Shown: positions 1 through 64,000 of the stretch, one piece after another
Numbering within the stretch: position 1 is the stretch's first letter
Layout of the letters: each line of letters opens with the position of its first letter
From: Desulfobacula sp.
Lineage (GTDB): Bacteria; Desulfobacterota; Desulfobacteria; Desulfobacterales; Desulfobacteraceae
Length of the DNA: 64,000 nucleotides
NCBI RefSeq assembly: GCF_014237455.1
Contig: NZ_JABZFL010000096.1
Location: 124,001-188,000 of the forward strand
Direction: 5' to 3'
The notes under the pieces: generated by a model
Database searches by the model: none
Told to the model about the DNA's origin: nothing
The model's input: only the letters and a program-made list of their open reading frames with translations
Position numbers and translations under genes: made by a program

Positions 1-325
1 CAACTGCAACAGCCGGATTCACATCACCCACAGCGCCCGCAGCCAGAAGAACGCCTGCCGGGATTCTCACAAAGGTGTGCAGGGTATCCCATCCCGTATC
101 AACTCCCGGAATCTTATCGGCAACAAATTCAACAACATACATCAGCCCTGCTGCCCCGATTACCAAGGGATTCATTAATATTTCAAGACTTTGGGGCAAA
201 ACAATATTGTCTGTGACTCCCAAAAGTCCTAAGACCAAAACGGTGGCATATAAATTAATGCCACTGCCCCAGGCAGCCCCCATAGTCAATGAAATAGTTT
301 CTATAATCTGATTAAAATCATCCAT
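1..325 (-). CDS. DUF4126 family membrane protein (C-terminus beyond window edge)
   Basis: The reverse strand is open from an ATG at 325 to the window edge, giving 108 residues beginning MDDFNQIIETISLTMGAAWG. The segments SGINLYATVLVLGLLG, an MNPLVIGAAGLMYVVEFVADK-like helix and the motif KIPGVDTGWD are typical of the DUF4126 family, small polytopic inner-membrane proteins of unknown function. The gene starts 21 nt after the stop of the AsmA-like gene, so the two are probably one transcript. No strong ribosome-binding site is visible; a weak GAGAA lies upstream. Family membership is a recognition call; no function is proposed. The protein is truncated by the window, not by mutation. Confidence 0.75.
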   Translation of the reverse strand, partial: MDDFNQIIETISLTMGAAWGSGINLYATVLVLGLLGVTDNIVLPQSLEILMNPLVIGAAGLMYVVEFVADKIPGVDTGWDTLHTFVRIPAGVLLAAGAVGDVNPAVAV

Positions 326-346
326 ACGTTATCAATAAGTTCTCTT

Positions 347-2374
347 TTAGTTAGTCAAACCCGGGAACAGGCTTTTAATCTGCTTTTTAACATCTTCCTT
401 AACAGATTCAATTTTTTCTTCCTGGCCTTCTTTTGTGCCCAATATTTGCTTTAATCCTTCTGCATCCGGTATAACGCCGCTGTCGAGCATTCCTTTCAGA
501 TCCGGTCGAATTTTAGGATCAGAAAAAGAGCCTGTTATCAGAACAGGTACCATCAGACCCGATCTCTGTTCGGTGTCCCCCTGGCCTTTCAGGGTGGCAA
601 CAAATTTAGGTTCTACCCTTAAATCAAGCAACTCTTTTACAAGATTGGTCTTTCCGGTTACAATTACCCGGATCAAAGGAGAAATCAGACTGGCTCCGTT
701 TGTATTGACCAGACCATTCTTTGCCGTAAAAGGAATCTTCAATTCTGCAAAATCCGTTCTAGGCTTTTTTGTCAGCTGCTCTCCCATTCCAAAGCTGGAT
801 TTAACATTTCGCACCGCATTGGCAAGATCGATACCGATAATTGCACCATCCGTAAATAAGAGTTCTCCCTGCCCGGTCAATGTCTGCTTAATCATATCAG
901 GTGTTTCACCCGTCATGGAAAGCCCTATATTGGTTTTCAGTGTTCCTTCAATCAATTCCTTTTGCAGGGCATCTTTCATCAAAGGGCCTGCCTGAATCCC
1001 TTTGGCATCAATTGTCACATTTGTCCTTGGGTTTCTTTTTTGAACATTAAACTCAAGTTTTGATGCAACACTTCCCTGGTAAAGATTCAAGCCCAACGGA
1101 TCTATGGTGATAATACCGTTTTTTGCCAGGATATGGATATCAACATTCTCAATGGTTGCGCCGTGGGCCTTTAATTTCTCGATCTTAACTTTCCCGTCAA
1201 GAACCAGTTTTCTTAAAGGACCATAATCTGTTTTTTTCTTTGCAGGCTCAGCAGATTTTGCCTTTTTCGCGGGTGTGCCTCCCGTCTGAGATGTTTCTTC
1301 TTTTGCCGGGGGTTCCGGCAGATACCGGTCAAGGTCGATTCCATCCAGGTGGACGTCAAATTTCAGGTTGGGTTTAAAAAACTCTTTGACCGAAGCGGCA
1401 ACTGCCAACCTGGAATCATCCAGAAGCAACTCACCGTCAGACAGAGATATACTGTCTTTGTTTCCTTTTATACGTACTTTTAAAGCGACTGCATCCAATA
1501 CTTTTGGATCTTTTGTCTGAACTGGAAAATCAATATTCATCACTGCCAAAAATTTTCTGGGTGAAAAAGAAGATACATTGAGCTCAAGATCAATAGTCTG
1601 GCTGACCAGGGGATCAATAAGAGTCCCTTTAAATTTTACTTCCAGCTCTTCCAGGGCTTTTAAAACAAAATCCAGAGCAATGGTCCCTTTACCGGGCTCC
1701 TTCCCAATGGGGCCGGCTGTCCCATCAAGAGAAACGGGTTTCCCGTCTATCTTGGCACTAAATGAGAGCCCTACGGGATTTTCAAGACTGATATTCTCTA
1801 AATTAAGATTCAGATCCGATATTTCTTTTTTAACACCTGATCCCTGATCAACATAAATTAACTGACCGTTTGTAATGGAGAAATTATCTACCAGCAATGC
1901 TTCAATCGGCAACCCCTGTCCTGTTGACGATTTTTCTCTCTTCTTTTCCCTATGCGCTTTTTTCTCTTGTTGTTTGCCAATCCCCTGCCAGTTGGCGTCA
2001 CCGTTTTTTAATTTTTCCAGATAAATTTTAGGGCTGTCTAAAACAAATGTTTTAACTTCTATTCGTTTTGACAATAACGGCATCACCTTGAGTCTGACCT
2101 CAAAATTCTTCACAGATACCATGTCTTTTTCTTTATATCCGGCCAGATTTCCCAGATGAAGGTCGGTCAGTTTCACACCCACCCATGGAAAGACAGACAG
2201 ATCCATATCGTCACCCAGTGTAAAAGAGCGGCCCGTCGCTTCCACAACTTTTTGTTCGATCGTGGGTTTATACTTTTTAACATCAATAAATTGAGGGATA
2301 ATAATGACGGCTGCAATGATGAGAACTACAAAAACACCGCCAATGATAAACAACCATTTAAGAATGCTTTTCAT
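347..2374 (-). CDS. AsmA family protein
   Basis: 675 residues. One N-terminal transmembrane helix (about residues 7-28, VFVVLIIAAVIIIP) is followed by the family hallmark 'PQFIDVKKYKPTIEQKVVEATGR' region, in which a long periplasmic beta-rich domain hangs from an inner-membrane anchor. The C-terminal third (about 440-640) has AsmA_2-type repeats such as GTLKTNIGLSMTGETPDMI and GQGELLFTDGAIIGIDL. Two Lys/Glu-rich low-complexity stretches (about 138-155 and 370-392) act as linkers. AsmA-like proteins belong to the bridge-type group implicated in lipid traffic to the outer membrane; that role here is inferred from the family. The start is supported by GGAGA 8-10 nt upstream. It is followed closely by the DUF4126 gene. 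Confidence 0.85.
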   Translation of the reverse strand: MKSILKWLFIIGGVFVVLIIAAVIIIPQFIDVKKYKPTIEQKVVEATGRSFTLGDDMDLSVFPWVGVKLTDLHLGNLAGYKEKDMVSVKNFEVRLKVMPLLSKRIEVKTFVLDSPKIYLEKLKNGDANWQGIGKQQEKKAHREKKREKSSTGQGLPIEALLVDNFSITNGQLIYVDQGSGVKKEISDLNLNLENISLENPVGLSFSAKIDGKPVSLDGTAGPIGKEPGKGTIALDFVLKALEELEVKFKGTLIDPLVSQTIDLELNVSSFSPRKFLAVMNIDFPVQTKDPKVLDAVALKVRIKGNKDSISLSDGELLLDDSRLAVAASVKEFFKPNLKFDVHLDGIDLDRYLPEPPAKEETSQTGGTPAKKAKSAEPAKKKTDYGPLRKLVLDGKVKIEKLKAHGATIENVDIHILAKNGIITIDPLGLNLYQGSVASKLEFNVQKRNPRTNVTIDAKGIQAGPLMKDALQKELIEGTLKTNIGLSMTGETPDMIKQTLTGQGELLFTDGAIIGIDLANAVRNVKSSFGMGEQLTKKPRTDFAELKIPFTAKNGLVNTNGASLISPLIRVIVTGKTNLVKELLDLRVEPKFVATLKGQGDTEQRSGLMVPVLITGSFSDPKIRPDLKGMLDSGVIPDAEGLKQILGTKEGQEEKIESVKEDVKKQIKSLFPGLTN

Positions 2375-2471
2375 GGGATCTCTCCAAATATTATGAGTAA
2401 CGGTTAAAATAGAGCATAGTCACGAGGCTCTATCATTTCCAGACAGAAAAAAACTGTATCTTCTTTTTTTA

Positions 2472-2696
2472 CTACAGGTTACACCACAGATAGTCAAACT
2501 CAAAAGTACACTCACATAAAAAAATGGTTTGATCAACCTTTCCAAGATGGGGTCTAAAAAATGATATCTTTGAAATTAGTTGGGCCTCAAAGTCAAAATA
2601 TTCTTTCTTTACAAACCTAAAGAATTTTCCTAATATAATGTTAGTATCAAAGAATTTGGAACGAAATACAAGCTCAATGCCTGAAAAACGGTTCAC
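2472..2696 (-). CDS. hypothetical 74-residue ORF (doubtful)
   Basis: A GTG-initiated frame of 74 codons fills much of the gap between the AsmA gene and the cNMP-binding gene. Its sequence (MNRFSGIELVFRSKFFDTN...) is rich in Phe and aromatic residues and matches no family I recognise. The only ribosome-binding candidate is an AGGTGA that overlaps the start too closely. It could be a fragment of an older gene or chance. Reported because it is the only open frame of any size in a 393-base gap; otherwise the gap holds nothing I can support. Confidence 0.2.
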   Translation of the reverse strand: MNRFSGIELVFRSKFFDTNIILGKFFRFVKKEYFDFEAQLISKISFFRPHLGKVDQTIFLCECTFEFDYLWCNL

Positions 2697-2767
2697 CTCA
2701 TGTTGACCTGCCTTAAAATCAAAGTGGTATTCATCTTTAACTGAATCATTTAAAAAAGGAGGGAAGC

Positions 2768-3265
2768 ATGGTAGAAATTACACTCATAGAAAAACTACAC
2801 ATTTTTAAAGATTTTGACTCCAATGAATTGAACAAGCTTCTTGATTCCTGTTCAGTGGAGAATTATCAAATCGGGGAAAGCCTGTTCCTGGAGGGAGACG
2901 CTGCAACGGCTATGTGGATTGTTATTGACGGCAGTGTTGAACTGCGGTTTGAGATGCCAAATGGCAAACCCGCCACAAATGAGAGTACGCTTTCCTCACA
3001 TCATAAAGATATCCCGGAATCACAGATTTTTGGATGGTCCTGTTTTATTTCGCCTTATAAAATGAAGCTTTCAGCCTATTGTACATCCAGAAGGTGCCAG
3101 GTGTTGAAAATCGATGCCATAAAACTGAATAAACTGATGGCGCAGGATACTGCCATCGGATTTAAAATAATGAGCTATATTGTCCAGGTTGTCGGATATA
3201 GATTCAACCAAATGAAAGAAGGGGTGGCCAAATTCATGGGAATCAACATGATGAATTCCTGGTAG
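2768..3265 (+). CDS. stand-alone cyclic-nucleotide-binding (cNMP) domain protein
   Basis: 165 residues. The N-terminal 120 residues follow the CAP/Crp effector-domain pattern: short helix, 'LEKLHIFKDFDSNELNKLL', then a beta-roll with YQIGESLFLEGDAATAMWIV (the G-E-x-LFxEGD turn) and IDGSVELRF. A long C-terminal helix follows, but no helix-turn-helix or kinase domain, so it is a sensor without a built-in output. The R-S/T-A phosphate-binding cassette is not obvious, so cAMP or cGMP binding is uncertain. The start has a strong AAAAAGGAGGG. Its 3' end overlaps the 3' end of the convergent tex gene by 23 bp. Confidence 0.8.
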   Translation: MVEITLIEKLHIFKDFDSNELNKLLDSCSVENYQIGESLFLEGDAATAMWIVIDGSVELRFEMPNGKPATNESTLSSHHKDIPESQIFGWSCFISPYKMKLSAYCTSRRCQVLKIDAIKLNKLMAQDTAIGFKIMSYIVQVVGYRFNQMKEGVAKFMGINMMNSW

Positions 3266-5369
3266 TGAGAGAAATCCTTTTTCTTTTCACATCTACTTCG
3301 AGAATTGTTACGATAACCGCCTGCCGGACGGTGACAATTTCATTGGGATCTTTAACAAAGCGATCTGCCATCTGGCTGATATGAACAAGACCGTCCTGAT
3401 GGACACCGATGTCTACAAAAGCACCAAAGGCAGTAACATTTGTCACAATACCCGGTACTTTCATTCCCGGCACAAGATCCTTGATATCATGAATGGTATC
3501 GTCAAAGGAAAAGGCTTGAAATTCTTTTCTGGGATCACGTCCGGGACTTGCCAGTTCTTTCACGATATCCTTAAGGGTCGGCATTCCAAAGGTATCAGTA
3601 ACATATCGACTCAGATCAATTTTGTTGATTTCTTCAACATTCATCACGAGATCTTCAATGCCAAGACCTAAATCTTTTGCCATCCCCTTAACAACCCTGT
3701 AGGATTCAGGATGAATCCCGCTTTTGTCCAGGGCAAGCGTTGCATTATGAATTCTTAAAAACCCGGCAGCCTGCTCAAAGGCCTTTGGCCCAAGTCTCGG
3801 CACTTTTAAAAAATCTTTTCTTGATCTGAACGGGCCGTTTTCATTGCGAAACCGGATCATATTTGCAGCAATGGTATCATTTAAGCCCGATACCCGACAA
3901 AGTAATTCCCGGCTTGCCGTATTGGCCTCAACCCCGACCTGGTTCACACAGGATATCACCACATCATCCAGGGATTTTCTCAATAATTTTTGATCCACAT
4001 CATGCTGATACTGGCCGACACCAATGGATTTGGGATCCAGCTTGACCAGTTCCGCCAATGGGTCCAAAAGTCTTCTGCCGATGGAAACCGCCCCCCTGAC
4101 CGTAATATCGTAATCCGGGAACTCTTCTCTTGCAATCTTTGAAGCAGAATAAATGGACGCTCCGCTTTCATCCACCATGACGATATGAATGTTGCTATCC
4201 AGCCCCAGTCTTTTCACAAAAGCTTCGGTCTCACGTCCTGCCGTCCCATTACCAATGGCAATGGCCTCGATATTATATGTTTTCACAAGATTTAATACGA
4301 TCTTTTTTGCTTTTTCATCATTGCTGTGATGGGAAAAAATCAAATCATGGTGCAAAAGAGTTCCCTGTGCATCAAGGCAGACCACTTTACAGCCGGTTCT
4401 GAATCCGGGATCAATGGCAAGGGTTCTCTTCTGGCCCAGAGGAGCAGACAACAGCAGTTCCTTTAAATTTCCGGCAAAAACACCTATGGCGATTTCATCT
4501 GCCGTTGCCTTTAATTCACTGATACATTCTTTTTCAATGGATTTGGATAAGAGCCTTTTATAGCTGTCTTTTATAGCAGATTTAACTTCCTGTGCCGACA
4601 GGGATTGATTTTTTATTACCCGTTTTTCAATCAGGTGGACCGCCCTTTCCTGATCCGGCAAAACACGTACGGAAAGCATAGACTCATTTTGCCCCCTGAG
4701 CATGGCCAGTATCCGGTGAGAAGGTGCCTTAAAAGCTGCTTCTGACCAGTCAAAATAATTTTTGAATTTTATGCCTTCCTCTTCTTTTGCTTTTTTTACC
4801 CTGGATTGAATCTGTGCGGTATCAAAAAACAATTTCCTGATACCCGCTCTGACGTCGACATCTTCGTTCACATTTTGTGCAATAATATCCTTGGCACCGG
4901 ATATGGCTTCTTCAACCGATTCAACTTCTTTTTGGGATAAAAAATATTTTTTTGCTTCAGACAAAGGATCCTGATGGGATTGTTGCCAAAGAAATGCTGC
5001 CAGAGATTCCAGGCCCTTTTCCCTTGCAATCTGTGCCCGGGTTCTTTTTTTAGGGCGGTATTTTTCATAGATATCTTCAAGATCAATTAGTGACAGTGTA
5101 TTTTGAATATCTGCCAATAGTGATCCCGTTAAAAGTTCACGTTCCTTTAAAGACTTGAGTATCGCCTCTTTTCTATTATTGAGCGCAGTTAGTTGTTCTA
5201 TTCGATCCCGAATACCGGCAATGGCGACTTCATCCAGAGATTGGGTCACTTCTTTTCGATACCGGGCAATAAAAGGTATGGTGGCACCCTGATCCAGCAT
5301 TTGAGCAACTGCTGAAACCTGGGTTTCTTCTAAATTCATTTCCAAGCTTATATGATTGATTATTTTCAT
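3243..5369 (-). CDS. tex: Tex family RNA-binding transcription accessory protein
   Basis: 708 residues, close to the usual Tex length. Order: N-terminal helical Tex region (about 1-190, with ATIPFIARYRKEVTQSLDE), a YqgF/RNase H-like domain (about 320-440, LAIDPGFRTGCKVVCLD), a helix-hairpin-helix pair (about 480-570, including NMIRFRNENGPFRSRKDFLKV) and a C-terminal S1 domain (about 635-705, VTAFGAFVDIGVHQDGLVHIS). Tex is a conserved cytoplasmic protein that binds nucleic acid and affects transcription; its exact task is still debated. The 3' end overlaps the convergent cNMP-binding gene. It sits 22 nt downstream of mntP on the same strand, so co-transcription is likely. Confidence 0.95.
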   Translation of the reverse strand: MKIINHISLEMNLEETQVSAVAQMLDQGATIPFIARYRKEVTQSLDEVAIAGIRDRIEQLTALNNRKEAILKSLKERELLTGSLLADIQNTLSLIDLEDIYEKYRPKKRTRAQIAREKGLESLAAFLWQQSHQDPLSEAKKYFLSQKEVESVEEAISGAKDIIAQNVNEDVDVRAGIRKLFFDTAQIQSRVKKAKEEEGIKFKNYFDWSEAAFKAPSHRILAMLRGQNESMLSVRVLPDQERAVHLIEKRVIKNQSLSAQEVKSAIKDSYKRLLSKSIEKECISELKATADEIAIGVFAGNLKELLLSAPLGQKRTLAIDPGFRTGCKVVCLDAQGTLLHHDLIFSHHSNDEKAKKIVLNLVKTYNIEAIAIGNGTAGRETEAFVKRLGLDSNIHIVMVDESGASIYSASKIAREEFPDYDITVRGAVSIGRRLLDPLAELVKLDPKSIGVGQYQHDVDQKLLRKSLDDVVISCVNQVGVEANTASRELLCRVSGLNDTIAANMIRFRNENGPFRSRKDFLKVPRLGPKAFEQAAGFLRIHNATLALDKSGIHPESYRVVKGMAKDLGLGIEDLVMNVEEINKIDLSRYVTDTFGMPTLKDIVKELASPGRDPRKEFQAFSFDDTIHDIKDLVPGMKVPGIVTNVTAFGAFVDIGVHQDGLVHISQMADRFVKDPNEIVTVRQAVIVTILEVDVKRKRISLTTRNSSC

Positions 5370-5391
5370 ATCTGCACTATATAATTTAAGA

Positions 5392-5952
5392 TTATGAGAT
5401 CAAATGAGAATATAAGATTCGGAACCCGATCAGGATCAGGACGACACCTCCGAAAATTTCCATTCGTTTGCCAAACATCGTCCCCAGTCTTGTGCCGATC
5501 TTAATGGCCAGAATCGACATGCCTGTTGTGATCACACCAATCATGATACTCGGATACCAGATGTTCACATCCAGCATGGCAAGACTTAAACCCACTGCCA
5601 GTGCATCTATACTGGTAGCCACACTGAGCATCACCATGGTCATCCCCCTGGACGGATCATTTTTTTGTATTTCAGATGACGTATCCAATCCTTCACGAAT
5701 CATTCTGATGCCAACAAAAGCCAGAAGAAAAAAAGCAATCCAATGATCAAACGCTCTAAAATGGGACGCAAAACTGATGCCCAGAAGCCAGCCCAGCACC
5801 GGCATTAAAAACTGGAACAGCCCAAAATGAAAAGACAGGCGGAATACAGCCCTGACATCCTTTACATATCCTGCGGCAGCTGCGGCAAGAGAGACAGCCG
5901 AGGCATCCATGGCAAGCCCTACAGCAATAATAATAATTTCAAATGTTGTCAT
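5392..5952 (-). CDS. mntP: manganese efflux pump MntP
   Basis: 186 residues with six predicted transmembrane helices in the inner membrane. The two inverted half-repeats carry the diagnostic acidic motifs 'AVGLAMDASAVSLA' near the N-terminus and 'SIDALAVGLSLA' near residue 115, which are conserved in MntP/YebN. The protein is expected to export Mn2+. No yybP-ykoY (Mn) riboswitch is apparent: the upstream gap to the ABM gene is only 32 nt. Length and topology match the family. Confidence 0.9.
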   Translation of the reverse strand: MTTFEIIIIAVGLAMDASAVSLAAAAAGYVKDVRAVFRLSFHFGLFQFLMPVLGWLLGISFASHFRAFDHWIAFFLLAFVGIRMIREGLDTSSEIQKNDPSRGMTMVMLSVATSIDALAVGLSLAMLDVNIWYPSIMIGVITTGMSILAIKIGTRLGTMFGKRMEIFGGVVLILIGFRILYSHLIS

Positions 5953-5984
5953 GGATTTTTCAATATTTCATAGCGGGTAAAAAC

Positions 5985-6293
5985 CTAATCGTAACTGAAA
6001 ACCTTGTAAACCGTTGATGACCCCAGCAAGGCATCGACCCTGCCTTCCAGTTCAGCTCGTTCATTGTTGCGAAGCCACCAGTTCCAGGCTTCAAGGGATT
6101 TCCATGTGCTGATTACAAGATATTCATTGGGATCATCAATATTTCTAAGGGTCTCCCCGGAAATATAGCCTGGCTGGCGGTCTGCCATGGCCCGGAGCTC
6201 AATGAGCATTTCAGACAGCGTCGGCAGCAGGGTTACGTCCATGCCGCTGGTCAGCTTGGGAACTTTTCTTGTCATCAATACACGGATGGTCAT
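5985..6293 (-). CDS. ABM-domain (antibiotic biosynthesis monooxygenase-like) protein
   Basis: 102 residues forming one ferredoxin-like alpha+beta barrel of the dimeric ABM superfamily. The visible signature is an N-terminal strand, then 'LIELRAMADRQPGYISGETLRNIDDPNEYLVISTW' with the GY...E...YLV.STW pattern, and 'WNWWLRNNERAELEGRVDALL'. Members are small monooxygenases or haem- and quinone-binding proteins; the substrate is unknown here. The start is well supported by GAGGAGGAAGAA directly upstream. It lies between the sodium-pump decarboxylase genes and mntP, all on the same strand. Confidence 0.8.
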   Translation of the reverse strand: MTIRVLMTRKVPKLTSGMDVTLLPTLSEMLIELRAMADRQPGYISGETLRNIDDPNEYLVISTWKSLEAWNWWLRNNERAELEGRVDALLGSSTVYKVFSYD

Positions 6294-6327
6294 TTCTTCC
6301 TCCTCATATAATTCAAACTGTTTACTA

Positions 6328-7629
6328 TTATATCGCCAGGCTCTTTAATGTCAACAATACTCCTGCAGCAACTGCAGAGCCAATAACACCGGCTACATTG
6401 GGACCCATGGCATGCATGAGAAGAAAATTTTGGGGATCTGCCTCCATGCCTACTTTCTGGCTCACACGGGCAGCCATGGGAACAGCAGATACGCCTGCCG
6501 ATCCGATCAAGGGGTTGATTTTTGTCTTAAAAAAAAGATTCATCAGTTTTGCCATGAGAATACCTGACGCTGTCCCAATGGAAAAGGCAATGCAACCGAG
6601 AAAGAGAATGCCCAGTGTTGAGAGATTCAAAAACTGATGGGCTGAGAGCTGGGCTCCGACACCCAGACCCAGAAGGATGGTGACAATATTGATCAAGGCA
6701 TTTTGTGCGGTTTCAGACAGCCGGTCCACCACTTTGCATTCCCGCATCAGGTTTCCAAACATGAAAAAGCCGATAAGGGGTGCGGCTGTTGGCAGAAGCA
6801 AAACACAAAGGCCTAAGACAGAGAGGGGAAATATCATTTTTTCAACTTTCCCCACATGTCTCATCTGTTCCATACGAATCTTGCGTTCATCCACAGTGGT
6901 CAGCGCCCGCATGATGGGTGGCTGGATGAGTGGCACCAGCGCCATGTAGGAGTAAGCTGCCACGGCAATGGGACCCAGAAGATGCGGCGCCAGCTGGCTT
7001 GACAAAAATATGGCTGTCGGACCGTCCGCTCCTCCGATAATACCGATGGAGGCGGCATCGAGCAGACTGAAATGGATACCAGGGACAATTTCAGACAGGA
7101 TCAGTGCTCCGACAAGAGTGATAAAAATACCAACTTGTGCAGCTGCACCAAGAAGCAGGGTTTTCGGATTAGCGAGCAGCGGACCGAAATCGGTCATGGC
7201 ACCGACACCCATGAAAACCAGGAGGGGAAAGACACCTGTTTTGATTCCGATGGTATAGATATAGTACAGCGCACCTCCGGGATCGGACATGGAAGCCAGA
7301 GGTGTATTGGTCAAAATAGCGCCAAATCCTATGGGAATCAGGAGAAGCGGCTCAAACTTCTTACTGATGGCAAGGTATAACAACAAAATCCCCACACCAA
7401 TCATAAAGAACTGTCCGATTCCCTTAAAATTATTTCCTATGCCAGAGGAAAGGAAGCTGAACAGGCCGGTTGATCTGCAAAAATTCATTATCATGTCTGT
7501 AATAGGCGGAAGAAGGGTGTACCCCTGGCTGTCGGGCTGGGGCAACGTACCTGCCTGGACAGCAGACATCATTGAAAACAGCAGCACCATAAGACAGCCG
7601 ATGATAATGAATGGTTTTCTCATAAACAT
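6328..7629 (-). CDS. oadB: sodium-ion-translocating decarboxylase beta subunit
   Basis: 433 residues, a polytopic inner-membrane protein with an N-terminal signal-like helix and about ten further membrane segments. Diagnostic family stretches are present: '[21 protein letters not shown]', '[19 protein letters not shown]' (the conserved Asp used in Na+ transport), and '[21 protein letters not shown]' at the C-terminus. In oxaloacetate, methylmalonyl-CoA and glutaconyl-CoA decarboxylases this subunit decarboxylates carboxybiotin and exports Na+. It starts 24 nt after the biotin-bearing alpha subunit, whose substrate sets the enzyme's specificity. Energy conservation from oxaloacetate decarboxylation fits the pathway at 16.8-29.1 kb. 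Confidence 0.93.
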
Positions 7630-7653
7630 GATAAAATCCTTTGGACCTTGCCG

Positions 7654-9465
7654 TTATTCATTAAGGGTCAGGAGAACCTGTCCTAACTGAACGATCTGCC
7701 CCTTAACCACTTCTATTGAATTGACGATACCGTTACTGGGCGAAATTACCGGCGTTTCCATTTTCATGGCTTCCAGAATCACCAGGGTCTCTCCTTCTTT
7801 CACTCGATCCCCAACAGCAAACTGGATTTCATACACATTTCCCGGCAGTTGAGCTTTAACCTCCAAAGCGGATTTTTCTTCCGGACTTGTCCCCTGTTCG
7901 TCTGAAGACGGGCTGATGCCTGCGATCTTTCCCATTTCATCTTCCACAATGACCTCATAGCTGCTTCCATCGACGGTCACCTTGTATTGGGACATTGTCA
8001 TCGTATCCCCTGATTTTGAAACAGGCTCAGGCGATGATACACTCTCCCGGGGTGATTCCTTTTCCGGAGTTATCTTACGGCACTTGATCGGCCTGGCCCC
8101 TTTAAGGAAATCCAGGCCCTTATTTCCGCCTGCCGTTGTCAGAGCACCGATAATAAAGAGGTTTTCCTCAGTAACAGGAAGTCCTTCAGCCTCAAGGATC
8201 TTTTTGGCCTTGGGGATACCCGGTTCAAGAATATCCAGGGGATCTCCATCAAAAACCGACATTCCCAGCTGTTTTTCAGCGATTTGGACAATATCAGGGT
8301 CTGGCGGCACCGGTGTTCTGCCGAAATATCCCAGCACCATTTTACCATAACCATCTGTTATCTTTTTCCAGGGCCCCTGGGTCACATTGGCGTAGGCCTG
8401 CTGGAAATAAAACTGGGAAACCGGGGTGACTGATGTGCCGAAGCCTCCCCTGGCAATACATTCGGACATGGCATCGATCACCTTGGGATAAAGATGGAGG
8501 GTACCCGTATCGCGCATCATCATGGTATTGGCAGTCAAGGCACCTCCGGGCATGGGAGAAAGGATCACCTCGGATGAAACCTTTTGTGCCTCCGGCGGAA
8601 AGAAGTAGTCTGCAAGACATTCCTCCTGGACACGGTTGGCCTCCAGGATCTTATTGACGTCAATATCCAGAAAATATTGGGTTCCTTTCAGTGCATGCCA
8701 CATGGAAATCATATCCGGCTGGCATGTACCGCCGGACAGAGGGGATCGGGCCAGGCAGATGCCGTCACAACCGGCTTCCACCGCAGCCTTGTACTGGGTA
8801 ACGCCGATACCGGCAGTTTCATGGGTGTGCATCCAGATGGTCTCTTCATCTCCCAGAAGTTTTCTGGCCGCTCTGACAGTGTCATAAACCTTTTGGGGGT
8901 TGGCCGTTCCTGAGGCATCTTTGAAACAGATGGAATCATAGAGGACTCCTGAGTCAAGAATATCCTTCAAAGTTTTGAGATAGAATTCCGGATCATGGGC
9001 TCCGCTGCAGCCGGGAGGCAGTTCCATCATGGTAATGACCACCTGATGATGGAGCCCTGCGTTCTTGATGCAGTGCCCCGAGTAGACCAGGTTGCGAACA
9101 TCATTCAAGGCATCAAAATTACGGATGTGGGTCATGCCGTGTTTCTTGAACATCCTGGCGTGGAGATCAATCATATCCCTGGGCTGGGCTGAAAGGGCTA
9201 CCACGTTGATGCCTCTGGCAAGTGTCTGAAGATGGGCATCAGGGCCGGCAGCCTTTCGGAAACGGTCCATCATGGAAAATGCAGATTCACCGCAGTACAT
9301 GAAAAGACTCTGAAAACGGGCGCCACCCCCGGCTTCCAAATGATGAATCCCAGCTTCCACTGCAGCTTCCACAGCAGGAAGAAAATCATCTGTCAGTGCG
9401 CGTGCACCGAAAACCGATTGAAACCCGTCCCGCAACGATGTGTCCATAAAGTTTATTTTTTTCAT
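7654..9465 (-). CDS. oadA: biotin-dependent decarboxylase/carboxyltransferase alpha subunit (OadA / pyruvate carboxylase B-like)
   Basis: 603 residues from the ATG at 9465, chosen because AGGA lies 9 nt upstream; an ATG three codons earlier abuts that site. The N-terminal HMGL-like TIM barrel (about 1-300) has DTSLRDGFQS, CFKDASGTANP and the metal-binding WMHTHETAG. A central PYC_OADA domain (about 300-470) follows, then a linker and a biotinyl domain with EAMKMET, whose Lys is 35 residues from the end as in biotin carriers. It should move CO2 between a 2-oxo or acyl-CoA acid and biotin. Oxaloacetate is the likeliest substrate, but a methylmalonyl-CoA:pyruvate transcarboxylase role cannot be excluded, since the 'LRDGFQS' motif differs from the common 'LRDAHQS'. 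Confidence 0.85.
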   Translation of the reverse strand: MKKINFMDTSLRDGFQSVFGARALTDDFLPAVEAAVEAGIHHLEAGGGARFQSLFMYCGESAFSMMDRFRKAAGPDAHLQTLARGINVVALSAQPRDMIDLHARMFKKHGMTHIRNFDALNDVRNLVYSGHCIKNAGLHHQVVITMMELPPGCSGAHDPEFYLKTLKDILDSGVLYDSICFKDASGTANPQKVYDTVRAARKLLGDEETIWMHTHETAGIGVTQYKAAVEAGCDGICLARSPLSGGTCQPDMISMWHALKGTQYFLDIDVNKILEANRVQEECLADYFFPPEAQKVSSEVILSPMPGGALTANTMMMRDTGTLHLYPKVIDAMSECIARGGFGTSVTPVSQFYFQQAYANVTQGPWKKITDGYGKMVLGYFGRTPVPPDPDIVQIAEKQLGMSVFDGDPLDILEPGIPKAKKILEAEGLPVTEENLFIIGALTTAGGNKGLDFLKGARPIKCRKITPEKESPRESVSSPEPVSKSGDTMTMSQYKVTVDGSSYEVIVEDEMGKIAGISPSSDEQGTSPEEKSALEVKAQLPGNVYEIQFAVGDRVKEGETLVILEAMKMETPVISPSNGIVNSIEVVKGQIVQLGQVLLTLNE

Positions 9466-9536
9466 TGGTATCATTCCTGGTATTGACTATGAATATTATA
9501 TTCGCTCTTATCAATTTACAGATACAGGGACCCTGT

Positions 9537-9797
9537 CTATGGCGCCCTGTAACGCCCTATACGCGCTCTATGAGCTGCAATTGCAGCACTGATAATGGCA
9601 GTAAGTTTCCGGTTATCGTCAGGAGGCGTTTCCTCCCTGATTCCTGAAGGCCTGTGGGAGGTAACCAGTGATGCCTCTTTTTCCGTGTACGGTTTAAGCA
9701 GTTTTGCTGAAAGATGGATGATGATAAGCAGCAGGACAAGAAAAGAAGAAACCACCATCATACCCAGCATTGTTAATTTTAATCCTTGAACAATCAT
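9537..9797 (-). CDS. oadG: OadG-like small subunit of the sodium-pumping decarboxylase
   Basis: 86 residues: a short N-terminal stretch, one transmembrane helix (about 10-32, LGMMVVSSFLVLLLIIIHLSA) and a basic, Arg/Ala-rich tail with 'IISAAIAAHRARIGRYR'. This is the usual build of the gamma subunit, a single-pass membrane protein that holds the alpha and beta subunits together. The tail motif 'AIxAAHR/RxR' is typical of OadG. It is the first gene of the oadG-oadA-oadB run; the start has GGAGAAGAG upstream. Sequence alone is weak for such a short family, so the call rests mainly on position and topology. Confidence 0.8.
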   Translation of the reverse strand: MIVQGLKLTMLGMMVVSSFLVLLLIIIHLSAKLLKPYTEKEASLVTSHRPSGIREETPPDDNRKLTAIISAAIAAHRARIGRYRAP

Positions 9798-10008
9798 AGA
9801 ACTCTTCTCCGAAAAATTAACCTGTCATAATTCAATATAATCTCGGCTCCTTAAATATCGGAAATGATCTCTAAAGTAAAGTCGATAAGTTAATTATTTT
9901 ATTGGCCCTCTTACAGAAAGTATGAGGATTAACCAGAAATAGTTTTCAAACGGCCTTTGAAGAATCTTTGATTGAAAGCGTCCGGCACGACAACAGCATC
10001 CGGCCGTT

Positions 10009-11349
10009 CTAAATTCGTTTCTGAACCTTTGCCATTTCTACTACTGGCAAGGGTTCAAACAGTTTTCCCGGAATCAGGTTTAAAATTTTCTGAGGCATGC
10101 CACGGTATAATAACCGGACGATTATCATGGCATCTTTTTCAGGCACCGCAGGAAGATCTATTGTTTGGGTTACGCTCTGTTTTGCCTTTATCCTGCTATC
10201 TTTAAGCACCTGTCTTGCCTTTGCAATATTAATAACCTCGTTTCCTTTTCCATCTCCAAAAACCGTCCGAAAAATCACAGCATCTTTTGGCAACTCATGT
10301 TTGTCATCCAGGACACCCATCTGAAAGCGTGTCTTGTTGGCTTTATCCCGGATGGTAATTTCAAGCCATACCTGCCGAAGATCACCAACCCCTGTGGGGA
10401 TTGAGTGTCCGGCCCCCGCATTGGTCACGGTGATATTCAGCTTTTTTTGCTGGACCTGTGACGTGTCAATAGACAGTGTGACTGCATTCTTAAGCCGTTC
10501 AATGGCCATCTGACCTTTTGCTTCTCCACCAAACTGGCCCGGGACCGATACATTGCCCCCGACAAAATAATGGGTGAAAATATGGGGCCTTTCATCACTG
10601 TAATCGGTTGCTGTACCCGGATTTTCAGGCCGCGGAGTAGATCCGGTGGCAGGAATGCCGGGTCTCTGGTACATATGGCACCCCTGGCAGGTAATCTTTT
10701 GTTGAGGATCTTTTGAATTATAAGGACTATTCTTCCATTCCGTGTAAGTGGTTTCAAGATCTGTTCCAAACACCACATGTTTTACATTGTGGCAGGTTCC
10801 GCAAAACTCTGATTCAGTATGAAGTTTAGAGTATTCAGCCTCATGAAAATCAGGTTCTGCGTCATCAAAAGGGCCATACTTGATACCCGGTTCATCTTCG
10901 CCCTGACCGGGTTTCAGCACAAGACCGTTATTATACATTTGTTTTATTGTTTCAGCAGAATGGCAGTAATCACATTGAATCCCCTGTGTGGCAATCTCAG
11001 GGGTTTTCGACAAATCATCTGAAAGCTTTTGGGGGAATCCCGTCACATGCCCCACAGGTGTATGACATTTCACACAGGATTCGGCCTCTTTAATTTCTCC
11101 TTCATCTGTCAGCCCTTTACGAAGAAATTGTGATACTCTTGAATAAACAGGATCTTTATGGGCCAGGTTATGCATGGAATTTTCCCATTGTTCAAAAATT
11201 TCATCATGACATCCGCTACAGGTCTCAGGAGAAATAAATTGATCAATATGAATCACGTCTTCAGATGATGCAAAAAGAGTTGCAGAAAACAACATGACAA
11301 CTCCTACAGACAAGGCCAAAGATATGTTAAATCCTCTTTTAAAATTCAA
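10009..11349 (-). CDS. periplasmic pentahaem c-type cytochrome (cytochrome c554-like N-terminus)
   Basis: 446 residues with a Sec signal peptide (about 1-28, cleaved near LFASS). Five CXXCH haem sites lie at about residues 44, 92, 126, 183 and 221 (CSGCH, CVKCH, CDYCH, CGTCH, CQGCH), all in the first half. The first is in the 'SPETCSGCHDEIFEQWENS' context seen in cytochrome c554-like proteins. The second half lacks haem sites and is a beta-rich domain with GAGHSIPTGVGDLRQVWLE, a motif that recurs in haem proteins of anaerobes. It is probably an exported electron carrier or reductase. Electron donor and acceptor are unknown. The gene precedes nothing close and follows a coiled-coil protein gene by 12 nt. 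Confidence 0.85.
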   Translation of the reverse strand: MNFKRGFNISLALSVGVVMLFSATLFASSEDVIHIDQFISPETCSGCHDEIFEQWENSMHNLAHKDPVYSRVSQFLRKGLTDEGEIKEAESCVKCHTPVGHVTGFPQKLSDDLSKTPEIATQGIQCDYCHSAETIKQMYNNGLVLKPGQGEDEPGIKYGPFDDAEPDFHEAEYSKLHTESEFCGTCHNVKHVVFGTDLETTYTEWKNSPYNSKDPQQKITCQGCHMYQRPGIPATGSTPRPENPGTATDYSDERPHIFTHYFVGGNVSVPGQFGGEAKGQMAIERLKNAVTLSIDTSQVQQKKLNITVTNAGAGHSIPTGVGDLRQVWLEITIRDKANKTRFQMGVLDDKHELPKDAVIFRTVFGDGKGNEVINIAKARQVLKDSRIKAKQSVTQTIDLPAVPEKDAMIIVRLLYRGMPQKILNLIPGKLFEPLPVVEMAKVQKRI

Positions 11350-11361
11350 CCTTTTCTCTCC

Positions 11362-11787
11362 TTATTGAATAAATCCACCTGGGTATTCTTTGGTTTCTCC
11401 CTCCAAAGTAAGGACCGTCCAGTTCCCGTTTTCTTCTTTTGCCGTGACCAGGCAGTCAAGTCTTGTCCCGTCATTAAATGTAATAAAGCAAACACCCGAC
11501 TCGTTTAATGTGTTGACCTGGACAAATTTTTTGTCTTTGGATATCTGCCGAAAGATCTCAGCCGCCCGTTCAATGGTAATGATCCTGTTATATTCATCTT
11601 TATCTATTTTTTTAATTTGCTGTCTTAACTCATTGATCTGTTGTTTCTGGTCTGCAATCTTAGAAATAATGGTTTCCATTTCCGTTTTATCATCTGCCGG
11701 TACGGAAACCAGAATCTGTTTATGCAGTTCCATATCCGTTTCAATGAAATTGATTTTTTGCAGTATCCCTTTTATTTTTGCACTCAT
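11362..11787 (-). CDS. hypothetical coiled-coil protein upstream of the cytochrome
   Basis: 141 residues, cytoplasmic (no signal peptide). Residues about 1-70 are predicted helical with heptad-like spacing (KIADQKQQINELRQQIKKI), so a coiled coil. The rest looks like a small beta domain (VCFITFNDGTRLDCLVTAKEENGNWTVLTLEG). I do not recognise a named family. It is 12 nt upstream of the pentahaem cytochrome gene and probably shares its transcript. A role in cytochrome production would be a guess. Confidence 0.65.
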   Translation of the reverse strand: MSAKIKGILQKINFIETDMELHKQILVSVPADDKTEMETIISKIADQKQQINELRQQIKKIDKDEYNRIITIERAAEIFRQISKDKKFVQVNTLNESGVCFITFNDGTRLDCLVTAKEENGNWTVLTLEGETKEYPGGFIQ

Positions 11788-11850
11788 ATATTACTCTTTT
11801 TTTGGTTTTTTAATTTAACCCGCCTGACCGGCGCTTTACTTTTTATTAAT

Positions 11851-11958
11851 TCATGATTTACACAGGTTGCCTTTTTCAGCTGCCCTTTTATTACCCCTGA
11901 TAATCCATTTCAGGAACCTGACCACTATATTTTTCTTATTTTTTTTATCTTTCATCAT
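11851..11958 (-). CDS. small 35-residue basic protein
   Basis: A short open frame begins ATG-ATG at 11958 with AAAAGGA just upstream and runs to a TGA at 11851. The peptide is strongly basic at its N-terminus (MMKDKKNKKN), has a central amphipathic helix (IVVRFLKWIIRG) and ends GNLCKS with a single Cys. A 'helix, A-EKG-LC-S' ending resembles small unannotated peptides I associate with deltaproteobacteria, but I cannot verify that. It lies 63 nt upstream of the coiled-coil gene on the same strand. The rest of the 282-base gap is AT-rich with no recognisable element. Confidence 0.45.
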   Translation of the reverse strand: MMKDKKNKKNIVVRFLKWIIRGNKRAAEKGNLCKS

Positions 11959-12069
11959 ATCCTTTTAATTTTTTCCCAAGCTTCCATCAATTCCATAATA
12001 ATGTCAAGAGGCCTATAGACCATTATCAGGTTAAATGACTGTTACTATTTTAACTCAAAATTATTGGAC

Positions 12070-13302
12070 TTAAGGGACATTTAATACCGCACAATCACAG
12101 AGATCATCACTTTCAAAAGAGGTAATATCTCCTGCATTTAATCCCGGAACAGGAAACAATCGAACCGTTAACGGCTTATTCAAACGATATGCCATCGTTC
12201 CTGTATCTCTCATTAATGAAGTGATTTTTGCAATAGGAGTATTGCCTGGAATGGGTACCGTATCAAGGCCAATCCCGCAAACAGCACTGTATGTCAAAAG
12301 AGCGCGGATATCGAAATCAGAATTCCGTGTCCCCTCCGCAAGACCGATATCCTCTGTAACCGCAAGCATTAACCCGGAGAACCCGACCAGATCAACCCCT
12401 TTTATGGATTTGAAAACCTTTGTTAACAATGAAGACGCTTCAATGGTACCGGATGCCCCAAAATATTCGATCCCTAAACGTTTATAGACTTCCACTATAG
12501 AAGAACACTCCTTTGACGGCGCAGCAGAACTGTCAATACCCGAAAATGAAAAATCCGTATTCTTATCAAATCCATCTATAATTAATTTTACATTAGAAAC
12601 ATGATATTGAAGCGCTGAACTCAAGATCTCATAGTATCCTTTAAATAAATCATTATGATTTCCAAGAGAACTGGTTTCATTAAATTCCTGCAAGGCAGTT
12701 ACCAGCAAATCTGGTGTTTCAAGCCCCACCACAAAACAATTACCAAGCTCCTTTCGATGATAACCGGCCGGGAAATAAGGTATCAAGGGGGCACAATTAA
12801 AATTCACTGTAAAATTAAAGTTCCCTTCACCTCGCGGCGTCAACCTGCTTATTTGGGATACAGCAAGTACGGAAGAATGAATCAACGGGTTATCCAATAC
12901 ACCGAATTCATCCAGTCCGACATTGACACACGCATTACATAAATCACCATAGTCTCTTATCAGCTCGGGAAGAAGTGATATTTCTTGTTTTGTTCGTGCT
13001 TCACCTATGGCGAACCGGATTCTAAGATTTGATGTGTCAGAAGCGGTTAAAAGGTGACCGAGGGTTTCCAAATCTGAAGTCGCGGCTTTTATGCTGTCCG
13101 TGTTCAGGTATTCTCCAAACGGATTGGTGACGATCCTTATGGATTGAACAAGATAGCCATTTTCCATAAATTCTTGTGACAGATCATTGCAAAACCGGAT
13201 CGCCCCTGAAATAGCGCTTTTCCATGTGGACCTGTCCTTCTTAAGAACCAAAAATATTGTGATTGTTCTGATTCGACAAAGTTCTTTACGTTTATATTTC
13301 AT
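12070..13302 (-). CDS. DUF711 (UPF0210) family protein
   Basis: 410 residues. The diagnostic family core is clear: 'NFNFTVNFNCAPLIPYFPAGYH' around residue 165, 'NCFVVGLETPDLL', and late motifs GFSGLMLAVTEDIGLAEG and GLDTVPIPGNTP. DUF711 proteins adopt a pyruvate-formate-lyase-like fold without the glycine radical motif, and their function is unknown. The length is somewhat shorter than the usual 440-450 residues, mainly at the N-terminus. The ATG at 13302 follows an AGAGG. It is not tightly coupled to its neighbours. Confidence 0.82.
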   Translation of the reverse strand: MKYKRKELCRIRTITIFLVLKKDRSTWKSAISGAIRFCNDLSQEFMENGYLVQSIRIVTNPFGEYLNTDSIKAATSDLETLGHLLTASDTSNLRIRFAIGEARTKQEISLLPELIRDYGDLCNACVNVGLDEFGVLDNPLIHSSVLAVSQISRLTPRGEGNFNFTVNFNCAPLIPYFPAGYHRKELGNCFVVGLETPDLLVTALQEFNETSSLGNHNDLFKGYYEILSSALQYHVSNVKLIIDGFDKNTDFSFSGIDSSAAPSKECSSIVEVYKRLGIEYFGASGTIEASSLLTKVFKSIKGVDLVGFSGLMLAVTEDIGLAEGTRNSDFDIRALLTYSAVCGIGLDTVPIPGNTPIAKITSLMRDTGTMAYRLNKPLTVRLFPVPGLNAGDITSFESDDLCDCAVLNVP

Positions 13303-13348
13303 CCTCTATACCCTTTTAACACTATCGATTGCATCATCAGCTAACAGG

Positions 13349-13714
13349 CTATGCATTTTTTAAAAATTCAATTGCTTTATCTTTCTGTTCAATGGAAAAT
13401 CCTTTCATATCTATATTCTTAAATAATTTGCCTTCAAGATCGACAAGCTTATGTATCCATTTTTTATGTGTTACCACTGCTATCCTGGTAAAATGGGACA
13501 TTCCAAAATCTATAAAAAACTTAAATTTTTCAATCATTGCATCAAGCTCAGCGCCACCGATACTGACAACCTCTTGATATAAAATTAGGTCTTCGCCTTT
13601 ATCTATTTTTCCCTTAAATATAGAAAGCACGGACACCATTTCCTCTTCTGTTATCTTTCCTTCCAAACGATATGCAACAGCTTTTTCAACTCCTATATCT
13701 ATTATTTCTAACAT
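13349..13714 (-). CDS. SpoIIAA-like (STAS-fold) protein
   Basis: 121 residues matching the SpoIIAA-like/DUF3478 pattern: an N-terminal 'VEKAVAYRLEGKITEEEMVSVL' strand-helix, a central 'DLILYQEVVSIGGAELDAMIEKFKFFIDF', then 'HFTRIAVVTHKKWIHKLVDLEGKLF' and a C-terminal 'KDKAIEFLKNA' helix. These small cytoplasmic proteins share the STAS fold with anti-sigma antagonists but lack the regulatory serine context. Their role is unknown; some bind lipids or nucleotides. The start has an almost ideal AAGGAGGTGAAT. It lies 46 nt upstream of the DUF711 gene. Confidence 0.78.
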   Translation of the reverse strand: MLEIIDIGVEKAVAYRLEGKITEEEMVSVLSIFKGKIDKGEDLILYQEVVSIGGAELDAMIEKFKFFIDFGMSHFTRIAVVTHKKWIHKLVDLEGKLFKNIDMKGFSIEQKDKAIEFLKNA

Positions 13715-13759
13715 TTAATTCACCTCCTTGTTGAAAATTTAAGCATGGTGCAACACCTT

Positions 13760-14194
13760 TTATTTATAACCGATCTTATCTGATAAGGGTATCTTGCTCC
13801 TGACAAAAATACCGGTAGCTCTGGCAATCTCTTTGTCATTTGAATCATACAAAACCGATTCACAGATAAACTGGGAGTGATTCTGATTAACAACCTTACC
13901 AATTGATTTTACAACACCTTCTGATACAGGGCGGGTAATATAGGTTGTTAAACTGGTTGTTAAAACAAAGACATCCTCAACCAGGGAATTAGCTGCAAAA
14001 AATGCTGCATTATCTAATGCGAGAAAATATAACGCACCGTGCATGGCGCCTGCGGCGTGGTAAAGCTCCTTTCTTACAGGCAGAGTAATGTGTGCCTCTC
14101 CTTTTTTTATACTAACCCTGGCACCGGTCAGTTGCACAAATTGTGCGGAATGCATCATATTTTCCAGTTTTATGTAATGGTCGCTATTTGTCAT
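13760..14194 (-). CDS. PaaI-type hotdog thioesterase
   Basis: 144 residues of a single hotdog fold. The conserved 'YHAAGAMHGALYFLALDNAAFFAANS' segment matches the HGG-like active-site turn and following helix of the 4HBT/PaaI family, with G-A replacing the second Gly of HGG. Such enzymes hydrolyse acyl-CoA thioesters; the acyl group is unknown. Its ATG overlaps the TGA of the RNase HI gene by 4 nt (ATGA), which implies translational coupling. A second, more canonical member of this family lies at 30134-30616. Confidence 0.82.
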   Translation of the reverse strand: MTNSDHYIKLENMMHSAQFVQLTGARVSIKKGEAHITLPVRKELYHAAGAMHGALYFLALDNAAFFAANSLVEDVFVLTTSLTTYITRPVSEGVVKSIGKVVNQNHSQFICESVLYDSNDKEIARATGIFVRSKIPLSDKIGYK

Positions 14195-14670
14195 TGATGG
14201 TCTCTCCTCAGTGCATTCCGTGACGCTCTATCCACCAGCGTGAAGAGCCTGTCTATTTCATCTTTTTGATTCGATACCTTATGGCCCTGTACTTTACCAA
14301 ATTTACAATCCAATTGATCGGTCATTTTATAAAATTCCTGATACAGCTTATAATTTTTGATGCGGTTATTTTTCTTTGTCCGATAATCATTTTGCTCAAA
14401 CCGGCCACGTCTTCCCTGTAAACCGATGATGTTTTGAGAATCCGTGTATACCATCACCCTGCGCCCCTGTGCTTGAATATCGCTTAGCGCCCATAATAAG
14501 GTCTGCAATTCCAATTTTGTTGAAGACGTCCGCTCAAATCTTTTCACTTTCACACTCAACTTCAATGAATCCAATGAGAGTCCTTCTTCAGGTACAGTCA
14601 GATATGCCCCATATCCGATATTTGTCTGAGGATTCACACTTCCATCTGTAAACAGTATCAGATCCGTCAT
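14191..14670 (-). CDS. rnhA: ribonuclease HI
   Basis: 159 residues from the ATG at 14670; a TTG four codons earlier is possible but neither has a good ribosome-binding site. The RNase H fold residues are all present: Asp in LFTDGSVNP, Glu in STKLELQTLLWAL, Asp in MVYTDSQNI, and a C-terminal Asp in TLVDRASRNALR, with a His in VQGHK. It should cleave the RNA strand of RNA-DNA hybrids in the cytoplasm. The insertion 'GRRGRFEQNDYRTKKNNRIKN' replaces the usual basic-protrusion helix. It is translationally coupled to the downstream thioesterase. Confidence 0.88.
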   Translation of the reverse strand: MTDLILFTDGSVNPQTNIGYGAYLTVPEEGLSLDSLKLSVKVKRFERTSSTKLELQTLLWALSDIQAQGRRVMVYTDSQNIIGLQGRRGRFEQNDYRTKKNNRIKNYKLYQEFYKMTDQLDCKFGKVQGHKVSNQKDEIDRLFTLVDRASRNALRRDHQ

Positions 14671-14696
14671 AAAAAAAACCAAATTGTTTTTGCCGC

Positions 14697-15980
14697 CTAT
14701 TTTGAAATCATGGTGTTAATGATATGCCGGTCGGTTTCAAGCATGCCCTTTGTGGCAAGGTCTCCTATGTTCCGAACCGTCTGATCCACATCCTCGGCAA
14801 TAATCCCATCGGTGTGGGTGGCACAGCTGCCTTCAATAGCCAGAAGCGCACAATAAACAGCCGAACTGACACCGGCAGATACTTTAAGCGAGCATCCCTG
14901 TTTAGCTCCATCACATATCATCCCGGTGATGCTGGCAGCCATATTTTTAATGGTACCGCCGATCTGATCCAGATTCCCGCCCAAAAGATAGCAGATCCCG
15001 CAGGCAGCCCCGGTTGATGCCGTCAAAATGCCGCACAATGCAGTCAGCTGACCAACAGATTGCTTAATATAAATGGCCATTAAATTGCTCAGGATGAGGG
15101 CCCGGATCAATTTTTCATCGGAAGCGCCTGTTTTTTGTGCCACGGCAACCACGGGGAGGATGGTAGTAATGCCCTGGTTCCCACTGCCGGAGTTGCTCAT
15201 CACCGGCAGGGTACATCCATCCATACGGGCATCGGCCGCAGCTGCCGTCAGGGACATGGCATAGGATGCCAGGTCATCGGCAATAAATTTTCTTGTGATA
15301 TTTTTCTGTATGGTCATACCGGTTCTGAGACCATATTTTCCTGTCAGGCCTTCTTTTGAAATGGCTTCATTGAGCTTGACTCCTTCCAGAATAAACTTAA
15401 TTTCATCAAGCGGTGTCTGGTTTGCAAATTCATATATCTTTGCCACGGAAAGATTAATTTTTGTCTCAGGCTTTTCCGTGTCAGAATGGGCATCAAACCC
15501 CCTGAAAACAGGTTTTCCGTTTTTTTCAACATAGATGATATTGGTATGACGATGGGAAATGATGGTCCTGCAGGTATGGTCTTTTGCCTTACAGATGCTT
15601 TCAACATATAGATTATCTGTCCCATCCTTTACACTGATATCAACCTGTTTTTCATCCACCATCCGGCGTGCTGCTTCAAGATGTTTATCATTCACCTGTT
15701 TGAGCACCTCAAGCCCGTCTTTTGAATTGCCGCATACTGCACCAAGAGCAGCAGCAATGGGCAGCCCCATCATGCCTGTACCCGGGATAACCACCCCCAT
15801 TCCGTTCTTATAAATATTGCCGCTGACAAGAATCTCTATTGTTTCAGGAAAGTCTCCAAGGACTTCCCTTGATCTGGCCGTTGCCAGGGCAACTGCCACA
15901 GGTTCGGTGCAGCCGAGGGCCGGAATAACTTCACGATTGATAAGTGCAATAATTTCCTGTCTTTCCTCTTTATCCAGCAT
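14697..15980 (-). CDS. L-cysteine desulfidase / L-serine dehydratase alpha-like (UPF0597) protein
   Basis: 427 residues, the usual length of the UPF0597/YhaM (CyuA) family. N-terminal 'EVIPALGCTEPVAVALATA' and central 'GNQGITTILPVVAVA' are diagnostic; later Cys residues in LTALCGILTASTGAACGICYLLGG and MICDGAKQGCSLK fit an oxygen-sensitive [4Fe-4S] enzyme. Members degrade L-cysteine to pyruvate, ammonia and sulfide, or are serine-dehydratase-like. In a sulfidogenic anaerobe, cysteine catabolism is plausible but not shown. It lies 14 nt upstream of the RNase HI gene and 22 nt downstream of a RibD-like reductase. Confidence 0.85.
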   Translation of the reverse strand: MLDKEERQEIIALINREVIPALGCTEPVAVALATARSREVLGDFPETIEILVSGNIYKNGMGVVIPGTGMMGLPIAAALGAVCGNSKDGLEVLKQVNDKHLEAARRMVDEKQVDISVKDGTDNLYVESICKAKDHTCRTIISHRHTNIIYVEKNGKPVFRGFDAHSDTEKPETKINLSVAKIYEFANQTPLDEIKFILEGVKLNEAISKEGLTGKYGLRTGMTIQKNITRKFIADDLASYAMSLTAAAADARMDGCTLPVMSNSGSGNQGITTILPVVAVAQKTGASDEKLIRALILSNLMAIYIKQSVGQLTALCGILTASTGAACGICYLLGGNLDQIGGTIKNMAASITGMICDGAKQGCSLKVSAGVSSAVYCALLAIEGSCATHTDGIIAEDVDQTVRNIGDLATKGMLETDRHIINTMISK

Positions 15981-16002
15981 GGGTCTTTCCTCTTCAAAAA
16001 AT

Positions 16003-16506
16003 TTATTTTTTAACCCTGTATTTCAATAAAACATGGCTTTTATCAATTTCCCCTATATCCATCAATTCCAAACGGATATCCAGAGTTTCGTTAAACAGGG
16101 ACAACCCCTTCCCAAAAAGCCTTGGAACAATCGTAACATGAATCTCGTCTATCAGGTTTTCTTTCATGAAAAGCGTGTTCACAATTGATCCGCCGATGAG
16201 TGCCACCGATTCAAACCCCTGGGCCTGAAGATCCTTTACGATCTCCCCCGGTGTTTGGCTGGTAAATATCAAACCCCTGTCCTGACTTATCCTTGTTTTA
16301 TCCCTTGTCATGACAATATTTTTACGTCCCGGCAGAATTTTTCCAATGGTATCAAATGTTTTGGAACCCATGATCATAGCTCCTGATTTCCGGGTGATAT
16401 GGACAAAATATTTCTTATCCACTTTCCCGGTCCAGTCTATCCTTTGCATGGAATCCCTTGCAATCATCCCATCTGCCGTAACAGCCATCAAGAGTATCAC
16501 TTTCAT
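16003..16506 (-). CDS. dihydrofolate reductase/RibD C-terminal-like reductase
   Basis: 167 residues of the DHFR-like fold. Visible pattern: 'VILLMAVTADGMIARDS' (first strand and loop), 'GAMIMGSKTFDTIGKILPGRKNIVMTRD' (the nucleotide-binding M-G-x-x-T motif), and 'FESVALIGGSIVNTLFMKENLIDEIHVTIVPRLFGKG'. These are shared by RibD_C reductases and distant DHFRs; NAD(P)H dependence is expected, the substrate is not known. A true FolA would keep a WxxP and an acidic residue that I cannot place, so the broader family name is used. It is the gene just upstream of the cysteine desulfidase-like gene. Confidence 0.8.
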   Translation of the reverse strand: MKVILLMAVTADGMIARDSMQRIDWTGKVDKKYFVHITRKSGAMIMGSKTFDTIGKILPGRKNIVMTRDKTRISQDRGLIFTSQTPGEIVKDLQAQGFESVALIGGSIVNTLFMKENLIDEIHVTIVPRLFGKGLSLFNETLDIRLELMDIGEIDKSHVLLKYRVKK

Positions 16507-16529
16507 GTTTCTTTATCCTCTATGCAAGA

Positions 16530-16742
16530 TCAGTCACCCGGCCATTTCATATTTTTATCTTCACTATAATAACAGAATCTGTCCCAATTTACTTCTTTTT
16601 TTGAAATCGGGCAGCGGAGGGTAACTTTGGTGTCGCTTAAGTGGACAACCTCCCAGTCACCGGATCGTCTTGATCCTTCAATCCGTATCTTCTGCCCCTC
16701 TTTAAACGGATATGGTTTAAACACGGTCACATGATGATCCAT
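16530..16742 (-). CDS. hypothetical small protein, possible SH3-like fold
   Basis: 70 residues (MDHHVTVFKPYPFKEGQKIR at the start), with alternating strand-like segments 'KIRIEGSRRSGDWEVVHLSDTKVTLRCPISKKEVNW'. The composition suggests a small beta barrel. I do not recognise a family. It begins after a clear GAGGAGGAT and lies 23 nt upstream of the RibD-like gene, so it is likely the first gene of that run. No signal peptide or membrane segment. Confidence 0.65.
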   Translation of the reverse strand: MDHHVTVFKPYPFKEGQKIRIEGSRRSGDWEVVHLSDTKVTLRCPISKKEVNWDRFCYYSEDKNMKWPGD

Positions 16743-16849
16743 GGTATCCTCCTCTTTTTTAACGGATTATTCAAAAAGTATATGCTCTTTTTTTTACCAA
16801 GACAAATATTGACAAAGAAGAATCTTAAGAATAACTCTTACAGACTTTT

Positions 16850-18241
16850 TTATGTATTTCCAATCATTTTTTTGGGATCTACCCATTGATCGAATTTCTC
16901 ACCCGACATTATTCCCAAATCAAGCGCAGCCTGCTTTAGGGTTTTATTCTCCTGATGGGCTTTTTTTGCAACACTGGCTGCCTGCTCATAACCGATATGG
17001 GGACTTAAAGCCGTTACCAGCATGAGCGATTCCTGAAGATATTTTTCAATATTTTCATAATTGGGTTCCATGCCGTCAACACAATTATTTTTAAACGATA
17101 CGGCTGCATTACCCAACAGCCGTGCCGATTCCAGAAAGTTGTAAATGATCACCGGCTTAAACACATTGAGTTCAAAATGCCCGTTTGATCCGCCAATGTT
17201 GATGGTGACATCATTGCCCATGACCTGGGCGCACACCATTGTCAACGCCTCGGTCTGAGTGGGATTGACTTTCCCCGGCATGATGGAGGACCCGGGTTCA
17301 TTTTCCGGCAGCAGCAGCTCACCAATGCCGCATCGCGGCCCAGAGCCCATAAGTCGAATATCATTGGCGATTTTCATAAGACTGACCGCCAGGGTTTTAA
17401 GTGCCCCGTGAGTTGCGACAATGGCATCATGAGTTGCCAGGGATTCAAATTTATTGGGTGCTGTCACAAATGGATAGCCTGTCAGGTCGGCAATGGTCCG
17501 GGCTACCTTTTTGTCATATCCTTCAGGTGCATTCAGACCGGTTCCCACAGCTGTCCCGCCCAGTGCCAGCTCGGATAGATGAGGCAAGGTATAATCCAGA
17601 GTTTTAAGACCATGATCCAGCATGGATGCGTATCCTGAAAATTCCTGCCCAAGGGTCAGAGGAATTGCATCCATCAGGTGTGTACGGCCGATTTTTACTA
17701 TATCTTTCCATGCCCTGATTTTCTTTTCCAAAGCTGTTTTCAATGCCTCTATAGAAGGAATTGTGCGATCAGACAGCATCTTACAGGCCGCCATATTCAT
17801 GGCGCTAGGAAACGTATCATTTGAAGACTGAGAAATATTCACATCATCGTTGGGATGAACAAGGCGATTTCCCTGTCCAAGTTTGTTACCGAGCAACACA
17901 TGAGACCTGTTGGCAATGACTTCATTTACATTCATGTTGGACTGGGTACCAGACCCGGTCTGCCAGACAACCAGGGGAAAATGGTCATCAAGCGTCCCTT
18001 GAATAATTTCATCACAGACCCGGATAATAATATCTTTTTTTTCCCGGGACAACACGCCAAGGTCATGATTTACAATGGCGGCCGCTTTTTTCAATATCCC
18101 GAAGGCCCGGATGATCTCCAGAGGCATCTTCCGGCTTCCGATTTTAAAGTGATCCAAAGACCTCTGGGTCTGTGCACCCCAGTATTTATCAAAAGGGACT
18201 TGAATATCCCCCATGGTATCTGTTTCTATTCTTGTCTTCAT
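16850..18241 (-). CDS. fumC: fumarate hydratase, class II
   Basis: 463 residues from ATG at 18241, the typical length and N-terminus of FumC (METDTMG.I.VP-like, with [14 protein letters not shown]). A longer frame to 18310 would run into the upstream fumarase and is rejected. Signature regions are intact: '[19 protein letters not shown]', '[17 protein letters not shown]', and the family signature [13 protein letters not shown]. The enzyme is an iron-free homotetramer that interconverts fumarate and malate. Its start codon follows the class I fumarase stop by one base, making two unrelated fumarases adjacent in one operon. It is the last gene of that operon. Confidence 0.95.
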
Positions 18242-18242
18242 T

Positions 18243-19853
18243 TCACAATAGATCTGCGTAAAAATCATTACCTTTATCATCAACAATAATAAAGGCGGGG
18301 AAATTTTCAACCGTGATCATATAGACGGCTTCCATGCCCAGCTCTTCATATTCAAGCAGCTCAACCTTTTTGATAAAATCTTTTCCAAGACGGGCAGCAG
18401 GACCGCCAGGAGAGCCCAGATAAAATCCACCGTATTCCTTGCAGGCATCGGTCACTTGCTGGCTTCTGTTTCCTTTTGCCAGCATGATCATGGAAGCGCC
18501 CTCTTTCTGGAAGATAGGCACATAGGGGTCCATTCTCCCGGCAGTAGTGGGGCCAAATGATCCGGAAGCTTCGCCATCCGGTGTTTTAGCGGGACCGGCA
18601 TAATAAATAATATGGTTTTTCAGGTAATCAGGCAGACCCTCTCCTGCTTCAAACCGCTCCATAAATTTTGCATGGGCAATATCTCTTCCCACGATAATTT
18701 TACCGGTGAGAGAGAGTCTTGTGGCAACCGGATATTTGGAAAGCTCAGCCCGAATCTCATCCATGGGTCTGTTCAGATCAATCTGGACAGCCGCTTTCAT
18801 TTCAGGTTCTTTTGCCGGCAGATATTGGGCAGGATTTTCTTCTAAGTGTTCCAAGAAAATACCATCCCCTGTAATTTTTCCCTTAATCTGGCGGTCAGCG
18901 GAACAGGAAACCCCAATACCAATGGGGCAGGAGGCTCCGTGTCTTGGAAGACGAATCACCCGGATATCCAGAGCAAAATGCTTGCCCCCGAACTGGGCGC
19001 CAAGTCCAAGTTCATGGGATCTTGTCAGCACCTTTTCTTCCAGATCCTTGTCTCTGAATGCATGGGCTGTCTCACTGCCCTGGGTGGGCAATGAATCTAG
19101 ATATCTTGCTGAGGCCAGTTTCACGGCTTTTAAATTGAGCTCCGCCGAAGTTCCGCCGATGACAAAAGCAATATAATATGGCGGGCAGGCTGCTGTCCCA
19201 AGGCCCCTCATTTTTTCCAGCATGAAATTGATCAGGGTCTCTTCAGAGTTCAATACTGCTTTTGTCATCTGAAAGAGAGCGGTTTTATTGGCTGAACCGC
19301 CGCCTTTGGCCATGAACAGGAATTTATATGCCTCTCCCTGTACAGACGAAATATCGATCTGGGCCGGCAGGTTGGTCTTGGTGTTCATTTCCTTATACAT
19401 GGTCAGTGGTGCGTTCTGGGAATATCTCAAATAATTCTCTGTATATGCCTGATAAGCACCTCTGGACAATTCTTCTTCATCATCCGTCCAGGTCCAGACT
19501 TGCTGGCCTTTTTTCGCCATAACAATAGCTGTTCCCGTATCCTGGCACATGGGATAGACCTTTTCAGCGGAAATGACAGCGTTTTTTAACAATTCCAGGG
19601 CCACATACCGGTCATTGTCACTGCTTTCAGAATCCTCAATAATTTTTTTTAACTGTTCAAGATGGTCAGACCGGTAGAGATGGGCCACATCTTTAAAAGC
19701 CTGATTGGCAAGCAGGGTTATGGCTTGCGGTTCTATCATGAGAACCTCTTTTCCTTCAAATTCTTTTATCCTGATATGTTCTTTAGTAAGAAGACGATAA
19801 ACACTTGTATCTTCTCCCAATGGGAACATGGTCTCAAATTTAAATTCACTCAT
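18243..19853 (-). CDS. fumA: fumarate hydratase, class I (iron-sulfur)
   Basis: 536 residues, the single-chain class I form with the alpha (TtdA-like) domain about 1-330 and beta (TtdB-like) domain about 340-536. Cys ligands for the [4Fe-4S] cluster are in '[12 protein letters not shown]', '[20 protein letters not shown]' and '[21 protein letters not shown]'. The C-terminal domain has [26 protein letters not shown], the substrate-binding stretch. It catalyses fumarate-malate interconversion and is oxygen-labile, so suited to an anaerobe. It lies 18 nt after frdB and directly before fumC. Confidence 0.95.
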
Positions 19854-19871
19854 CTTTTTTGCCTTTCATAA

Positions 19872-20606
19872 CTATTTTATCAAAGCCATCTTCCTTCGAA
19901 GATATGCGATCTGGGTCTGGTGTGGCAGATCTTTGGGGCAATAGTCTTCACACCCTAAAAGGGTCATGCAACCGAACACGCCGTCATCATCACCCATAAT
20001 TTCATAGAACTCCTCATCAGACCTCTTGTCTCTGGGGTCCATGGCAAATCTGGCAAGCCGCATAAACCCCACCGCAGAAAGAAAATCCGGTCTCATACGC
20101 TTGGTTGCACAGGCAGACACACAAGCTCCGCATTCCACGCAGCGTTCAAGCTCATAAATCTCATCGGCCACATCCGGGTCCATGCGTTCCTCAAGCTTTT
20201 CAAAATTGACTTCATCGGCATTCTTGTCATGAATCCAGGATTCCACCCTTTCAGACATGGCCCGCATGAATTTTCCCGTATTAACGGACAGATCCCCGAT
20301 AAGCTCAAATCCCGGCAATGGCAGAAGTTTAATCTCACCGTCTTCAAATGTGGAAGTCATGGTTCTACAGGCAAGGGTGGGCTGTCCATTGACCACCATG
20401 GCACAGGAACCGCAGATCCCGGCCCGGCAGACAAAATCAAACTGCAGGGACGGGTCCTGCTGCTCGCGGATATCATTCAATGCAATAAAAATCGTCATCC
20501 CCGGGGCTTCGGTAACCTCATAGGTTACCATGCGAGGTTTGTCACCCTGTTTCTGGGGATTGTATCTAAAGATTTGAAATTTCAGGACTCTTTCTTGATC
20601 ACTCAT
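19872..20606 (-). CDS. frdB: succinate dehydrogenase/fumarate reductase iron-sulfur subunit
   Basis: 244 residues. A plant-type [2Fe-2S] ferredoxin domain (about 1-105) has 'CRAGICGSCAMVVNGQPTLAC'-region cysteines (quoted in part; see CRAGICGSCAM and LAC). The alpha-helical ferredoxin domain has CVECGACVSAC for [4Fe-4S] and GCMTLLGCEDYCPKDLP for the further clusters. It passes electrons between the flavin of FrdA and the haems of FrdC. The start overlaps the frdA stop by one base, a sign of translational coupling. All three cluster motifs are intact. Confidence 0.95.
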   Translation of the reverse strand: MSDQERVLKFQIFRYNPQKQGDKPRMVTYEVTEAPGMTIFIALNDIREQQDPSLQFDFVCRAGICGSCAMVVNGQPTLACRTMTSTFEDGEIKLLPLPGFELIGDLSVNTGKFMRAMSERVESWIHDKNADEVNFEKLEERMDPDVADEIYELERCVECGACVSACATKRMRPDFLSAVGFMRLARFAMDPRDKRSDEEFYEIMGDDDGVFGCMTLLGCEDYCPKDLPHQTQIAYLRRKMALIK

Positions 20607-22576
20607 TATTTAAACCCCCTGCCTATACGTTCATTTTTACCTTTGAATTTTTCCGGAATCGGGATGGGGTTGAGAAGCTGCTGCAGCTCAAACCTGTCTG
20701 CCCCGGGGTTGGCTTTTTTAATCTCTTCAATTTCCTGTTCCCGTTTTGGTGTATCCGGGTGATGGACAGTATTGTCTACCCCATAGCCCCTGGATGCCGG
20801 CGGCAGCTCCATTTTCATGATATTCAGGTCTTCATAGGTGAGTTCAGGCAAATCAGCTGAATCATCTTTCCATGTGGTAAGGGTTCTTTTTAACCAGTCC
20901 CTGTCATTTCTTTCGGGATAATCCTCTCTTGCATGGGCGCCGCGGCTTTCTGTCCTAAGCATGGCACCATAGGCCACACACTGGGCAAGTTTAATCATTT
21001 TGGGCACTCTGATGGCTTCCACGAGTTCAGGATTGGAAGAACTGATCCTGTTTCTCAAGGCAATTCTCTTTGCCCGCTGATTCAGAACTTTCAACTCTTC
21101 AACCGCTTGCTCCAGGTCTTCACCATTTCTGAAAATACCGACCTTGTCCATCATGATTTTCTGCATTTCAGCCTTTAACCGGAACGGGTTTTCACCAAAA
21201 TCCCTGACCAGAAGATCAGTAATTTTCTTTTCTTCTCGTTTCATAAAATCCTGAATAGTGGATGTGCTCACATTTAATGCATTTTCAGCACAATAATCTG
21301 CAACATATTCACCCACAATCATCCCTGCCACAACTGTTTCGGCAACAGAGTTGCCGCCCAGGCGGTTAAATCCGTGCATATCCCAGCAGGCAGCTTCACC
21401 AGCGGAAAAAAGGCCTTTCAGTGTCGGGCTTTCACCGGTGGGTTTGGTTCTGATTCCGCCCATGGAGTAATGCTGGGTGGGTCTGACCGGGATATACTCT
21501 TCAACCGGATCAATGCCCAGAAAATATTCGCAGATTTCTTTGACTTCCCTTAAGTTCTTTTCAATATGTTTACGGCCAAGCAATGTGATATCCAGCCAGA
21601 GGTGATCGCCATAACGGGAGGGAGTACCCTTGCCTTTTCTCATGTGCTCGGTCATTCTGCGGGAGACAACATCCCTTGATGCCAGCTCCTTTTTATCCGG
21701 TTCATAATCCGGCATAAATCTGTATCCGTCCTTGTCCAGAAGCAGACCCCCGTCACCACGGCATCCTTCAGTAGTAAGAATACCAACCGGTACAATGGCT
21801 GTTGGATGGAACTGGACAGCTTCCATGTTCCCAAGCGTTGCGATTCCGGTTTCAAGGGCAATGGCATTCCCAATCCCTTCGGAAATAACAGCATTGGTGG
21901 AAATGGCATAAAGTCTTCCATAACCGCCGGTTGCAATTGTTGTGGCTTTTGCCACATAGGCAATGAGTTCGCCTGTAATAAGGTCTCTTACAATGGCGCC
22001 ATAGCAGACCCCGTCTTCATGGATCAGGGCAATGGCCTCTTTTCTTTCGTGAACCGGAATGCCCATCTGGATGGCCTTGTTATCCATGGTATAAAGCATG
22101 GTATGACCTGCCCCGTCAGACGTATAACAGGTTCTCCATTTCTTAGTACCTCCAAAATCCCGGGCTGTAATGAGGCCGTGAGCCTCTTGTTTTTCAGTAA
22201 TGGTGACTTTTTCACCATTAATAACAACCTCCCTATCTCCGGCCCTGACCCTTGACCAGGGCACGCCCCAGGCAGATAATTGCCGGATGGCCTTGGGAGA
22301 CGTGTTAACAAACATTCTTGCAACGTCCTGATCACATCCCCAGTCGCTTCCCCTTACCGTATCTCCAAAATGGACTTCTTCATCATCCCCGTCACCTTTA
22401 ATTGTTGCACCAAGGCTTGCCTGCATACCGCCCTGGGCTGCGGCAGAGTGGGATCTTTTGGCAGGAACCAGAGACAGGACAATTGTATCATAGCCCCTCT
22501 GCATGGATGCAATGGCAACCCTGAGTCCTGCCAGCCCGCCGCCGATTACAAGTGAATCCGTATATATGATTTTCAT
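20606..22576 (-). CDS. frdA: succinate dehydrogenase/fumarate reductase flavoprotein subunit
   Basis: 656 residues, as in the Wolinella/Bacillus group of quinone reductases. The FAD-binding Rossmann motif is [16 protein letters not shown] near the N-terminus, and His43 in '[12 protein letters not shown]' is the expected covalent FAD attachment site. Catalytic-region motifs include 'QFHPTAIVP', '[10 protein letters not shown]' and '[10 protein letters not shown]'. It oxidises succinate or reduces fumarate on the cytoplasmic face. In oxidative sulfate reducers this complex runs as a succinate:menaquinone reductase, which needs membrane potential. The start lies 12 nt after frdC. Confidence 0.95.
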
Positions 22577-22588
22577 TTAGGTTACCCC

Positions 22589-23452
22589 TTATTGATGTGT
22601 TACTTCAGCTGGTTGAACTTCTTCCGGTTCGTGGCCCTCTGCCTGGACCTTTTCATCTGCCTGAACCTCTTGATCCATCTGGAGCTGTTCATCCGGCTGG
22701 ACCTGTTCAACTACTGGTTCATGTTTTCTATATTTTTCACCGACTTTATCCCTGTGGTTGATGCCAATCACAACAAAAACCAGCAAAGCAAGAACACCAA
22801 TGCTTAAAAAGAAAATGGTCAGTTTGTTTTTCAGTGCTTTTAGTTTTTTTCTTGATTTCCTGGCGTCTTTTCCAGCAAACCATCCCCATTTCATACAAAG
22901 CCTGTAAAGACCTATGGTGCCGTGAAGCTCAACACAGATCAAAAGAATCAGATAAAGGGGCCACATATTCCCTGAAACAATCCTGTCTGCCGACATATAT
23001 GGATCAATGGAGCCTGGATGAGTCAGCATGATATAAAGGTGGACCGATCCTGCAAAAAACATGATAAACCCGGTAACCACCTGAATATACCATAAATTGG
23101 TATCTGTATGATTCATCATCTGCATCTGGTCTCGGAGAATTCGGTGCTGTTTCCACGAAATGGGAAACTTTCTGACCCCCAGCAATGCATGAATGATAAA
23201 AAGTGTAAAGATGGTGAGAACGGCAAAAAATACCGCGATGGGAAAGCCATGCCCGGTATCGGACAAAAAGGCGAGTTCCATGGTCTTTGCCACGAAATTA
23301 AAAGAGCCTTTCCCGAGGATGATACTGCCCACCAGAAGCATATGCACCCACATGAACAGGCCCAATATCAGGCCGGTTCCGCTCTGGGCAAAATCAAGCC
23401 GTGCAGGTATTCTGCTCTTTTTTTTATTTGATTCGATAATATAACTATCCAA
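22589..23452 (-). CDS. frdC: dihaem cytochrome b subunit of succinate dehydrogenase/fumarate reductase
   Basis: 287 residues with five membrane helices in the first 240, the dihaem Wolinella-type arrangement. His37 (MWVHM), His88 (FIIHALLG), His138 (SVHLYIM) and His177 (ELHGTIGLYR) are the likely haem b ligands. Glu175 sits two residues before His177, as the E-pathway glutamate of Wolinella FrdC does; that pathway lets proton transfer offset electron transfer. An unusual acidic tail of about 40 residues follows the last helix, built from VQxDEQ/VQADE/EEVQPAE-like repeats; it is absent from the family norm. First gene of the frdCAB trio. Confidence 0.92.
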   Translation of the reverse strand: MDSYIIESNKKKSRIPARLDFAQSGTGLILGLFMWVHMLLVGSIILGKGSFNFVAKTMELAFLSDTGHGFPIAVFFAVLTIFTLFIIHALLGVRKFPISWKQHRILRDQMQMMNHTDTNLWYIQVVTGFIMFFAGSVHLYIMLTHPGSIDPYMSADRIVSGNMWPLYLILLICVELHGTIGLYRLCMKWGWFAGKDARKSRKKLKALKNKLTIFFLSIGVLALLVFVVIGINHRDKVGEKYRKHEPVVEQVQPDEQLQMDQEVQADEKVQAEGHEPEEVQPAEVTHQ

Positions 23453-23477
23453 TTTTCTTAACCTCCTTTAGGCTACT

Positions 23478-24344
23478 CTAAAATACATCTTTACAAACCT
23501 GACCGATCTGTCCTAAATTTTCACAGACATGAATTCCATTGTCTTTGAATGCCGCAATCTTTGCTGCGCCTGTACCGCTGGAACCTGAAATAATGGCCCC
23601 GGCATGCCCCATTCTCCTGCCGGGAGGTGCGGTAAGGCCGGCGATAAATCCGACGACCGGTTTGGTTAGGTTCTCTTTAATATACATTGCTGCTTCTTCT
23701 TCTGCACTTCCGCCGATTTCTCCGACCATGACAATCCCAGTGGTTTCATCATCATTTTGAAAGGCTTCCAGCACATCTATAAAATTCGTTCCATTCACAG
23801 GATCGCCGCCGATACCAATGCAGGTTGACTGGCCCATTCCAAGCTTTGTCAGCTGATCAACCACCTCATAAGTAAGCGTTCCTGATCGAGAAATTACGCC
23901 TATATTTCCTTTTTTATGGATATTGCCCGGCATAATGCCGATTTTACACTCATCCGGTGTGATGATGCCCGGACAATTGGGTCCGATGAGCCGGCAGTTC
24001 TTTGCGGCAAGAAAATTTTTTACCTTGACCATATCCAGGATAGGAATCCCTTCTGTAATGGTCACAATCAGATCCACACCAGCATCTGCGGCCTCCATAA
24101 TGGCATCTGCCCCGAACGGCGGAGGTACAAAAATCAGGGATGCGGTGGCACCGGTTTCTTCAACTACCTGCCGAACCGTATTAAACACCGGCACATCATC
24201 CATCTTCTGCCCGCCTTTACCCGGCGTTACCCCAGCCACAATATTTGTTCCGTATGCTATACACTGTCTTGTATGGAAACTGCCCTCATTGCCGGTAATC
24301 CCCTGTACAAGAACCTTTGTGTCTTTATTTATAAATATACTCAC
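23478..24344 (-). CDS. sucD: succinate-CoA ligase (ADP-forming), alpha subunit
   Basis: 288 residues, normal for SucD. The N-terminal CoA-binding Rossmann domain has '[20 protein letters not shown]' and [17 protein letters not shown]. The phosphorylated active-site His is in [18 protein letters not shown] near residue 247. It catalyses succinyl-CoA + NDP + Pi to succinate + CoA + NTP with SucC and links methylmalonyl-CoA mutase to the succinate dehydrogenase encoded next. It starts 15 nt after sucC and ends 25 nt before frdC. Confidence 0.96.
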
Positions 24345-24359
24345 AACTTTTGATCTCCT

Positions 24360-25520
24360 TTAATTGACTGCGGCAGCAATTTTCCGGGCTGCATCGGAAA
24401 GGTCAAAGGCACTGGTCAAATTAAGCCCTGCATCGTCCAGGATTTTCTTTCCTTCATCCACATTTGTGCCTTCCATGCGAACCACAACAGGGATATCGAT
24501 ACCGGTTTTTCTGGCAGCATCCACAACACCCCGGGCAAAAATATCACATCGCAATATGCCGCCGAAAATATTGACCAAAAGGGCTTTGACCTTGTCATCG
24601 TCAAGGATGATCCTGAATGCGTTTTCAACCTGTTCGGAAGTGGCTCCGCCGCCAACATCCATGAAATTAGCCGGAGTTGCCCCGGCATTCTTGATTATAT
24701 CCATGGTGGCCATGGCAAGGCCTGCACCGTTCACGATATTGCCCACATTGCCGTCAAGGTTGATATAGTTTAAATTAAATTTTGAAGCTTCAACTTCCAG
24801 GGGATCTTCTTCATCAAGATCTCTTAAGCCCATCAGGTCTTTGTGGCGATAAAGGGCGTTGGAATCAAAATCCACCTTGGCATCCAGGGCCAGTACCTTG
24901 TCATCCGAAGTTAAAATCAACGGGTTGATTTCAACCATGGAACAGTCATTGGCAATAAAAAATTTATACAGGTTGGATAAAAGTTGTGAAAACTGTTTCA
25001 TGGCAGCAGGAGGAATTTCAAGTCCGAACCCGACTTGCCTGAGTTGATAGCCCTGAATCCCCATTAGCGGATCTATGTAAACTTTTATAATTCTTTCCGG
25101 AGTGTTGGCTGCCACTTCTTCAATGTCCATGCCACCGTCCCGGCTCGCCATGATCACAATAGATGCTGTGGCACGGTCCACAAGAAGGCTTAAATAAAGC
25201 TCTTTTTCAATTTTCTGGCCCGCTTCGATCAAGAGCTTTTTCACAAGCTTGCCTTCCGGACCGGTTTGATGGGTGACAAGGGTCATGCCAAGTATCTGGC
25301 CTGCCAGAGTTTCAACTTCTTCCATGGAAGATGCAAGTTTTACACCCCCGCCTTTGCCCCTTCCGCCTGCATGGATCTGGGCTTTAACCACCACAGGAAA
25401 ACCACCCAGGTTCGCGGCGCTTTCTTTTGCTTCCTCCACTGAAAAAGCGGCATTTCCGTCAGGAACAGGAACATTATATTTTCTAAATAATTCCTTTGCC
25501 TGATATTCATGTATTTTCAT
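24360..25520 (-). CDS. sucC: succinate-CoA ligase (ADP-forming), beta subunit
   Basis: 386 residues, normal for SucC. The N-terminal ATP-grasp domain has '[20 protein letters not shown]', [20 protein letters not shown] and '[15 protein letters not shown]'; the C-terminal CoA-ligase domain has '[16 protein letters not shown]' and [17 protein letters not shown]. It binds nucleotide and succinate and pairs with SucD. Located 24 nt after meaB in the pathway-ordered operon. Confidence 0.96.
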
Positions 25521-25544
25521 TTAAACTTCCTTAAATATAGTGTT

Positions 25545-26519
25545 TTATAAATATGACAAAAGCACTTCAGCGGCTGCTGAAGGCGAAATTTTCTCATTTT
25601 CTACCTGCCGGGAGATAACCGGTATTTCTTCATTAATTTTCTCATTATTTTTAAACCGCTGTTTTAAACCCTCTTCAACAAGGGTCCACATCCATTTCAG
25701 GGTTTGTTTTTTCCGTCTTTGCTGAAACTCTCCTGATGTTTTAAATTTTTTATGATGATCAAGAACGGTTTCCCAGACATTTTTTGTGCCGTCCTCAACA
25801 ATAGATGAACAGGTCAAAACCGGTGTGGACCAGGTTGGAGATTCAGGTCTGATCAGATGCATAGCCATTTCAAGATCCCCTTTGGTTTTTTCGACCTCCT
25901 TAAGGTTCTCTCCGTCTGCCTTGTTAATGGCAATGCCGTCAGCAAGTTCAAGAACCCCTTTTTTAATTCCCTGGAGTTCATCACCTGCCCCTGAAATCAT
26001 CAATACCAGGAAAAAATCCACCATTGAAGCCACGCTGGTTTCCGACTGCCCCACTCCTACAGTTTCCACAAGGATCACATCAAACCCGGCGGCTTCACAG
26101 ATCAGCATGATTTCACGGGTTTTAGCTGCAACCCCGCCTAAGGTTTCTCCTGCAGGAGACGGCCTGATAAAGGCATTTCCATGGGCGGACAGCTTTTCCA
26201 TCCTTGTTTTGTCTCCCAGGATAGACCCGCCGCTCCTCTGGCTTGTGGGATCGACGGTAAGCACTGCCACTTTATGGCCGATATCCGCCAAAAAAATACC
26301 TAAATTTTCAATAAAAGTACTTTTGCCTACACCGGGCACCCCTGTGACGCCTAACCGGATACTGTTTCCAGTACGGGGCAGGATCTTTTCCATAACCGTG
26401 AAAGCTATTTTTTGATGCTCTTTGAGACTGCTTTCTATCAATGTTATTGTCTTGGCGATCATGCGCCGATTGCCGTCTAAAATACCCTGGACAAAACTAT
26501 CAGGGTCGGTTTGAATCAT
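25545..26519 (-). CDS. meaB: methylmalonyl-CoA mutase-associated GTPase MeaB
   Basis: 324 residues of the G3E-like MeaB/ArgK family. P-loop 'GVTGVPGVGKSTFIENLG', followed by VAVLTVDPTSQRSGGSILGDKTRM and the Walker B-like 'DVILVETVGVGQSE' and NKADG specificity motif. MeaB acts as a chaperone of B12-dependent mutase, gating cofactor loading and protecting it from inactivation. It starts 5 nt after the mutase stop. The C-terminal dimerisation arm is present but somewhat divergent. Confidence 0.94.
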   Translation of the reverse strand: MIQTDPDSFVQGILDGNRRMIAKTITLIESSLKEHQKIAFTVMEKILPRTGNSIRLGVTGVPGVGKSTFIENLGIFLADIGHKVAVLTVDPTSQRSGGSILGDKTRMEKLSAHGNAFIRPSPAGETLGGVAAKTREIMLICEAAGFDVILVETVGVGQSETSVASMVDFFLVLMISGAGDELQGIKKGVLELADGIAINKADGENLKEVEKTKGDLEMAMHLIRPESPTWSTPVLTCSSIVEDGTKNVWETVLDHHKKFKTSGEFQQRRKKQTLKWMWTLVEEGLKQRFKNNEKINEEIPVISRQVENEKISPSAAAEVLLSYL

Positions 26520-26524
26520 AACCT

Positions 26525-28648
26525 TTACGCACCTATGATATTGAGAGTCCTGTTTGCAGAGTCCGTTACCACTGTTCCGGGGCCAAAAATCTCAGCTGTA
26601 CCTGCATTTTTCAAAAAATCATAATCCCCTGGAGGGATTACGCCGCCAACTACCACTTTAATATCAGAGGCCCCCTGGTTTTTCAACTCTTCAATGACCT
26701 GCGGCACCAAAGTTTTATGCCCGGCTGCAAGGCTTGATACCCCGACTATATGGACATCATTTTCAACGGCCATTCTGGCGGCTTCCTCTGGAGTCTGGAA
26801 CATGGGGCCCAGATCCACATCAAAACCAAAATCCGCATAGGCCGTGGCAATGACTTTCACACCCCGGTCATGCCCATCCTGTCCCATTTTGGACAATAAA
26901 ATCCTGGGCCTTCGACCGGTCTTTTTCTCAAAATCAGCCGTCCGTTTTCTCAAAGACTCAATTATCTCGGAATCTGAACTTTCTGCGGCATACACCCCTG
27001 AAATACACTGAGTAGTGGCCACAAAACGTGTAAACACTTTTTCCATAGCATCACAAATCTCCCCAACCGTTGCCCTTGCCCGCACTGCCGGCAGGCAGGC
27101 TGCCAGAAGGTTGTCTTCTGATTCACAGGCCTTTGTGATATCATCCAGGGCCTTTTGAACCGCTTCATTATCCCGCTCTTTTTTAATCTGGTGCAGACGT
27201 GCCACCTGTTCATCCCGAACCTCTTCAGAGACTTCACGTACAGGGATGGGAGTTTCATCTTCAATTCGGTATTTATTCACCCCCACAATCACATCCGTGC
27301 CATGGTCAATTCTGGCCTGACGTCTGGCAGATACTTCTTCAATTCTCATTTTCGGCATACCGGATTCAATAGCCTTGGCCATGCCGCCGAGTTCCTCTAT
27401 TTCAGCCAGAATTTTTCTTACTTCATCAATAATATTCTGTGTCAGTGTTTCAACATAGTATGATCCGCCTAAAGGATCCACAACATCACAGATATGGGAT
27501 TCTTCCTGCACCAGGATCTGGGTATTTCTGGAAATTCTGGCTGACAATTCCGTGGGCAGCCCCACTGCTTCGTCAAAAGAGTTGGTGTGAAGGCTCTGTG
27601 TGCCGCCAAGCACGGCTGACAGGCATTCAAGAGTGGTCCTGACAACATTGTTATACGGATCCTGCTGGGTCAGGCTCCAGCCCGAGGTCTGGCAGTGGGT
27701 CCGAAGCATTTTTGATTTTGGATTTTTCGGATTAAAGTCAGCTATGAGTTCTGCCCACAAAAATCTGGCTGCTCTGAGCATGGCGATATCCATAAAAAAA
27801 TTCATGCCGATCCCGAAAAAGAAAGAGAGTCTCGGGGCAAATTTATCAATATCAAGACCTGTTGCCAGGGCGGCTTTGACATACTCAAGGCCGTCGGCCA
27901 GGGTAAAAGCCGTCTGGAGAACCGAATCTGCCCCTGCCTCCATAATATGATACCCGCTGATGCTGATACTATTGAATTTTGGCATATGATCCGAACAAAA
28001 CCCTATGATATCGGAAACAATTCTCATGGAAGGGGTTGGCGGATAAATATAGGTGTTTCGGGTCAGATATTCCTTTAAAATATCATTTTGAATAGTTCCC
28101 ATGAGCTGCTCATGCTTAACACCCTGCTCTTCTGCCGCAACAATATAACCTGCAAGAATTGGCAGAACCGCCCCGTTCATGGTCATGGAGACAGACATTT
28201 GATCTAAGGGAATCTGATCAAACAAAATTTTCATATCTTCGACAGAGTCAATAGCGACCCCTGCTTTCCCGACATCTCCTGCAACCCTTGGATGATCGGA
28301 ATCATACCCCCTGTGGGTGGCCAGATCAAAGGCAACAGACAAGCCTTTTTGTCCTGCTGCCAGGTTTTTGCGATAAAATGCATTGGATTCTTTGGCTGTT
28401 GAAAATCCTGCATACTGACGAATGGTCCAGGGACGGCCAGCATACATGGTGGACATAGGACCTCTTACAAAGGGTTCGAATCCAGGCAAATTATTAATGA
28501 ATTCTACTTTTTCAAGGTCTTTAGCAGTATATAAGGGTTTGACGTCTATCCCTTCCGGGGTTTTCTTTGTTAACGATTCAAGGGGCTTTCCCCTCAGTTG
28601 TTTTGCGGCAAGTTCTTCCCATTTATTAAGATCAGACATTTGAGACAT
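26525..28648 (-). CDS. mcm: methylmalonyl-CoA mutase, single-chain (catalytic plus B12 domains)
   Basis: 707 residues carrying both domains. The N-terminal TIM barrel (about 40-540) has the substrate-binding motif '[20 protein letters not shown]' and '[20 protein letters not shown]'. The C-terminal B12-binding domain has DGHDRG (the DxHxxG motif whose His replaces the lower axial base) and '[20 protein letters not shown]'. It isomerises (R)-methylmalonyl-CoA and succinyl-CoA using adenosylcobalamin and a homodimeric fold. No cobalamin riboswitch precedes it. The 89-nt gap to mce contains a branched hairpin. Confidence 0.96.
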
Positions 28649-28689
28649 GGTTATCCTCCGGTCTAATTGAGTTTAAAATACAAAGTATT

Positions 28690-28732
28690 GCCCACCGCAC
28701 TAATCGGGAAAATTAGCGATTTTCGGTCGGGC
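28690..28732 (-). other. branched hairpin in the mce-mcm gap
   Basis: The outer arms GCCC-A-CCG (28690-28697) and CGG-TC-GGGC (28724-28732) pair with a small internal mismatch, and an inner CTAAT/ATTAG stem sits inside. No T-run follows on the reverse strand. It could be a weak terminator, an RNA-stability element or chance; it would sit between the epimerase and mutase reading frames. Confidence 0.35.
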
Positions 28733-28737
28733 ACAAA

Positions 28738-29139
28738 CTATCTTTCACACAGTTCAACTAGGACTCCTGATGTAGCCTTGGGATGTAAAAATGCGATTTT
28801 GGCCCCACCTGCACCTATACGGGGGGTTTGATCTATGAGTTGAATCCCTTTTTCTTTGAGTTCTGCAAGGGCTTCTTCTATATTTTCAACCCGGAAAGCC
28901 ACATGCTGAATCCCTTCGCCTCTTTTTTCAATATATTTGGCAATAGGACCGTCCTTGGATGTGGATTCCAGAAGCTCCACTTCACTTTCACCAACCGGTA
29001 AAAAAGCCGTGGTCACTTTTTGTTCTTCAACCGTTTCTGTTCCCTCTAAATCCAATCCTAACGCATCTATCCAGAAATTTTTCTTTTCATCAATGCTCGA
29101 GACAGCGATTCCGAGGTGATCTATTTTAAGTATTTTCAT
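28738..29139 (-). CDS. mce: methylmalonyl-CoA epimerase
   Basis: 133 residues, one vicinal-oxygen-chelate (glyoxalase) fold of two beta-alpha-beta-beta-beta units. The metal ligands are in place: His in '[11 protein letters not shown]', Glu in VELLE, His in '[12 protein letters not shown]' and Glu in [10 protein letters not shown]. It converts (S)- to (R)-methylmalonyl-CoA for the mutase encoded next. The start follows GGAGATAATAG. It is the first gene of a ten-gene operon and has a good promoter upstream. Confidence 0.93.
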
Positions 29140-29178
29140 CTATTATCTCCAAAATTATTTATAAAATCACAATCCTTA

Positions 29179-29208
29179 TCTATAGATGGTTCAACCGCTG
29201 AAAGTCAA
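29179..29208 (-). promoter_or_regulatory. sigma70-like promoter of the mce-fumC operon
   Basis: On the reverse strand a TTGACT -35 element (29203-29208) is followed, after 18 nt, by a TATAGA -10 element (29179-29184). The start of mce is 40 nt downstream. This is the only strong promoter-like pair I see upstream of the operon. Confidence 0.55.
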
Positions 29209-29322
29209 CCTTAAATTCACTCCATTTCAGAGTTATTACAAGTAAATTTAAAAAAGATATCTATGCCGCCGGGTCTGTCCGCCCATGCGTTTAAGCTATC
29301 TGTACTAAGGCAAAGAGTACTG

Positions 29323-29377
29323 GAGTTCATTGACTCAATCTCACAGCGTTCTGCTGCGAGACTGAGTCAATGAACTC
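29323..29377. repeat. long interrupted inverted repeat (hairpin)
   Basis: Perfect 15-bp arms GAGTTCATTGACTCA (29323-29337) and TGAGTCAATGAACTC (29363-29377) enclose a further TCTC/GAGA and CAGC/GCTG stem with single mismatches and a 5-base loop, so the whole 55 bp folds into one rod. No T-run follows on either strand, so it is not a standard terminator. It lies in the 417-base gap between mce and the PEBP gene, which holds otherwise only the operon promoter and AT-rich sequence. Confidence 0.7.
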
Positions 29378-29556
29378 GCCGCTTGTCAAGACATTGTTGT
29401 CGAAATAAGTTATATATATATTGAATTAACATTTAATACGCTTTATTGTTTGGTTTAAAAACAACTTTAAGAAAATTTCCTGAAAGGCAGGCAGGGCAGC
29501 TGAATTCTGAAAATTAATTTGAGATACTAAAACATCTTGAAAAAAGGAGATAAATT

Positions 29557-30036
29557 ATGGGTTTTGCACCATCTGTAATGCAGTTAAAAAGCGATGCATT
29601 TGAGCAAGACGGTTTAATTCCGTCCAAATTCACTGGTGAAGGTGCAGACGTTTCACCTTCATTATCATGGACTGATCCACCTCAGGATGCAAAGGCTTTT
29701 GCCATTATCTGTCATGATCCGGATGCTCCTCTTGTGACCGGTGACGGCACCTATGGATTTGTACACTGGGTATTATACAATATCCCGGGTAATGTCACCC
29801 GCCTGGATGAAGATACTAAACAGTATACAAACGGCAGGAACGACTCTGGTCAAACCGGATACAATGGCCCCATGCCCCCCAATGGCCATGGGCTTCACAG
29901 CTATTACTTCTGGGTGCTGGCACTCAAAGAACCGGTTGAGCTTGAAGCTGGACTAACAATGTGGCAGCTTCTGAAAAAAATCGAACCCCAGCTCATTGGA
30001 ATGAATCGACTGGTCGGTCGTTATATGAGAGATTAG
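29557..30036 (+). CDS. YbhB/YbcL family Raf-kinase-inhibitor-like (PEBP) protein
   Basis: 159 residues of the phosphatidylethanolamine-binding-protein fold. The family signatures are present: 'PKFTGEGADVSPSLSWTDPP'-type N-terminus (here GEGADVSPSLSW), the ligand-pocket motif 'FAIICHDPDAPL', 'GFVHWVLYNIPGN' and 'GYNGPMPPNGHGLHSYYFWV'. A cytoplasmic form without signal peptide. Bacterial roles are poorly defined. The start has AAAAAAGGAGATAA. It stands alone between the hairpin region and a thioesterase gene of opposite strand. Confidence 0.9.
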   Translation: MGFAPSVMQLKSDAFEQDGLIPSKFTGEGADVSPSLSWTDPPQDAKAFAIICHDPDAPLVTGDGTYGFVHWVLYNIPGNVTRLDEDTKQYTNGRNDSGQTGYNGPMPPNGHGLHSYYFWVLALKEPVELEAGLTMWQLLKKIEPQLIGMNRLVGRYMRD

Positions 30037-30133
30037 AAAAAGTTAAGAGATTTTCAGGGACCTGGCTTTTAAATCCGGCATTGGAGAAATCTCGTTATAG
30101 ACAGGATAATTATTCATAACTTCAATCAGGATC

Positions 30134-30616
30134 TCAATCTGATATATTTTTTAGGACAGCTTCTAATATATTTACATCTTTTGCGAGCTTGAAAATAGCC
30201 GAAAAGTTCATTACTTCTCTGTCATTTTCATCAAAAACAGTTGAAAATCCTTGTATTATTCTATTTTCTAAAAGCTTTACTTTGGCTTTCGATGTAAGGA
30301 CTCCCTTTGTTACTGGAGCAAGGAATTCAGAGTTTAATGAGATTGTACCAAAACGACTGTTTGGAGGAATAATACTTTTTATAGCCATAGCCACTGCTGT
30401 ATCAGCGAGTGTTACAATAGCACCTCCATGTGCCAACCCTTTTCCCTGAGCTAATTTAAAAACAAATGGCATGGTTAAATGAGCATGACCATCCTTGGCG
30501 TTAATGATTTTTATTCCAAGGAGATCTTCAAAAGGTGCGCAACTGATCCATTTTTCAAGTTTAACTTTATGCGGTCCAGTGCATGAAGAGTCTGTTTTTT
30601 CTTTTTTGTTTTTCAT
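30134..30616 (-). CDS. PaaI family hotdog thioesterase
   Basis: 160 residues. The hotdog core is canonical: 'GKGLAHGGAIVTLADTAVAMAI' contains the HGG catalytic turn and the Asp of the following helix, then 'FGTISLNSEFLAPVTKGVL' and 'ENRIIQGFSTVFDENDREV'. It should hydrolyse (aryl- or medium-chain) acyl-CoA thioesters. The N-terminus has a short Lys/Ser-rich extension before 'WISCAPFEDLLGIKI'. Copy one of the 53-base direct repeat lies 188 nt upstream of its start. Confidence 0.85.
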   Translation of the reverse strand: MKNKKEKTDSSCTGPHKVKLEKWISCAPFEDLLGIKIINAKDGHAHLTMPFVFKLAQGKGLAHGGAIVTLADTAVAMAIKSIIPPNSRFGTISLNSEFLAPVTKGVLTSKAKVKLLENRIIQGFSTVFDENDREVMNFSAIFKLAKDVNILEAVLKNISD

Positions 30617-30803
30617 GCTGAAAAAAATCCATAATTATTTTATTACCAACCTAAATTGATCGAATATAATAATACGGGGAAAATGACAAGGAATCCAAAA
30701 TTTAATTCTATTTTTAATATCCTCGATAATTTTGTATCCTAAATTTTTCGGCATGGGATAATGATACTTGACTCCAGGAGAGGCTTATTTTCAACAAAAT
30801 ATA

Positions 30804-30856
30804 TTAGTAACTTGAATTTGGAGGAATATTTTTGATTAAGATTGTCAGAAAATATA
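30804..30856 (-). repeat. 53-base direct repeat, copy 1
   Basis: Matches the copy at 31392-31444 at 48 of 53 positions, by eye; the differences cluster in one short stretch. On the reverse strand it starts TATATTTTCTGACAATC. The two copies flank the 128-residue membrane protein gene, about 588 bases apart. A pairing GCTAATCAG (30867-30875)/CTGTATTAGC (30897-30906), with one unpaired base, and a GTTAGAT (30910-30916) lie just downstream of the gene between gene and repeat. Confidence 0.75.
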
Positions 30857-30933
30857 CTTGATCATCGCTAATCAGCTGCGCGGTTTTTTGCATCGACTGT
30901 ATTAGCCTTGTTAGATTGCTGTTTTGGAGTCTT

Positions 30934-31320
30934 CTAATAATTAGACTTGCGATTAACTTCTATTATTCTGCATACAAAATAACCCCATTCGGCAATAGCC
31001 CAGACAATTATTAAAATCGAAATTGGTTTCGAAACAATAAAATTAAATGTGGAGCCCAAAGAATATTTAATTAAGGTTATTGCATGAATTACCGCAAACG
31101 CGGTAAATAGAAAAAGTACGAGTATATGACATAGCACACCCCACCAACTGCGTTTTATTCCTAATACGCCAGAAACGGCCATCCAAAAGCCAACACCTCC
31201 AATAATAGCTGAACTATCATTTTTGGTTATCATGAACCAACTTTCTGTACCTATAAAAGCAAACCCAGCAATAATGTGAAAGATGGAATAAAAAAAGTTA
31301 AATCGATGTGTAAAACTCAT
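30934..31320 (-). CDS. small membrane protein of unknown function
   Basis: 128 residues with four predicted transmembrane helices (around FYSIFHIIAGFAFIGTESWF, IGGVGFWMAVSGVLGI, LVLFLFTAFAVIHAITLI and PISILIIVWAIAEWGYFVC). The pattern helix-loop with two Trp in 'RSWWGVLCH' is distinctive but I do not recognise the family. Start has AAGGAGATTTC. It lies inside the direct-repeat pair and next to the cassette-like Sel1 gene, which suggests a mobile or duplicated segment. Confidence 0.7.
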   Translation of the reverse strand: MSFTHRFNFFYSIFHIIAGFAFIGTESWFMITKNDSSAIIGGVGFWMAVSGVLGIKRSWWGVLCHILVLFLFTAFAVIHAITLIKYSLGSTFNFIVSKPISILIIVWAIAEWGYFVCRIIEVNRKSNY

Positions 31321-31391
31321 ACGAAATCTCCTTTTGGTTTGTTTACTATTTGCTACCTCATTGCTCCACTCTAATACTCAAAGATTGACTG

Positions 31392-31444
31392 TTAGTAACT
31401 TGAATTTGGAAGAATGGGCTTGATTAAGATTGTCAGAAAATATA
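31392..31444 (-). repeat. 53-base direct repeat, copy 2
   Basis: Partner of the copy at 30804-30856, same orientation, 48 of 53 bases identical by eye. On the reverse strand it begins directly after the GTTCGAC box of the attC-like site and ends 71 nt before the membrane protein start. It is thus at the beginning of the unit that contains that gene, while copy 1 is at the beginning of the next. Confidence 0.75.
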
Positions 31445-31445
31445 A

Positions 31446-31574
31446 GTCGAACGGTTGAGATCAATAGCCACCGAGCACAGCGAGGGAACGAGGGAACAAG
31501 CGGAGGCGTCACCTGAGACCAACCGCAGATGCGCCTTAGTGCGGTCCGCCGTCAGCTCGAAACCATTGTTAGAC
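31446..31574 (-). repeat. attC-like (integron cassette) recombination site, imperfect
   Basis: Reading the reverse strand, the stretch opens with GTCTAAC (31574-31568), an exact match to the R'' consensus RYYYAAC, followed by AATGGTTTCGAGCTGACGGC, the same layout as well-known attC left arms. It closes 129 bases later with GTTCGAC (31452-31446), one base off the expected GTTAGAC. Between them are G/C-rich pairing segments such as CCGCA/TGCGG. Length is within the range of attC sites. The L box pairing is poor and the closing box is imperfect, so this is a candidate, perhaps a decayed site. Confidence 0.5.
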
Positions 31575-31632
31575 AAATGTCACGCTTTAGGCCTGAATTT
31601 ATGCATCTTTCCTCGTGACTATCCCACTATTT

Positions 31633-32193
31633 TTAGTGCAAATCGGGTTTCGGCCGCCAAGCCTTTGCTTGCCGCTCCGCGTATTTGATTTGTTCCCAAG
31701 ACAGAACGCCCACTGACAGGTACGTCCGAAGCATAATATCTGCCAAATATTTGGCTTTTTCCGACGAATCTCCACTTCTTAGACAAAGCCAGTACCATTT
31801 GTAAGCTGCCAGATAGTCGCGACCAACACCTAGGCCAACATCATATCTACTTGCAATCCGAAATTGTGCCTCCCCATAACCCCTCTCGGCTGACTCCAGA
31901 TACCAGCGGGCGGCTTGTCCATAATCTTGTGATACGCCTTGTGCAAAATCGTACATATCTGCAATCCGAAACGCGGCTTCAGCGTGCCCTCGTTCTGCAA
32001 GCGAACGCCAAAGGACAAACGCATCCCTGAAATTCCCATTCTCATAAGAAGTCAGGCCAGCATCAAAAATGACGTGCGGCTTTTCAGAGAATTTTCGATC
32101 AGGTAGCTCTTTTCCGGTCGTACAAGAAGTTGTCACTACTGCGCAAAGCACAGCGGCCACCAATAACAGCAGATGATCGGACCGATTGACCAC
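31633..32193 (-). CDS. Sel1-repeat lipoprotein, cassette-borne
   Basis: 186 residues from the GTG at 32193, which has GGAG 7 nt upstream. An earlier ATG at 32244 would add residues that fall inside the boundary hairpin and has no ribosome-binding site. The start gives a clean lipoprotein signal: hydrophobic LLLLVAAVLCAVVTTSC with lipobox before Cys. Two to three Sel1-like repeats follow (about 45-150), with GHAEAAFRIADMYDFAQGVS and 'GYGEAQFRIASRYDVGLGVG'. Sel1 proteins scaffold protein contacts. The base composition looks richer in G/C than the neighbours, in line with a cassette. Bounded by integron-type boxes at both ends. Confidence 0.75.
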   Translation of the reverse strand: MVNRSDHLLLLVAAVLCAVVTTSCTTGKELPDRKFSEKPHVIFDAGLTSYENGNFRDAFVLWRSLAERGHAEAAFRIADMYDFAQGVSQDYGQAARWYLESAERGYGEAQFRIASRYDVGLGVGRDYLAAYKWYWLCLRSGDSSEKAKYLADIMLRTYLSVGVLSWEQIKYAERQAKAWRPKPDLH

Positions 32194-32211
32194 GATTCGA
32201 CTCCAACAGCA

Positions 32212-32283
32212 GCCTAACAGTGTTAATAAGTGGAAATTTTCCATAATATTGACTTTAATAGAGACCCTGTTTTTTCACTTATT
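32212..32283 (-). repeat. 5' boundary of the cassette: GTTAGGC box with hairpin
   Basis: On the reverse strand, GTTAGGC (32218-32212) fits the R' consensus GTTRRRY and lies 18 nt before the GTG start of the Sel1 gene. Upstream, CACTTATT (32276-32283) pairs with AATAAGTG (32225-32232); the continuation pairs with one base left unpaired, as in attC L boxes. The left RYYYAAC box is degenerate, so only one half is convincing. Confidence 0.45.
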
Positions 32284-32820
32284 GCTAACAATTAAAAATA
32301 ATTATACGGTCCCATTTGTTTTGCAAGTTTGAATGATATCCAACCAGATAAATTTAAAAATCTTGGTTACAAATGTTTATCAATCTTTCAAGTGATTATA
32401 AAGGATTTCAAGCTACAAATCAACTTGCCTAAAAATATAATGTATCGTGGGAAAATATGCCAAAATAATTTTTATTGGAGATAAAAATGACCGGTCTTTG
32501 ATTTTTTTCTTCGTTCAAATTTAATGGATATCTCTAAAATTTCGACAAGGCAAAAAATCAAAAATACTTGCATTATCCTCAACTTTCCTATTATTCAATA
32601 ATCCAAATGATATCTTTGGCAAAAAATGATGTCTATCAAAGCCGGGTTTGAGCTCGTTTCAGAAATATATTTAGTTATACCAGCAACTTCAACTTAAAAA
32701 AATTAATAATAAGGCAACAACACTTTTCTCCTGTTGGATTGATGCCAGAAAATTTGAAACTCATACCAGCATTGCAATTGGGGAAAGAGTGTCTATTTTG
32801 ATACCTGGAGCTTAAATATT
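32284..32820. other. AT-rich intergenic region without a recognisable gene
   Basis: About 530 bases of AT-rich sequence separate the cassette from the ABC exporter genes. A five-codon open frame follows TTGGAGATAAAA at 32487 and stops at once, and a 50-codon open stretch without a start codon ends at the ABC gene (stop about 32814); neither can be called a gene. They may be remnants. The promoter of the exporter genes must lie here but I cannot place it. Confidence 0.5.
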
Positions 32821-34548
32821 TTGAAACTGATCTATCCTTATTTTAAAAAAAATCTTTATAAAATACTATTGGGTATTTTATGCATGATTGTTGTGGATGC
32901 CACACAGCTGGTCATTCCCCAAATTATTAAACATGCCATTGATAGTTTAAGTTCAGCTTCTTTTGACAGTAAAACCCTGATTTTTCAATGTGCCTTTATT
33001 CTTTTCCTCGGTCTTGTTATGGCAGGATTAAGGTATGGCTGGCGCAATCTTCTCATGGGAAGTGCAAGGGATGTTGAAAAAGGCATCCGGGATGATCTTT
33101 TCAGCCATGTCCTGAGCCTGGACATGGCCTATTTAGACAAGGTTAAAACAGGGGATATCATGGCCCATGCCACAAGCGACATCAATCATATCAGGATGGC
33201 ATTCGGTTTTGGCCTGATCGTACTTGTGGATACCTTTCTGCTTGGCGGTGCCACCCTTGCCATTATGTTCTGGACCCATCCGAAACTAACGATCCTTGCA
33301 ATGATCCCCATGCCGTTCCTGATTGTTGTCACAAGAACCCTGGGAAAAAAAATGCATGTCTTTCATAAAACAGCCCAGGAATCGTATTCTCAACTTACCG
33401 AACTTATAAGGGAGAGTTTCTTTGGCATTCGCATTATAAAAGTATTTAATTTTGAAACCATCATTGGCAATAAGGTTGAGAAAGCTTCAACAGATTATTT
33501 TAAAAAAAACCTGAAAAGAGCTTTTGTTACCGCCCTGCTAAAACCTTTACTAATATTTTTTTTAAATTTATCCACCCTGGTTGTTATATTTTACGGCGGT
33601 TTTCTGGTGATAAAACAGGTTCTCAGTCCGGGTGAGCTTGTCGCCTTTCTGCAATATCTTGGAATCCTTGCATGGCCTGTCATTGCCATCGGATGGATGA
33701 CCAATCTCTTTCAAAGGGGAATGGCGTCCTTAAAACGAATTAATACGCTTTTAGACTCAATGCCTGATGTAACCTCTCCTGAAAATCCCAATATCCTTTC
33801 AAAAGTGAGGGGAAACATCATATTTAAAGATGTCAGCTTTGCCTATGATAAGAACAAAACAATTCTTTCAAATATTAATCTTAAAATCCATCAGGGAACT
33901 TCCATTGGCATCAGCGGCCCCCCGGGCTCCGGTAAGACGAGTCTGGCCCAATTGATACCGAGACTTTACAATACTTCAAAAGGCGAAATATCCCTTGATG
34001 GTCTTGATCTGAATACCTTTGATCTTAATTTTCTAAGGCAGCATATTGCCCTGATGCCCCAGGAAGCGTTTCTTTTTTCAGGCACAATCAGGGAAAACAT
34101 TCTCATGGGAAGAGATGCGGACGAAGAAAAGCTTGAGCGGATTATCCGGGCTTGCAGCCTGAAAGACACCTTAAAAGAAATGCCGGATGGGCTTGATACC
34201 ATCGTCGGTGAAAGGGGCATCACTCTTTCAGGAGGCCAAAAACAACGGATTGCCCTTGCACGAACATTGATACTGGAAAAACCGGTCATCATTCTGGATG
34301 ACCCCATCAGCCAAATGGACACCCGTACAGCCTCCAAAGTAATTTCAAGATTAAAAAAAATGGCATTAAATGCCACTTTTATTATTATTTCCCACAGAAT
34401 CTCTGCGCTGGCATCCTGTGACACAATTTTTATTTTAAAAAACGGCCGGATAGATCATTTCGGGACTCATCAGGAACTCATCGAAAAAGACCATTTCTAT
34501 AAAGAGTCCTACCTGGTACAGCAGTTCGAGGAGGATTATGGCGCCTGA
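32821..34548 (+). CDS. ABC exporter half-transporter, degenerate-site subunit
   Basis: 575 residues from a TTG, six-helix exporter domain (about 1-310) plus ATPase (about 330-570). Walker A is GPPGSGKTS and the signature is LSGGQ, but Walker B reads VIILDDPISQMD: the catalytic Glu after the Walker B Asp is Asp. This is the substitution that marks the inactive site in heterodimeric exporters such as TM287/288 and LmrCD. The H-loop His (IIISHRIS) is kept. It overlaps the next gene by 11 nt. Substrate unknown; lipid or drug export is usual in the MsbA/MDR family. Confidence 0.9.
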   Translation: MKLIYPYFKKNLYKILLGILCMIVVDATQLVIPQIIKHAIDSLSSASFDSKTLIFQCAFILFLGLVMAGLRYGWRNLLMGSARDVEKGIRDDLFSHVLSLDMAYLDKVKTGDIMAHATSDINHIRMAFGFGLIVLVDTFLLGGATLAIMFWTHPKLTILAMIPMPFLIVVTRTLGKKMHVFHKTAQESYSQLTELIRESFFGIRIIKVFNFETIIGNKVEKASTDYFKKNLKRAFVTALLKPLLIFFLNLSTLVVIFYGGFLVIKQVLSPGELVAFLQYLGILAWPVIAIGWMTNLFQRGMASLKRINTLLDSMPDVTSPENPNILSKVRGNIIFKDVSFAYDKNKTILSNINLKIHQGTSIGISGPPGSGKTSLAQLIPRLYNTSKGEISLDGLDLNTFDLNFLRQHIALMPQEAFLFSGTIRENILMGRDADEEKLERIIRACSLKDTLKEMPDGLDTIVGERGITLSGGQKQRIALARTLILEKPVIILDDPISQMDTRTASKVISRLKKMALNATFIIISHRISALASCDTIFILKNGRIDHFGTHQELIEKDHFYKESYLVQQFEEDYGA

Positions 34549-36334
34549 TATCCATCCGGAGGAAAAGGAAATCAAGCTTGCAAATCTTGCGCTTGCCAAA
34601 GAATTATGGCCTTTTATCAGACCTTATTTATGGATGCTTTGCCTGTCCACAGCTCTGGTCTTTCTTGTCACATTCTTTGAACTGCTCATGCCGATTTTCA
34701 TTCAAAAAGCCCTTGACGGGTTTATCGTTCCTGTGGGTCTTGAAAAAGGCATCCATCTTTTGGGCTTTAGGATTGACTCTTTTCAGGCCTTTTGCATCCT
34801 TTTTTTTATATTTACCTTCACTTCATTTGTCATTGATTTTTTCCAGGCCCTGTTCATGGAATACACCGGTCAAAAAATCATATTAAATCTGCGATGCGCT
34901 CTCTTCTCCCACATGACCTTTCTGCCGATTGCATTTTATGATAAAAACTCAAGCGGAAGGATGGTATCCCGTGTTGCGGGTGATGTTGAGAACATGAATG
35001 AGATGTTTACCAGTATCCTCATCTTTATTTTCAAGGATCTTGTGATGATGACCGGCATTCTGGTGATCCTGTTTACCCTTCACATTAAGCTCGCATTTTA
35101 TTTATCTGTTCTGGTTCCGGTGATCATGATCAGTATTGGCCTGTTTTCAAAAATTTTGCGAAATGTCTTTAGAACCATCCGGCAAAAAATTGCTGAAATC
35201 AACCACAGTTTTTCAGAAGCCATCACAGGAATAAAAATTATTCAGACAACATCCAGCCAGAACAGATTTATGCAACGCTTTGAAAGTCTTAATTTTGAAC
35301 ATTTCACCGCTGCCCTGTTCCAGATAAAAATATTTTCCATATTTATGCCCTTTATCGGTTTCTTAGGGGTGTTGAGTGTTGCCATTATCATATGGGGCGG
35401 CAGCTTTGAAGTCATTGAAAAAGCCCTGACCTTAGGGGAACTTGTGGCCTTTCTAACCTATATGAAGCTCTTTTTCAGGCCCTTAAGGGAGCTGTCTGAA
35501 AAGTTTAATCTGCTCCAGAGTGCCCTGGCTTCGGCAGAACGGATTATCAGTGTACTTAACAATGATAAGGCAAAACAACGCATCAGCAAAAAACGAAAAC
35601 GGATGAATAAAATTTCCAATGTCACATTCGATCAGGTGAATTTTTCATATGATAAAAATATAATGGTATTAAAAAACATCTCTTTTCATCTTAAGGAAGG
35701 GAACTCCATTGGCATTGTCGGCCAGACAGGATCAGGTAAAAGTTCCATTATCAATCTGATCACAGGATTCTATCACCCGGATGATGGAAACATTTTAATC
35801 AACCATATCAATCAAACTTCCATGAACGTCAAAGATATCAGGAGCAAGACTGCCCTTGTCATGCAGGACCCGATTCTCTTTTCCGGCAGTATCAGGGAAA
35901 ATATCAAACCATCCGGACGGGATTTAGATGCTTCAGGGCTTGAAAAAGCATTACATAATGCAAACTGTGACTTTTTATTTGAAAAATTTTCAGGCCTTGA
36001 CACAATGATAGAAGAAGGCGGCCGCCCATTGTCCAGTGGCGAAAAGCAGCTTGTATGCATTGCACGGGCATTTGCCTTTAACCCGGACCTGATCATTTTT
36101 GATGAAGCAACTTCCTACATGGATTCCCAGTCAGAACAAAAGGTTCATGATGCCATGAAAAAACTGATGAAAGGAAGACTTTCCATCATCATCGCTCACC
36201 GGCTGTCTACTGTCAAAGATTGTGACACCATCATTCTTTTAAGAGATGGAACCATCAGGGAGAAAGGATCTCACCATGAACTTGTCGAGTTAAAGGGTGA
36301 GTATTATCATTTTCTGAAAAAAGAAAAAATCTGA
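34538..36334 (+). CDS. ABC exporter half-transporter, catalytic subunit
   Basis: 598 residues with an exporter membrane domain (about 20-330) and ATPase (about 360-595). Walker A GQTGSGKSS, Walker B LIIFDEATSYMD with the catalytic Glu, H-loop IIAHRLS. The signature is LSSGE rather than LSGGQ. A noncanonical signature here combines with the degenerate Walker B of the partner in one composite site, exactly the asymmetry of heterodimeric exporters. It ends 3 nt from the convergent nitroreductase gene, with no room for a separate terminator. Confidence 0.92.
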   Translation: MAPDIHPEEKEIKLANLALAKELWPFIRPYLWMLCLSTALVFLVTFFELLMPIFIQKALDGFIVPVGLEKGIHLLGFRIDSFQAFCILFFIFTFTSFVIDFFQALFMEYTGQKIILNLRCALFSHMTFLPIAFYDKNSSGRMVSRVAGDVENMNEMFTSILIFIFKDLVMMTGILVILFTLHIKLAFYLSVLVPVIMISIGLFSKILRNVFRTIRQKIAEINHSFSEAITGIKIIQTTSSQNRFMQRFESLNFEHFTAALFQIKIFSIFMPFIGFLGVLSVAIIIWGGSFEVIEKALTLGELVAFLTYMKLFFRPLRELSEKFNLLQSALASAERIISVLNNDKAKQRISKKRKRMNKISNVTFDQVNFSYDKNIMVLKNISFHLKEGNSIGIVGQTGSGKSSIINLITGFYHPDDGNILINHINQTSMNVKDIRSKTALVMQDPILFSGSIRENIKPSGRDLDASGLEKALHNANCDFLFEKFSGLDTMIEEGGRPLSSGEKQLVCIARAFAFNPDLIIFDEATSYMDSQSEQKVHDAMKKLMKGRLSIIIAHRLSTVKDCDTIILLRDGTIREKGSHHELVELKGEYYHFLKKEKI

Positions 36335-36337
36335 TAT

Positions 36338-36964
36338 TTATATGTACTCAACAACACTTTCCATGGGATGACGTCTTCTTTCAGGCTGCTCTTTGGTACG
36401 ATACCCCAATGCCACAACCACTGCCACTTCATATTGATTCGTATCGATATTGAGCGCCTTTTCAACCAGTTCTTTTTCAAATCCTTCAATGGGGCAGGAA
36501 TCAATCCCTTCTGATGCTGCTGTTGTCATGATGTTTGCAAGCCCTATATAACATTGCTTGGAACACCAGGCATAGGCACTCATTCTGGGAAAAACTTGAG
36601 TTTCCATATGATTTTTGTATTTCTCAATATAGACTTTTACTGCATCCTCCGGCAGTCCCCTCCTCTCAGAATTGAGTCTAATATACTCCTTTGACGGATC
36701 GGCAAGACTAGGGTTTGACAGGATGACAATAACATGGCTGGCATCCGTAATTTGAGGCTGATTCCAGCAGGCAGGCCGAAGTGTCTTTTTTACGACATCC
36801 GAGCTGATTACCAGAAACTTCCATGCCTCAAGTCCAAAAGAGGTGGGTGAAAGGTGAGCGGCTGTCACAATCATATCCATATGCTCTTTTGAAATCTTTT
36901 TATCCGGATCAAACAGTTTACACGCATGACGAAAATTTAATGCTTTGATAACTGGATTCATCAT
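36338..36964 (-). CDS. nitroreductase family NAD(P)H-dependent flavin oxidoreductase
   Basis: 208 residues of the NfsB-like fold. FMN-binding features: 'NFRHACKLFDPDKKIS' (Arg-His-Ser-like N-term), 'SPTSFGLEAWKFLVISS' and C-terminal 'VVVALGYRTKEQPERRRHP'. It reduces nitro compounds, quinones or flavins with NAD(P)H in the cytoplasm. The physiological substrate is not evident. It is 18 nt downstream of the WalJ-like gene on the same strand. Confidence 0.88.
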   Translation of the reverse strand: MMNPVIKALNFRHACKLFDPDKKISKEHMDMIVTAAHLSPTSFGLEAWKFLVISSDVVKKTLRPACWNQPQITDASHVIVILSNPSLADPSKEYIRLNSERRGLPEDAVKVYIEKYKNHMETQVFPRMSAYAWCSKQCYIGLANIMTTAASEGIDSCPIEGFEKELVEKALNIDTNQYEVAVVVALGYRTKEQPERRRHPMESVVEYI

Positions 36965-36982
36965 TGTTTCCTTTCTCAGAGG

Positions 36983-37762
36983 TTACAGTTTTATGACATT
37001 CCCAGGTTGATGAGGGCTGGCTACATGCAGGGCAATATTTGAGGCATTCAGACTTTTGGATACTTCGAGGAGTGCTTTTTGAGGACAATTATTCTCTTCA
37101 CTTAAATGAGCAAGAATGACGTGTTTCAGACAATCCGTCTTAAGTTCCGATACCAGCGTTCTGGCATCCATATTGGACAAATGGCCGGTCCTGCCCTTGA
37201 TCCTCTGCTTGAGATGCCATGGATAGGAGCCGTTAATCAACATTTCAGGATCATGGTTTGATTCAAGATATAAAATATTACTATTTTTCAAATGGTCCTT
37301 TACAAGACTTGTGACAATGCCAAGATCGGTCGCTATGCCGATTTTATGGTGCTTGTATTCAAGCGTCAAGCCGGCAGGGTCTGTTGCATCGTGGGAAATG
37401 GAAAACGGGCTGACCAGAATTTGATCTATTTTAAAGGGGGCGCCGCATTCAAAAAAATGCAAGTGTTCAATTTTCCCAAGACCGCGGCAGGCCTGCCAAG
37501 TCTTTTGTGTGATATATACAGGGAGTTTAAATCGACGACTCAATATCCCTGCACCTTTTACATGATCGGAATGCTCGTGGGTGACGATGATGGCGGTAAG
37601 GCTTTCAGGATTGATATTCACATGGCTTAACCGTCGTTCAATTTCAACGCCTGAAAGCCCGGCATCAATTAAAATGGAACTGTTATTGCAAGAGACAAAA
37701 AGACTGTTCCCCTTGCTGCCACTGGCAAGGGGGCAGACACAAAAAGATTTATTTTTCTTCAT
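36983..37762 (-). CDS. MBL-fold hydrolase, WalJ/YycJ-like
   Basis: 259 residues of the metallo-beta-lactamase fold. Metal motif '[17 protein letters not shown]' (HxHxDH) and further His in '[17 protein letters not shown]' and '[14 protein letters not shown]' complete the site. The opening '[16 protein letters not shown]' is characteristic of YycJ/WalJ, a 5'-3' exonuclease-like member of the family. It overlaps the pnp 3' end by 14 nt, so coupling is likely. RNA or DNA cleavage is inferred. Confidence 0.88.
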
Positions 37763-39839
37763 CTTTTTTTGCAGCTTTATAACTCAGCTTTATTTTTCCA
37801 TCCCGGGTAACATCCAAAACTTTTACAGAGATGACATCTCCCTCTTTAACCACATCAGTTACTTTTTTGACCCTGTAATCTGCCAGTTCTGAAATATGTA
37901 CGAGCCCATCAGTACCTGTTTTAATATTTACAAAGGCACCAAAATCCATGATCTTAACAACGGTTCCTTCATAGATCTCACCAATCTCAGGATCAAGGGC
38001 GATATCAGATACCATTTTTAAAGCAAGTGCCGCATCTTCTTCGTTTTCAGCCGCAATTTTGACGATACCATCATCATTCACCTCAATGACAGTATTGGTT
38101 TCTGCCTGAAGCGCCCGGATCACTTTTCCGCCAGGTCCGATGATATCCCTGATCTTGTCTTTGTTGATCTGAACGCTCACGATTTTAGGAGCATGGGGAG
38201 ACACTTCATCCCTTGATTTATCAAGGATTTCCAACATCTTGTCCAGGATATGAAGTCTTCCGCCCAGGGCTTGATTCAATGCTGTCTCCATAATATCTTT
38301 GGACAGCTCTTTGATCTTGATGTCCATCTGAAGGGCTGTAATGCCTTCCCTGGTTCCAGCTACCTTGAAATCCATATCACCGAAATGATCTTCATCTCCA
38401 AGGATATCGGAAAGAACAACGGTTTTTTCTCCGTCTTTTACAAGACCCATGGCAATACCGGATACAGGAGCCTTAATAGGCACCCCGCCGTCCATGAGAG
38501 CCAGAGTACCGGAGCATACAGTTCCCATGGAAGAGCTGCCATTGGATTCCATGACCTCTCCCACCAGGCGGATGGTATATTCAAAATCCTCGGGAGAAGG
38601 AAGAACCCTTTCCAGGGCACGGTGGGCCAGGTTACCATGGCCGATATCCCTGCGGCTTGGGCCGCCTGCCCGACGGACTTCGCCCACGGAAAAGGGAGGG
38701 AAATTATAATGGAGCATAAAAGCACGGGTTGTGTCCCCATTATTCAGGGTTTCAATACGCTGCTCATCCCTGCCGGAACCAAGGGTAAGAACACCCAGGA
38801 CCTGGGTTTCCCCCCTAGTGAAAAGGGCAGAGCCATGGAGTCTTGGCAGGCATGCTGCTTCACATTCAATCTGGCGGATTTCATCAAATGCTCTGCCGTC
38901 AATGCGCTTGTCTTCCTTGAGGACAATATCCCTGCTCACGGATTTGATGGCCTGGTAGACCTCTTCTTTAATCTCTTTAATCTGTTCCGGATATTCTTCG
39001 GAAAACTGGCCCACCACCTCTTCTTTTAAAAGGCTAAGAGCATTCTGCCGTTCGATCTTTGTTTTGATCTGGACTTTTTCATGGATTTTATCCGTGGCAA
39101 AGGCCAATACTTTTTCTGCCAGGGCCTCATCTTTTGCCGGGGGTGTAAAAGGTCTCTTTTCCTTTCCAACGGCTGCTTTCAGTTCCACCTGGAGATCAAT
39201 GAGGGGCTGCATGGCTTCATGGCCGAAAAAGATGGCATCCAGCATATCTTTTTCAGATACAATATCAGCCCCGCCTTCCACCATAACCACACCGGTTTTG
39301 GAACCAGCCACTGTCAGGTCGATATCGCTTTCCTCCATCTGCTCAGGGGTGGGGTTGGCAATGAACTCGCCATTGACCCTGCCCACTTTAATACCGGCAA
39401 TGGGTCCTGCAAAGGGGATATCAGATATTTCAAGTGCTGTGGAGGCACCCACCAGGGCAAGAACGCCGGGATCGCACAATTTGTCTGTTGACTGAACAGT
39501 AGCAATCACCTGGGTTTCAAAATTATAACCCGTCTCAAACAAAGGCCTGATAGGCCGGTCAATGAGACGAGCATTCAAGGTTTCACTTTCCGAAGGCCTG
39601 CCGATTTCACGCCTGAAATAATTGCCCGGAATTCTGCCGGCTGAATAGATTCGCTCCTGGTATTCAACAGTAAGGGGTAGAAAGCTTACTTCCCTGGGCT
39701 CTTTTGCGGCCACAGCAGTGACAAGCACAACCGTTTCTCCATACTGAACCACAACTGATCCAGATGCCTGTTTGGCAATCTTACCGGTACTGATGGAAAA
39801 TTCTTTTCCTCCGATGACTGCTTTTGTAGTTTTTTCCAT
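37749..39839 (-). CDS. pnp: polynucleotide phosphorylase
   Basis: 696 residues: RNase PH domain 1 (about 1-145), alpha linker, RNase PH domain 2 (about 300-530, with [23 protein letters not shown] and '[19 protein letters not shown]'), KH (about 550-615, [15 protein letters not shown]) and S1 (about 620-690, [20 protein letters not shown]). It degrades RNA 3'-5' using phosphate and is a degradosome component. Start after TTAGGAGAAATC. It follows rpsO with two hairpins between. Confidence 0.97.
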
Positions 39840-39881
39840 GATTTCTCCTAATAATAAAAAAGACGGAGACTTTGAGATACC

Positions 39882-39939
39882 TTAAAAATAATAAACCCGC
39901 ATGTTTGCCATCAAACATCTGCTTGATGGCAAACATGCG
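39882..39939 (-). terminator. hairpin B with T-rich tail, rpsO-pnp gap
   Basis: A perfect 17-bp stem (CGCATGTTTGCCATCAA at 39898-39914 with its complement at 39923-39939) and an 8-base loop. On the reverse strand it is followed by GGTTTATTATTTTTAA (39897-39882). The stem is long and the T-tract is broken, so readthrough into pnp or RNase III cleavage is also possible, as in the E. coli rpsO-pnp gap. Confidence 0.7.
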
Positions 39940-39976
39940 AACTTATTTAAAAGCATCCCAAGCGACTGCCGCCCGG

Positions 39977-40022
39977 TTAAAAATAATAAACCGGTTTTTG
40001 ACCCACAATGTGTCAAAAACCG
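39977..40022 (-). terminator. hairpin A with identical tail, rpsO-pnp gap
   Basis: An 11-bp stem (CGGTTTTTGAC at 39992-40002 with its complement at 40012-40022) and a 9-base loop, followed on the reverse strand by the same 16 bases GGTTTATTATTTTTAA (39992-39977) that follow hairpin B. It begins 14 nt after the rpsO stop, so it is probably the first partial terminator of the rpsO transcript. Confidence 0.7.
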
Positions 40023-40035
40023 ACTGTTTGTCATT

Positions 40036-40305
40036 CTATCTTCTAAGTCCGAGTCTTTCAATTAAAGAACGGTATCTGTTCACATCTTTTTTCTTAACAT
40101 AATCCAGAAGACTTCTGCGTCTTCCAACAAGAATCAACAGACCCCGTCTTGAATGATGGTCTTTTTTGTGAACTTTAAGATGCTCTGTAAGATAGCTGAT
40201 ACGGTGGGTTAAAATGGCAACCTGCACCTCTGGTGAGCCTGTATCAGATTCGTGGAGCTTGAATTGTTCAATCATCTCCTCTTTGTTTTCTGCTAATAAA
40301 ACCAC
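40036..40305 (-). CDS. rpsO: 30S ribosomal protein S15
   Basis: 89 residues beginning at a GTG with AAGGAGT 6 nt upstream. Canonical helices and the family motifs '[19 protein letters not shown]' and '[20 protein letters not shown]' are present. It binds 16S rRNA in the central domain of the small subunit. The gene sits upstream of pnp, as is typical, and downstream of truB by 154 bp. Nothing is recognisable in that gap, though its own promoter probably lies there. Confidence 0.97.
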
Positions 40306-40458
40306 TTTAGAACTCCTTTGTCTGGAATAAATAAAACATGGTATCCGTCAATAATCTGAACTTATATGATTTCTCATCCGATATTCCATTCAGAAAAAGA
40401 AATTCAAAACAGATCATCCATACCATTACAAATATATATAACCTGGCATAAATACCAG

Positions 40459-41364
40459 TTAACTCAAAAAAACACAAGAATAATTATACTCTTGCCTGTT
40501 TTCATTTAATTGAATGATTGCCAAAAGATTATTATCATTATCAATCACCCTGATGGATTGATTCGGTTTTACCAAAGAGGGGCCAATCTCTTTTTTTAAA
40601 AGTTTTTGACCGAATTTAATCTTTTGGGCAATGGGCTTATCCGCCACAATCCTGGGCATAAACGCAAGGCAATCCGATAACGGAACAATTCTTTGTTCAA
40701 CTATCGTTCTATCAAGTCTTTCAAGGCTATCCAATTGGATGGCATCTTCCAGTTTAAATGCACTGGACTGTGTTCTGCAAAGCTTTAAGAGATGAGCGCC
40801 GCACCCAAGCCTTCTTCCTATATCAAAAGCAATGCTTCTGATATAGGTTCCTGAAGAGCAAAAGACTTCCATATCAATATTTGGCAAGTCAATATGTTTT
40901 ATGCTGATGTCAAAAATTTCAATCTGCCTTGGTGGTTTTTCTATTTTCTTTCCCTGGCGTGCCAGCTTATACAATGGCTGCCCTTTATGTTTCAAGGCGG
41001 AAAAGGCAGGGGGCACTTGATCCTGAATACCGATAAAAGAATTTACAGTCTGTTCAACATCCTCGTTGTTGAGGGAATCCATAATATTTTTTGAAGCTGT
41101 AAAAACCGTCTTACCTGTCAGATCATACGTATCTGTTTCAACCCCCAGACATACACGGGCAATGTATCTTTTATGGCCGTCAAGAAAAAATCTGGATATC
41201 CGGGTTCCCTTATTAACCGCACAAAGCAGTAATCCTGTGGCAAAAGGGTCCAGGGTTCCGGTATGACCTAATTTTTTTGCCGTCAAGACCTTTTTTACAC
41301 GAGCCACTACCCGGGCTGAAGAAATGCCTTCAGGCTTATGAATCGCTATAATACCACTTTTCAT
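40459..41364 (-). CDS. truB: tRNA pseudouridine(55) synthase
   Basis: 301 residues. TruB motif 'GTLDPFATGLLLCAVNKGTR' carries the catalytic Asp; other signatures are 'GIIAIHKPEGISSARVVARV' and 'CSSGTYIRSIAFDIGRRLGCGAHL'. It modifies U55 of the tRNA T-loop. A C-terminal region of about 60 residues ends with 'IRVIDNDNNLLAIIQL', a PUA-like element. It follows rbfA by 9 nt in the nusA-infB operon. Confidence 0.95.
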   Translation of the reverse strand: MKSGIIAIHKPEGISSARVVARVKKVLTAKKLGHTGTLDPFATGLLLCAVNKGTRISRFFLDGHKRYIARVCLGVETDTYDLTGKTVFTASKNIMDSLNNEDVEQTVNSFIGIQDQVPPAFSALKHKGQPLYKLARQGKKIEKPPRQIEIFDISIKHIDLPNIDMEVFCSSGTYIRSIAFDIGRRLGCGAHLLKLCRTQSSAFKLEDAIQLDSLERLDRTIVEQRIVPLSDCLAFMPRIVADKPIAQKIKFGQKLLKKEIGPSLVKPNQSIRVIDNDNNLLAIIQLNENRQEYNYSCVFLS

Positions 41365-41373
41365 TTAATCTTG

Positions 41374-41757
41374 TTATGACTGCTGTTCGTCTGATGTATC
41401 GGTTGAAGATGTACCGGTTAAAGCGGATTTAATAAGTTCATCCATTTTGGCAGCTTTGTCAAAAGAATCATCATAAACAAATCTTAAATCCGGCATGTAT
41501 TTTAACCCTAATTTAGGGGCAATTCTTTTCTTGATAAACCCCTTGGAATTTTTAAATCCGTCCAAGGCCTCTGAAATTCGCTTTTTATCTCCAAAAACAG
41601 TAATATATACATAGGCAACCCGAAGATCAGGGGTCATTTTCACCCCACTGATCGTGGCCATCTCAATCCTCGGGTCCTGCATTTTTTTGCTTAAAAGTTC
41701 AGTAATGGCATGTTGAATCTTACCGCTGATTCTTTCGGCTCGTAAATAGGGTTTCAT
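41374..41757 (-). CDS. rbfA: ribosome-binding factor A
   Basis: 127 residues of the KH-like RbfA fold: 'RAERISGKIQHAITELLSKKMQDPR' and 'VYITVFGDKKRISEALDGFKNSKGFIKKRIA' are canonical, with 'YMPDLRFVYDDSFD' near the end. It matures the 5' end of 16S rRNA in the 30S particle. It starts 6 nt after the infB stop. A short Ser/Thr/Gln-rich tail has no clear role. Confidence 0.94.
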   Translation of the reverse strand: MKPYLRAERISGKIQHAITELLSKKMQDPRIEMATISGVKMTPDLRVAYVYITVFGDKKRISEALDGFKNSKGFIKKRIAPKLGLKYMPDLRFVYDDSFDKAAKMDELIKSALTGTSSTDTSDEQQS

Positions 41758-41763
41758 TTTTAA

Positions 41764-44661
41764 TTAATCAGCCTTGTACTTTCTTTCTTCAACTTCATAA
41801 CACTCGATCACATCATCTACCTTGATGTCATTGTATTTTTCAAGACCGATACCGCATTCATACCCCTGGTCCACTTCTTTAACATCATCTTTAAACCGTC
41901 TGAGTGACGATAATTGGGTATCACACTTGATAACGCCGTCCCTTAAGAGCCTTACTTTTTTACCGCGGATAACTTTGCCTTCGGCAATATGGCACCCGGC
42001 AATAGTTCCCATTTTCGGAATAACAAATATGTCACGAACATCTGCCCGACCAATAATGATCTCATGGAATGTGGACGGCATCATACCATCCAGTGCAGAC
42101 TTAATATCATTTATGACATTATAAATGATGTCATAAAATCGCATGTCTACATGTTCATCCTTGGCAAGTGCTCGAATCTGAGGTGTCGGCCTGACATTAA
42201 ACCCGATGACAATGGCATCTGATACAGATGCAAGCGCTATATCCGATTCATTAATGGTACCGGTACCCGAGTGAACAATTTTAATATCCACTTCTTCCTT
42301 GGCCAAATCTTTTAATGAATCATTCAAGGCTTCAATGGAGCCGTGAACATCTGCTTTAACAATAAGTTTAAGTTCCTTGATTTCAGCAGCCCCAAGATTC
42401 TCAAACATCTTTTCAAGATTGGCCCGGCTTTTTCTGGCAAGCTCCTTTGCCCTTTGTTTATGCATCCTGTGACCGGCAATCTGTTTTGCATCCTTATCAG
42501 AAGCAACCGAAATGAACTCATCTCCGGCATTGGGTATACCATGCAAGCCAACGATCTCAGCAGGCGTACTCGGGCCTGCCACCTTAATCCTGTTTCCGGC
42601 ATCATCAATCATTGCCCTGATTCGACCGGAATGGAGCCCGCAGACAATGGGATCACCATCCCTCAAGGTTCCCTGCTTTACAAGGACCGTTGCAACCGCG
42701 CCACGCCCGGTGTCAAGCCGTGATTCAACCACATAACCGTTTGCTTTTCTTTCAGGATTCGCCTTTAATTCCAGTACCTCAGACTGTAGCAGAACCATTT
42801 CAAGGAGTGCATCTATACCTTCTCCGGTCTTTGCAGAGACTTTAACAAATATGACATCCCCACCCCATTCTTCTGCAAGCAAATCAAGTTCCGAAAGCTC
42901 TCTCATAATTCTGTCAGGATCAGCCCCGGCTTTATCCATTTTATTGACGGCAACCAAAACCGGCACACCTGCGGCCTTTGAATGATTGATAGCCTCTATG
43001 GTCTGGGGCATCACCCCATCATCTGCAGCAACAACAAGGATAACAATATCCGTAACCTGCGCTCCCCTGGATCGCATTGCCGTAAATGCAGCATGGCCCG
43101 GGGTATCAAGAAATGTAATTCGCCCGCCATTGAGTGTTTCAACATTATAGGCACCAATGTGCTGGGTAATACCACCAGCTTCACCACTGGTAATCTTGGA
43201 TTGTCTGATAACATCCAGAAGCGAGGTTTTTCCATGATCAACATGTCCCATAATGGTAACCACCGGTGCTCTTCCAATCAATTTATCTTCATCATCATCC
43301 CCATTTTCAATATTGAGGAGGGCCTCTTCCTCAAAAGATGCTTTTTCCACCTCAAAGTCGAATTCAGTCGCAACCAGCACAGCCGTATCGAAATCAATGG
43401 TCTGATTTACCGTTGCCATAACACCCATACCCATCAATTTGGCAATCATCTCATTGGCTTTGATACCCATCCGTTTTGCAAGTTCGGAAAGTTCAATAGC
43501 CTCATCAATTTTAATGCGCCTTTTAATGGCTTTTGGTGTTGTAATCTGGGTTTTTTGAAAATTTCCCTTTTTCCCTTTTATATCCTTTCTACCGCGTTTT
43601 TTTCTGCCGCGGCCACCCTTGTATAGTGCATCCCCTTCAATCACAGACTTTCTCTTGCGCTGTTTTCTTTTCCCAACAGGCTTATCATCACCAAACCCAT
43701 CTTTTCTTTTTTCTTTTTTACGTTTCCCTGTATCTATTTCACCGGGCACGGGAACATCAATTGCCGGAGCACCCCTTTTAGGCTTTACAGGAGAAGGAGA
43801 GGGGACACGTTCTTTCTTTTTAAACGGTTTTTTCTTTGGAGTCTCCTTGGTCCCATTTTTCACACCCACCCGTTTCCTATTTCCACCAGGCTTGGATTTT
43901 TTAAAATTTTTAAGTGCAGAAGGATCTGCAATTTTAACAATCTTCGCTGGTGTTGATTTTTTCTTTTTCTTTTTGGCTTTTTTCTCTTTCTTTTCAGCAA
44001 CGACCGGCTCAATTCCCTGTACAGTATCTTCTTTTTCTATAAGTATTTTAGTTTGTGTCTTTACACGCTTTTTGTCTTTTCCAACAATAGGTTCTTCTTT
44101 TTCCACAGAAGGAATTGCAGTCTTATCAACTTCAGGTTCGGGTTTTATCTTTCCCGGTTTAATCGTTTTGGGTTTCTCACCTTCCGCTGGTTTAACGATC
44201 TTGGCAGATCTACTCTTTTTAACCTTTGGCTTTGGTTTGTTTTTTTGAAGAGCGGACTCTATTTTTTTAATTTTCTTCTCTTCAAATTTTTCTTTAACAG
44301 CACCTGGCTCATCATCTGATGGTATAGTTTTTGCCTTTTTTCGTACAGGTGCTTCCTTTTTAAGAGCAACAGTCTGTTCTGATTTTTCTTCCACCTTTTC
44401 TGCTGTTTCATCTTCAACTTCCGGTGCAATAATCTCTTCAACCTTCCGCCTTCGTCTACGGATGACAGATGGTTTTATCTTGACATCGGTCTTTCTTTTT
44501 TCTTTTCCCAAAAGGCTTCTTTTAATTGCGCTAACAGCACTATTTTCCAGAGAACTCATATGGCTTTTAACATCAATCTTCAATTCTTTCATTTTATTAA
44601 GAAGCGCTCTGTTCGTCATGTTCAGATCTTTAGCCAACTCATATACTCTGACCTTCGCCAT
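41764..44661 (-). CDS. infB: translation initiation factor IF-2
   Basis: 965 residues. An N-terminal IF2_N domain ([22 protein letters not shown]) is followed by a 300-residue Lys/Glu/Pro-rich spacer, a second IF2_N (about 380-435, [19 protein letters not shown]), the G domain from about residue 470 (G1 [10 protein letters not shown]3 DTPGH, G4 NKMD) and domains II-IV to the C-terminus. It places fMet-tRNA on the 30S subunit. The Lys-rich spacer produces long open frames on the opposite strand, which I treat as shadows. Start is preceded by TTGGGGGC. Confidence 0.97.
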
Positions 44662-44736
44662 TTGTTGCCCCCAAGTAATACTCTCTTTTTTATATTCTTC
44701 TTCCGCCTGCTATCCGTTTTTTATATAACCTAACCG

Positions 44737-46044
44737 TTAACTGTCTTCACCTTCTTGAATCTCTTCATCGTCTTCCGGCTCTTGGTCACGACTCTCTTGT
44801 CTTAATTCTTCTTCCAGAATAACTTTTGCTTCTTCAATCAGTTTCCCAGCTTTTGATTCACTAAAATTAGATATGGATACAATATCTTCAATAAGTGCTT
44901 CAGATATATCCACGAGAGAAGAATATCCTCCCTTGAAAAGCATCTCTGCCTTAGACAGTCCTATCCCTGTAAGTTTCATCAGGCTGTCATATCCTTCTTT
45001 TACCTCCCGGCTGTATTCCTCTTCACTTGTGACCTCTAAGTGCCAGCCGGTAATCTCACAGGCAAGAGAAACATTTTGGCCCCCCTTGCCAATGGCAATG
45101 GAGAGGTATTCATCGTTCACAATGACTTCCATGGATTGATTATCTTCGTCAATAATCACCCTGGCAATCTCGGCAGGCGACAACGCGTTACAGACAAATC
45201 TGGCTATATCCGGATTCCATTGCACAATATCAATTTTTTCACCACGAAGTTCCTGCACAATACTCTGAACCCGATTTCCTTTCATCCCCACACAGGCTCC
45301 CACCGGATCGACATCTGAATCCATCGAGGATACGGCAATCTTGGCCCTGATACCGGGAGCCCTTGCAGCACTGCGCAGGGTTACAATCCCTTCAGATACC
45401 TCGGGAACTTCCGTTTTAAATAATTCGACTAGAAATTGTGGATGTGTTCTGGATAAAATAATCTGTTCACCTTTTGATTCTTCTAATACATCCAGAATAT
45501 AAGCCCTGATTCTATCGCCACGCTTGTAACTTTCTTTTGGCATCTGGTCCCTGGGCCTTAAAACAGCCTCTGCCTGTCCCAGATTAACAATAATGCTGCC
45601 CCTGTCAAACCGTTGAACAATACCATTAATAATTTTACCTTTTTTATGAATAAAATTCTCATAGACAGCGTTTCTTTCCGCTTCCCTCATCTTCTGAATA
45701 ATAACTTGCTTGGCTGACTGGGCAGCAATTCGACCAAATTCTTCCGTATCGATCCGAATACCCAAACTGTCTCCGATCTCGCACTCAGCATCATATTCAT
45801 ATCCTTCTTCAAGGGTCAGCTCACTGTCAGGATACTCAACTTCTTCTACTACCTCTTTAAAATGGAAAACCTCAACCTCACCACTCTTCTCAGTATAGTG
45901 AACCTCAATATCAGCCCTGGGCCCGATTTTCTTTCTGGCCGCTGAAATAATGGCCTCTTTCAGAGTATTAATAAGAATTTCCGGTTCAATACCCTTTTCG
46001 CGGCTTACCTGATCAATAACCCTTTTAATATCTGTGATAAACAT
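44737..46044 (-). CDS. nusA: transcription termination/antitermination protein NusA
   Basis: 435 residues: N-terminal RNA-polymerase-binding domain, S1 (about 135-200, NGIVQRFDRGSIIVNLGQAEAVL), KH1/KH2 (about 230-345, VGACVGMKGNRVQSIVQEL and 'SIAIGKGGQNVSLACEITGW') and a single HhH-like C-terminal unit with a short acidic tail. It modulates pausing and rho-independent termination. It follows rimP by 19 nt. The E. coli C-terminal repeats are shortened, as is common outside gammaproteobacteria. Confidence 0.96.
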   Translation of the reverse strand: MFITDIKRVIDQVSREKGIEPEILINTLKEAIISAARKKIGPRADIEVHYTEKSGEVEVFHFKEVVEEVEYPDSELTLEEGYEYDAECEIGDSLGIRIDTEEFGRIAAQSAKQVIIQKMREAERNAVYENFIHKKGKIINGIVQRFDRGSIIVNLGQAEAVLRPRDQMPKESYKRGDRIRAYILDVLEESKGEQIILSRTHPQFLVELFKTEVPEVSEGIVTLRSAARAPGIRAKIAVSSMDSDVDPVGACVGMKGNRVQSIVQELRGEKIDIVQWNPDIARFVCNALSPAEIARVIIDEDNQSMEVIVNDEYLSIAIGKGGQNVSLACEITGWHLEVTSEEEYSREVKEGYDSLMKLTGIGLSKAEMLFKGGYSSLVDISEALIEDIVSISNFSESKAGKLIEEAKVILEEELRQESRDQEPEDDEEIQEGEDS

Positions 46045-46063
46045 GACTTACGCGTTCTCCATA

Positions 46064-46540
46064 TTACTGACCTGCAAGTATTGCCTTGGTGATTACATGG
46101 TCTGATATCTCAACCCTTCTCCCATCAACAGCAATCACAACAGAATCATCATTAATTATCTCAAGAATCCCAGTAAATTTTTTTTGGCTCTCAATCAACT
46201 CTCTTGTCTCTATTTTTACTCTCTCACCCTTGAAACGATGAAAATCCTCTTTCTTATTCAAAGGCCGGTTTGGCCCGGGAGAAGAAACCTCAAGCCTGTA
46301 GCTGCCGATATTCTCTATATGAATATCAATTAAATCTCCGAGCTGGCGACTCACATAAACACAATCAGCCACTGTTATACCGCCAGGCTTATCCAAAAAA
46401 AGGCGGACAATATTTTCCCGATGACTGTTGGCATACTCTAAATGAACAAGCTCAAAATTTTCAGCCTGACACAATGGCTGCGCAACTTCTTTAATTTTTT
46501 CAATTAACATGCTGTTGTCTTTCTTCAACATAACACCCAT
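46064..46540 (-). CDS. rimP: ribosome maturation factor RimP
   Basis: 158 residues with the two-domain RimP fold: 'ELVHLEYANSHRENIVRLFLDKPGGITVADCVYVSRQLGDLID' (N domain, quoted only in outline; key motif GGITVADC) and 'YRLEVSSPGPNRPLNKKEDF'. It assists 30S maturation. It heads the rimP-nusA-infB-rbfA-truB group. A later ATG (MLIEK) is also possible, but family alignments need residues near the N-terminus chosen here only weakly. Confidence 0.92.
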   Translation of the reverse strand: MGVMLKKDNSMLIEKIKEVAQPLCQAENFELVHLEYANSHRENIVRLFLDKPGGITVADCVYVSRQLGDLIDIHIENIGSYRLEVSSPGPNRPLNKKEDFHRFKGERVKIETRELIESQKKFTGILEIINDDSVVIAVDGRRVEISDHVITKAILAGQ

Positions 46541-46583
46541 ATAATACAGCCTTAAACACTTACTTTTTTATATCCTCAAATAC

Positions 46584-46604
46584 AAAAACGGGCAGATGCC
46601 CGTT
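46584..46604 (-). terminator. short GC-rich hairpin with T-run upstream of rimP
   Basis: AACGGGCA (46587-46594) pairs with TGCCCGTT (46597-46604), followed on the reverse strand by TTTTTGT. It follows the tRNA-Gly gene by about 100 nt and would end that transcript. A candidate promoter for rimP (TTGGTA at 46630-46635, 16 nt, TATACT at 46608-46613) lies directly upstream, so the hairpin would also sit at the 5' end of the rimP transcript. Confidence 0.6.
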
Positions 46605-46706
46605 CCTAGTATAACATTAACAGAATCTTTACCAAGTAAAATCAATGGTTCAGATCATATCTTAACTCCAATAAATGGAACACTCTGCCATCCATCCTTT
46701 TAAAGA

Positions 46707-46782
46707 TGGAGCGGGCAACGAGACTCGAACTCGCGACATCAAGCTTGGGAAGCTTGCACTCTACCAGCTGAGTTATGCCCGC
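46707..46782 (-). tRNA. tRNA-Gly (anticodon CCC)
   Basis: 76 bases including an encoded CCA. The acceptor arm is GCGGGCA/TGCCCGC with discriminator U, the D-arm has AGCTGGTAGAG, and the T-arm has the GTTCGAGTC loop. The anticodon stem CAAGC/GCTTG closes the loop TTCCCAA, giving anticodon CCC (46749-46747 on the reverse strand). It reads GGG codons. It lies 99 bases after the pheT stop on the same strand and may be co-transcribed with it. Confidence 0.95.
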
Positions 46783-46881
46783 ATTAGCGGTGCAATATAC
46801 CAACCCCTATCGGGTTTGTCAATAACACTTTTAACCGGGCAATTGGGTAGTAAAAATGATTACTGCTATCTTCTTTCCAGG

Positions 46882-49320
46882 TTATTCCGGCAGATCTGCA
46901 TTAAACTGATCAAGAATGATTTTTGAAATATTTACATGGAGTTTTTTAATATTTTTTTCTTTCAAGGTTTTGCTTGTCGATCTGTAAACAACCCGAAAAG
47001 ACAATGACTTTTTATCTTCAGACAACGGTTGACCTTCAAACACATCAAAAAGAAAAACGTTTTCAATTAATACTTCTTTTTTAGAAATCAGTTCAATCTG
47101 TTTCAAGATTGCCCCAACCGTCACGGTTCTGTCCACGATAATGGTGATATCCCTTGAAATGGAAGGAAATTTTGGCAACGACTCAGCTGTAACTACTTTG
47201 GGGAGCAGGTCCTGTATGGCATTAAAACTGAAATCAAAAATAAACGCATCCTGCTTTAACCCATAATTTTTCAAAACCTTTTCTTCGATTTTCCCCAGAG
47301 TACCCATAAGGGTATCACCGGATTTGACATAGGCTGCATATCCGTCTTTGTAATAAAGGCAGGATTCATCTTCAATTTTTCCAAAGACTATATTCTCAAT
47401 CATGAGTGCTTCGAAAAAGCCCTCAACCGCACCTTTCAAATCAAAAAAATCAACTTTAGTCTTTTTTGAACACCAGGATGAATCGGATCGGTTGCCTGTG
47501 ATCAGGCCCGCAATCATTTCCTTCTCTTCAGGCAAAGATCCCTTTTGTGTGGCAAAGAAAATTTTACCGATTTCAAAAAACTTCAGCGTGTCTGACTGCT
47601 GGGAAATATTTCTTTTCATTGTCTCAAGAAGCCCTGGAATCAGAGAGCTCCTTAAAACCGACATCTGATCTGAAATCGGATTTAAAATAGTTTCAACATA
47701 TCGCCTTTTATCATTATCCAACAGGTTTAACCTGTCACATGAATTTTCATTAATAAAATTATAGTTGATAACCTCGGAAAAAGAAAATCCGGTCATTATT
47801 TGCCTGATCTTTTCCCTGAAAGAAATCTTTTCGTCTAAAAGCTTGCCTTTGGCTGGAACCAGAGGATAACTTGTCTGGATATTGTTATACCCCCAAAGCC
47901 TGGCCACTTCTTCGGAAAGATCCTCCGGTCTTATCACATCTACTCTAAAAAAAGGTACGCCGACTTTAAGCAGAATATCATCTGTCTTCTCAACTTTAAA
48001 TTCTACTGAGGTAAGAATCTCACCAATTGCATCCGTACTTAAATTTGTTCCCAACCGAGTATTCAAAGCATTGGTATTCAAGTCAAGCTCAAGCGGAACA
48101 GGCTTGTTCGGATGTTCATCAATAATATCTTTGGCAATGGTTGCATCACAAATTTGAGCCATCAGGGAAACCGCCCTGTTTAATGCCTTGACGGTTCCAT
48201 CAGGATCAACACCCCGTTCAAACCTGTGTGACGCATCTGAAGCAATACCGGTTTTCTTTGCAGTTTTCCTGATCGAAATCGGGTTAAAATATGCGCTTTC
48301 GACAAGCACTCTGGTTGTGGAATTTGAAATCTCAGAATTTTCACCCCCCATTACCCCGGCCAGCGCCACCGGTCTTTTCCCATCACAAATCATGAGCATA
48401 TCAGATTCAAGCTTATGATCTTTGCTGTCAAGAGTAGTAAAGTTTGTATCACTGCCTGCTCTTCTGATAATAATTTTACCCTTTGCAACCTCATCAAAGT
48501 CAAAGGCATGAAGGGGCTGACCCATTTCCATCATGACAAAGTTTGTAATATCAACCACATTATTAATGGGAGTAAGCCCTATGGATTCAAGTCTTTCCTG
48601 CAGCCAGAATGGAGAGGGTTCAATCGTAACATCAAATAAAAGTCCGGCAGAGTATCTTGGGCAAAGATCAGGATCAATGATCTGAACTTTTGCATAATCA
48701 TGGATGGATTCATACCCAATTTTACTTTCCGGCAGCATAAAATCAGGGAATCTTACCGTTTGCTTTGGTTCCGTAAACGCCCCTACCTCACGGGCCACAC
48801 CGATTATACTCAAACAATCGGGTCTGTTGGGGGTCAAATCAATTTCAAATACCGTATCAGAAACGTTCAACGCTTCGTCAAGGGGGGTTCCAGCAACAAA
48901 ATCACCCTCCAGATCCATAATACCTGCGCTATCCGTATTGAGTTTTAATTCAGATGCACTGCATAACATACCGGCTGACACTTCTCCCCGAAGCTTACCT
49001 TTTTTTATTTTAAAATCTCCGGGAAGAACAGTACCTGGCAATGCACACGGCACAACCATACCTTCCCGTACATTGGGCGCACCGCAGACGATCTGAATCA
49101 GCTCGTCCCCGCCCGCGTCAACCATGCAGACAGAAAGTTTGTCTGCATTGGGATGCTTTTTGACTTCATTGACTTTGGCAACAACAATATTGTTGAGATA
49201 ATCATACCTTTCTTCTACCGCATCAACTTCAAGACCTGCCATTGTCAATTTTTTAGCCATCACGGAAGGCTCAAGATCAACGTGAATATACTCTTTTAAC
49301 CAGCTCAAACTGACTTTCAT
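46882..49320 (-). CDS. pheT: phenylalanine-tRNA ligase beta subunit
   Basis: 812 residues with the full bacterial layout: OB-fold EMAP/tRNA-binding domain (about 40-150, VDAGGDELIQIVCGAPNVREG), B3/B4 editing domain (about 215-400), B5 (about 405-480), the catalytic-like core and the C-terminal FDX-ACB domain (last about 95 residues, PSISRDITIIVDRTV). It pairs with PheS in the (alpha beta)2 enzyme. Its start lies 1-2 nt after pheS. Confidence 0.96.
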   Translation of the reverse strand: MKVSLSWLKEYIHVDLEPSVMAKKLTMAGLEVDAVEERYDYLNNIVVAKVNEVKKHPNADKLSVCMVDAGGDELIQIVCGAPNVREGMVVPCALPGTVLPGDFKIKKGKLRGEVSAGMLCSASELKLNTDSAGIMDLEGDFVAGTPLDEALNVSDTVFEIDLTPNRPDCLSIIGVAREVGAFTEPKQTVRFPDFMLPESKIGYESIHDYAKVQIIDPDLCPRYSAGLLFDVTIEPSPFWLQERLESIGLTPINNVVDITNFVMMEMGQPLHAFDFDEVAKGKIIIRRAGSDTNFTTLDSKDHKLESDMLMICDGKRPVALAGVMGGENSEISNSTTRVLVESAYFNPISIRKTAKKTGIASDASHRFERGVDPDGTVKALNRAVSLMAQICDATIAKDIIDEHPNKPVPLELDLNTNALNTRLGTNLSTDAIGEILTSVEFKVEKTDDILLKVGVPFFRVDVIRPEDLSEEVARLWGYNNIQTSYPLVPAKGKLLDEKISFREKIRQIMTGFSFSEVINYNFINENSCDRLNLLDNDKRRYVETILNPISDQMSVLRSSLIPGLLETMKRNISQQSDTLKFFEIGKIFFATQKGSLPEEKEMIAGLITGNRSDSSWCSKKTKVDFFDLKGAVEGFFEALMIENIVFGKIEDESCLYYKDGYAAYVKSGDTLMGTLGKIEEKVLKNYGLKQDAFIFDFSFNAIQDLLPKVVTAESLPKFPSISRDITIIVDRTVTVGAILKQIELISKKEVLIENVFLFDVFEGQPLSEDKKSLSFRVVYRSTSKTLKEKNIKKLHVNISKIILDQFNADLPE

Positions 49321-49321
49321 A

Positions 49322-50329
49322 TTAAAACTGCCCTAGAAAACGCATATCATTTTCATAAAATTTTCTGATATCATCGATACCATATTTGAGCATGGCCATC
49401 CGCTCGATACCAATGCCAAAAGCAAATCCAGTATACTTGTCTGTATCATACCCGACATTTTCAAAAACAGCAGGATGTACCATCCCGGAACCCAATACTT
49501 CGAGCCACCCGGTTTTTGAACAAATTCGACAGCCTTTTCCTTTACACATGACACAACGGATATCAACTTCAGCGCTGGGTTCGGTAAACGGGAAGAAGCT
49601 GGGCCTGAATCTTAAAGAGGTGTCTTTGTCAAAAAATTGATGGACAAAGGTGGTCAGAATCCCTTTTAAATCACCAAAAGAAATGTTTTCATCCACCATA
49701 AGACCTTCAATCTGATAAAACATGGGAGTATGAGTGATGTCTGAATCACATCTGAAAACCTTTCCTGGTGAAATAATTCGAACCGGTGGTTTGGTCTTTT
49801 CCATCACACGGGGCTGTGACGGAGAAGTGTGAGTTCTTAAGACAATATTTTCCGACACATAAAAGGTGTCCTGCATATCCCTTGCAGGATGATATTTGGG
49901 GATATTCAAGGCCTCAAAATTATAATAATCCGTTTCAACTTCCGGACTTTCGGCAATATCAAATCCAAGCCTTAAAAAGATATCACTAATCTCTTTGGCC
50001 ACCTGGGTTATCGGATGAAGAGAACCTCGCAGGATCGGTCGCCCCGGAAGGGTTACATCAATACCAAAAAACTTTTTATCATCAAACGTATCCAGTTTTA
50101 AAAAGGCGGCCTTAACTTCTTTCTCAAGCTTTCCTTTAAGAATATTAGCATTCTTACCGGCACTGGGCCGCTCATCCTCGGGAAGAGAAGAAATGTTTCT
50201 TAAAAATTTTGTGAGTACACCCTTTCTGCCGAGATATTTAATGGAAAGCTGTTCAAGCTGCTCTGAATCGGTGGCTTGCCCTATACTTTCAAAGGCTTCT
50301 TTTTCAATATCAATAATACTGTTTTGCAA
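49322..50329 (-). CDS. pheS: phenylalanine-tRNA ligase alpha subunit
   Basis: 335 residues. The class II core is intact: motif 2 region 'RTHTSPSQPRVMEK' and motif 3 'GFAFGIGIERMAMLKYGI'. An N-terminal coiled coil is present. The insert CVMCKGKGCRICSKTGW near residue 270 has four Cys in a zinc-knuckle-like spacing that some PheS share. It charges tRNA-Phe with PheT. Encoded after rplT, as in many bacteria. Confidence 0.96.
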   Translation of the reverse strand: MQNSIIDIEKEAFESIGQATDSEQLEQLSIKYLGRKGVLTKFLRNISSLPEDERPSAGKNANILKGKLEKEVKAAFLKLDTFDDKKFFGIDVTLPGRPILRGSLHPITQVAKEISDIFLRLGFDIAESPEVETDYYNFEALNIPKYHPARDMQDTFYVSENIVLRTHTSPSQPRVMEKTKPPVRIISPGKVFRCDSDITHTPMFYQIEGLMVDENISFGDLKGILTTFVHQFFDKDTSLRFRPSFFPFTEPSAEVDIRCVMCKGKGCRICSKTGWLEVLGSGMVHPAVFENVGYDTDKYTGFAFGIGIERMAMLKYGIDDIRKFYENDMRFLGQF

Positions 50330-50356
50330 AATACCCTCACAAGTCGTTTAATCTAG

Positions 50357-50707
50357 TTAAACTTTTGCACTGGCAAGTGAAGCCAACTGGGAAAAGGCGG
50401 CCGGATCAGAAATTGCAAGATCAGCCAGCACCTTGCGATCCAATTGACTGCCTACTAATTTAAGACCATTCATTAGCTTGCTGTATGACAGGCCATTCAT
50501 TCTTGCTGCCGCATTGATTCTGACAATCCAAAGCCGCCTAAAATCTCTTTTACGCACTCTTCTGTCCCGATAAGCATACATCAAGGCCTTATCAACGGCA
50601 TCTGCAGCTGTGCGGTATAATTTACTTCTTCCGCCTCTAAATCCTCTTGCAAGCTTAAGCACCTTGTTTCTACGCCTTCTTGCTTTAAATCCTCTTTTGA
50701 CTCTCAT
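50357..50707 (-). CDS. rplT: 50S ribosomal protein L20
   Basis: 116 residues; canonical L20 throughout: '[20 protein letters not shown]' then '[27 protein letters not shown]' and '[20 protein letters not shown]'. It binds 23S rRNA early in 50S assembly and often represses the rpmI-rplT mRNA. It follows rpmI by 43 nt and precedes pheS by 27 nt. Confidence 0.97.
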
Positions 50708-50750
50708 TTTGTCAAACTCCTCAATTCTTAAATTTTGATCAGGCCACTAT

Positions 50751-50948
50751 CTATCCATTGGGTAACAACCGCCTGACCTCTTTCATATTAGCCTGATCAA
50801 TCATCTGATCTAGTCTATAAGATCTTTTTCTCTTTGTTGTTTTTTTGGTTAATATATGGCTGGAATGGGATTTTCTGAATTTATATTTCCCTGATCCTGT
50901 TTTTTTAAACCGCTTGGCAGCCGCTCTACAAGTTTTAATCTTAGGCAT
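50751..50948 (-). CDS. rpmI: 50S ribosomal protein L35
   Basis: 65 residues from ATG at 50948, preceded by AGGAGAAAATAAA. A longer frame to 51011 would add 21 residues foreign to L35 and is rejected. The protein shows the family start '[20 protein letters not shown]' and '[15 protein letters not shown]'. The second Cys-containing 'KTCRAAAK' replaces the usual 'KTHSGAAK'. Confidence 0.96.
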
Positions 50949-51076
50949 TTTATTTTCTCCTGTATTACAATTTCTAAAAAAAGATGGCAGTATACAGTTA
51001 AAAAAGCACAATATACCACCATATATTTACTATATGTTCTAAAAAGCAGTCTTGCCGTTTTATAAAGTAATTTAGA

Positions 51077-51598
51077 TTATTTAGGTCCCAAAAGCATGGT
51101 GATGACGCGGCCTTCAAACTTGGGAGACTGCTCGACCTGCGCAATCTCTTCAGTCATGGCAACAATTTTCTCCAAAACCGCGTTGGCCTGCTCTTTGAGC
51201 TTGAATTCCCTTCCTCTGAAAACCAGCGTAACCTTAACCTTATCTCTTTTACCGATAAACTTTTCAATATGCCTGACCTTTGTTTCAAGATCATGGTCAC
51301 CTGTTTTCGGCCGTACCTTTATTTCCTTAATCTGAAACCCTTTCTGTCTTCTTTTGGCCCCCTGCTTTTGTTTGGTCAGCTCATACTTATATTTTCCAAA
51401 ATCCATTATCTTGCAGACAGGCGGGTTTGCATCCGGTGAAACCTCAACTAAATCAAGATCTTCACCACCGGCAATACTTAAAGCCTCTTCAATAGGCATA
51501 ATTCCTATCTGCTCACCATCAGAGCCGACAACCCTAACCTGGCTGGCCCTGATCCCCTTATTCACACTTGTCAGGTCCTGTCTTCCTCGCTTAGCTAT
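51077..51598 (-). CDS. infC: translation initiation factor IF-3 (probable AUA start)
   Basis: 173 residues if started at the ATA at 51598-51596. AGGAGGT (51611-51605) lies exactly 6 nt upstream. The next upstream candidate, a GTG at 51622, is inside or before this ribosome-binding site and has none of its own; using it adds CGAGGAK, foreign to the family. The protein begins with VNKGIRASQVRVVGSDGEQIG and ends with the usual C-terminal domain (VTLVFRGREFKLKEQ, EGRVITMLLGPK). IF-3 discriminates against noncanonical start codons, so a rare start on its own mRNA permits autoregulation, known for the AUU of E. coli infC. Here the codon is AUA. Confidence 0.93.
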   Translation of the reverse strand: MAKRGRQDLTSVNKGIRASQVRVVGSDGEQIGIMPIEEALSIAGGEDLDLVEVSPDANPPVCKIMDFGKYKYELTKQKQGAKRRQKGFQIKEIKVRPKTGDHDLETKVRHIEKFIGKRDKVKVTLVFRGREFKLKEQANAVLEKIVAMTEEIAQVEQSPKFEGRVITMLLGPK

Positions 51599-51662
51599 TT
51601 TCGCACCTCCTGCACCACACAATTCTAATATTTATTTTTGATAGAACAAGTATAACCCAGCG

Positions 51663-51691
51663 ATTATAATGGCTTGCCTAAAAAAATGCAA
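51663..51691 (-). promoter_or_regulatory. sigma70-like promoter of the infC operon
   Basis: On the reverse strand a TTGCAT -35 (51691-51686) and a perfect TATAAT -10 (51668-51663) are separated by 17 nt. The AUA start of infC is 65 nt downstream of the -10. It overlaps the 3' end of the nucleoside deaminase gene by spacing only, so infC is its own transcription unit. Confidence 0.7.
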
Positions 51692-51694
51692 GTA

Positions 51695-52225
51695 TTATTT
51701 ATTGTGAATCTGTTCTCTTTTCTGATCACGCGTGTATGTTTCCAAATAGCTGTTTTTCCAATATAAGTTGTCCTCTTTATTAAAAAAATTATAAAAAAGA
51801 TCAAGACTTTTTTGACGCAACACTCCAGGGACGATAGCAATTCCACATTTTTGATACAAAGAAGGTAATTTTTTTAAATCACATGTTGTCCCTCCCCCCA
51901 TGGGGTCTTCATAGGCATATACTATTTTTTTTATGCCCGACAGGATGATGGCGCCAAAACACATCAGGCAGGGCTCCATGGTAGAAAAAAGAATTGATTT
52001 TTCAGGTTCAAATTGAGTGTCAATGGTTTCAAGATATTTTAAAGCCCTCATTTCAGCATGATCGATTTCACTAAAAATCGGTTTGTCTTGAGTTGTTCCT
52101 TTCCTTGCACCGCTTGCAATTACTTTCCCCGTTTGCACAATCACACATCCCACGGGGAACTCACCCTTGTCAAATGCTTTTTGGGCTTGTTCCAACGCCA
52201 GTTCCATATAATATTCATACGCCAA
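51695..52225 (-). CDS. nucleoside deaminase, TadA/guanine deaminase-like
   Basis: 176 residues of the cytidine deaminase-like fold. Zinc site: His and Glu in 'DHAEMRALKYL' and Cys in EPCLMCFGAI. The spacing resembles TadA and guanine deaminases. C-terminal 'EDPMGGGTTCDLKKLP' differs from TadA's usual end, so tRNA(Arg) A34 deamination is plausible but not certain. Start is a TTG with AGGAG 12 nt upstream. It is divergent from the dGTPase-like gene by 143 bp counting the likely start of that gene. Confidence 0.85.
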   Translation of the reverse strand: MAYEYYMELALEQAQKAFDKGEFPVGCVIVQTGKVIASGARKGTTQDKPIFSEIDHAEMRALKYLETIDTQFEPEKSILFSTMEPCLMCFGAIILSGIKKIVYAYEDPMGGGTTCDLKKLPSLYQKCGIAIVPGVLRQKSLDLFYNFFNKEDNLYWKNSYLETYTRDQKREQIHNK

Positions 52226-52368
52226 TTTAAATCATCTCTCCTAAATGAAAGAACCCTTTACAAAGCCTGTTCCATATGCGTAATTACAAATCTATATTGC
52301 ATTTACCTTGCTTTTTGTATAACTATTGTATTTTATTTAGATTTCAAAAATTATTCAATACTAAATTT

Positions 52369-53472
52369 ATGGAAGCAAAAAAAAAATACACGGAAGAAAA
52401 ACCTTTGGATAAAAACCTTTGTATCCGGAAAAAATTTCAAATCAGAGAAAAAAGCTTTCTTTCCGAATATGGCACATTAAGTGCCAATGCCAAAAGACGG
52501 AATAAAGAAAAAAACACCTACAATATCAGAACGCCTTTTCAAATTGACAGGGACAGAATCGTATATTCAAATTCCTTTAGACGATTGAAATACAAAACAC
52601 AGGTTTTCCTCTCCCCTCTGGGAGACCATTATCGGACCCGGCTCACCCATACACTTGAAGTGGCACAAATTTCGAGAACTATCGCGAGAGCCATGCGTCT
52701 TAATGAAGATCTTGCCGAAGCCATTGCACTGGCTCATGATCTGGGTCACACACCCTTTGGCCATGGAGGCGAAACCGCTCTGATCGAGATTCATTCACCC
52801 CATTTTTCTCATGCTTATCAAAGTTTAAGAGTAGTGGATTCCCTTGAAAACTCAGGTAAAGGCCTTAACCTGACCTGGGAAGTCAGGGACGGCATCCTTA
52901 AGCACTCCAAAGGGTTTGGCAATATCATTCCGGCAACCCCCGGAGAAACCGCAATTACACTCGAAGGAAGAATTGTCAGAGTAGCGGATATCATTGCCTA
53001 TTTAAACCATGACCTTGATGATGCATTACGAGGCAAGGTCATCTCTTCCACAGATGTTCCCGATATCTGTATTAAAAAACTGGGGAAAACACACTCCCAG
53101 AGAGCCAGCATTATGATTGAACAATTGGTGTATAACAGTGGCCCCAAAAATGGCAAATTCATCCTTGATATGGGTAAAGATACTTTTCATGCCATGATTA
53201 TATTAAGAAAATTCCTATATGATAAGGTTTATCGTTCACCAGGAGTTCATAATGAATTTGTAAAGGCAAAAAAAGTGATCATTGGTCTTTATAATCATTT
53301 TTTAAATGATCCTGACGCCCTGCAAAGAGAGCTTGAAAAAATGGAAATGGCTCCATGGGACTCTTCAAAGAACCCCATTAAACGGTCTGTTTGTGATTTG
53401 ATCGCCAGCATGACCGACCGGTATGCCATGAATCTATATTCCAAAATTTTCTTGCCCAACCCCCTGATCTGA
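52369..53472 (+). CDS. dgt: deoxyguanosinetriphosphate triphosphohydrolase-like protein
   Basis: 367 residues from ATG at 52369; an open frame begins at 52276 but its first 31 residues have no family counterpart, are hydrophobic, and no ribosome-binding site precedes either. HD-domain metal motif: H in 'TRLTHTLEVAQISRTIA', HD in 'ALAHDLGHTPFGHGGE', and later 'DIIAYLNHDLDDAL'. It hydrolyses dNTPs to deoxynucleosides plus triphosphate in known members. Short forms like this one are often called dGTPase-like because the substrate is less sure. It leads a plus-strand pair with the YkgJ-like gene. Confidence 0.9.
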   Translation: MEAKKKYTEEKPLDKNLCIRKKFQIREKSFLSEYGTLSANAKRRNKEKNTYNIRTPFQIDRDRIVYSNSFRRLKYKTQVFLSPLGDHYRTRLTHTLEVAQISRTIARAMRLNEDLAEAIALAHDLGHTPFGHGGETALIEIHSPHFSHAYQSLRVVDSLENSGKGLNLTWEVRDGILKHSKGFGNIIPATPGETAITLEGRIVRVADIIAYLNHDLDDALRGKVISSTDVPDICIKKLGKTHSQRASIMIEQLVYNSGPKNGKFILDMGKDTFHAMIILRKFLYDKVYRSPGVHNEFVKAKKVIIGLYNHFLNDPDALQRELEKMEMAPWDSSKNPIKRSVCDLIASMTDRYAMNLYSKIFLPNPLI

Positions 53473-53483
53473 TTTAAGCAGCC

Positions 53484-54038
53484 ATGACAGATAAAATCTT
53501 TAAACCTCTTGCAGCCCTCTACGACGCTATGGATAAAACCTGGAACAAAATTGCCGAAGGCTATCATTTCAAATGCAACGGGTGTGAAGATAATTGCTGT
53601 AAATCCTTATTTTTTCACCATACTTATATTGAAAAAGTCTATTTGCTCCATGGCTTTAATGCGCTTGACTCCAATAGAAAAGAAAAAATTTTAGACAAGG
53701 CCGCAAACTATTGCAAAAGAACGTTTCCTCAAAGCCCTGAAATAAAAAGTCTGAAAATTTGCTGCCCTGTCATTGAAGATGGCCGATGCCTTCTATACCC
53801 ATACAGGCCAATGATTTGCAGGCTCCACGGGCTGCCCCATGAACTGAGCAAGCCCGGTTTCAAACCTGTTAAAGGAGCCGGTTGTAATGCGGGCTTGTTT
53901 GATGACAAACCATATATCAAATTTGACAGGACTCCTTTTTATCAACAAATGGCCCAAATAGAGCTGGCCTTTCGACAAGACTTAAATAAACCCGGCAGGA
54001 TAAAAGAAACGGTTGCTCAAATGCTGGTTTCACAATAA
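53484..54038 (+). CDS. YkgJ family cysteine cluster protein
   Basis: 184 residues. The cluster CNGCEDNCCKS (C-x2-C-x3-CC) and 'CCPVIEDGRCLLYPYRPMICRLHG' follow the UPF0153/YkgJ pattern of eight Cys predicted to bind zinc or an Fe-S cluster. Function unknown. It starts 11 nt after the dgt-like stop. A 19-codon gene stub follows 21 nt later, so the transcript once carried at least one more gene. Confidence 0.88.
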   Translation: MTDKIFKPLAALYDAMDKTWNKIAEGYHFKCNGCEDNCCKSLFFHHTYIEKVYLLHGFNALDSNRKEKILDKAANYCKRTFPQSPEIKSLKICCPVIEDGRCLLYPYRPMICRLHGLPHELSKPGFKPVKGAGCNAGLFDDKPYIKFDRTPFYQQMAQIELAFRQDLNKPGRIKETVAQMLVSQ

Positions 54039-54059
54039 TATTTTTTACAAAGGAACTCC

Positions 54060-54119
54060 ATGGAAACACAAGAAAAAAAAATGTCACAATCGGTGGCAGA
54101 AGTGGTCAATTCATCTTAA
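54060..54119 (+). pseudogene. 19-codon gene stub after ykgJ (probable truncated gene)
   Basis: A frame with AAAGGAA 6-8 nt upstream and ATG at 54060 reads METQEKKMSQSVAEVVNSS and stops at 54117-54119, where the opposite-strand AAA ATPase fragment starts. The good ribosome-binding site and operon position suggest it is the 5' end of a gene whose remainder was lost in a rearrangement. Too short to identify. Confidence 0.4.
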
Positions 54120-54546
54120 AACCCCAGAGAGCAAACCGGAATCTCAACATACCCTCCGGAAAGCAGGGTGGGAAGTTCCGAGGACAGGAGATTTGCATTT
54201 GAACCTGTTATGAATATATCAATGTTTTCCTGGGAAAAAAAAGAAGTAACAGCCTTTTCCCATAAATCAATTTCCTGAATTTCGTCAACAAAAAGATATT
54301 TTGGGCCTTTAATATTTCTGAATCTTTTTTTTACATAATCATACAGGTCTTTATAATTCATGATAAAATCATACTCAAGCGACTCCTTGTTGATATACAA
54401 AATTTTGTCTTTTCCAATATTGTTACTTAGAGTTTCCTCAATAACAAGTTTCAAAAGACAGCTTTTGCCCACCCTCCTCATGCCTGTGATAACCTTAATT
54501 ACAGGCTTATTAATAAAAGATGATATTATTTTTTGATATAGAATTA
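54116..54546 (-). pseudogene. AAA ATPase (DUF4143-type) remnant, truncated at both ends
   Basis: About 140 codons read as the N-terminal ATPase part of a DUF4143/AAA_14 protein: 'VIKVITGMRRVGKSCLLK' (Walker A), 'KYLFVDEIQEIDLWEKAV' (Walker B), 'FITGSNANLLSSELPTLLSGG'. The frame extends upstream of the first ATG (54481) through family-typical residues INKPVIK, but no start codon precedes them, and it ends after VEIPVCSLGF, about 130 residues short of half the usual 400. Both ends abut unrelated genes. Such proteins are common accessory ATPases. Confidence 0.75.
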
Positions 54547-54555
54547 GGATGGAAT

Positions 54556-55233
54556 TTATCTCAAGACATGGTTTTCAAGTTTATACATCCTGTTGCAGAT
54601 CAATCGTGCAATATCCACATCATGACTTATAAAGATACAGGCGGCACAGGTGCTTGCCTGAATTTTTTTAATAACGCGGATAATCTGGGCCTTGGTGGAT
54701 GTATCCAGCATGCTGACGGGCTCATCAAGAACAAGAATGGCAGGAGATATGCTCATGGCCCTTGCAATGGCAATTCTTTGTAATTCTCCCCCGGAAAGCT
54801 GCATGGGATACCGGTAAAGAACATCTTCTGCCAGGCCCACCCTTTCAGCCCATTTTATTATGGTATCTTCTGACACCGGCATTTTATGCAGCCTGCATGG
54901 TTCCATAAGGCTGCGGGAAATTTTCCACTTTGGATTAAAAGTGCTTTCAGGGTGCTGAAAGATCATCTGAATATGTTGCTGCATTCTGCGTCTTTTCCTG
55001 CGTGTCAAAGCCCATATATCCTCGCCCTTGTAAAAAATCTGTCCAAAATCAGGCTTTATGACCCCGGCAAGCATTAAACCAAGCGTAGTTTTTCCTGCTC
55101 CGCTTTTACCGACAATGCCGATTGTTTCACCCGGATTCAGGGAAAATCCAGCATCAACCACAGCAGGAGTTTCTCCTGTTTTAAACCAGGTGCTGTTAAA
55201 TGATTTTTTAAGTTTGACTGCTTTAAGAAGCAT
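54556..55233 (-). CDS. ABC importer ATPase, DppF/NikE-like
   Basis: 225 residues of a nickel/oligopeptide-type ATPase: Walker A 'GIVGKSGAGKTTLGLML', signature LSGGELQR, Walker B AILVLDEPVSMLD and H-loop FISHDVDI. It is shorter than usual DppF (about 320) and lacks the C-terminal oligopeptide (HPY) domain, which is present in the partner. It overlaps the fused permease-ATPase gene by 11 nt and should energise the importer with it. Last gene of the transport operon. Confidence 0.88.
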   Translation of the reverse strand: MLLKAVKLKKSFNSTWFKTGETPAVVDAGFSLNPGETIGIVGKSGAGKTTLGLMLAGVIKPDFGQIFYKGEDIWALTRRKRRRMQQHIQMIFQHPESTFNPKWKISRSLMEPCRLHKMPVSEDTIIKWAERVGLAEDVLYRYPMQLSGGELQRIAIARAMSISPAILVLDEPVSMLDTSTKAQIIRVIKKIQASTCAACIFISHDVDIARLICNRMYKLENHVLR

Positions 55234-57022
55234 AATGCCAGCACCTTACCTTGTGGCCTTTTTGTCTGAAAAGAGGTGGCCTTTGCATGCAGCGCCCGGT
55301 TTTGACATCGCACCTGGCTAAAAAGGGACACCCGGTTTGGAAATCCCCAAGCCTGCCGGGAACGTATCCGCAACGCACCTTGAGTCCTCTGGACGGAAGG
55401 GCTGCAAGAAGAGACTGGGAAAAAGGATGAAACGGGGTTGAAAAAAATGATTCCCGCGGGCCTGATTCCACAATTAGACCTTGAAACATTACCACAATGG
55501 TAGTGGCAAATCTTTTGGCGAACCAGAAATCATGGGTCACGATCACACAAGCCTTGGCAGAGGAATTATTGATGATTTCAAGTATTGCCTTTTTGTTTCC
55601 CATATCCAGCCCTTTGGTGGGCTCATCCGCGAGAAGCACACCGGATTTTGAAAGCATGGCTGATGCAAGCAATAGCCTTTGTTTCATTCCACCACTAAAC
55701 TGATGAGGATAATCAGATATTCTCTTTTTTATATTCTTGATCCCCATATCGGCAAGCAGGGTTTGTGCTTGTTTCAGGGCTGTTTTTTTATCTGTTTTAA
55801 AATGAATAATCTGCCGTTCAGCCACCTGGGAACCGATATTCAGAACAGGATTGAGTCCGTTTCCGGCAGCCTGGGGAACATAGGCTGTTTTAACGCCTCT
55901 TATCCTGCGTATTTCTTCATCTGAAAATCCTGCCATATCACGGCCATGGTATTCTATTGCCCCTGATACCCTTGCACCCTGGGGCAAAAGTTTAAGCAGT
56001 CCGAGCAGCAAAATACTTTTCCCGGCTCCGGTCTCTCCCATGACAGCTATTTTATCTTTTGCACATACGGTTAAATCAACAGAATCAACTGCCATTACCC
56101 TGTTGCCTGCTTTGTTTTTAAATGATATGCAAAGATTTTGGGCCATAAAGATCATATCAGTATCCCGTGAAACAGGGGAATTGTTTTTTCCAGAAAAATT
56201 GTTTTTTTTACCCTGATCAACGGCCTTTATCCCATCTGAATTTAAAAATGCATACCCTGTAAAATTAAATCCGATTACGGCCAGGGATATACAGAGAATT
56301 GGCGGCAGATACCACCACCAAAGCCCGTTGATCAGTCCTGCGCCTTCCATGACATCATGAAGCATTCCTCCCCAGCTTGTGTGATCCGGATCACCCAGAC
56401 CGATAAAGCTTATTCCGGCTTCGGTGAGCATGGCATAGGCCGTAGCCAGTGTTACCTTTGCAAGAATAAGTTCCCGTGTGTTTGGGAGAATGTGGCGAAA
56501 CATGATATATACATCATTGGCACCAAGGCTGCGTGCATTCATGATAAACGGATATTCCCTGAGTTTCAGCACATTGGCCCTGACCACCCGTGCTGTGCCC
56601 GGCCATGAAGAAATGGAAATAACAAAAATCACATTGAATATCCCGGGTCCTATATATGAAACCAGTATGATAATCAGGGGAAGGGCGGGTATCAGCAGAA
56701 AAATATCAGTGATTCTCATGAGCACATCGTCGACAACAGACCTGTAATATCCTGCCGCACAACCGATAACCGTGCCTATAACCGTGGCCAGGACAGCCGC
56801 GACAAAGCCGACCATAAAAGATATCCGCGCGGCATTAATTAATTCACTTAAAATATCCTGGCCGATATTGTTGGTTCCCAGAATATGCCTGCCCCCGGGA
56901 GACAGGTAAGGCGCAAAGAGTTGGTCCATATCAAAAGGCGCAACCTGATCCCCAAAAAAGGTTATGCCCAGGAAAAATAAAAGTATGAGCGTGCCGAATA
57001 TTTCCCTGTTCCTCTTAAACAA
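55223..57022 (-). CDS. fused permease (DppC-like) and ATPase (DppD-like) of an ABC importer
   Basis: 599 residues. Residues 1-265 are a DppC-type permease with N-terminal OppC-like helix, 'HILGTNNIGQDILSELINAARISF' and 'GLGDPDHTSWGGMLHDVM'. After a short linker, about 285-599 form an ATPase: Walker A 'GETGAGKSILLLGLL', signature FSGGMKQRLL, Walker B GVLLADEPTKGLD, and the C-terminal Cys-containing HPY-type tail CPFLARCDVKTGRCM. These are normally two proteins. The ATPase pairs with the NikE-like one encoded next. Overlaps the DppB gene by 8 nt. Substrate is likely a metal, metal chelate or peptide. Confidence 0.9.
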   Translation of the reverse strand: MFKRNREIFGTLILLFFLGITFFGDQVAPFDMDQLFAPYLSPGGRHILGTNNIGQDILSELINAARISFMVGFVAAVLATVIGTVIGCAAGYYRSVVDDVLMRITDIFLLIPALPLIIILVSYIGPGIFNVIFVISISSWPGTARVVRANVLKLREYPFIMNARSLGANDVYIMFRHILPNTRELILAKVTLATAYAMLTEAGISFIGLGDPDHTSWGGMLHDVMEGAGLINGLWWWYLPPILCISLAVIGFNFTGYAFLNSDGIKAVDQGKKNNFSGKNNSPVSRDTDMIFMAQNLCISFKNKAGNRVMAVDSVDLTVCAKDKIAVMGETGAGKSILLLGLLKLLPQGARVSGAIEYHGRDMAGFSDEEIRRIRGVKTAYVPQAAGNGLNPVLNIGSQVAERQIIHFKTDKKTALKQAQTLLADMGIKNIKKRISDYPHQFSGGMKQRLLLASAMLSKSGVLLADEPTKGLDMGNKKAILEIINNSSAKACVIVTHDFWFAKRFATTIVVMFQGLIVESGPRESFFSTPFHPFSQSLLAALPSRGLKVRCGYVPGRLGDFQTGCPFLARCDVKTGRCMQRPPLFRQKGHKVRCWHYAS

Positions 57023-57959
57023 GGGTGCCCCCTTTTCTTACCCTTGGGTCAAGATATGCATGGATAAGTTCTGCCATTGCATTGGCAAAAATTACGCATA
57101 ACGAAAGTATTATAAAACAACCGGAGAGCAGAGGATAATCCCTTGAAAATACAGCTTCATAGATAAGGGTACCCATTCCCTGCCATGAAAAGACAATTTC
57201 AACAAGAAGGGTCCCCCCGACCATGAATCCCAGGTTCAGTGCAACCACAGCAATATAAGGCGGCAGGGCATTTTTCAAAACATGCCGAAACAATACTTGT
57301 CTGTCCGTAAGCCCCCTGGAAAAAGCAGTGACTACATATGTCTCGTGCAGCTCCTGGTGCAGGGAGTTTCTCATGATCATATATTTATAAGCCGTACTGT
57401 GCAGAATCACTGTAATCATGGGCCAAATAGCTGCACTGCCCGTGGAATTTGTTCCAGTAAAAATATCTAAATGAAAGGCAAAAATCAGCAGCATAAGCCC
57501 AAGGCAATAGCCGGGAATGGAATAGAGAAAAAGAAATCCCGGGGTCAGGAATTTATCAAGCATTCCTCTGGTTTTCCATCCTGCAAGAGCGCCCAGGAAT
57601 CCTCCTAAAAGCGTACTGACTGCAACAGCGGGAAAAAGAAGCATCAACGTCCTCTTGAGTCTGAACTTGATAACATGAAAGACCTGGGTCCCATAATGAT
57701 TGGACCATCCCAGATCACATTGGAGGATTTTTTTAAAATAACCCGGATATCGTTTATATACGGGAAGATCAAGATGATGCTCTTTTTTCATTCTTTCCAG
57801 AATCGCAGGTTTCTGGGTGGAAAGATAATAATACCCCTCCTCGCCCAGCAGATGAACAAGAGGATCACCCGGCATCATGTGTATGAAAAAAAAATTAATG
57901 CTCACAATACAGATAAAAGCTGTTGGATACAGAAGAAATTTTTGAAAAATCAGCTTCAT
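57015..57959 (-). CDS. ABC importer permease, DppB/NikB-like
   Basis: 314 residues with six membrane helices. The family motif EAA-like loop is 'YVVTAFSRGLTDRQVLFRHVLKNALPPYI', and the N-terminal 'FFIHMMPGDPL' is typical of DppB. It forms the channel with the permease half of the fusion. The start overlaps the stop of the solute-binding gene by 4 nt; end overlaps the fused gene. Confidence 0.9.
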   Translation of the reverse strand: MKLIFQKFLLYPTAFICIVSINFFFIHMMPGDPLVHLLGEEGYYYLSTQKPAILERMKKEHHLDLPVYKRYPGYFKKILQCDLGWSNHYGTQVFHVIKFRLKRTLMLLFPAVAVSTLLGGFLGALAGWKTRGMLDKFLTPGFLFLYSIPGYCLGLMLLIFAFHLDIFTGTNSTGSAAIWPMITVILHSTAYKYMIMRNSLHQELHETYVVTAFSRGLTDRQVLFRHVLKNALPPYIAVVALNLGFMVGGTLLVEIVFSWQGMGTLIYEAVFSRDYPLLSGCFIILSLCVIFANAMAELIHAYLDPRVRKGGTLV

Positions 57960-59548
57960 TGGTTTATGTTTTTTAAGGAATTCAGGGTAAAACGATTGAT
58001 CAGGCCGCCTTCTATCTGGTTTACAGAAATCCCTGTCCAGTTTTTCCTGTAGGGATAGACATTTTTATTCCAGCAAAGTGCAATTGCAGGCAGGTGGGCT
58101 GCATAATATTCCTGGAGCCTGTAATAGTAATTTTTCACGGTTTGCAAATCAGTCATTGATAAAATATTATCGCACAGGTCGTGAAACAACGGGTCTGTAA
58201 TATTAGCCAGCACCCCGCCTCCCTGCCTGCGGGAGTCAAAATATCCGCTCGCATAACCTGAAGCCATGATCATGCCCCAGGGAGTCGTACGAAACAGTAC
58301 AAGATCAAAGGCTTTGCTCCTTACACTGGTAATCCAGGTAGACAAATCCGTCATCCTGACATTTACATGCAATCCGACTTTTTTCAAATCATGGGTTAAA
58401 AGTTTTACCAGTTGGGCGTCTCCCCATAAATCCGATCGTACCACAAGAGTAAAAGATATCTTATTACCATCCTGATCCTCACGTATGCCGTCGTTATCCC
58501 TGTCCTTTAACCCAAGAGATATTAAAATAGCCTCACATTGCCCGGGATTATATTTAAGGTCCGGCATTTTTTTATATGAAGAAAAAATTGAAGGTACAAA
58601 CCCTGAAGTCGGGATACGGCCTTTCCCCTTAAAAAGACTATTGTTAATTCTCTGATAATTAATTGCAAGACTGACAGCTTTTCTGAATTCTTTTTTTCCA
58701 AGAAAAATATTTTCCAGGTTAAACCCCAGGGCTGCGGGGATTCCCATGGACTCTTCCTGGGCAAATCCTATATTATGATCTTTTGAAAGCCGGGTAAGAT
58801 ATGGTGCAGGATATCCTGAAGCATATTTATAATAAACATCCACCTTGTTTTTCAGGAGGGAAAGGGTCAAAAGATCCATATTCTGGTTTAAAATAAATTC
58901 AATCTGCCCTGTTTCAGGTATTTCCTGATAATATCTGGTATTTTTCTTGAATTTTATTGTTCCTTTTTTTTGGTCATACCCTTCAAAAAGATAAGGCCCG
59001 CATCCGATAACCACATCCCTGCAACTGGTTTTCAGGGGGTCATCAATTTTACTCCATATATGCTCAGGCAGAATACGTATGATAAATCCACTGTTAAAAA
59101 GAAAACGGCTGTATGGTTTTTTTAATGTAAACCTGATTTTCTGTTCGTTGATATTTATCTTGTCAATGAGATCGGGAATCCATGCACAAGAGGGTTGATG
59201 CGAACCAAGATATTCAAAGGTAAATTTTACGTCTTCTGCTGTGACAGGCTTTTCATCATGCCATTTTGCATTGGATACCATGGTGAATTCCCAGGTTTTT
59301 CCATCTTTGCTGCAAGTCCAGGACTCAGCAAGCTGCGGTACAGGGCAAAGTTTTGAATCAAATCTTACCAGTGTGTCATGGGTCATGAGCATGGCAAGAA
59401 TGTTGTAATGATAATCTTTCAGGAGATTCACTATTTTTATGGTCATGGGCGTGCCAATGCGAAGTTTATCTGTTTGAGCTCCTGCCTTGGGAGGCATTGT
59501 AATAAAAATTGCCAAAAAAAGAAAAACAGGGAAAAAATATGATTTCAT
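57956..59548 (-). CDS. periplasmic solute-binding protein, SBP_bac_5 (peptide/nickel type)
   Basis: 530 residues with a Sec signal (about 1-25, AGAQTD at the cleavage region). The SBP_bac_5 layout is clear: 'LAESWTCSKDGKTWEFTMV', 'AKWHDEKPVTAEDVKFTFEYL', and later 'AVSLAINYQRINNSLFKGKGR'. It binds the transported compound in the periplasm. Nothing in the sequence proves metal versus peptide. It follows the TonB-dependent receptor gene, which implies an outer-membrane step for the same substrate. Confidence 0.9.
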   Translation of the reverse strand: MKSYFFPVFLFLAIFITMPPKAGAQTDKLRIGTPMTIKIVNLLKDYHYNILAMLMTHDTLVRFDSKLCPVPQLAESWTCSKDGKTWEFTMVSNAKWHDEKPVTAEDVKFTFEYLGSHQPSCAWIPDLIDKININEQKIRFTLKKPYSRFLFNSGFIIRILPEHIWSKIDDPLKTSCRDVVIGCGPYLFEGYDQKKGTIKFKKNTRYYQEIPETGQIEFILNQNMDLLTLSLLKNKVDVYYKYASGYPAPYLTRLSKDHNIGFAQEESMGIPAALGFNLENIFLGKKEFRKAVSLAINYQRINNSLFKGKGRIPTSGFVPSIFSSYKKMPDLKYNPGQCEAILISLGLKDRDNDGIREDQDGNKISFTLVVRSDLWGDAQLVKLLTHDLKKVGLHVNVRMTDLSTWITSVRSKAFDLVLFRTTPWGMIMASGYASGYFDSRRQGGGVLANITDPLFHDLCDNILSMTDLQTVKNYYYRLQEYYAAHLPAIALCWNKNVYPYRKNWTGISVNQIEGGLINRFTLNSLKNINQ

Positions 59549-59561
59549 TTTTTTATTCCTA

Positions 59562-59593
59562 AATAAAGCCGCCTCAATAGAAGCGGCTTTATT
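59562..59593 (-). terminator. 11-bp hairpin between receptor and binding-protein genes
   Basis: AATAAAGCCGC (59562-59572) pairs perfectly with GCGGCTTTATT (59583-59593) across a 10-base loop. The T-tract is part of the stem (TTTATT), so it may act in either direction but only partially. It would let receptor and importer differ in expression. Confidence 0.65.
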
Positions 59594-59602
59594 TTTAATG
59601 AA

Positions 59603-61606
59603 TTAAAAGTTAAAGCTGATTTCCGCAGACCAAACAGTGCCAGGATCTTCATATATATAGTATGTCTGATAATCCTCATTAAAAAGATTATCAACACTCA
59701 AGGACAAGTCAACCATGTTCACGTATCCCCAGGATACTGGAAAATGTTTTGTGGCTTTTATGTCAACCACAAAAGACTCATCCATCATAAGGTTGGCCCC
59801 ATTGGTATTTTGCGTGGTATTATTGTCATTGGTATGCTGATCACTGAGATACCTTGCAAAAACACCTATACTGTAATTGTTTGGCTTTTTATAATTAATA
59901 CCAAGGTTTGCCTTATGCTTGGGGCTGAAAGGAAGATAATTGCCTTCCTGAGCCGAATTTGCAGGATTTTCGTCAATTGTTGCAAGATTATAGGTATAGT
60001 TTGCATTCAGGGTCCAATTTTCAGTAAGATACCATGCCAATGAAAATTCAGTCCCGTATGATTTTGAACCTCCTATATTCTTGTTAACCCAGATATTACT
60101 CGCATCAAACCAGGATAAAATTTTATCATCCGTATAGTTGTAAAATCCTGCGACATTGGTCTGAATGGCATTCCCGAACCATTTTTCAACCCCAAGTTCC
60201 CATGATTGTGTCTTTTCCGGTTTAAGATCGGGATTGGGCTGCCTGGGGTTTCCCCCGGAAGTTCTGTCATCATAAAGCTGAGCGGATGAAGGCGGCTTAA
60301 ATCCAACTCCATAGTTGGCCCAGACCGATATATCATCAAGAAAATTGTATCTTATTCCAAGCTTGGGACTTAAGTTGTCATCTGTGCGATCAGCCGGACT
60401 GGAATCAGTAAAGTTACTGAAATAATTATCATAATTTTCCCAGTGATCATAGCGAAGTCCGGCCGTAAGCGTCAAGGCTTCAACAGGCTTCCATACATCC
60501 TGAATATATCCGGCAAGGGTTCTGACTTTATACTTGTTTGTCCTCCACGGATCACCTGAGACCCACATGCGATATTCCTGTTCTGTTTCCTGTCTGTTAT
60601 AAAAAAAACCAGCGGTTAAAATATTTTTAGCCCCCACACCCGCAGTAACGGTCAATTCCACCGGTGTTTCATAATAATCAGTATATCTTTTTCTGTTGGG
60701 ATCATAGTTTGTGTTTCCCCTGTCATACAGATGCAAAAGATCATCATAACGAATTCCTGCATATGCCCTCAAAGAAATATCATCTGAAAAGTCGTGATTC
60801 CAGGAAAGTGCGGCAAAATGCCTGTCCCAGTCTCCGCCTACATGGGGTCTTCCCCTTGTGTACCTGTCATTAAAAAAATTATAAAATAAAGATAATTTGG
60901 AGCGTTCATTTAAATCATAGACAGTGTTTACAGAAAATGCTGTCTTATCATAATCGCAGTCATCTATCATGCTAACACTGGGAATCACCTTGTTTGTAAC
61001 AACATTGGTACCATTGGAATCTTCATAAGATGCGGCAAATGCATATCTGAATTTATCAAAACCACCCTGTGCATCTCCTTTCAAGCGCCAGGTATCAAAA
61101 CTGCCAAAGCCGACCCCAAGGCTGCCTTTTTTTTCTTTTTTTCCTTCTTTAAGAATTACATTTATAACACCACCGTTGGCATTAGCGCCGTACAGCGCTG
61201 ATGCAGGTCCGCGTATGATTTCCACTCTTTCAATATTACCCGCAGGAATTGCCTGGGTGATCTCCCAATTTGTGGGAATACCGTTTACAAGGACAACTGT
61301 TGCATCGCTTCCAAGTCCGCGGATATTGGGATATGCAGGGAACGGGGCATATGCTCGCCGAAGTGTTATCCCGGGGACAGAGCGCAATACATCACCAATG
61401 TCTCCATTGGGTAGATTCTGAAACTCAATCTGTTCAGAATCTATAATGGTGACCGAAGCAGGAATATCTTTAACAGAAGTTTCATATTTGGTGGCTGTAA
61501 CTACGACCTGATCAAGTTTGATGACCTTGTCCTCCGTGGCCCATACCGACGGCATAATCATCAAACTTAAAACAATTGGTATTAATACACGTATTGATTT
61601 TTTCAT
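59603..61606 (-). CDS. TonB-dependent outer-membrane receptor
   Basis: 667 residues with a signal peptide (about 1-23, cleaved near VWATE) and the plug motif 'VVVTATKYETSVKDIPASVTII', then 'VLRSVPGITLRRAY', 'VLVNGIPTNWEITQAIPAGNIERVEIIRGPASALYGANANGGVINVI' (shown in part; key GPASALYGANANGGVIN). The C-terminal beta-barrel ends with WSAEISFNF, whose last Phe suits BAM insertion. It takes up a large or scarce solute using TonB energy. The family resembles BtuB/siderophore receptors, but the neighbouring peptide/nickel-type importer points to a metal complex. Leader region upstream is structured. Confidence 0.93.
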   Translation of the reverse strand: MKKSIRVLIPIVLSLMIMPSVWATEDKVIKLDQVVVTATKYETSVKDIPASVTIIDSEQIEFQNLPNGDIGDVLRSVPGITLRRAYAPFPAYPNIRGLGSDATVVLVNGIPTNWEITQAIPAGNIERVEIIRGPASALYGANANGGVINVILKEGKKEKKGSLGVGFGSFDTWRLKGDAQGGFDKFRYAFAASYEDSNGTNVVTNKVIPSVSMIDDCDYDKTAFSVNTVYDLNERSKLSLFYNFFNDRYTRGRPHVGGDWDRHFAALSWNHDFSDDISLRAYAGIRYDDLLHLYDRGNTNYDPNRKRYTDYYETPVELTVTAGVGAKNILTAGFFYNRQETEQEYRMWVSGDPWRTNKYKVRTLAGYIQDVWKPVEALTLTAGLRYDHWENYDNYFSNFTDSSPADRTDDNLSPKLGIRYNFLDDISVWANYGVGFKPPSSAQLYDDRTSGGNPRQPNPDLKPEKTQSWELGVEKWFGNAIQTNVAGFYNYTDDKILSWFDASNIWVNKNIGGSKSYGTEFSLAWYLTENWTLNANYTYNLATIDENPANSAQEGNYLPFSPKHKANLGINYKKPNNYSIGVFARYLSDQHTNDNNTTQNTNGANLMMDESFVVDIKATKHFPVSWGYVNMVDLSLSVDNLFNEDYQTYYIYEDPGTVWSAEISFNF

Positions 61607-61622
61607 CGTTCAGTCTATCTCC

Positions 61623-61779
61623 TTAGTTATTTTTAATAAACAAATTGTTGACAGACTGAAGCTTCCGAATAAATTTTGATTTTATGAACCATATTTGCTA
61701 TGATTCATTTTCGGTGGAAGCTTCTGCCGACAACGTGGGAAGACAGCTTTGAACCTTGGTCTGGATCGGCTGTCTTCCC
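61623..61779 (-). ncRNA. structured 5' leader of the receptor operon (candidate riboswitch or cis-regulatory RNA)
   Basis: On the reverse strand the leader contains a 11-bp hairpin (GGGAAGACAGC at 61779-61769 with its complement at 61747-61737, as read on that strand), then a closing stem GAAGCTTCC/GGAAGCTTC (61716-61724 and 61658-61666). Inside the latter lies a 9-bp stem ATGAAT/CCAT-type pairing (61700-61708 with 61684-61692) with one U-G pair. Outer GTTG/CAAC pairing extends it. AAGGAGA for the receptor follows. I cannot assign it to a known class: there is no B12 box and only a loose resemblance to the Moco RNA. Confidence 0.5.
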
Positions 61780-61793
61780 ATCCCTCTTTACAT

Positions 61794-61848
61794 AAAAAAA
61801 GCCGCGAAAACACTGTTTCCGTAAAAGAAACAAGCCTTCGTGGCTTTT
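61794..61848 (-). terminator. strong hairpin terminator upstream of the receptor leader
   Basis: AAAAGCCGCGAA (61797-61808) pairs with TTCGTGGCTTTT (61837-61848) with one G-T pair, and an inner GTTTC/GAAAC stem folds inside. On the reverse strand it is followed by seven T residues. It lies between the putative promoter and the receptor gene and so could act as an attenuator; it could also be the terminator of the FmdE transcript. Confidence 0.7.
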
Positions 61849-61919
61849 AGTTATCAATACAAATCACAAATAATACAGATTCAAAGCAAAAGAGTGTAAG
61901 GCTTTCTTAGCCTGACTAT

Positions 61920-61934
61920 AAGTAAACTTTACTT
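61920..61934. promoter_or_regulatory. 15-bp palindrome, candidate operator
   Basis: AAGTAAACTTTACTT is a perfect inverted repeat around one central base. It lies 14-28 nt downstream of a candidate -10 on the reverse strand, near the expected transcription start, where a repressor could block the receptor operon. It does not match Fur, NikR or MntR boxes that I recall. Confidence 0.45.
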
Positions 61935-61947
61935 CAAATAACTTTAT

Positions 61948-61976
61948 AATTTAAAAAAAAGAAGGCTTTTTGTCAA
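61948..61976 (-). promoter_or_regulatory. sigma70-like promoter for the receptor operon
   Basis: On the reverse strand TTGACA (61976-61971) is a consensus -35; after 17 nt there is TAAATT (61953-61948), a moderate -10. It is downstream of the FmdE-like stop (62075), so the receptor operon can be transcribed on its own. Leader length would be about 330 nt. Confidence 0.5.
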
Positions 61977-62074
61977 GCAAAATCAATCTATTTTGTTCCA
62001 GACATTTAAAGTGTGCGGAAAAATGTCCTGTAAACAGCATGGGAATAAAAAAGCCGGACAGACTGACTTTATTT

Positions 62075-62686
62075 TTAATTATTGCCGTCCAGGCATCCCT
62101 GACAGACCTTTTTCCCATCTATGGTTTCCATCTTTGTGGACATGGCTGGTTCACCACAGCGTGTGCATTGTGTCGAGGGTTCGATCCGCGCCTTTTCCGG
62201 TATGGGAACCTTTGCCGGGGTTATTAAGAATAACTCATCTACGGGTTTTCCCAGAATTTCAAAAGCTTTCTTTGTTTTAAGTGCTTCAAGCCTTGCAAGT
62301 TCCTCTTGCGTGGCAATATTGTTCCTCTGTTTTTCAAACAATTCCTTTTGCTCTTCACTCATACTTGGGTTAGGCCTAAATTTTGGTGAAATCCGAACTC
62401 CCTGTCCTGTTTTCCTGCTGAAAAATGTAAATGCCAACTTTCCATAGTCTTTATAGATAAAATTGCCTTTGCCAAAGGTGCAGCCGGTTAAGACCTGAAC
62501 AGCATCCACGCCGCAGGCATCATTTTCAACAATGGCGACAAGTTCCTCATCCTGAGCACGGTTCTCCTTAAGCCACTCAAGCGCAGCATTTGCAGCTTTA
62601 TACCCAAAAACCAGGCCGCCACAAATGTGCCCGTGAAAATCAACACATTTTTTAAAATCATCCGTCATCAATTCATCTCTATCCAT
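62075..62686 (-). CDS. FmdE family protein with C-terminal zinc ribbon
   Basis: 203 residues from the ATG at 62686; a TTG at 62695 and an ATG at 62668 are alternatives, none with a good ribosome-binding site. The FmdE-type core is clear: 'CVDFHGHICGGLVFGYKAA' and 'NDACGVDAVQVLTGCTFGKGN' with Cys/His ligands. The C-terminal 'STQCTRCGEPAMSTKM...KKVCQGC' is a four-Cys zinc ribbon. FmdE proteins are linked with molybdenum/tungsten enzymes or metal handling; the function is unknown. Adjacent to TonB receptor and ABC importer on the same strand, so a metal-uptake context is likely. Confidence 0.85.
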   Translation of the reverse strand: MDRDELMTDDFKKCVDFHGHICGGLVFGYKAANAALEWLKENRAQDEELVAIVENDACGVDAVQVLTGCTFGKGNFIYKDYGKLAFTFFSRKTGQGVRISPKFRPNPSMSEEQKELFEKQRNNIATQEELARLEALKTKKAFEILGKPVDELFLITPAKVPIPEKARIEPSTQCTRCGEPAMSTKMETIDGKKVCQGCLDGNN

Positions 62687-62887
62687 AAAATTCAAATTAA
62701 TATGGTTAGGAATGCCTTGTCAAGGAAATTAGAAAAAACCGGCTCAAGCGTATGCATCTTTTTTAAAATCAAACTTCCTGTTTTTTCAAACAAATCGATT
62801 TATCGGATCGACAAAAAATGTTATCCATAATATCATTTAAATAAAATTATACTGATTTAATCATGAATTTATCAATGGAAAACAAGC

Positions 62888-64000
62888 ATGCCGGAAAAAA
62901 TTAAAATAAGCGCTTCATATGAAGCCTTGAAACAACATCAGGATCTTTTTAATATTTTTTCGCATATTCTGGAATCCATCAAACACCCGGACTTCAAGTT
63001 AAAACTGAACGAGCTTGGCAAGCGGGTTGACCAGTTTACAATTTCAATATTAAACAGACTGGATAATCTTGAGTATATCCTTGAAATCATCTCTTTTCTG
63101 AATAAAACAACCACCTGTCAGATTATTCGATCCGCAGAAAAAACCTTAATGAAAAAATCGGGTCACCCGCAAACCACACCGTTTTGCTGGGTAAATATGG
63201 GAAGCGAAGCCAGGCAGGAGCAGGTGGTCAGGACTGATCAGGACAATGCTATCATTTATGCAAATCCTGTAACCGGCAACAACATAGAGACGGATCTTTT
63301 TTTTAAACAATTGTCAGCCATCGTGGTTGAAGATCTTGAGGCATTTGGATTCAAAAAATGTATCGGTAATGTTATGGCAGTAAACCCTGTCTGGCGAAGA
63401 TCTATCCACAATTGGATGACCGCCCTGGATGAATGGGTGGGATCATCAGAGCCTGCCGATGTTCGAAAGCTCACCATTCTGCTTGATTTCAAGGCGATAT
63501 ACGGAGATCTGACTCTGGCTGAAAAGGTTCATTCTCGTGTTTTTGAATTGTTTGGCCAAACCATCAGCGTCAGCCATTATCTTACAAGGGATGACAAATT
63601 ATTTAAATCGCCGAAGACGCTATTCGGCAGAATCAGGACGCATCGAAGCGGGTCTTGTAAAGAATGCTTTAACCTGAAAACATCGGGATTGGCACATTTG
63701 ATAAACGGTATTCGGATACTGGCTGTGAACAACTGGATTAAAGAGCCCTCAACCCTTGAAAGGATGGCACGGTTAAAAGGAAAACAGGTGATTTCTTCTA
63801 CAGAATACAACACATATAAATCGGCTTTTACCCTGTTAATGAAAATGAAAATAACCCATCACTTTCTTGAAAAAAAAGGCGCACCGCTTCCTGACAATTG
63901 TATTGATCTGTCCCGGTTAACGAACTCTCAAAAAAAAGAACTGTCACATGCACTGAAAGCAGTAAAGGTGTTGCAAAAGAGAATCAATAAACTATACAAT
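62888..64000 (+). CDS. DUF294 nucleotidyltransferase-like protein (truncated by window edge)
   Basis: 371 codons are open from ATG at 62888 to the window end without a stop. The N-terminal about 95 residues are helical; then 'WVNMGSEARQEQVVRTDQDNAIIYA' gives the GS(x)nDxD nucleotidyltransferase motif of DUF294, and the DUF294_C all-helical domain follows ('LKTSGLAHLINGIRILAVNNWI'). Known family members usually start with cNMP-binding and CBS domains, which are absent here. Function unknown; the family is thought to act in nucleotide-signal control. Not in the same direction as the FmdE-like gene. Confidence 0.82.
   Translation, partial: MPEKIKISASYEALKQHQDLFNIFSHILESIKHPDFKLKLNELGKRVDQFTISILNRLDNLEYILEIISFLNKTTTCQIIRSAEKTLMKKSGHPQTTPFCWVNMGSEARQEQVVRTDQDNAIIYANPVTGNNIETDLFFKQLSAIVVEDLEAFGFKKCIGNVMAVNPVWRRSIHNWMTALDEWVGSSEPADVRKLTILLDFKAIYGDLTLAEKVHSRVFELFGQTISVSHYLTRDDKLFKSPKTLFGRIRTHRSGSCKECFNLKTSGLAHLINGIRILAVNNWIKEPSTLERMARLKGKQVISSTEYNTYKSAFTLLMKMKITHHFLEKKGAPLPDNCIDLSRLTNSQKKELSHALKAVKVLQKRINKLYN

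Follow-up and report, generated by a model that had tools for sequence, protein, structure and literature searches.

A putative nickel-responsive tandem-hairpin leader RNA preceding uptake and cofactor genes in anaerobic bacteria

The window, i.e., the whole 64,000-nucleotide stretch of Desulfobacula sp. DNA that was analysed, carries on its minus strand a leader and all genes of a locus which extends from an FmdE-family protein via a TonB-dependent receptor to a transporter of the Nik/Dpp type (Table 1). Orthologues of the receptor occur in genomes G033 (64%) and G013 (57-65%), and none of the window's transporter proteins scored above any NCBIfam nickel cut-off. A first-pass annotation had proposed that an attenuation-type leader RNA precedes these genes and that they take up a scarce metal complex, which was borne out, on the minus strand. 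The alternative that the leader is merely the 3' terminator of the FmdE gene was rejected: the receptor has a promoter-like site of its own in front of the terminator, and the same leader is retained by two receptor orthologues that lack an upstream FmdE gene (L002/L074 and L003/L066).

Table 1. Features of the receptor locus, with positions in the window, listed in the direction of transcription.
Feature	Position	Strand	Basis or remark
FmdE-family protein	62075-62695	-	PF02663; upstream of promoter
Leader	61607-62074	-	between FmdE gene and TonB receptor gene
Sigma-70-like promoter of receptor operon, TTGACA-17-TAAATT	61948-61976	-	consensus scan, 10/12 matches
H1, 5-bp hairpin AGGCU-AAGAA-AGCCU, proposed first antiterminator hairpin	61899-61913	-	covariation; -5.8 kcal/mol (fold of 61898-61914)
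Intrinsic terminator: 13-pair outer stem, inner hairpin H3, 7-U tract	61794-61848	-	folding
H2, hairpin AAGCC-ACGAA-GGCUU, overlapping terminator 5' arm	61832-61846	-	-5.0 kcal/mol; conservation, covariation
H3, apical hairpin of terminator, no GAA loop here	61815-61831	-	folding, related sites
Post-terminator hairpin GGGAAGACAGC...GCUGUCUUCCC	61737-61779	-	seen in 4/107 related sites, own included
Inverted repeat GAAGCUUCC...GGAAGCUUC	61658-61724	-	after terminator
Putative stem UUCAGUC...GACUGAA adjoining ribosome-binding site AAGGAGA	61609-61660	-	folding
TonB-dependent receptor, first gene of controlled operon	59603-61606	-	PF07715 and PF00593
SBP_bac_5 binding protein	57956-59548	-	best NCBIfam model nikA, 129 of 393 bits, below cut-off
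DppB/NikB-type permease	57015-57959	-	below NCBIfam cut-offs
DppC/NikC-type permease fused to OppD/NikD-type ATPase	55223-57022	-	below NCBIfam cut-offs
NikE/OppF-type ATPase	54556-55233	-	below NCBIfam cut-offs

The leader folds far better than expected for its composition, as 379 nt of it gave a z-score of -7.47 and 0 of 100 shuffles folded equally well. Its promoter-like site is weak by itself, since 7 such sites occur in the stretch compared to 3.8 (sd 2.3) in shuffles. By eye and uncounted, a TTGACA-like hexamer was seen in front of H1 in many related leaders. Downstream of the promoter-like site, the two small hairpins H1 and H2 carry loops of the same class, (A)NGAA, and the 15-nt palindrome noted earlier, AAGCCACGAAGGCTT, is probably H2 within the 5' arm of the terminator. 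The terminator segment 61798-61848 folded alone yielded -24.0 kcal/mol. At 37 of the 107 related sites, a set from which 8 duplicate rows and 5 rows lacking a usable H2 had been dropped, H3 also has a GAA loop. The claim of further conserved stems held for one post-terminator stem, which recurs at four of these sites; a fifth pattern match, at L129, had a different shape. Most of the stems so proposed, located after the terminator, did not hold up: neither the inverted repeat nor the stem next to the ribosome-binding site was seen by eye in two orthologous leaders. The conserved parts of the leader are H1, H2 and the terminator.

No Rfam family matched at the element at gathering score, whether in the window or at any of 32 further loci that were scanned. 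A Moco/tungsten cofactor match, which had been considered, was found neither in the window nor in the leader. Searching the leader against Rfam 15 at E up to 10 returned four sub-threshold matches, none to Moco or NiCo: trpB (21 of 59 bits, overlapping the terminator on the opposite strand), a plant snoRNA, IRE_I (14.7 of 34 bits, covering H3) and StyR-143. All four were far below gathering and were rejected as chance matches.

Conserved hairpins recur in related genomes with compensatory changes, whereas a lack of conservation would have spoken against the first-pass annotation. H1 had not been part of the first search pattern. Among 17 rows, representing 16 sites with one in both orientations and excluding G045/L078, whose match falls within a gene, and G002/L070, a short perfect hairpin, H1 with a GAA loop occurred in 12, and each of 63 other cores in at most one; at exact-pattern sites of any taxon, such an H1 was present in 38 of 84 rows, which include reverse readings, and the next core in 4. 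In an alignment of 76 sites fitted to the model, H1 covaries, with changes on both sides at 6/6 pairs and 95.6% of the cells paired; three of 14 leaders had been dropped from the seed alignment. The H1 loops comprise AGAA, TGAA, AAGAA, ATGAA, AGGAA, CGAA, ACGAA and TTGAA. At sites with a good H1, it is separated from H2 by 27 to about 79 nt, and the linker is AU-rich and unconserved.

H2 and the terminator share sequence, H2 forming the 5' arm of the terminator, and the two structures are therefore mutually exclusive. The terminator 5' arm of H2 is fixed and the 3' arm drifts from C to U, resulting in G-U pairs in 18, 24 and 31 of 76 sites at three pairs. In addition, positions 1 and 11 of H2 covary, as A at position 1 occurred only with U at position 11 (7/7; Fisher 1.8e-5 with relatedness ignored). 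When folding of the growing RNA was simulated in silico, H2 formed first and the terminator later.

These data bear on another reading, according to which the element merely insulates neighbouring genes or strongly terminates transcription between them, with upstream hairpins occurring by chance. Hairpins followed by U tracts are common, the promoter consensus alone is weak, and palindromic terminators read on the wrong strand reach 48.7 bits (R1) and 58.7 bits (R2), close to weak model matches. Because of these scores, weak matches, including many at the phylum level, may be plain terminators. However, the terminator/H2 pattern read backwards had 0 matches in 97 genomes (own included), 13 of which have forward matches, and the control cores stayed far below H1 in both tests. 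Moreover, of 39 exact-pattern sites that have H1 and are followed by 600 nt or more of sequence, 37 have a metal-set gene among the first three genes, a count for which the reference set derives partly from the same loci. Chance hairpins around a terminator are, therefore, a most improbable explanation.

Within the order, models of the element identified it in 116 of 194 genomes when matches with E no higher than 0.01 were counted, 75 of these having strong matches (E up to 1e-4). A search of the phylum found it in 44/297 genomes with an E-value limit of 0.001, and 37 of the 44 lie outside the order. Cultured sulfate reducers that have the element include Desulfonema magnum and Desulfamplus magnetovallimortis. 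Matches to the exact terminator/H2 pattern extend to Nitrospirota, Spirochaetota, Bacillota and Chloroflexota, where H1 is often undetectable: it was not detected in most Bacillota exact-pattern sites nor in the Chloroflexota site, and a good-scoring H1 was missing in 29 of the 107 related sites. As exact-pattern sites without H1 still precede metal-set genes in 23/33 cases, H1 may be dispensable or undetected in some sites. The genome of the window has three element sites. One precedes the TonB/Nik-like operon, another a Peripla_BP_2/FecCD/ATPase/FmdE-like operon and the third a DUF4198-CbiM/NikM-NikL-CbiQ-CbiO-like operon, the last being assigned by reading and likeness rather than by family scan; a DNA search of this genome with the whole leader matched only the leader itself. 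Literature searches, which left most subscription journals outside their scope, yielded no description of the element, which is not proof of its being unpublished.

To assess which genes follow the element, 86 first downstream proteins were obtained from the 107 sites, omitting four sites with repeated genes and ORFs below 90 aa, and 113 of 134 second and third proteins were taken in. The first proteins include 21 TonB plug, 12 DUF4198, 9 DUF3450, 8 FmdE, 8 Peripla_BP_2, 4 methyltransferase and 3 SBP_bac_5 proteins. ExbB was also seen among the genes downstream. In other genomes, NikL, NikA, LarB, LarC and LarE were identified downstream above curated cut-offs. Among the metals initially suggested, nickel is thus favoured by NikA, NikL and LarB/C/E, and molybdenum and tungsten lost ground with the missing Moco match. 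A molybdenum, tungsten or cobalt/cobalamin leader would be in line with the FmdE name, which comes from a molybdenum enzyme operon, with the CbiM-type proteins at L166 and L157, which pass cut-offs named 'cobalt transporter CbiM', and with a cobaltochelatase-like ATPase downstream at L170. This reading appears very unlikely in view of the above-cut-off nickel genes and the leader's lack of a match to Moco or any other Rfam family, and the three cobalamin riboswitches of the same genome serve other sites, away from the element. Nickel would be the regulated metal, with cobalt a lesser possibility. In sum, the results suggest that the element, which has no Rfam match in the loci scanned, is an RNA switch situated before genes for nickel uptake and nickel cofactors in many anaerobes.

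Based on these computed features, we consider it likely, with a probability of roughly 0.7, that the leader is a nickel-responsive tandem-hairpin antitermination leader, i.e., that it attenuates transcription within a nickel regulon. RNA synthesis would start behind the promoter, and H1 would fold, followed by synthesis of the AU-rich stretch and then of H2. With H2 unheld, the rest of the terminator would be made, H2 would give way to the longer stem of the terminator and RNA polymerase would stop. An RNA-binding factor active in nickel shortage would instead hold H1 and H2, presumably by binding both loops, and thereby block the terminator, so that the receptor and the Nik/Dpp-type transporter are made; nickel would be the signal and its shortage the ON state. 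Alternatively, the RNA itself might bind Ni2+ or a nickel cofactor via the GAA loops as a true riboswitch without any protein. The same loops recur in several phyla, and NikR, ANTAR proteins, CsrA, FmdE and CooT are each missing from some element-bearing genomes, as would be expected in this case. However, unlike in a compact aptamer, conservation is limited to the letters of two or three tiny loops, which lie at widely variable distance with an unconserved linker, and a ligand on H1 and H2 would probably turn uptake ON, opposite to the response expected if nickel itself were bound. A ligand-binding riboswitch is therefore possible, if improbable, and less likely than a protein-bound antiterminator.

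For such an antiterminator protein, clustering of neighbouring genes gave no recognised regulator gene in a first round, with DUF3842 present in 4 genomes; in a second round with more loci, CooT (PF10133) emerged. CooT, which is annotated as a CO dehydrogenase accessory protein and which binds one Ni2+ per dimer, is encoded downstream of the element in several genomes, and H1, H2 and CooT occur together in Desulfobacterota, Nitrospirota and Spirochaetota. The protein at L273 models onto the CooT structures 6fan (Z 12.1, rmsd 1.3, 62 residues) and 5n76 (Z 9.2, rmsd 2.3, 61 residues); a relation to the Sm-like fold was absent among the matches listed in the fold search, which excludes nothing. 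CooT was not present in every element-bearing genome: it was found in 108 of the 116 within the order, the 8 lacking it all having strong elements, and in 21 of 31 pattern-bearing genomes elsewhere, being absent from 10. The check outside Desulfobacterota covered 32 of 80 loci, chosen by title, with two from covered bins and bins of unclear group omitted. CooT also occurs in 59 of the 78 genomes of the order without an element call. Since the bins do not contain complete genomes and diverged forms could have escaped detection, these absences weaken the claim for CooT rather than refute it. An RNA role of CooT has reportedly been examined earlier and was not supported. We regard CooT, a small nickel-binding protein, as the best candidate for the factor, possibly together with its gene neighbour DUF3842. 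More tentatively, CooT, alone or with DUF3842, might be an RNA-binding nickel sensor, the apo-dimer of which would grip two or three (A)NGAA hairpins and block termination in operons for nickel uptake and nickel cofactors until released by Ni2+.

Several other proteins were considered. NikR (found in 3/194 genomes of the order, with 0 matches in the window's genome) and FmdE (with an E-value limit of 1e-6, not matched in the element-bearing genomes G039, G049, G092 and G113) were rejected as universal factors, as they are lacking in element-bearing genomes. CsrA binds ANGGA hairpin loops and is able to bridge distant sites, and ANGAA differs from its motif by one letter, so that a CsrA-type dimer might bridge both hairpins. 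This is extremely improbable, as CsrA was found in only 37 of the 116 element-bearing genomes and is absent from that of the window, and GGA is missing from most loops (6 AGGAA among 82 good H1 loops). An ANTAR protein of the NasR/EutV type would be suggested by the same architecture, in which the second of two small hairpins shares sequence with the terminator (PMC3369931). However, ANTAR target RNAs have six-nt loops with A1 and G4 and the eut leaders a spacing of 5-12 nt (PMC3369931), whereas the element has NGAA or ANGAA loops and exceeds this spacing. ANTAR proteins occur in 105/194 genomes, including one protein in that of the window, and more often in element-bearing than in other genomes (71/116 vs 34/78; p 0.019), yet 45 of the 116 element-bearing genomes had no match. 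These frequencies do not fit ANTAR as the general factor, and we consider it highly unlikely as the antiterminator.

In anaerobes, hydrogenases, CO dehydrogenase/acetyl-CoA synthase and lactate racemases are limited by the supply of nickel, and in the order, where NikR is almost absent, nickel uptake would need another control. The element would offer a concrete explanation at the RNA level. Uncharacterised receptors, methyltransferases, FmdE proteins and DUF proteins become likely nickel genes through it, and it represents a candidate RNA target for CooT. If the CooT reading is true, transcription antitermination would control a nickel regulon in three or more phyla, which would explain a nickel-binding family of unsettled function.

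In comparison with known systems, the element resembles NiCo and cobalamin riboswitches as RNA leaders of metal or corrinoid genes, but differs by the lack of an Rfam match in the loci scanned. The NikR regulon of delta-proteobacteria, predicted to control the nikMNQO and nikKMLQO nickel transporters (PMC545781), likewise concerns nickel transport; NikR, however, is a DNA-binding repressor and is present in just those three genomes of the order. The ANTAR target RNAs (eut, nas and ami, with EutV, NasR and AmiR) likewise have conserved letters in their loops and a second hairpin whose 5' strand also belongs to the intrinsic terminator, whereas the element has loops of 4-5 nt, a longer spacing and nickel-type genes. 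LoaP/dfn antitermination also combines a leader hairpin, in dfn with a UNCG loop (PMC12691694), with a downstream intrinsic terminator; in the element, by contrast, the terminator arm itself is a conserved hairpin.

The leader upstream of the TonB receptor carries an element that recurs in many genomes: a genuine and widely distributed RNA that regulates metal-uptake genes in cis. All genes of interest at the locus are encoded on the minus strand, and the element consists of a small hairpin (H1), an AU-rich stretch and a terminator that harbors a second hairpin (H2).

Features of the locus and its leader, in window positions
Feature	Position	Strand	Remark
FmdE gene	62075-62695	-	
Leader	61607-62074	-	
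Promoter-like site	61976-61948	-	in leader
H1	61899-61913	-	small hairpin, AGGCU-AAGAA-AGCCU
Terminator	61848-61794	-	with 7-U tract
H2	61846-61832	-	AAGCC-ACGAA-GGCUU, self-contained inside terminator 5' arm
Post-terminator hairpin	61737-61779	-	
TonB receptor gene	59603-61606	-	
SBP_bac_5, DppB, DppC-ATPase fusion, ATPase	3' of TonB receptor, ending at 54556	-	
DppC-ATPase fusion	55223-57022	-	DppC/NikC-type permease and OppD/NikD-type ATPase in a single fused reading frame
tRNA	46710-46782	-	sole Rfam gathering match in window

The 379-nt leader folded far more stably than shuffled sequences (z -7.47). Computed folding yielded -5.8 kcal/mol for H1 alone, -5.0 for H2 alone and -24.0 for the terminator alone. 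When growing RNA lengths were folded in silico, H1 and H2 formed early, and the terminator displaced H2 after synthesis of its 3' arm. The element most likely acts as a tandem-hairpin antiterminator.

Close relatives of the receptor were found in two of the 57 other genomes first searched (G033, 64%; G013, 57-65% in two pieces), where the upstream genes showed no likeness to FmdE. Both orthologous leaders retained the terminator, AAAGCCRYGAAGGC...GGCTTTTTT, as well as H1, and further receptor relatives (47-64%) sit behind the element at L110, L150 and L183. A terminator pattern lacking any H1 matched 13 of 97 genomes, own genome counted, while the reversed pattern matched 0 of 97; an intragenic match (L078) and a short perfect hairpin (L070) were set aside. 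The genes behind the pattern sites encode TonB receptors, FmdE-domain proteins, binding-protein transporters, ExbB-type proteins, Peripla_BP_2, DUF4198 with CbiM-like proteins, and SAM methyltransferases.

For H1, it was determined which of the 64 trinucleotides occupies the 3' end of the upstream hairpin loop. In leaders collected with the H1-free terminator pattern, the core was GAA in 12 of 17 rows and every other core occurred at most once. A covariance model built from 11 leaders (R1) served to find further sites, and a GAA-loop H1 was present in 82 of its 107 sites (other cores ≤3), a set enriched by the training of R1 on H1. Of 84 rows from exact-pattern sites of any taxon, which include reverse readings of palindromic sites, 38 displayed it, against 4 for the next core. 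In 76 aligned sites, two-sided changes occurred at all six H1 pairs (46, 42, 32, 29, 43 and 13 sequences; these statistics ignore relatedness), and 95.6% of the H1 cells were paired in an alignment made with the model. When the partners were offset by one to three columns, whole-structure pairing fell from 95.3% to 34-55%. By this comparative sequence evidence, H1 is a real conserved hairpin.

The 5' arm of the terminator is nearly invariant, whereas at three pairs the 3' partner has changed from C to U in 18, 24 and 31 of 76 sites. Changes in both arms would be acceptable if the sequence served only as a terminator, so this bias fits a second role for the 5' arm. Positions 1 and 11 of H2 are not partners in the outer terminator stem, yet they covary (A-U 7/7, G-C 82, G-U 18; Fisher 1.8e-5, relatedness ignored), and judged from the sequences H2 is likely a real hairpin. 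At 37 of 107 sites the loop of the terminator's apical hairpin (H3) likewise has the GAA core; the next most frequent core reached 9. In some leaders the H1-like hairpin is duplicated, or all three hairpins have GAA loops (L104 and L133 in G153, L209, L212, L216). A post-terminator hairpin, GGGAAGRCRGY...GCYGYCTTCCC with a loop of ~22 nt, occurred in 4 of 107 related leaders (the window, L073, L145, L174).

R1 matched 116 of 194 genomes of the Desulfobacterales at E ≤0.01 (76 of 123 among good genomes), with a best E ≤1e-4 in 75 of the 116. R2, a model built from the 76 sites, matched 44 of 297 genomes of the Desulfobacterota at E ≤0.001, of which 37 do not belong to the order. As wrong-strand terminators score up to 48.7 bits (R1) and 58.7 bits (R2), weaker model matches are individually insecure. 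The exact pattern occurred in 98 stretches among 84,980 species. The majority of the 80 loci listed from these belong to Desulfobacterota, the others to Nitrospirota, Treponema and another spirochaete, Phascolarctobacterium, Acetobacterium, Alkalibaculum, Robinsoniella, Ruminococcaceae, Eubacteriaceae and an Anaerolineae bin. H1 could be recognized clearly in one Phascolarctobacterium and in several loci from Nitrospirota and spirochaetes, and was doubtful or missing in the remaining Bacillota loci and the Anaerolineae locus. No Rfam family overlapped the element in the window or the other loci scanned.

Pfam assigned the first downstream proteins (n=86) to TonB plug (21), DUF4198 (12), DUF3450 (9), FmdE (8), Peripla_BP_2 (8), methyltransferase (4) and SBP_bac_5 (3), and the second and third (n=113) to MotA_ExbB (17), FecCD (9), BPD_transp_1 (8) and CbiM (7). 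A metal-set gene was among the first three at 37 of the 39 exact-pattern sites that have H1 and sufficient downstream sequence and at 23 of 33 without H1, the reference set stemming partly from the same loci. The metal served is most likely nickel. Curated cut-offs were exceeded by a NikL family nickel/cobalt ECF subunit (L166), NikA (L271, 599 versus 393 bits), LarE, LarB and LarC (L331), LarB and LarC (L275), LarB (L268) and a hydrogenase maturation protease (L182). Against nickel, CbiM-type proteins at L166 and L157 pass cut-offs named 'cobalt transporter CbiM', and a cobaltochelatase-like ATPase occurs at L170. However, CbiM and NikM are closely related, and the Lar and NikA assignments therefore outweigh the CbiM names; PMC545781 places nikM in this family. 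The SBP_bac_5 protein of the window is NikA-like but under the cut-off, and nickel is thus assigned there through regulon membership. Class I SAM methyltransferases occur in metal operons behind the element (L065, L069, L072 and L329 by Pfam; L271, L298 and L303 by likeness) and may modify a metal-binding small molecule.

Besides the window site, two elements in the own genome precede a Peripla_BP_2/FecCD/ATPase/FmdE-like operon and a DUF4198-CbiM/NikM-NikL-CbiQ-CbiO-like operon, the genes of the latter named by reading. None of its three cobalamin riboswitches lies at an element, indicating separate regulons; one is located just 3' of the Peripla_BP_2/FecCD/ATPase/FmdE-like operon, before a cobT-like gene (named by reading). 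The own genome has no NikR match, and across the order 3 of 194 genomes have one; in other delta-proteobacteria, NikR has been predicted to control nikMNQO (PMC545781).

The factor acting on the element is probably a new one. CsrA was rejected as general factor, being present in only 37 of 116 element-bearing genomes and absent from the own genome, as was FmdE, without a match at E ≤1e-6 in element-bearing G039, G049, G092 and G113. Clustering of neighbor genes yielded CooT and its partner DUF3842 (PF12953) as candidates. Each CooT dimer binds one Ni2+, and the protein adopts an Sm-like fold. The confidently predicted model of the L273 protein (pLDDT 91.6) matches solved CooT structures. The element is followed by DUF3842-CooT in G138, G219 and G099 (weak element, 49.7 bits), by methyltransferase-DUF3842-CooT at L069, by FmdE-like-CooT in G105 and by CooT in a Nitrospirae bin with a weak H1, while CooT lies upstream at L296, L328 and L205. 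DUF3842 recurs beside CooT at L069, L148, L155, L296, L328, L408, L409 and L416, also L128 and L275. In the own genome the pair lies on a different contig, where the 5.3 kb inspected contained no element call. Within the order, CooT was present in 108 of 116 genomes with the element versus 59 of the remaining 78 (p 0.0011). In other phyla, 21 of 31 genomes with the pattern had CooT; of the 14 control genomes two had it, both archaeal. However, all eight element-bearing genomes of the order without CooT possess strong elements, and the search found no CooT in Phascolarctobacterium/Acidaminococcaceae, Ruminococcaceae, Eubacteriaceae and Anaerolineae carriers. Thus, CooT cannot be the sole factor unless genes were missed.

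ANTAR targets, as described in PMC3369931, share the layout of the element. The element differs from them in its loops and hairpin spacing, and an ANTAR match is lacking in 45 of the 116 genomes with the element, which argues against an ANTAR protein as general factor. The tandem-hairpin architecture is known, whereas the loops and the regulon are new.
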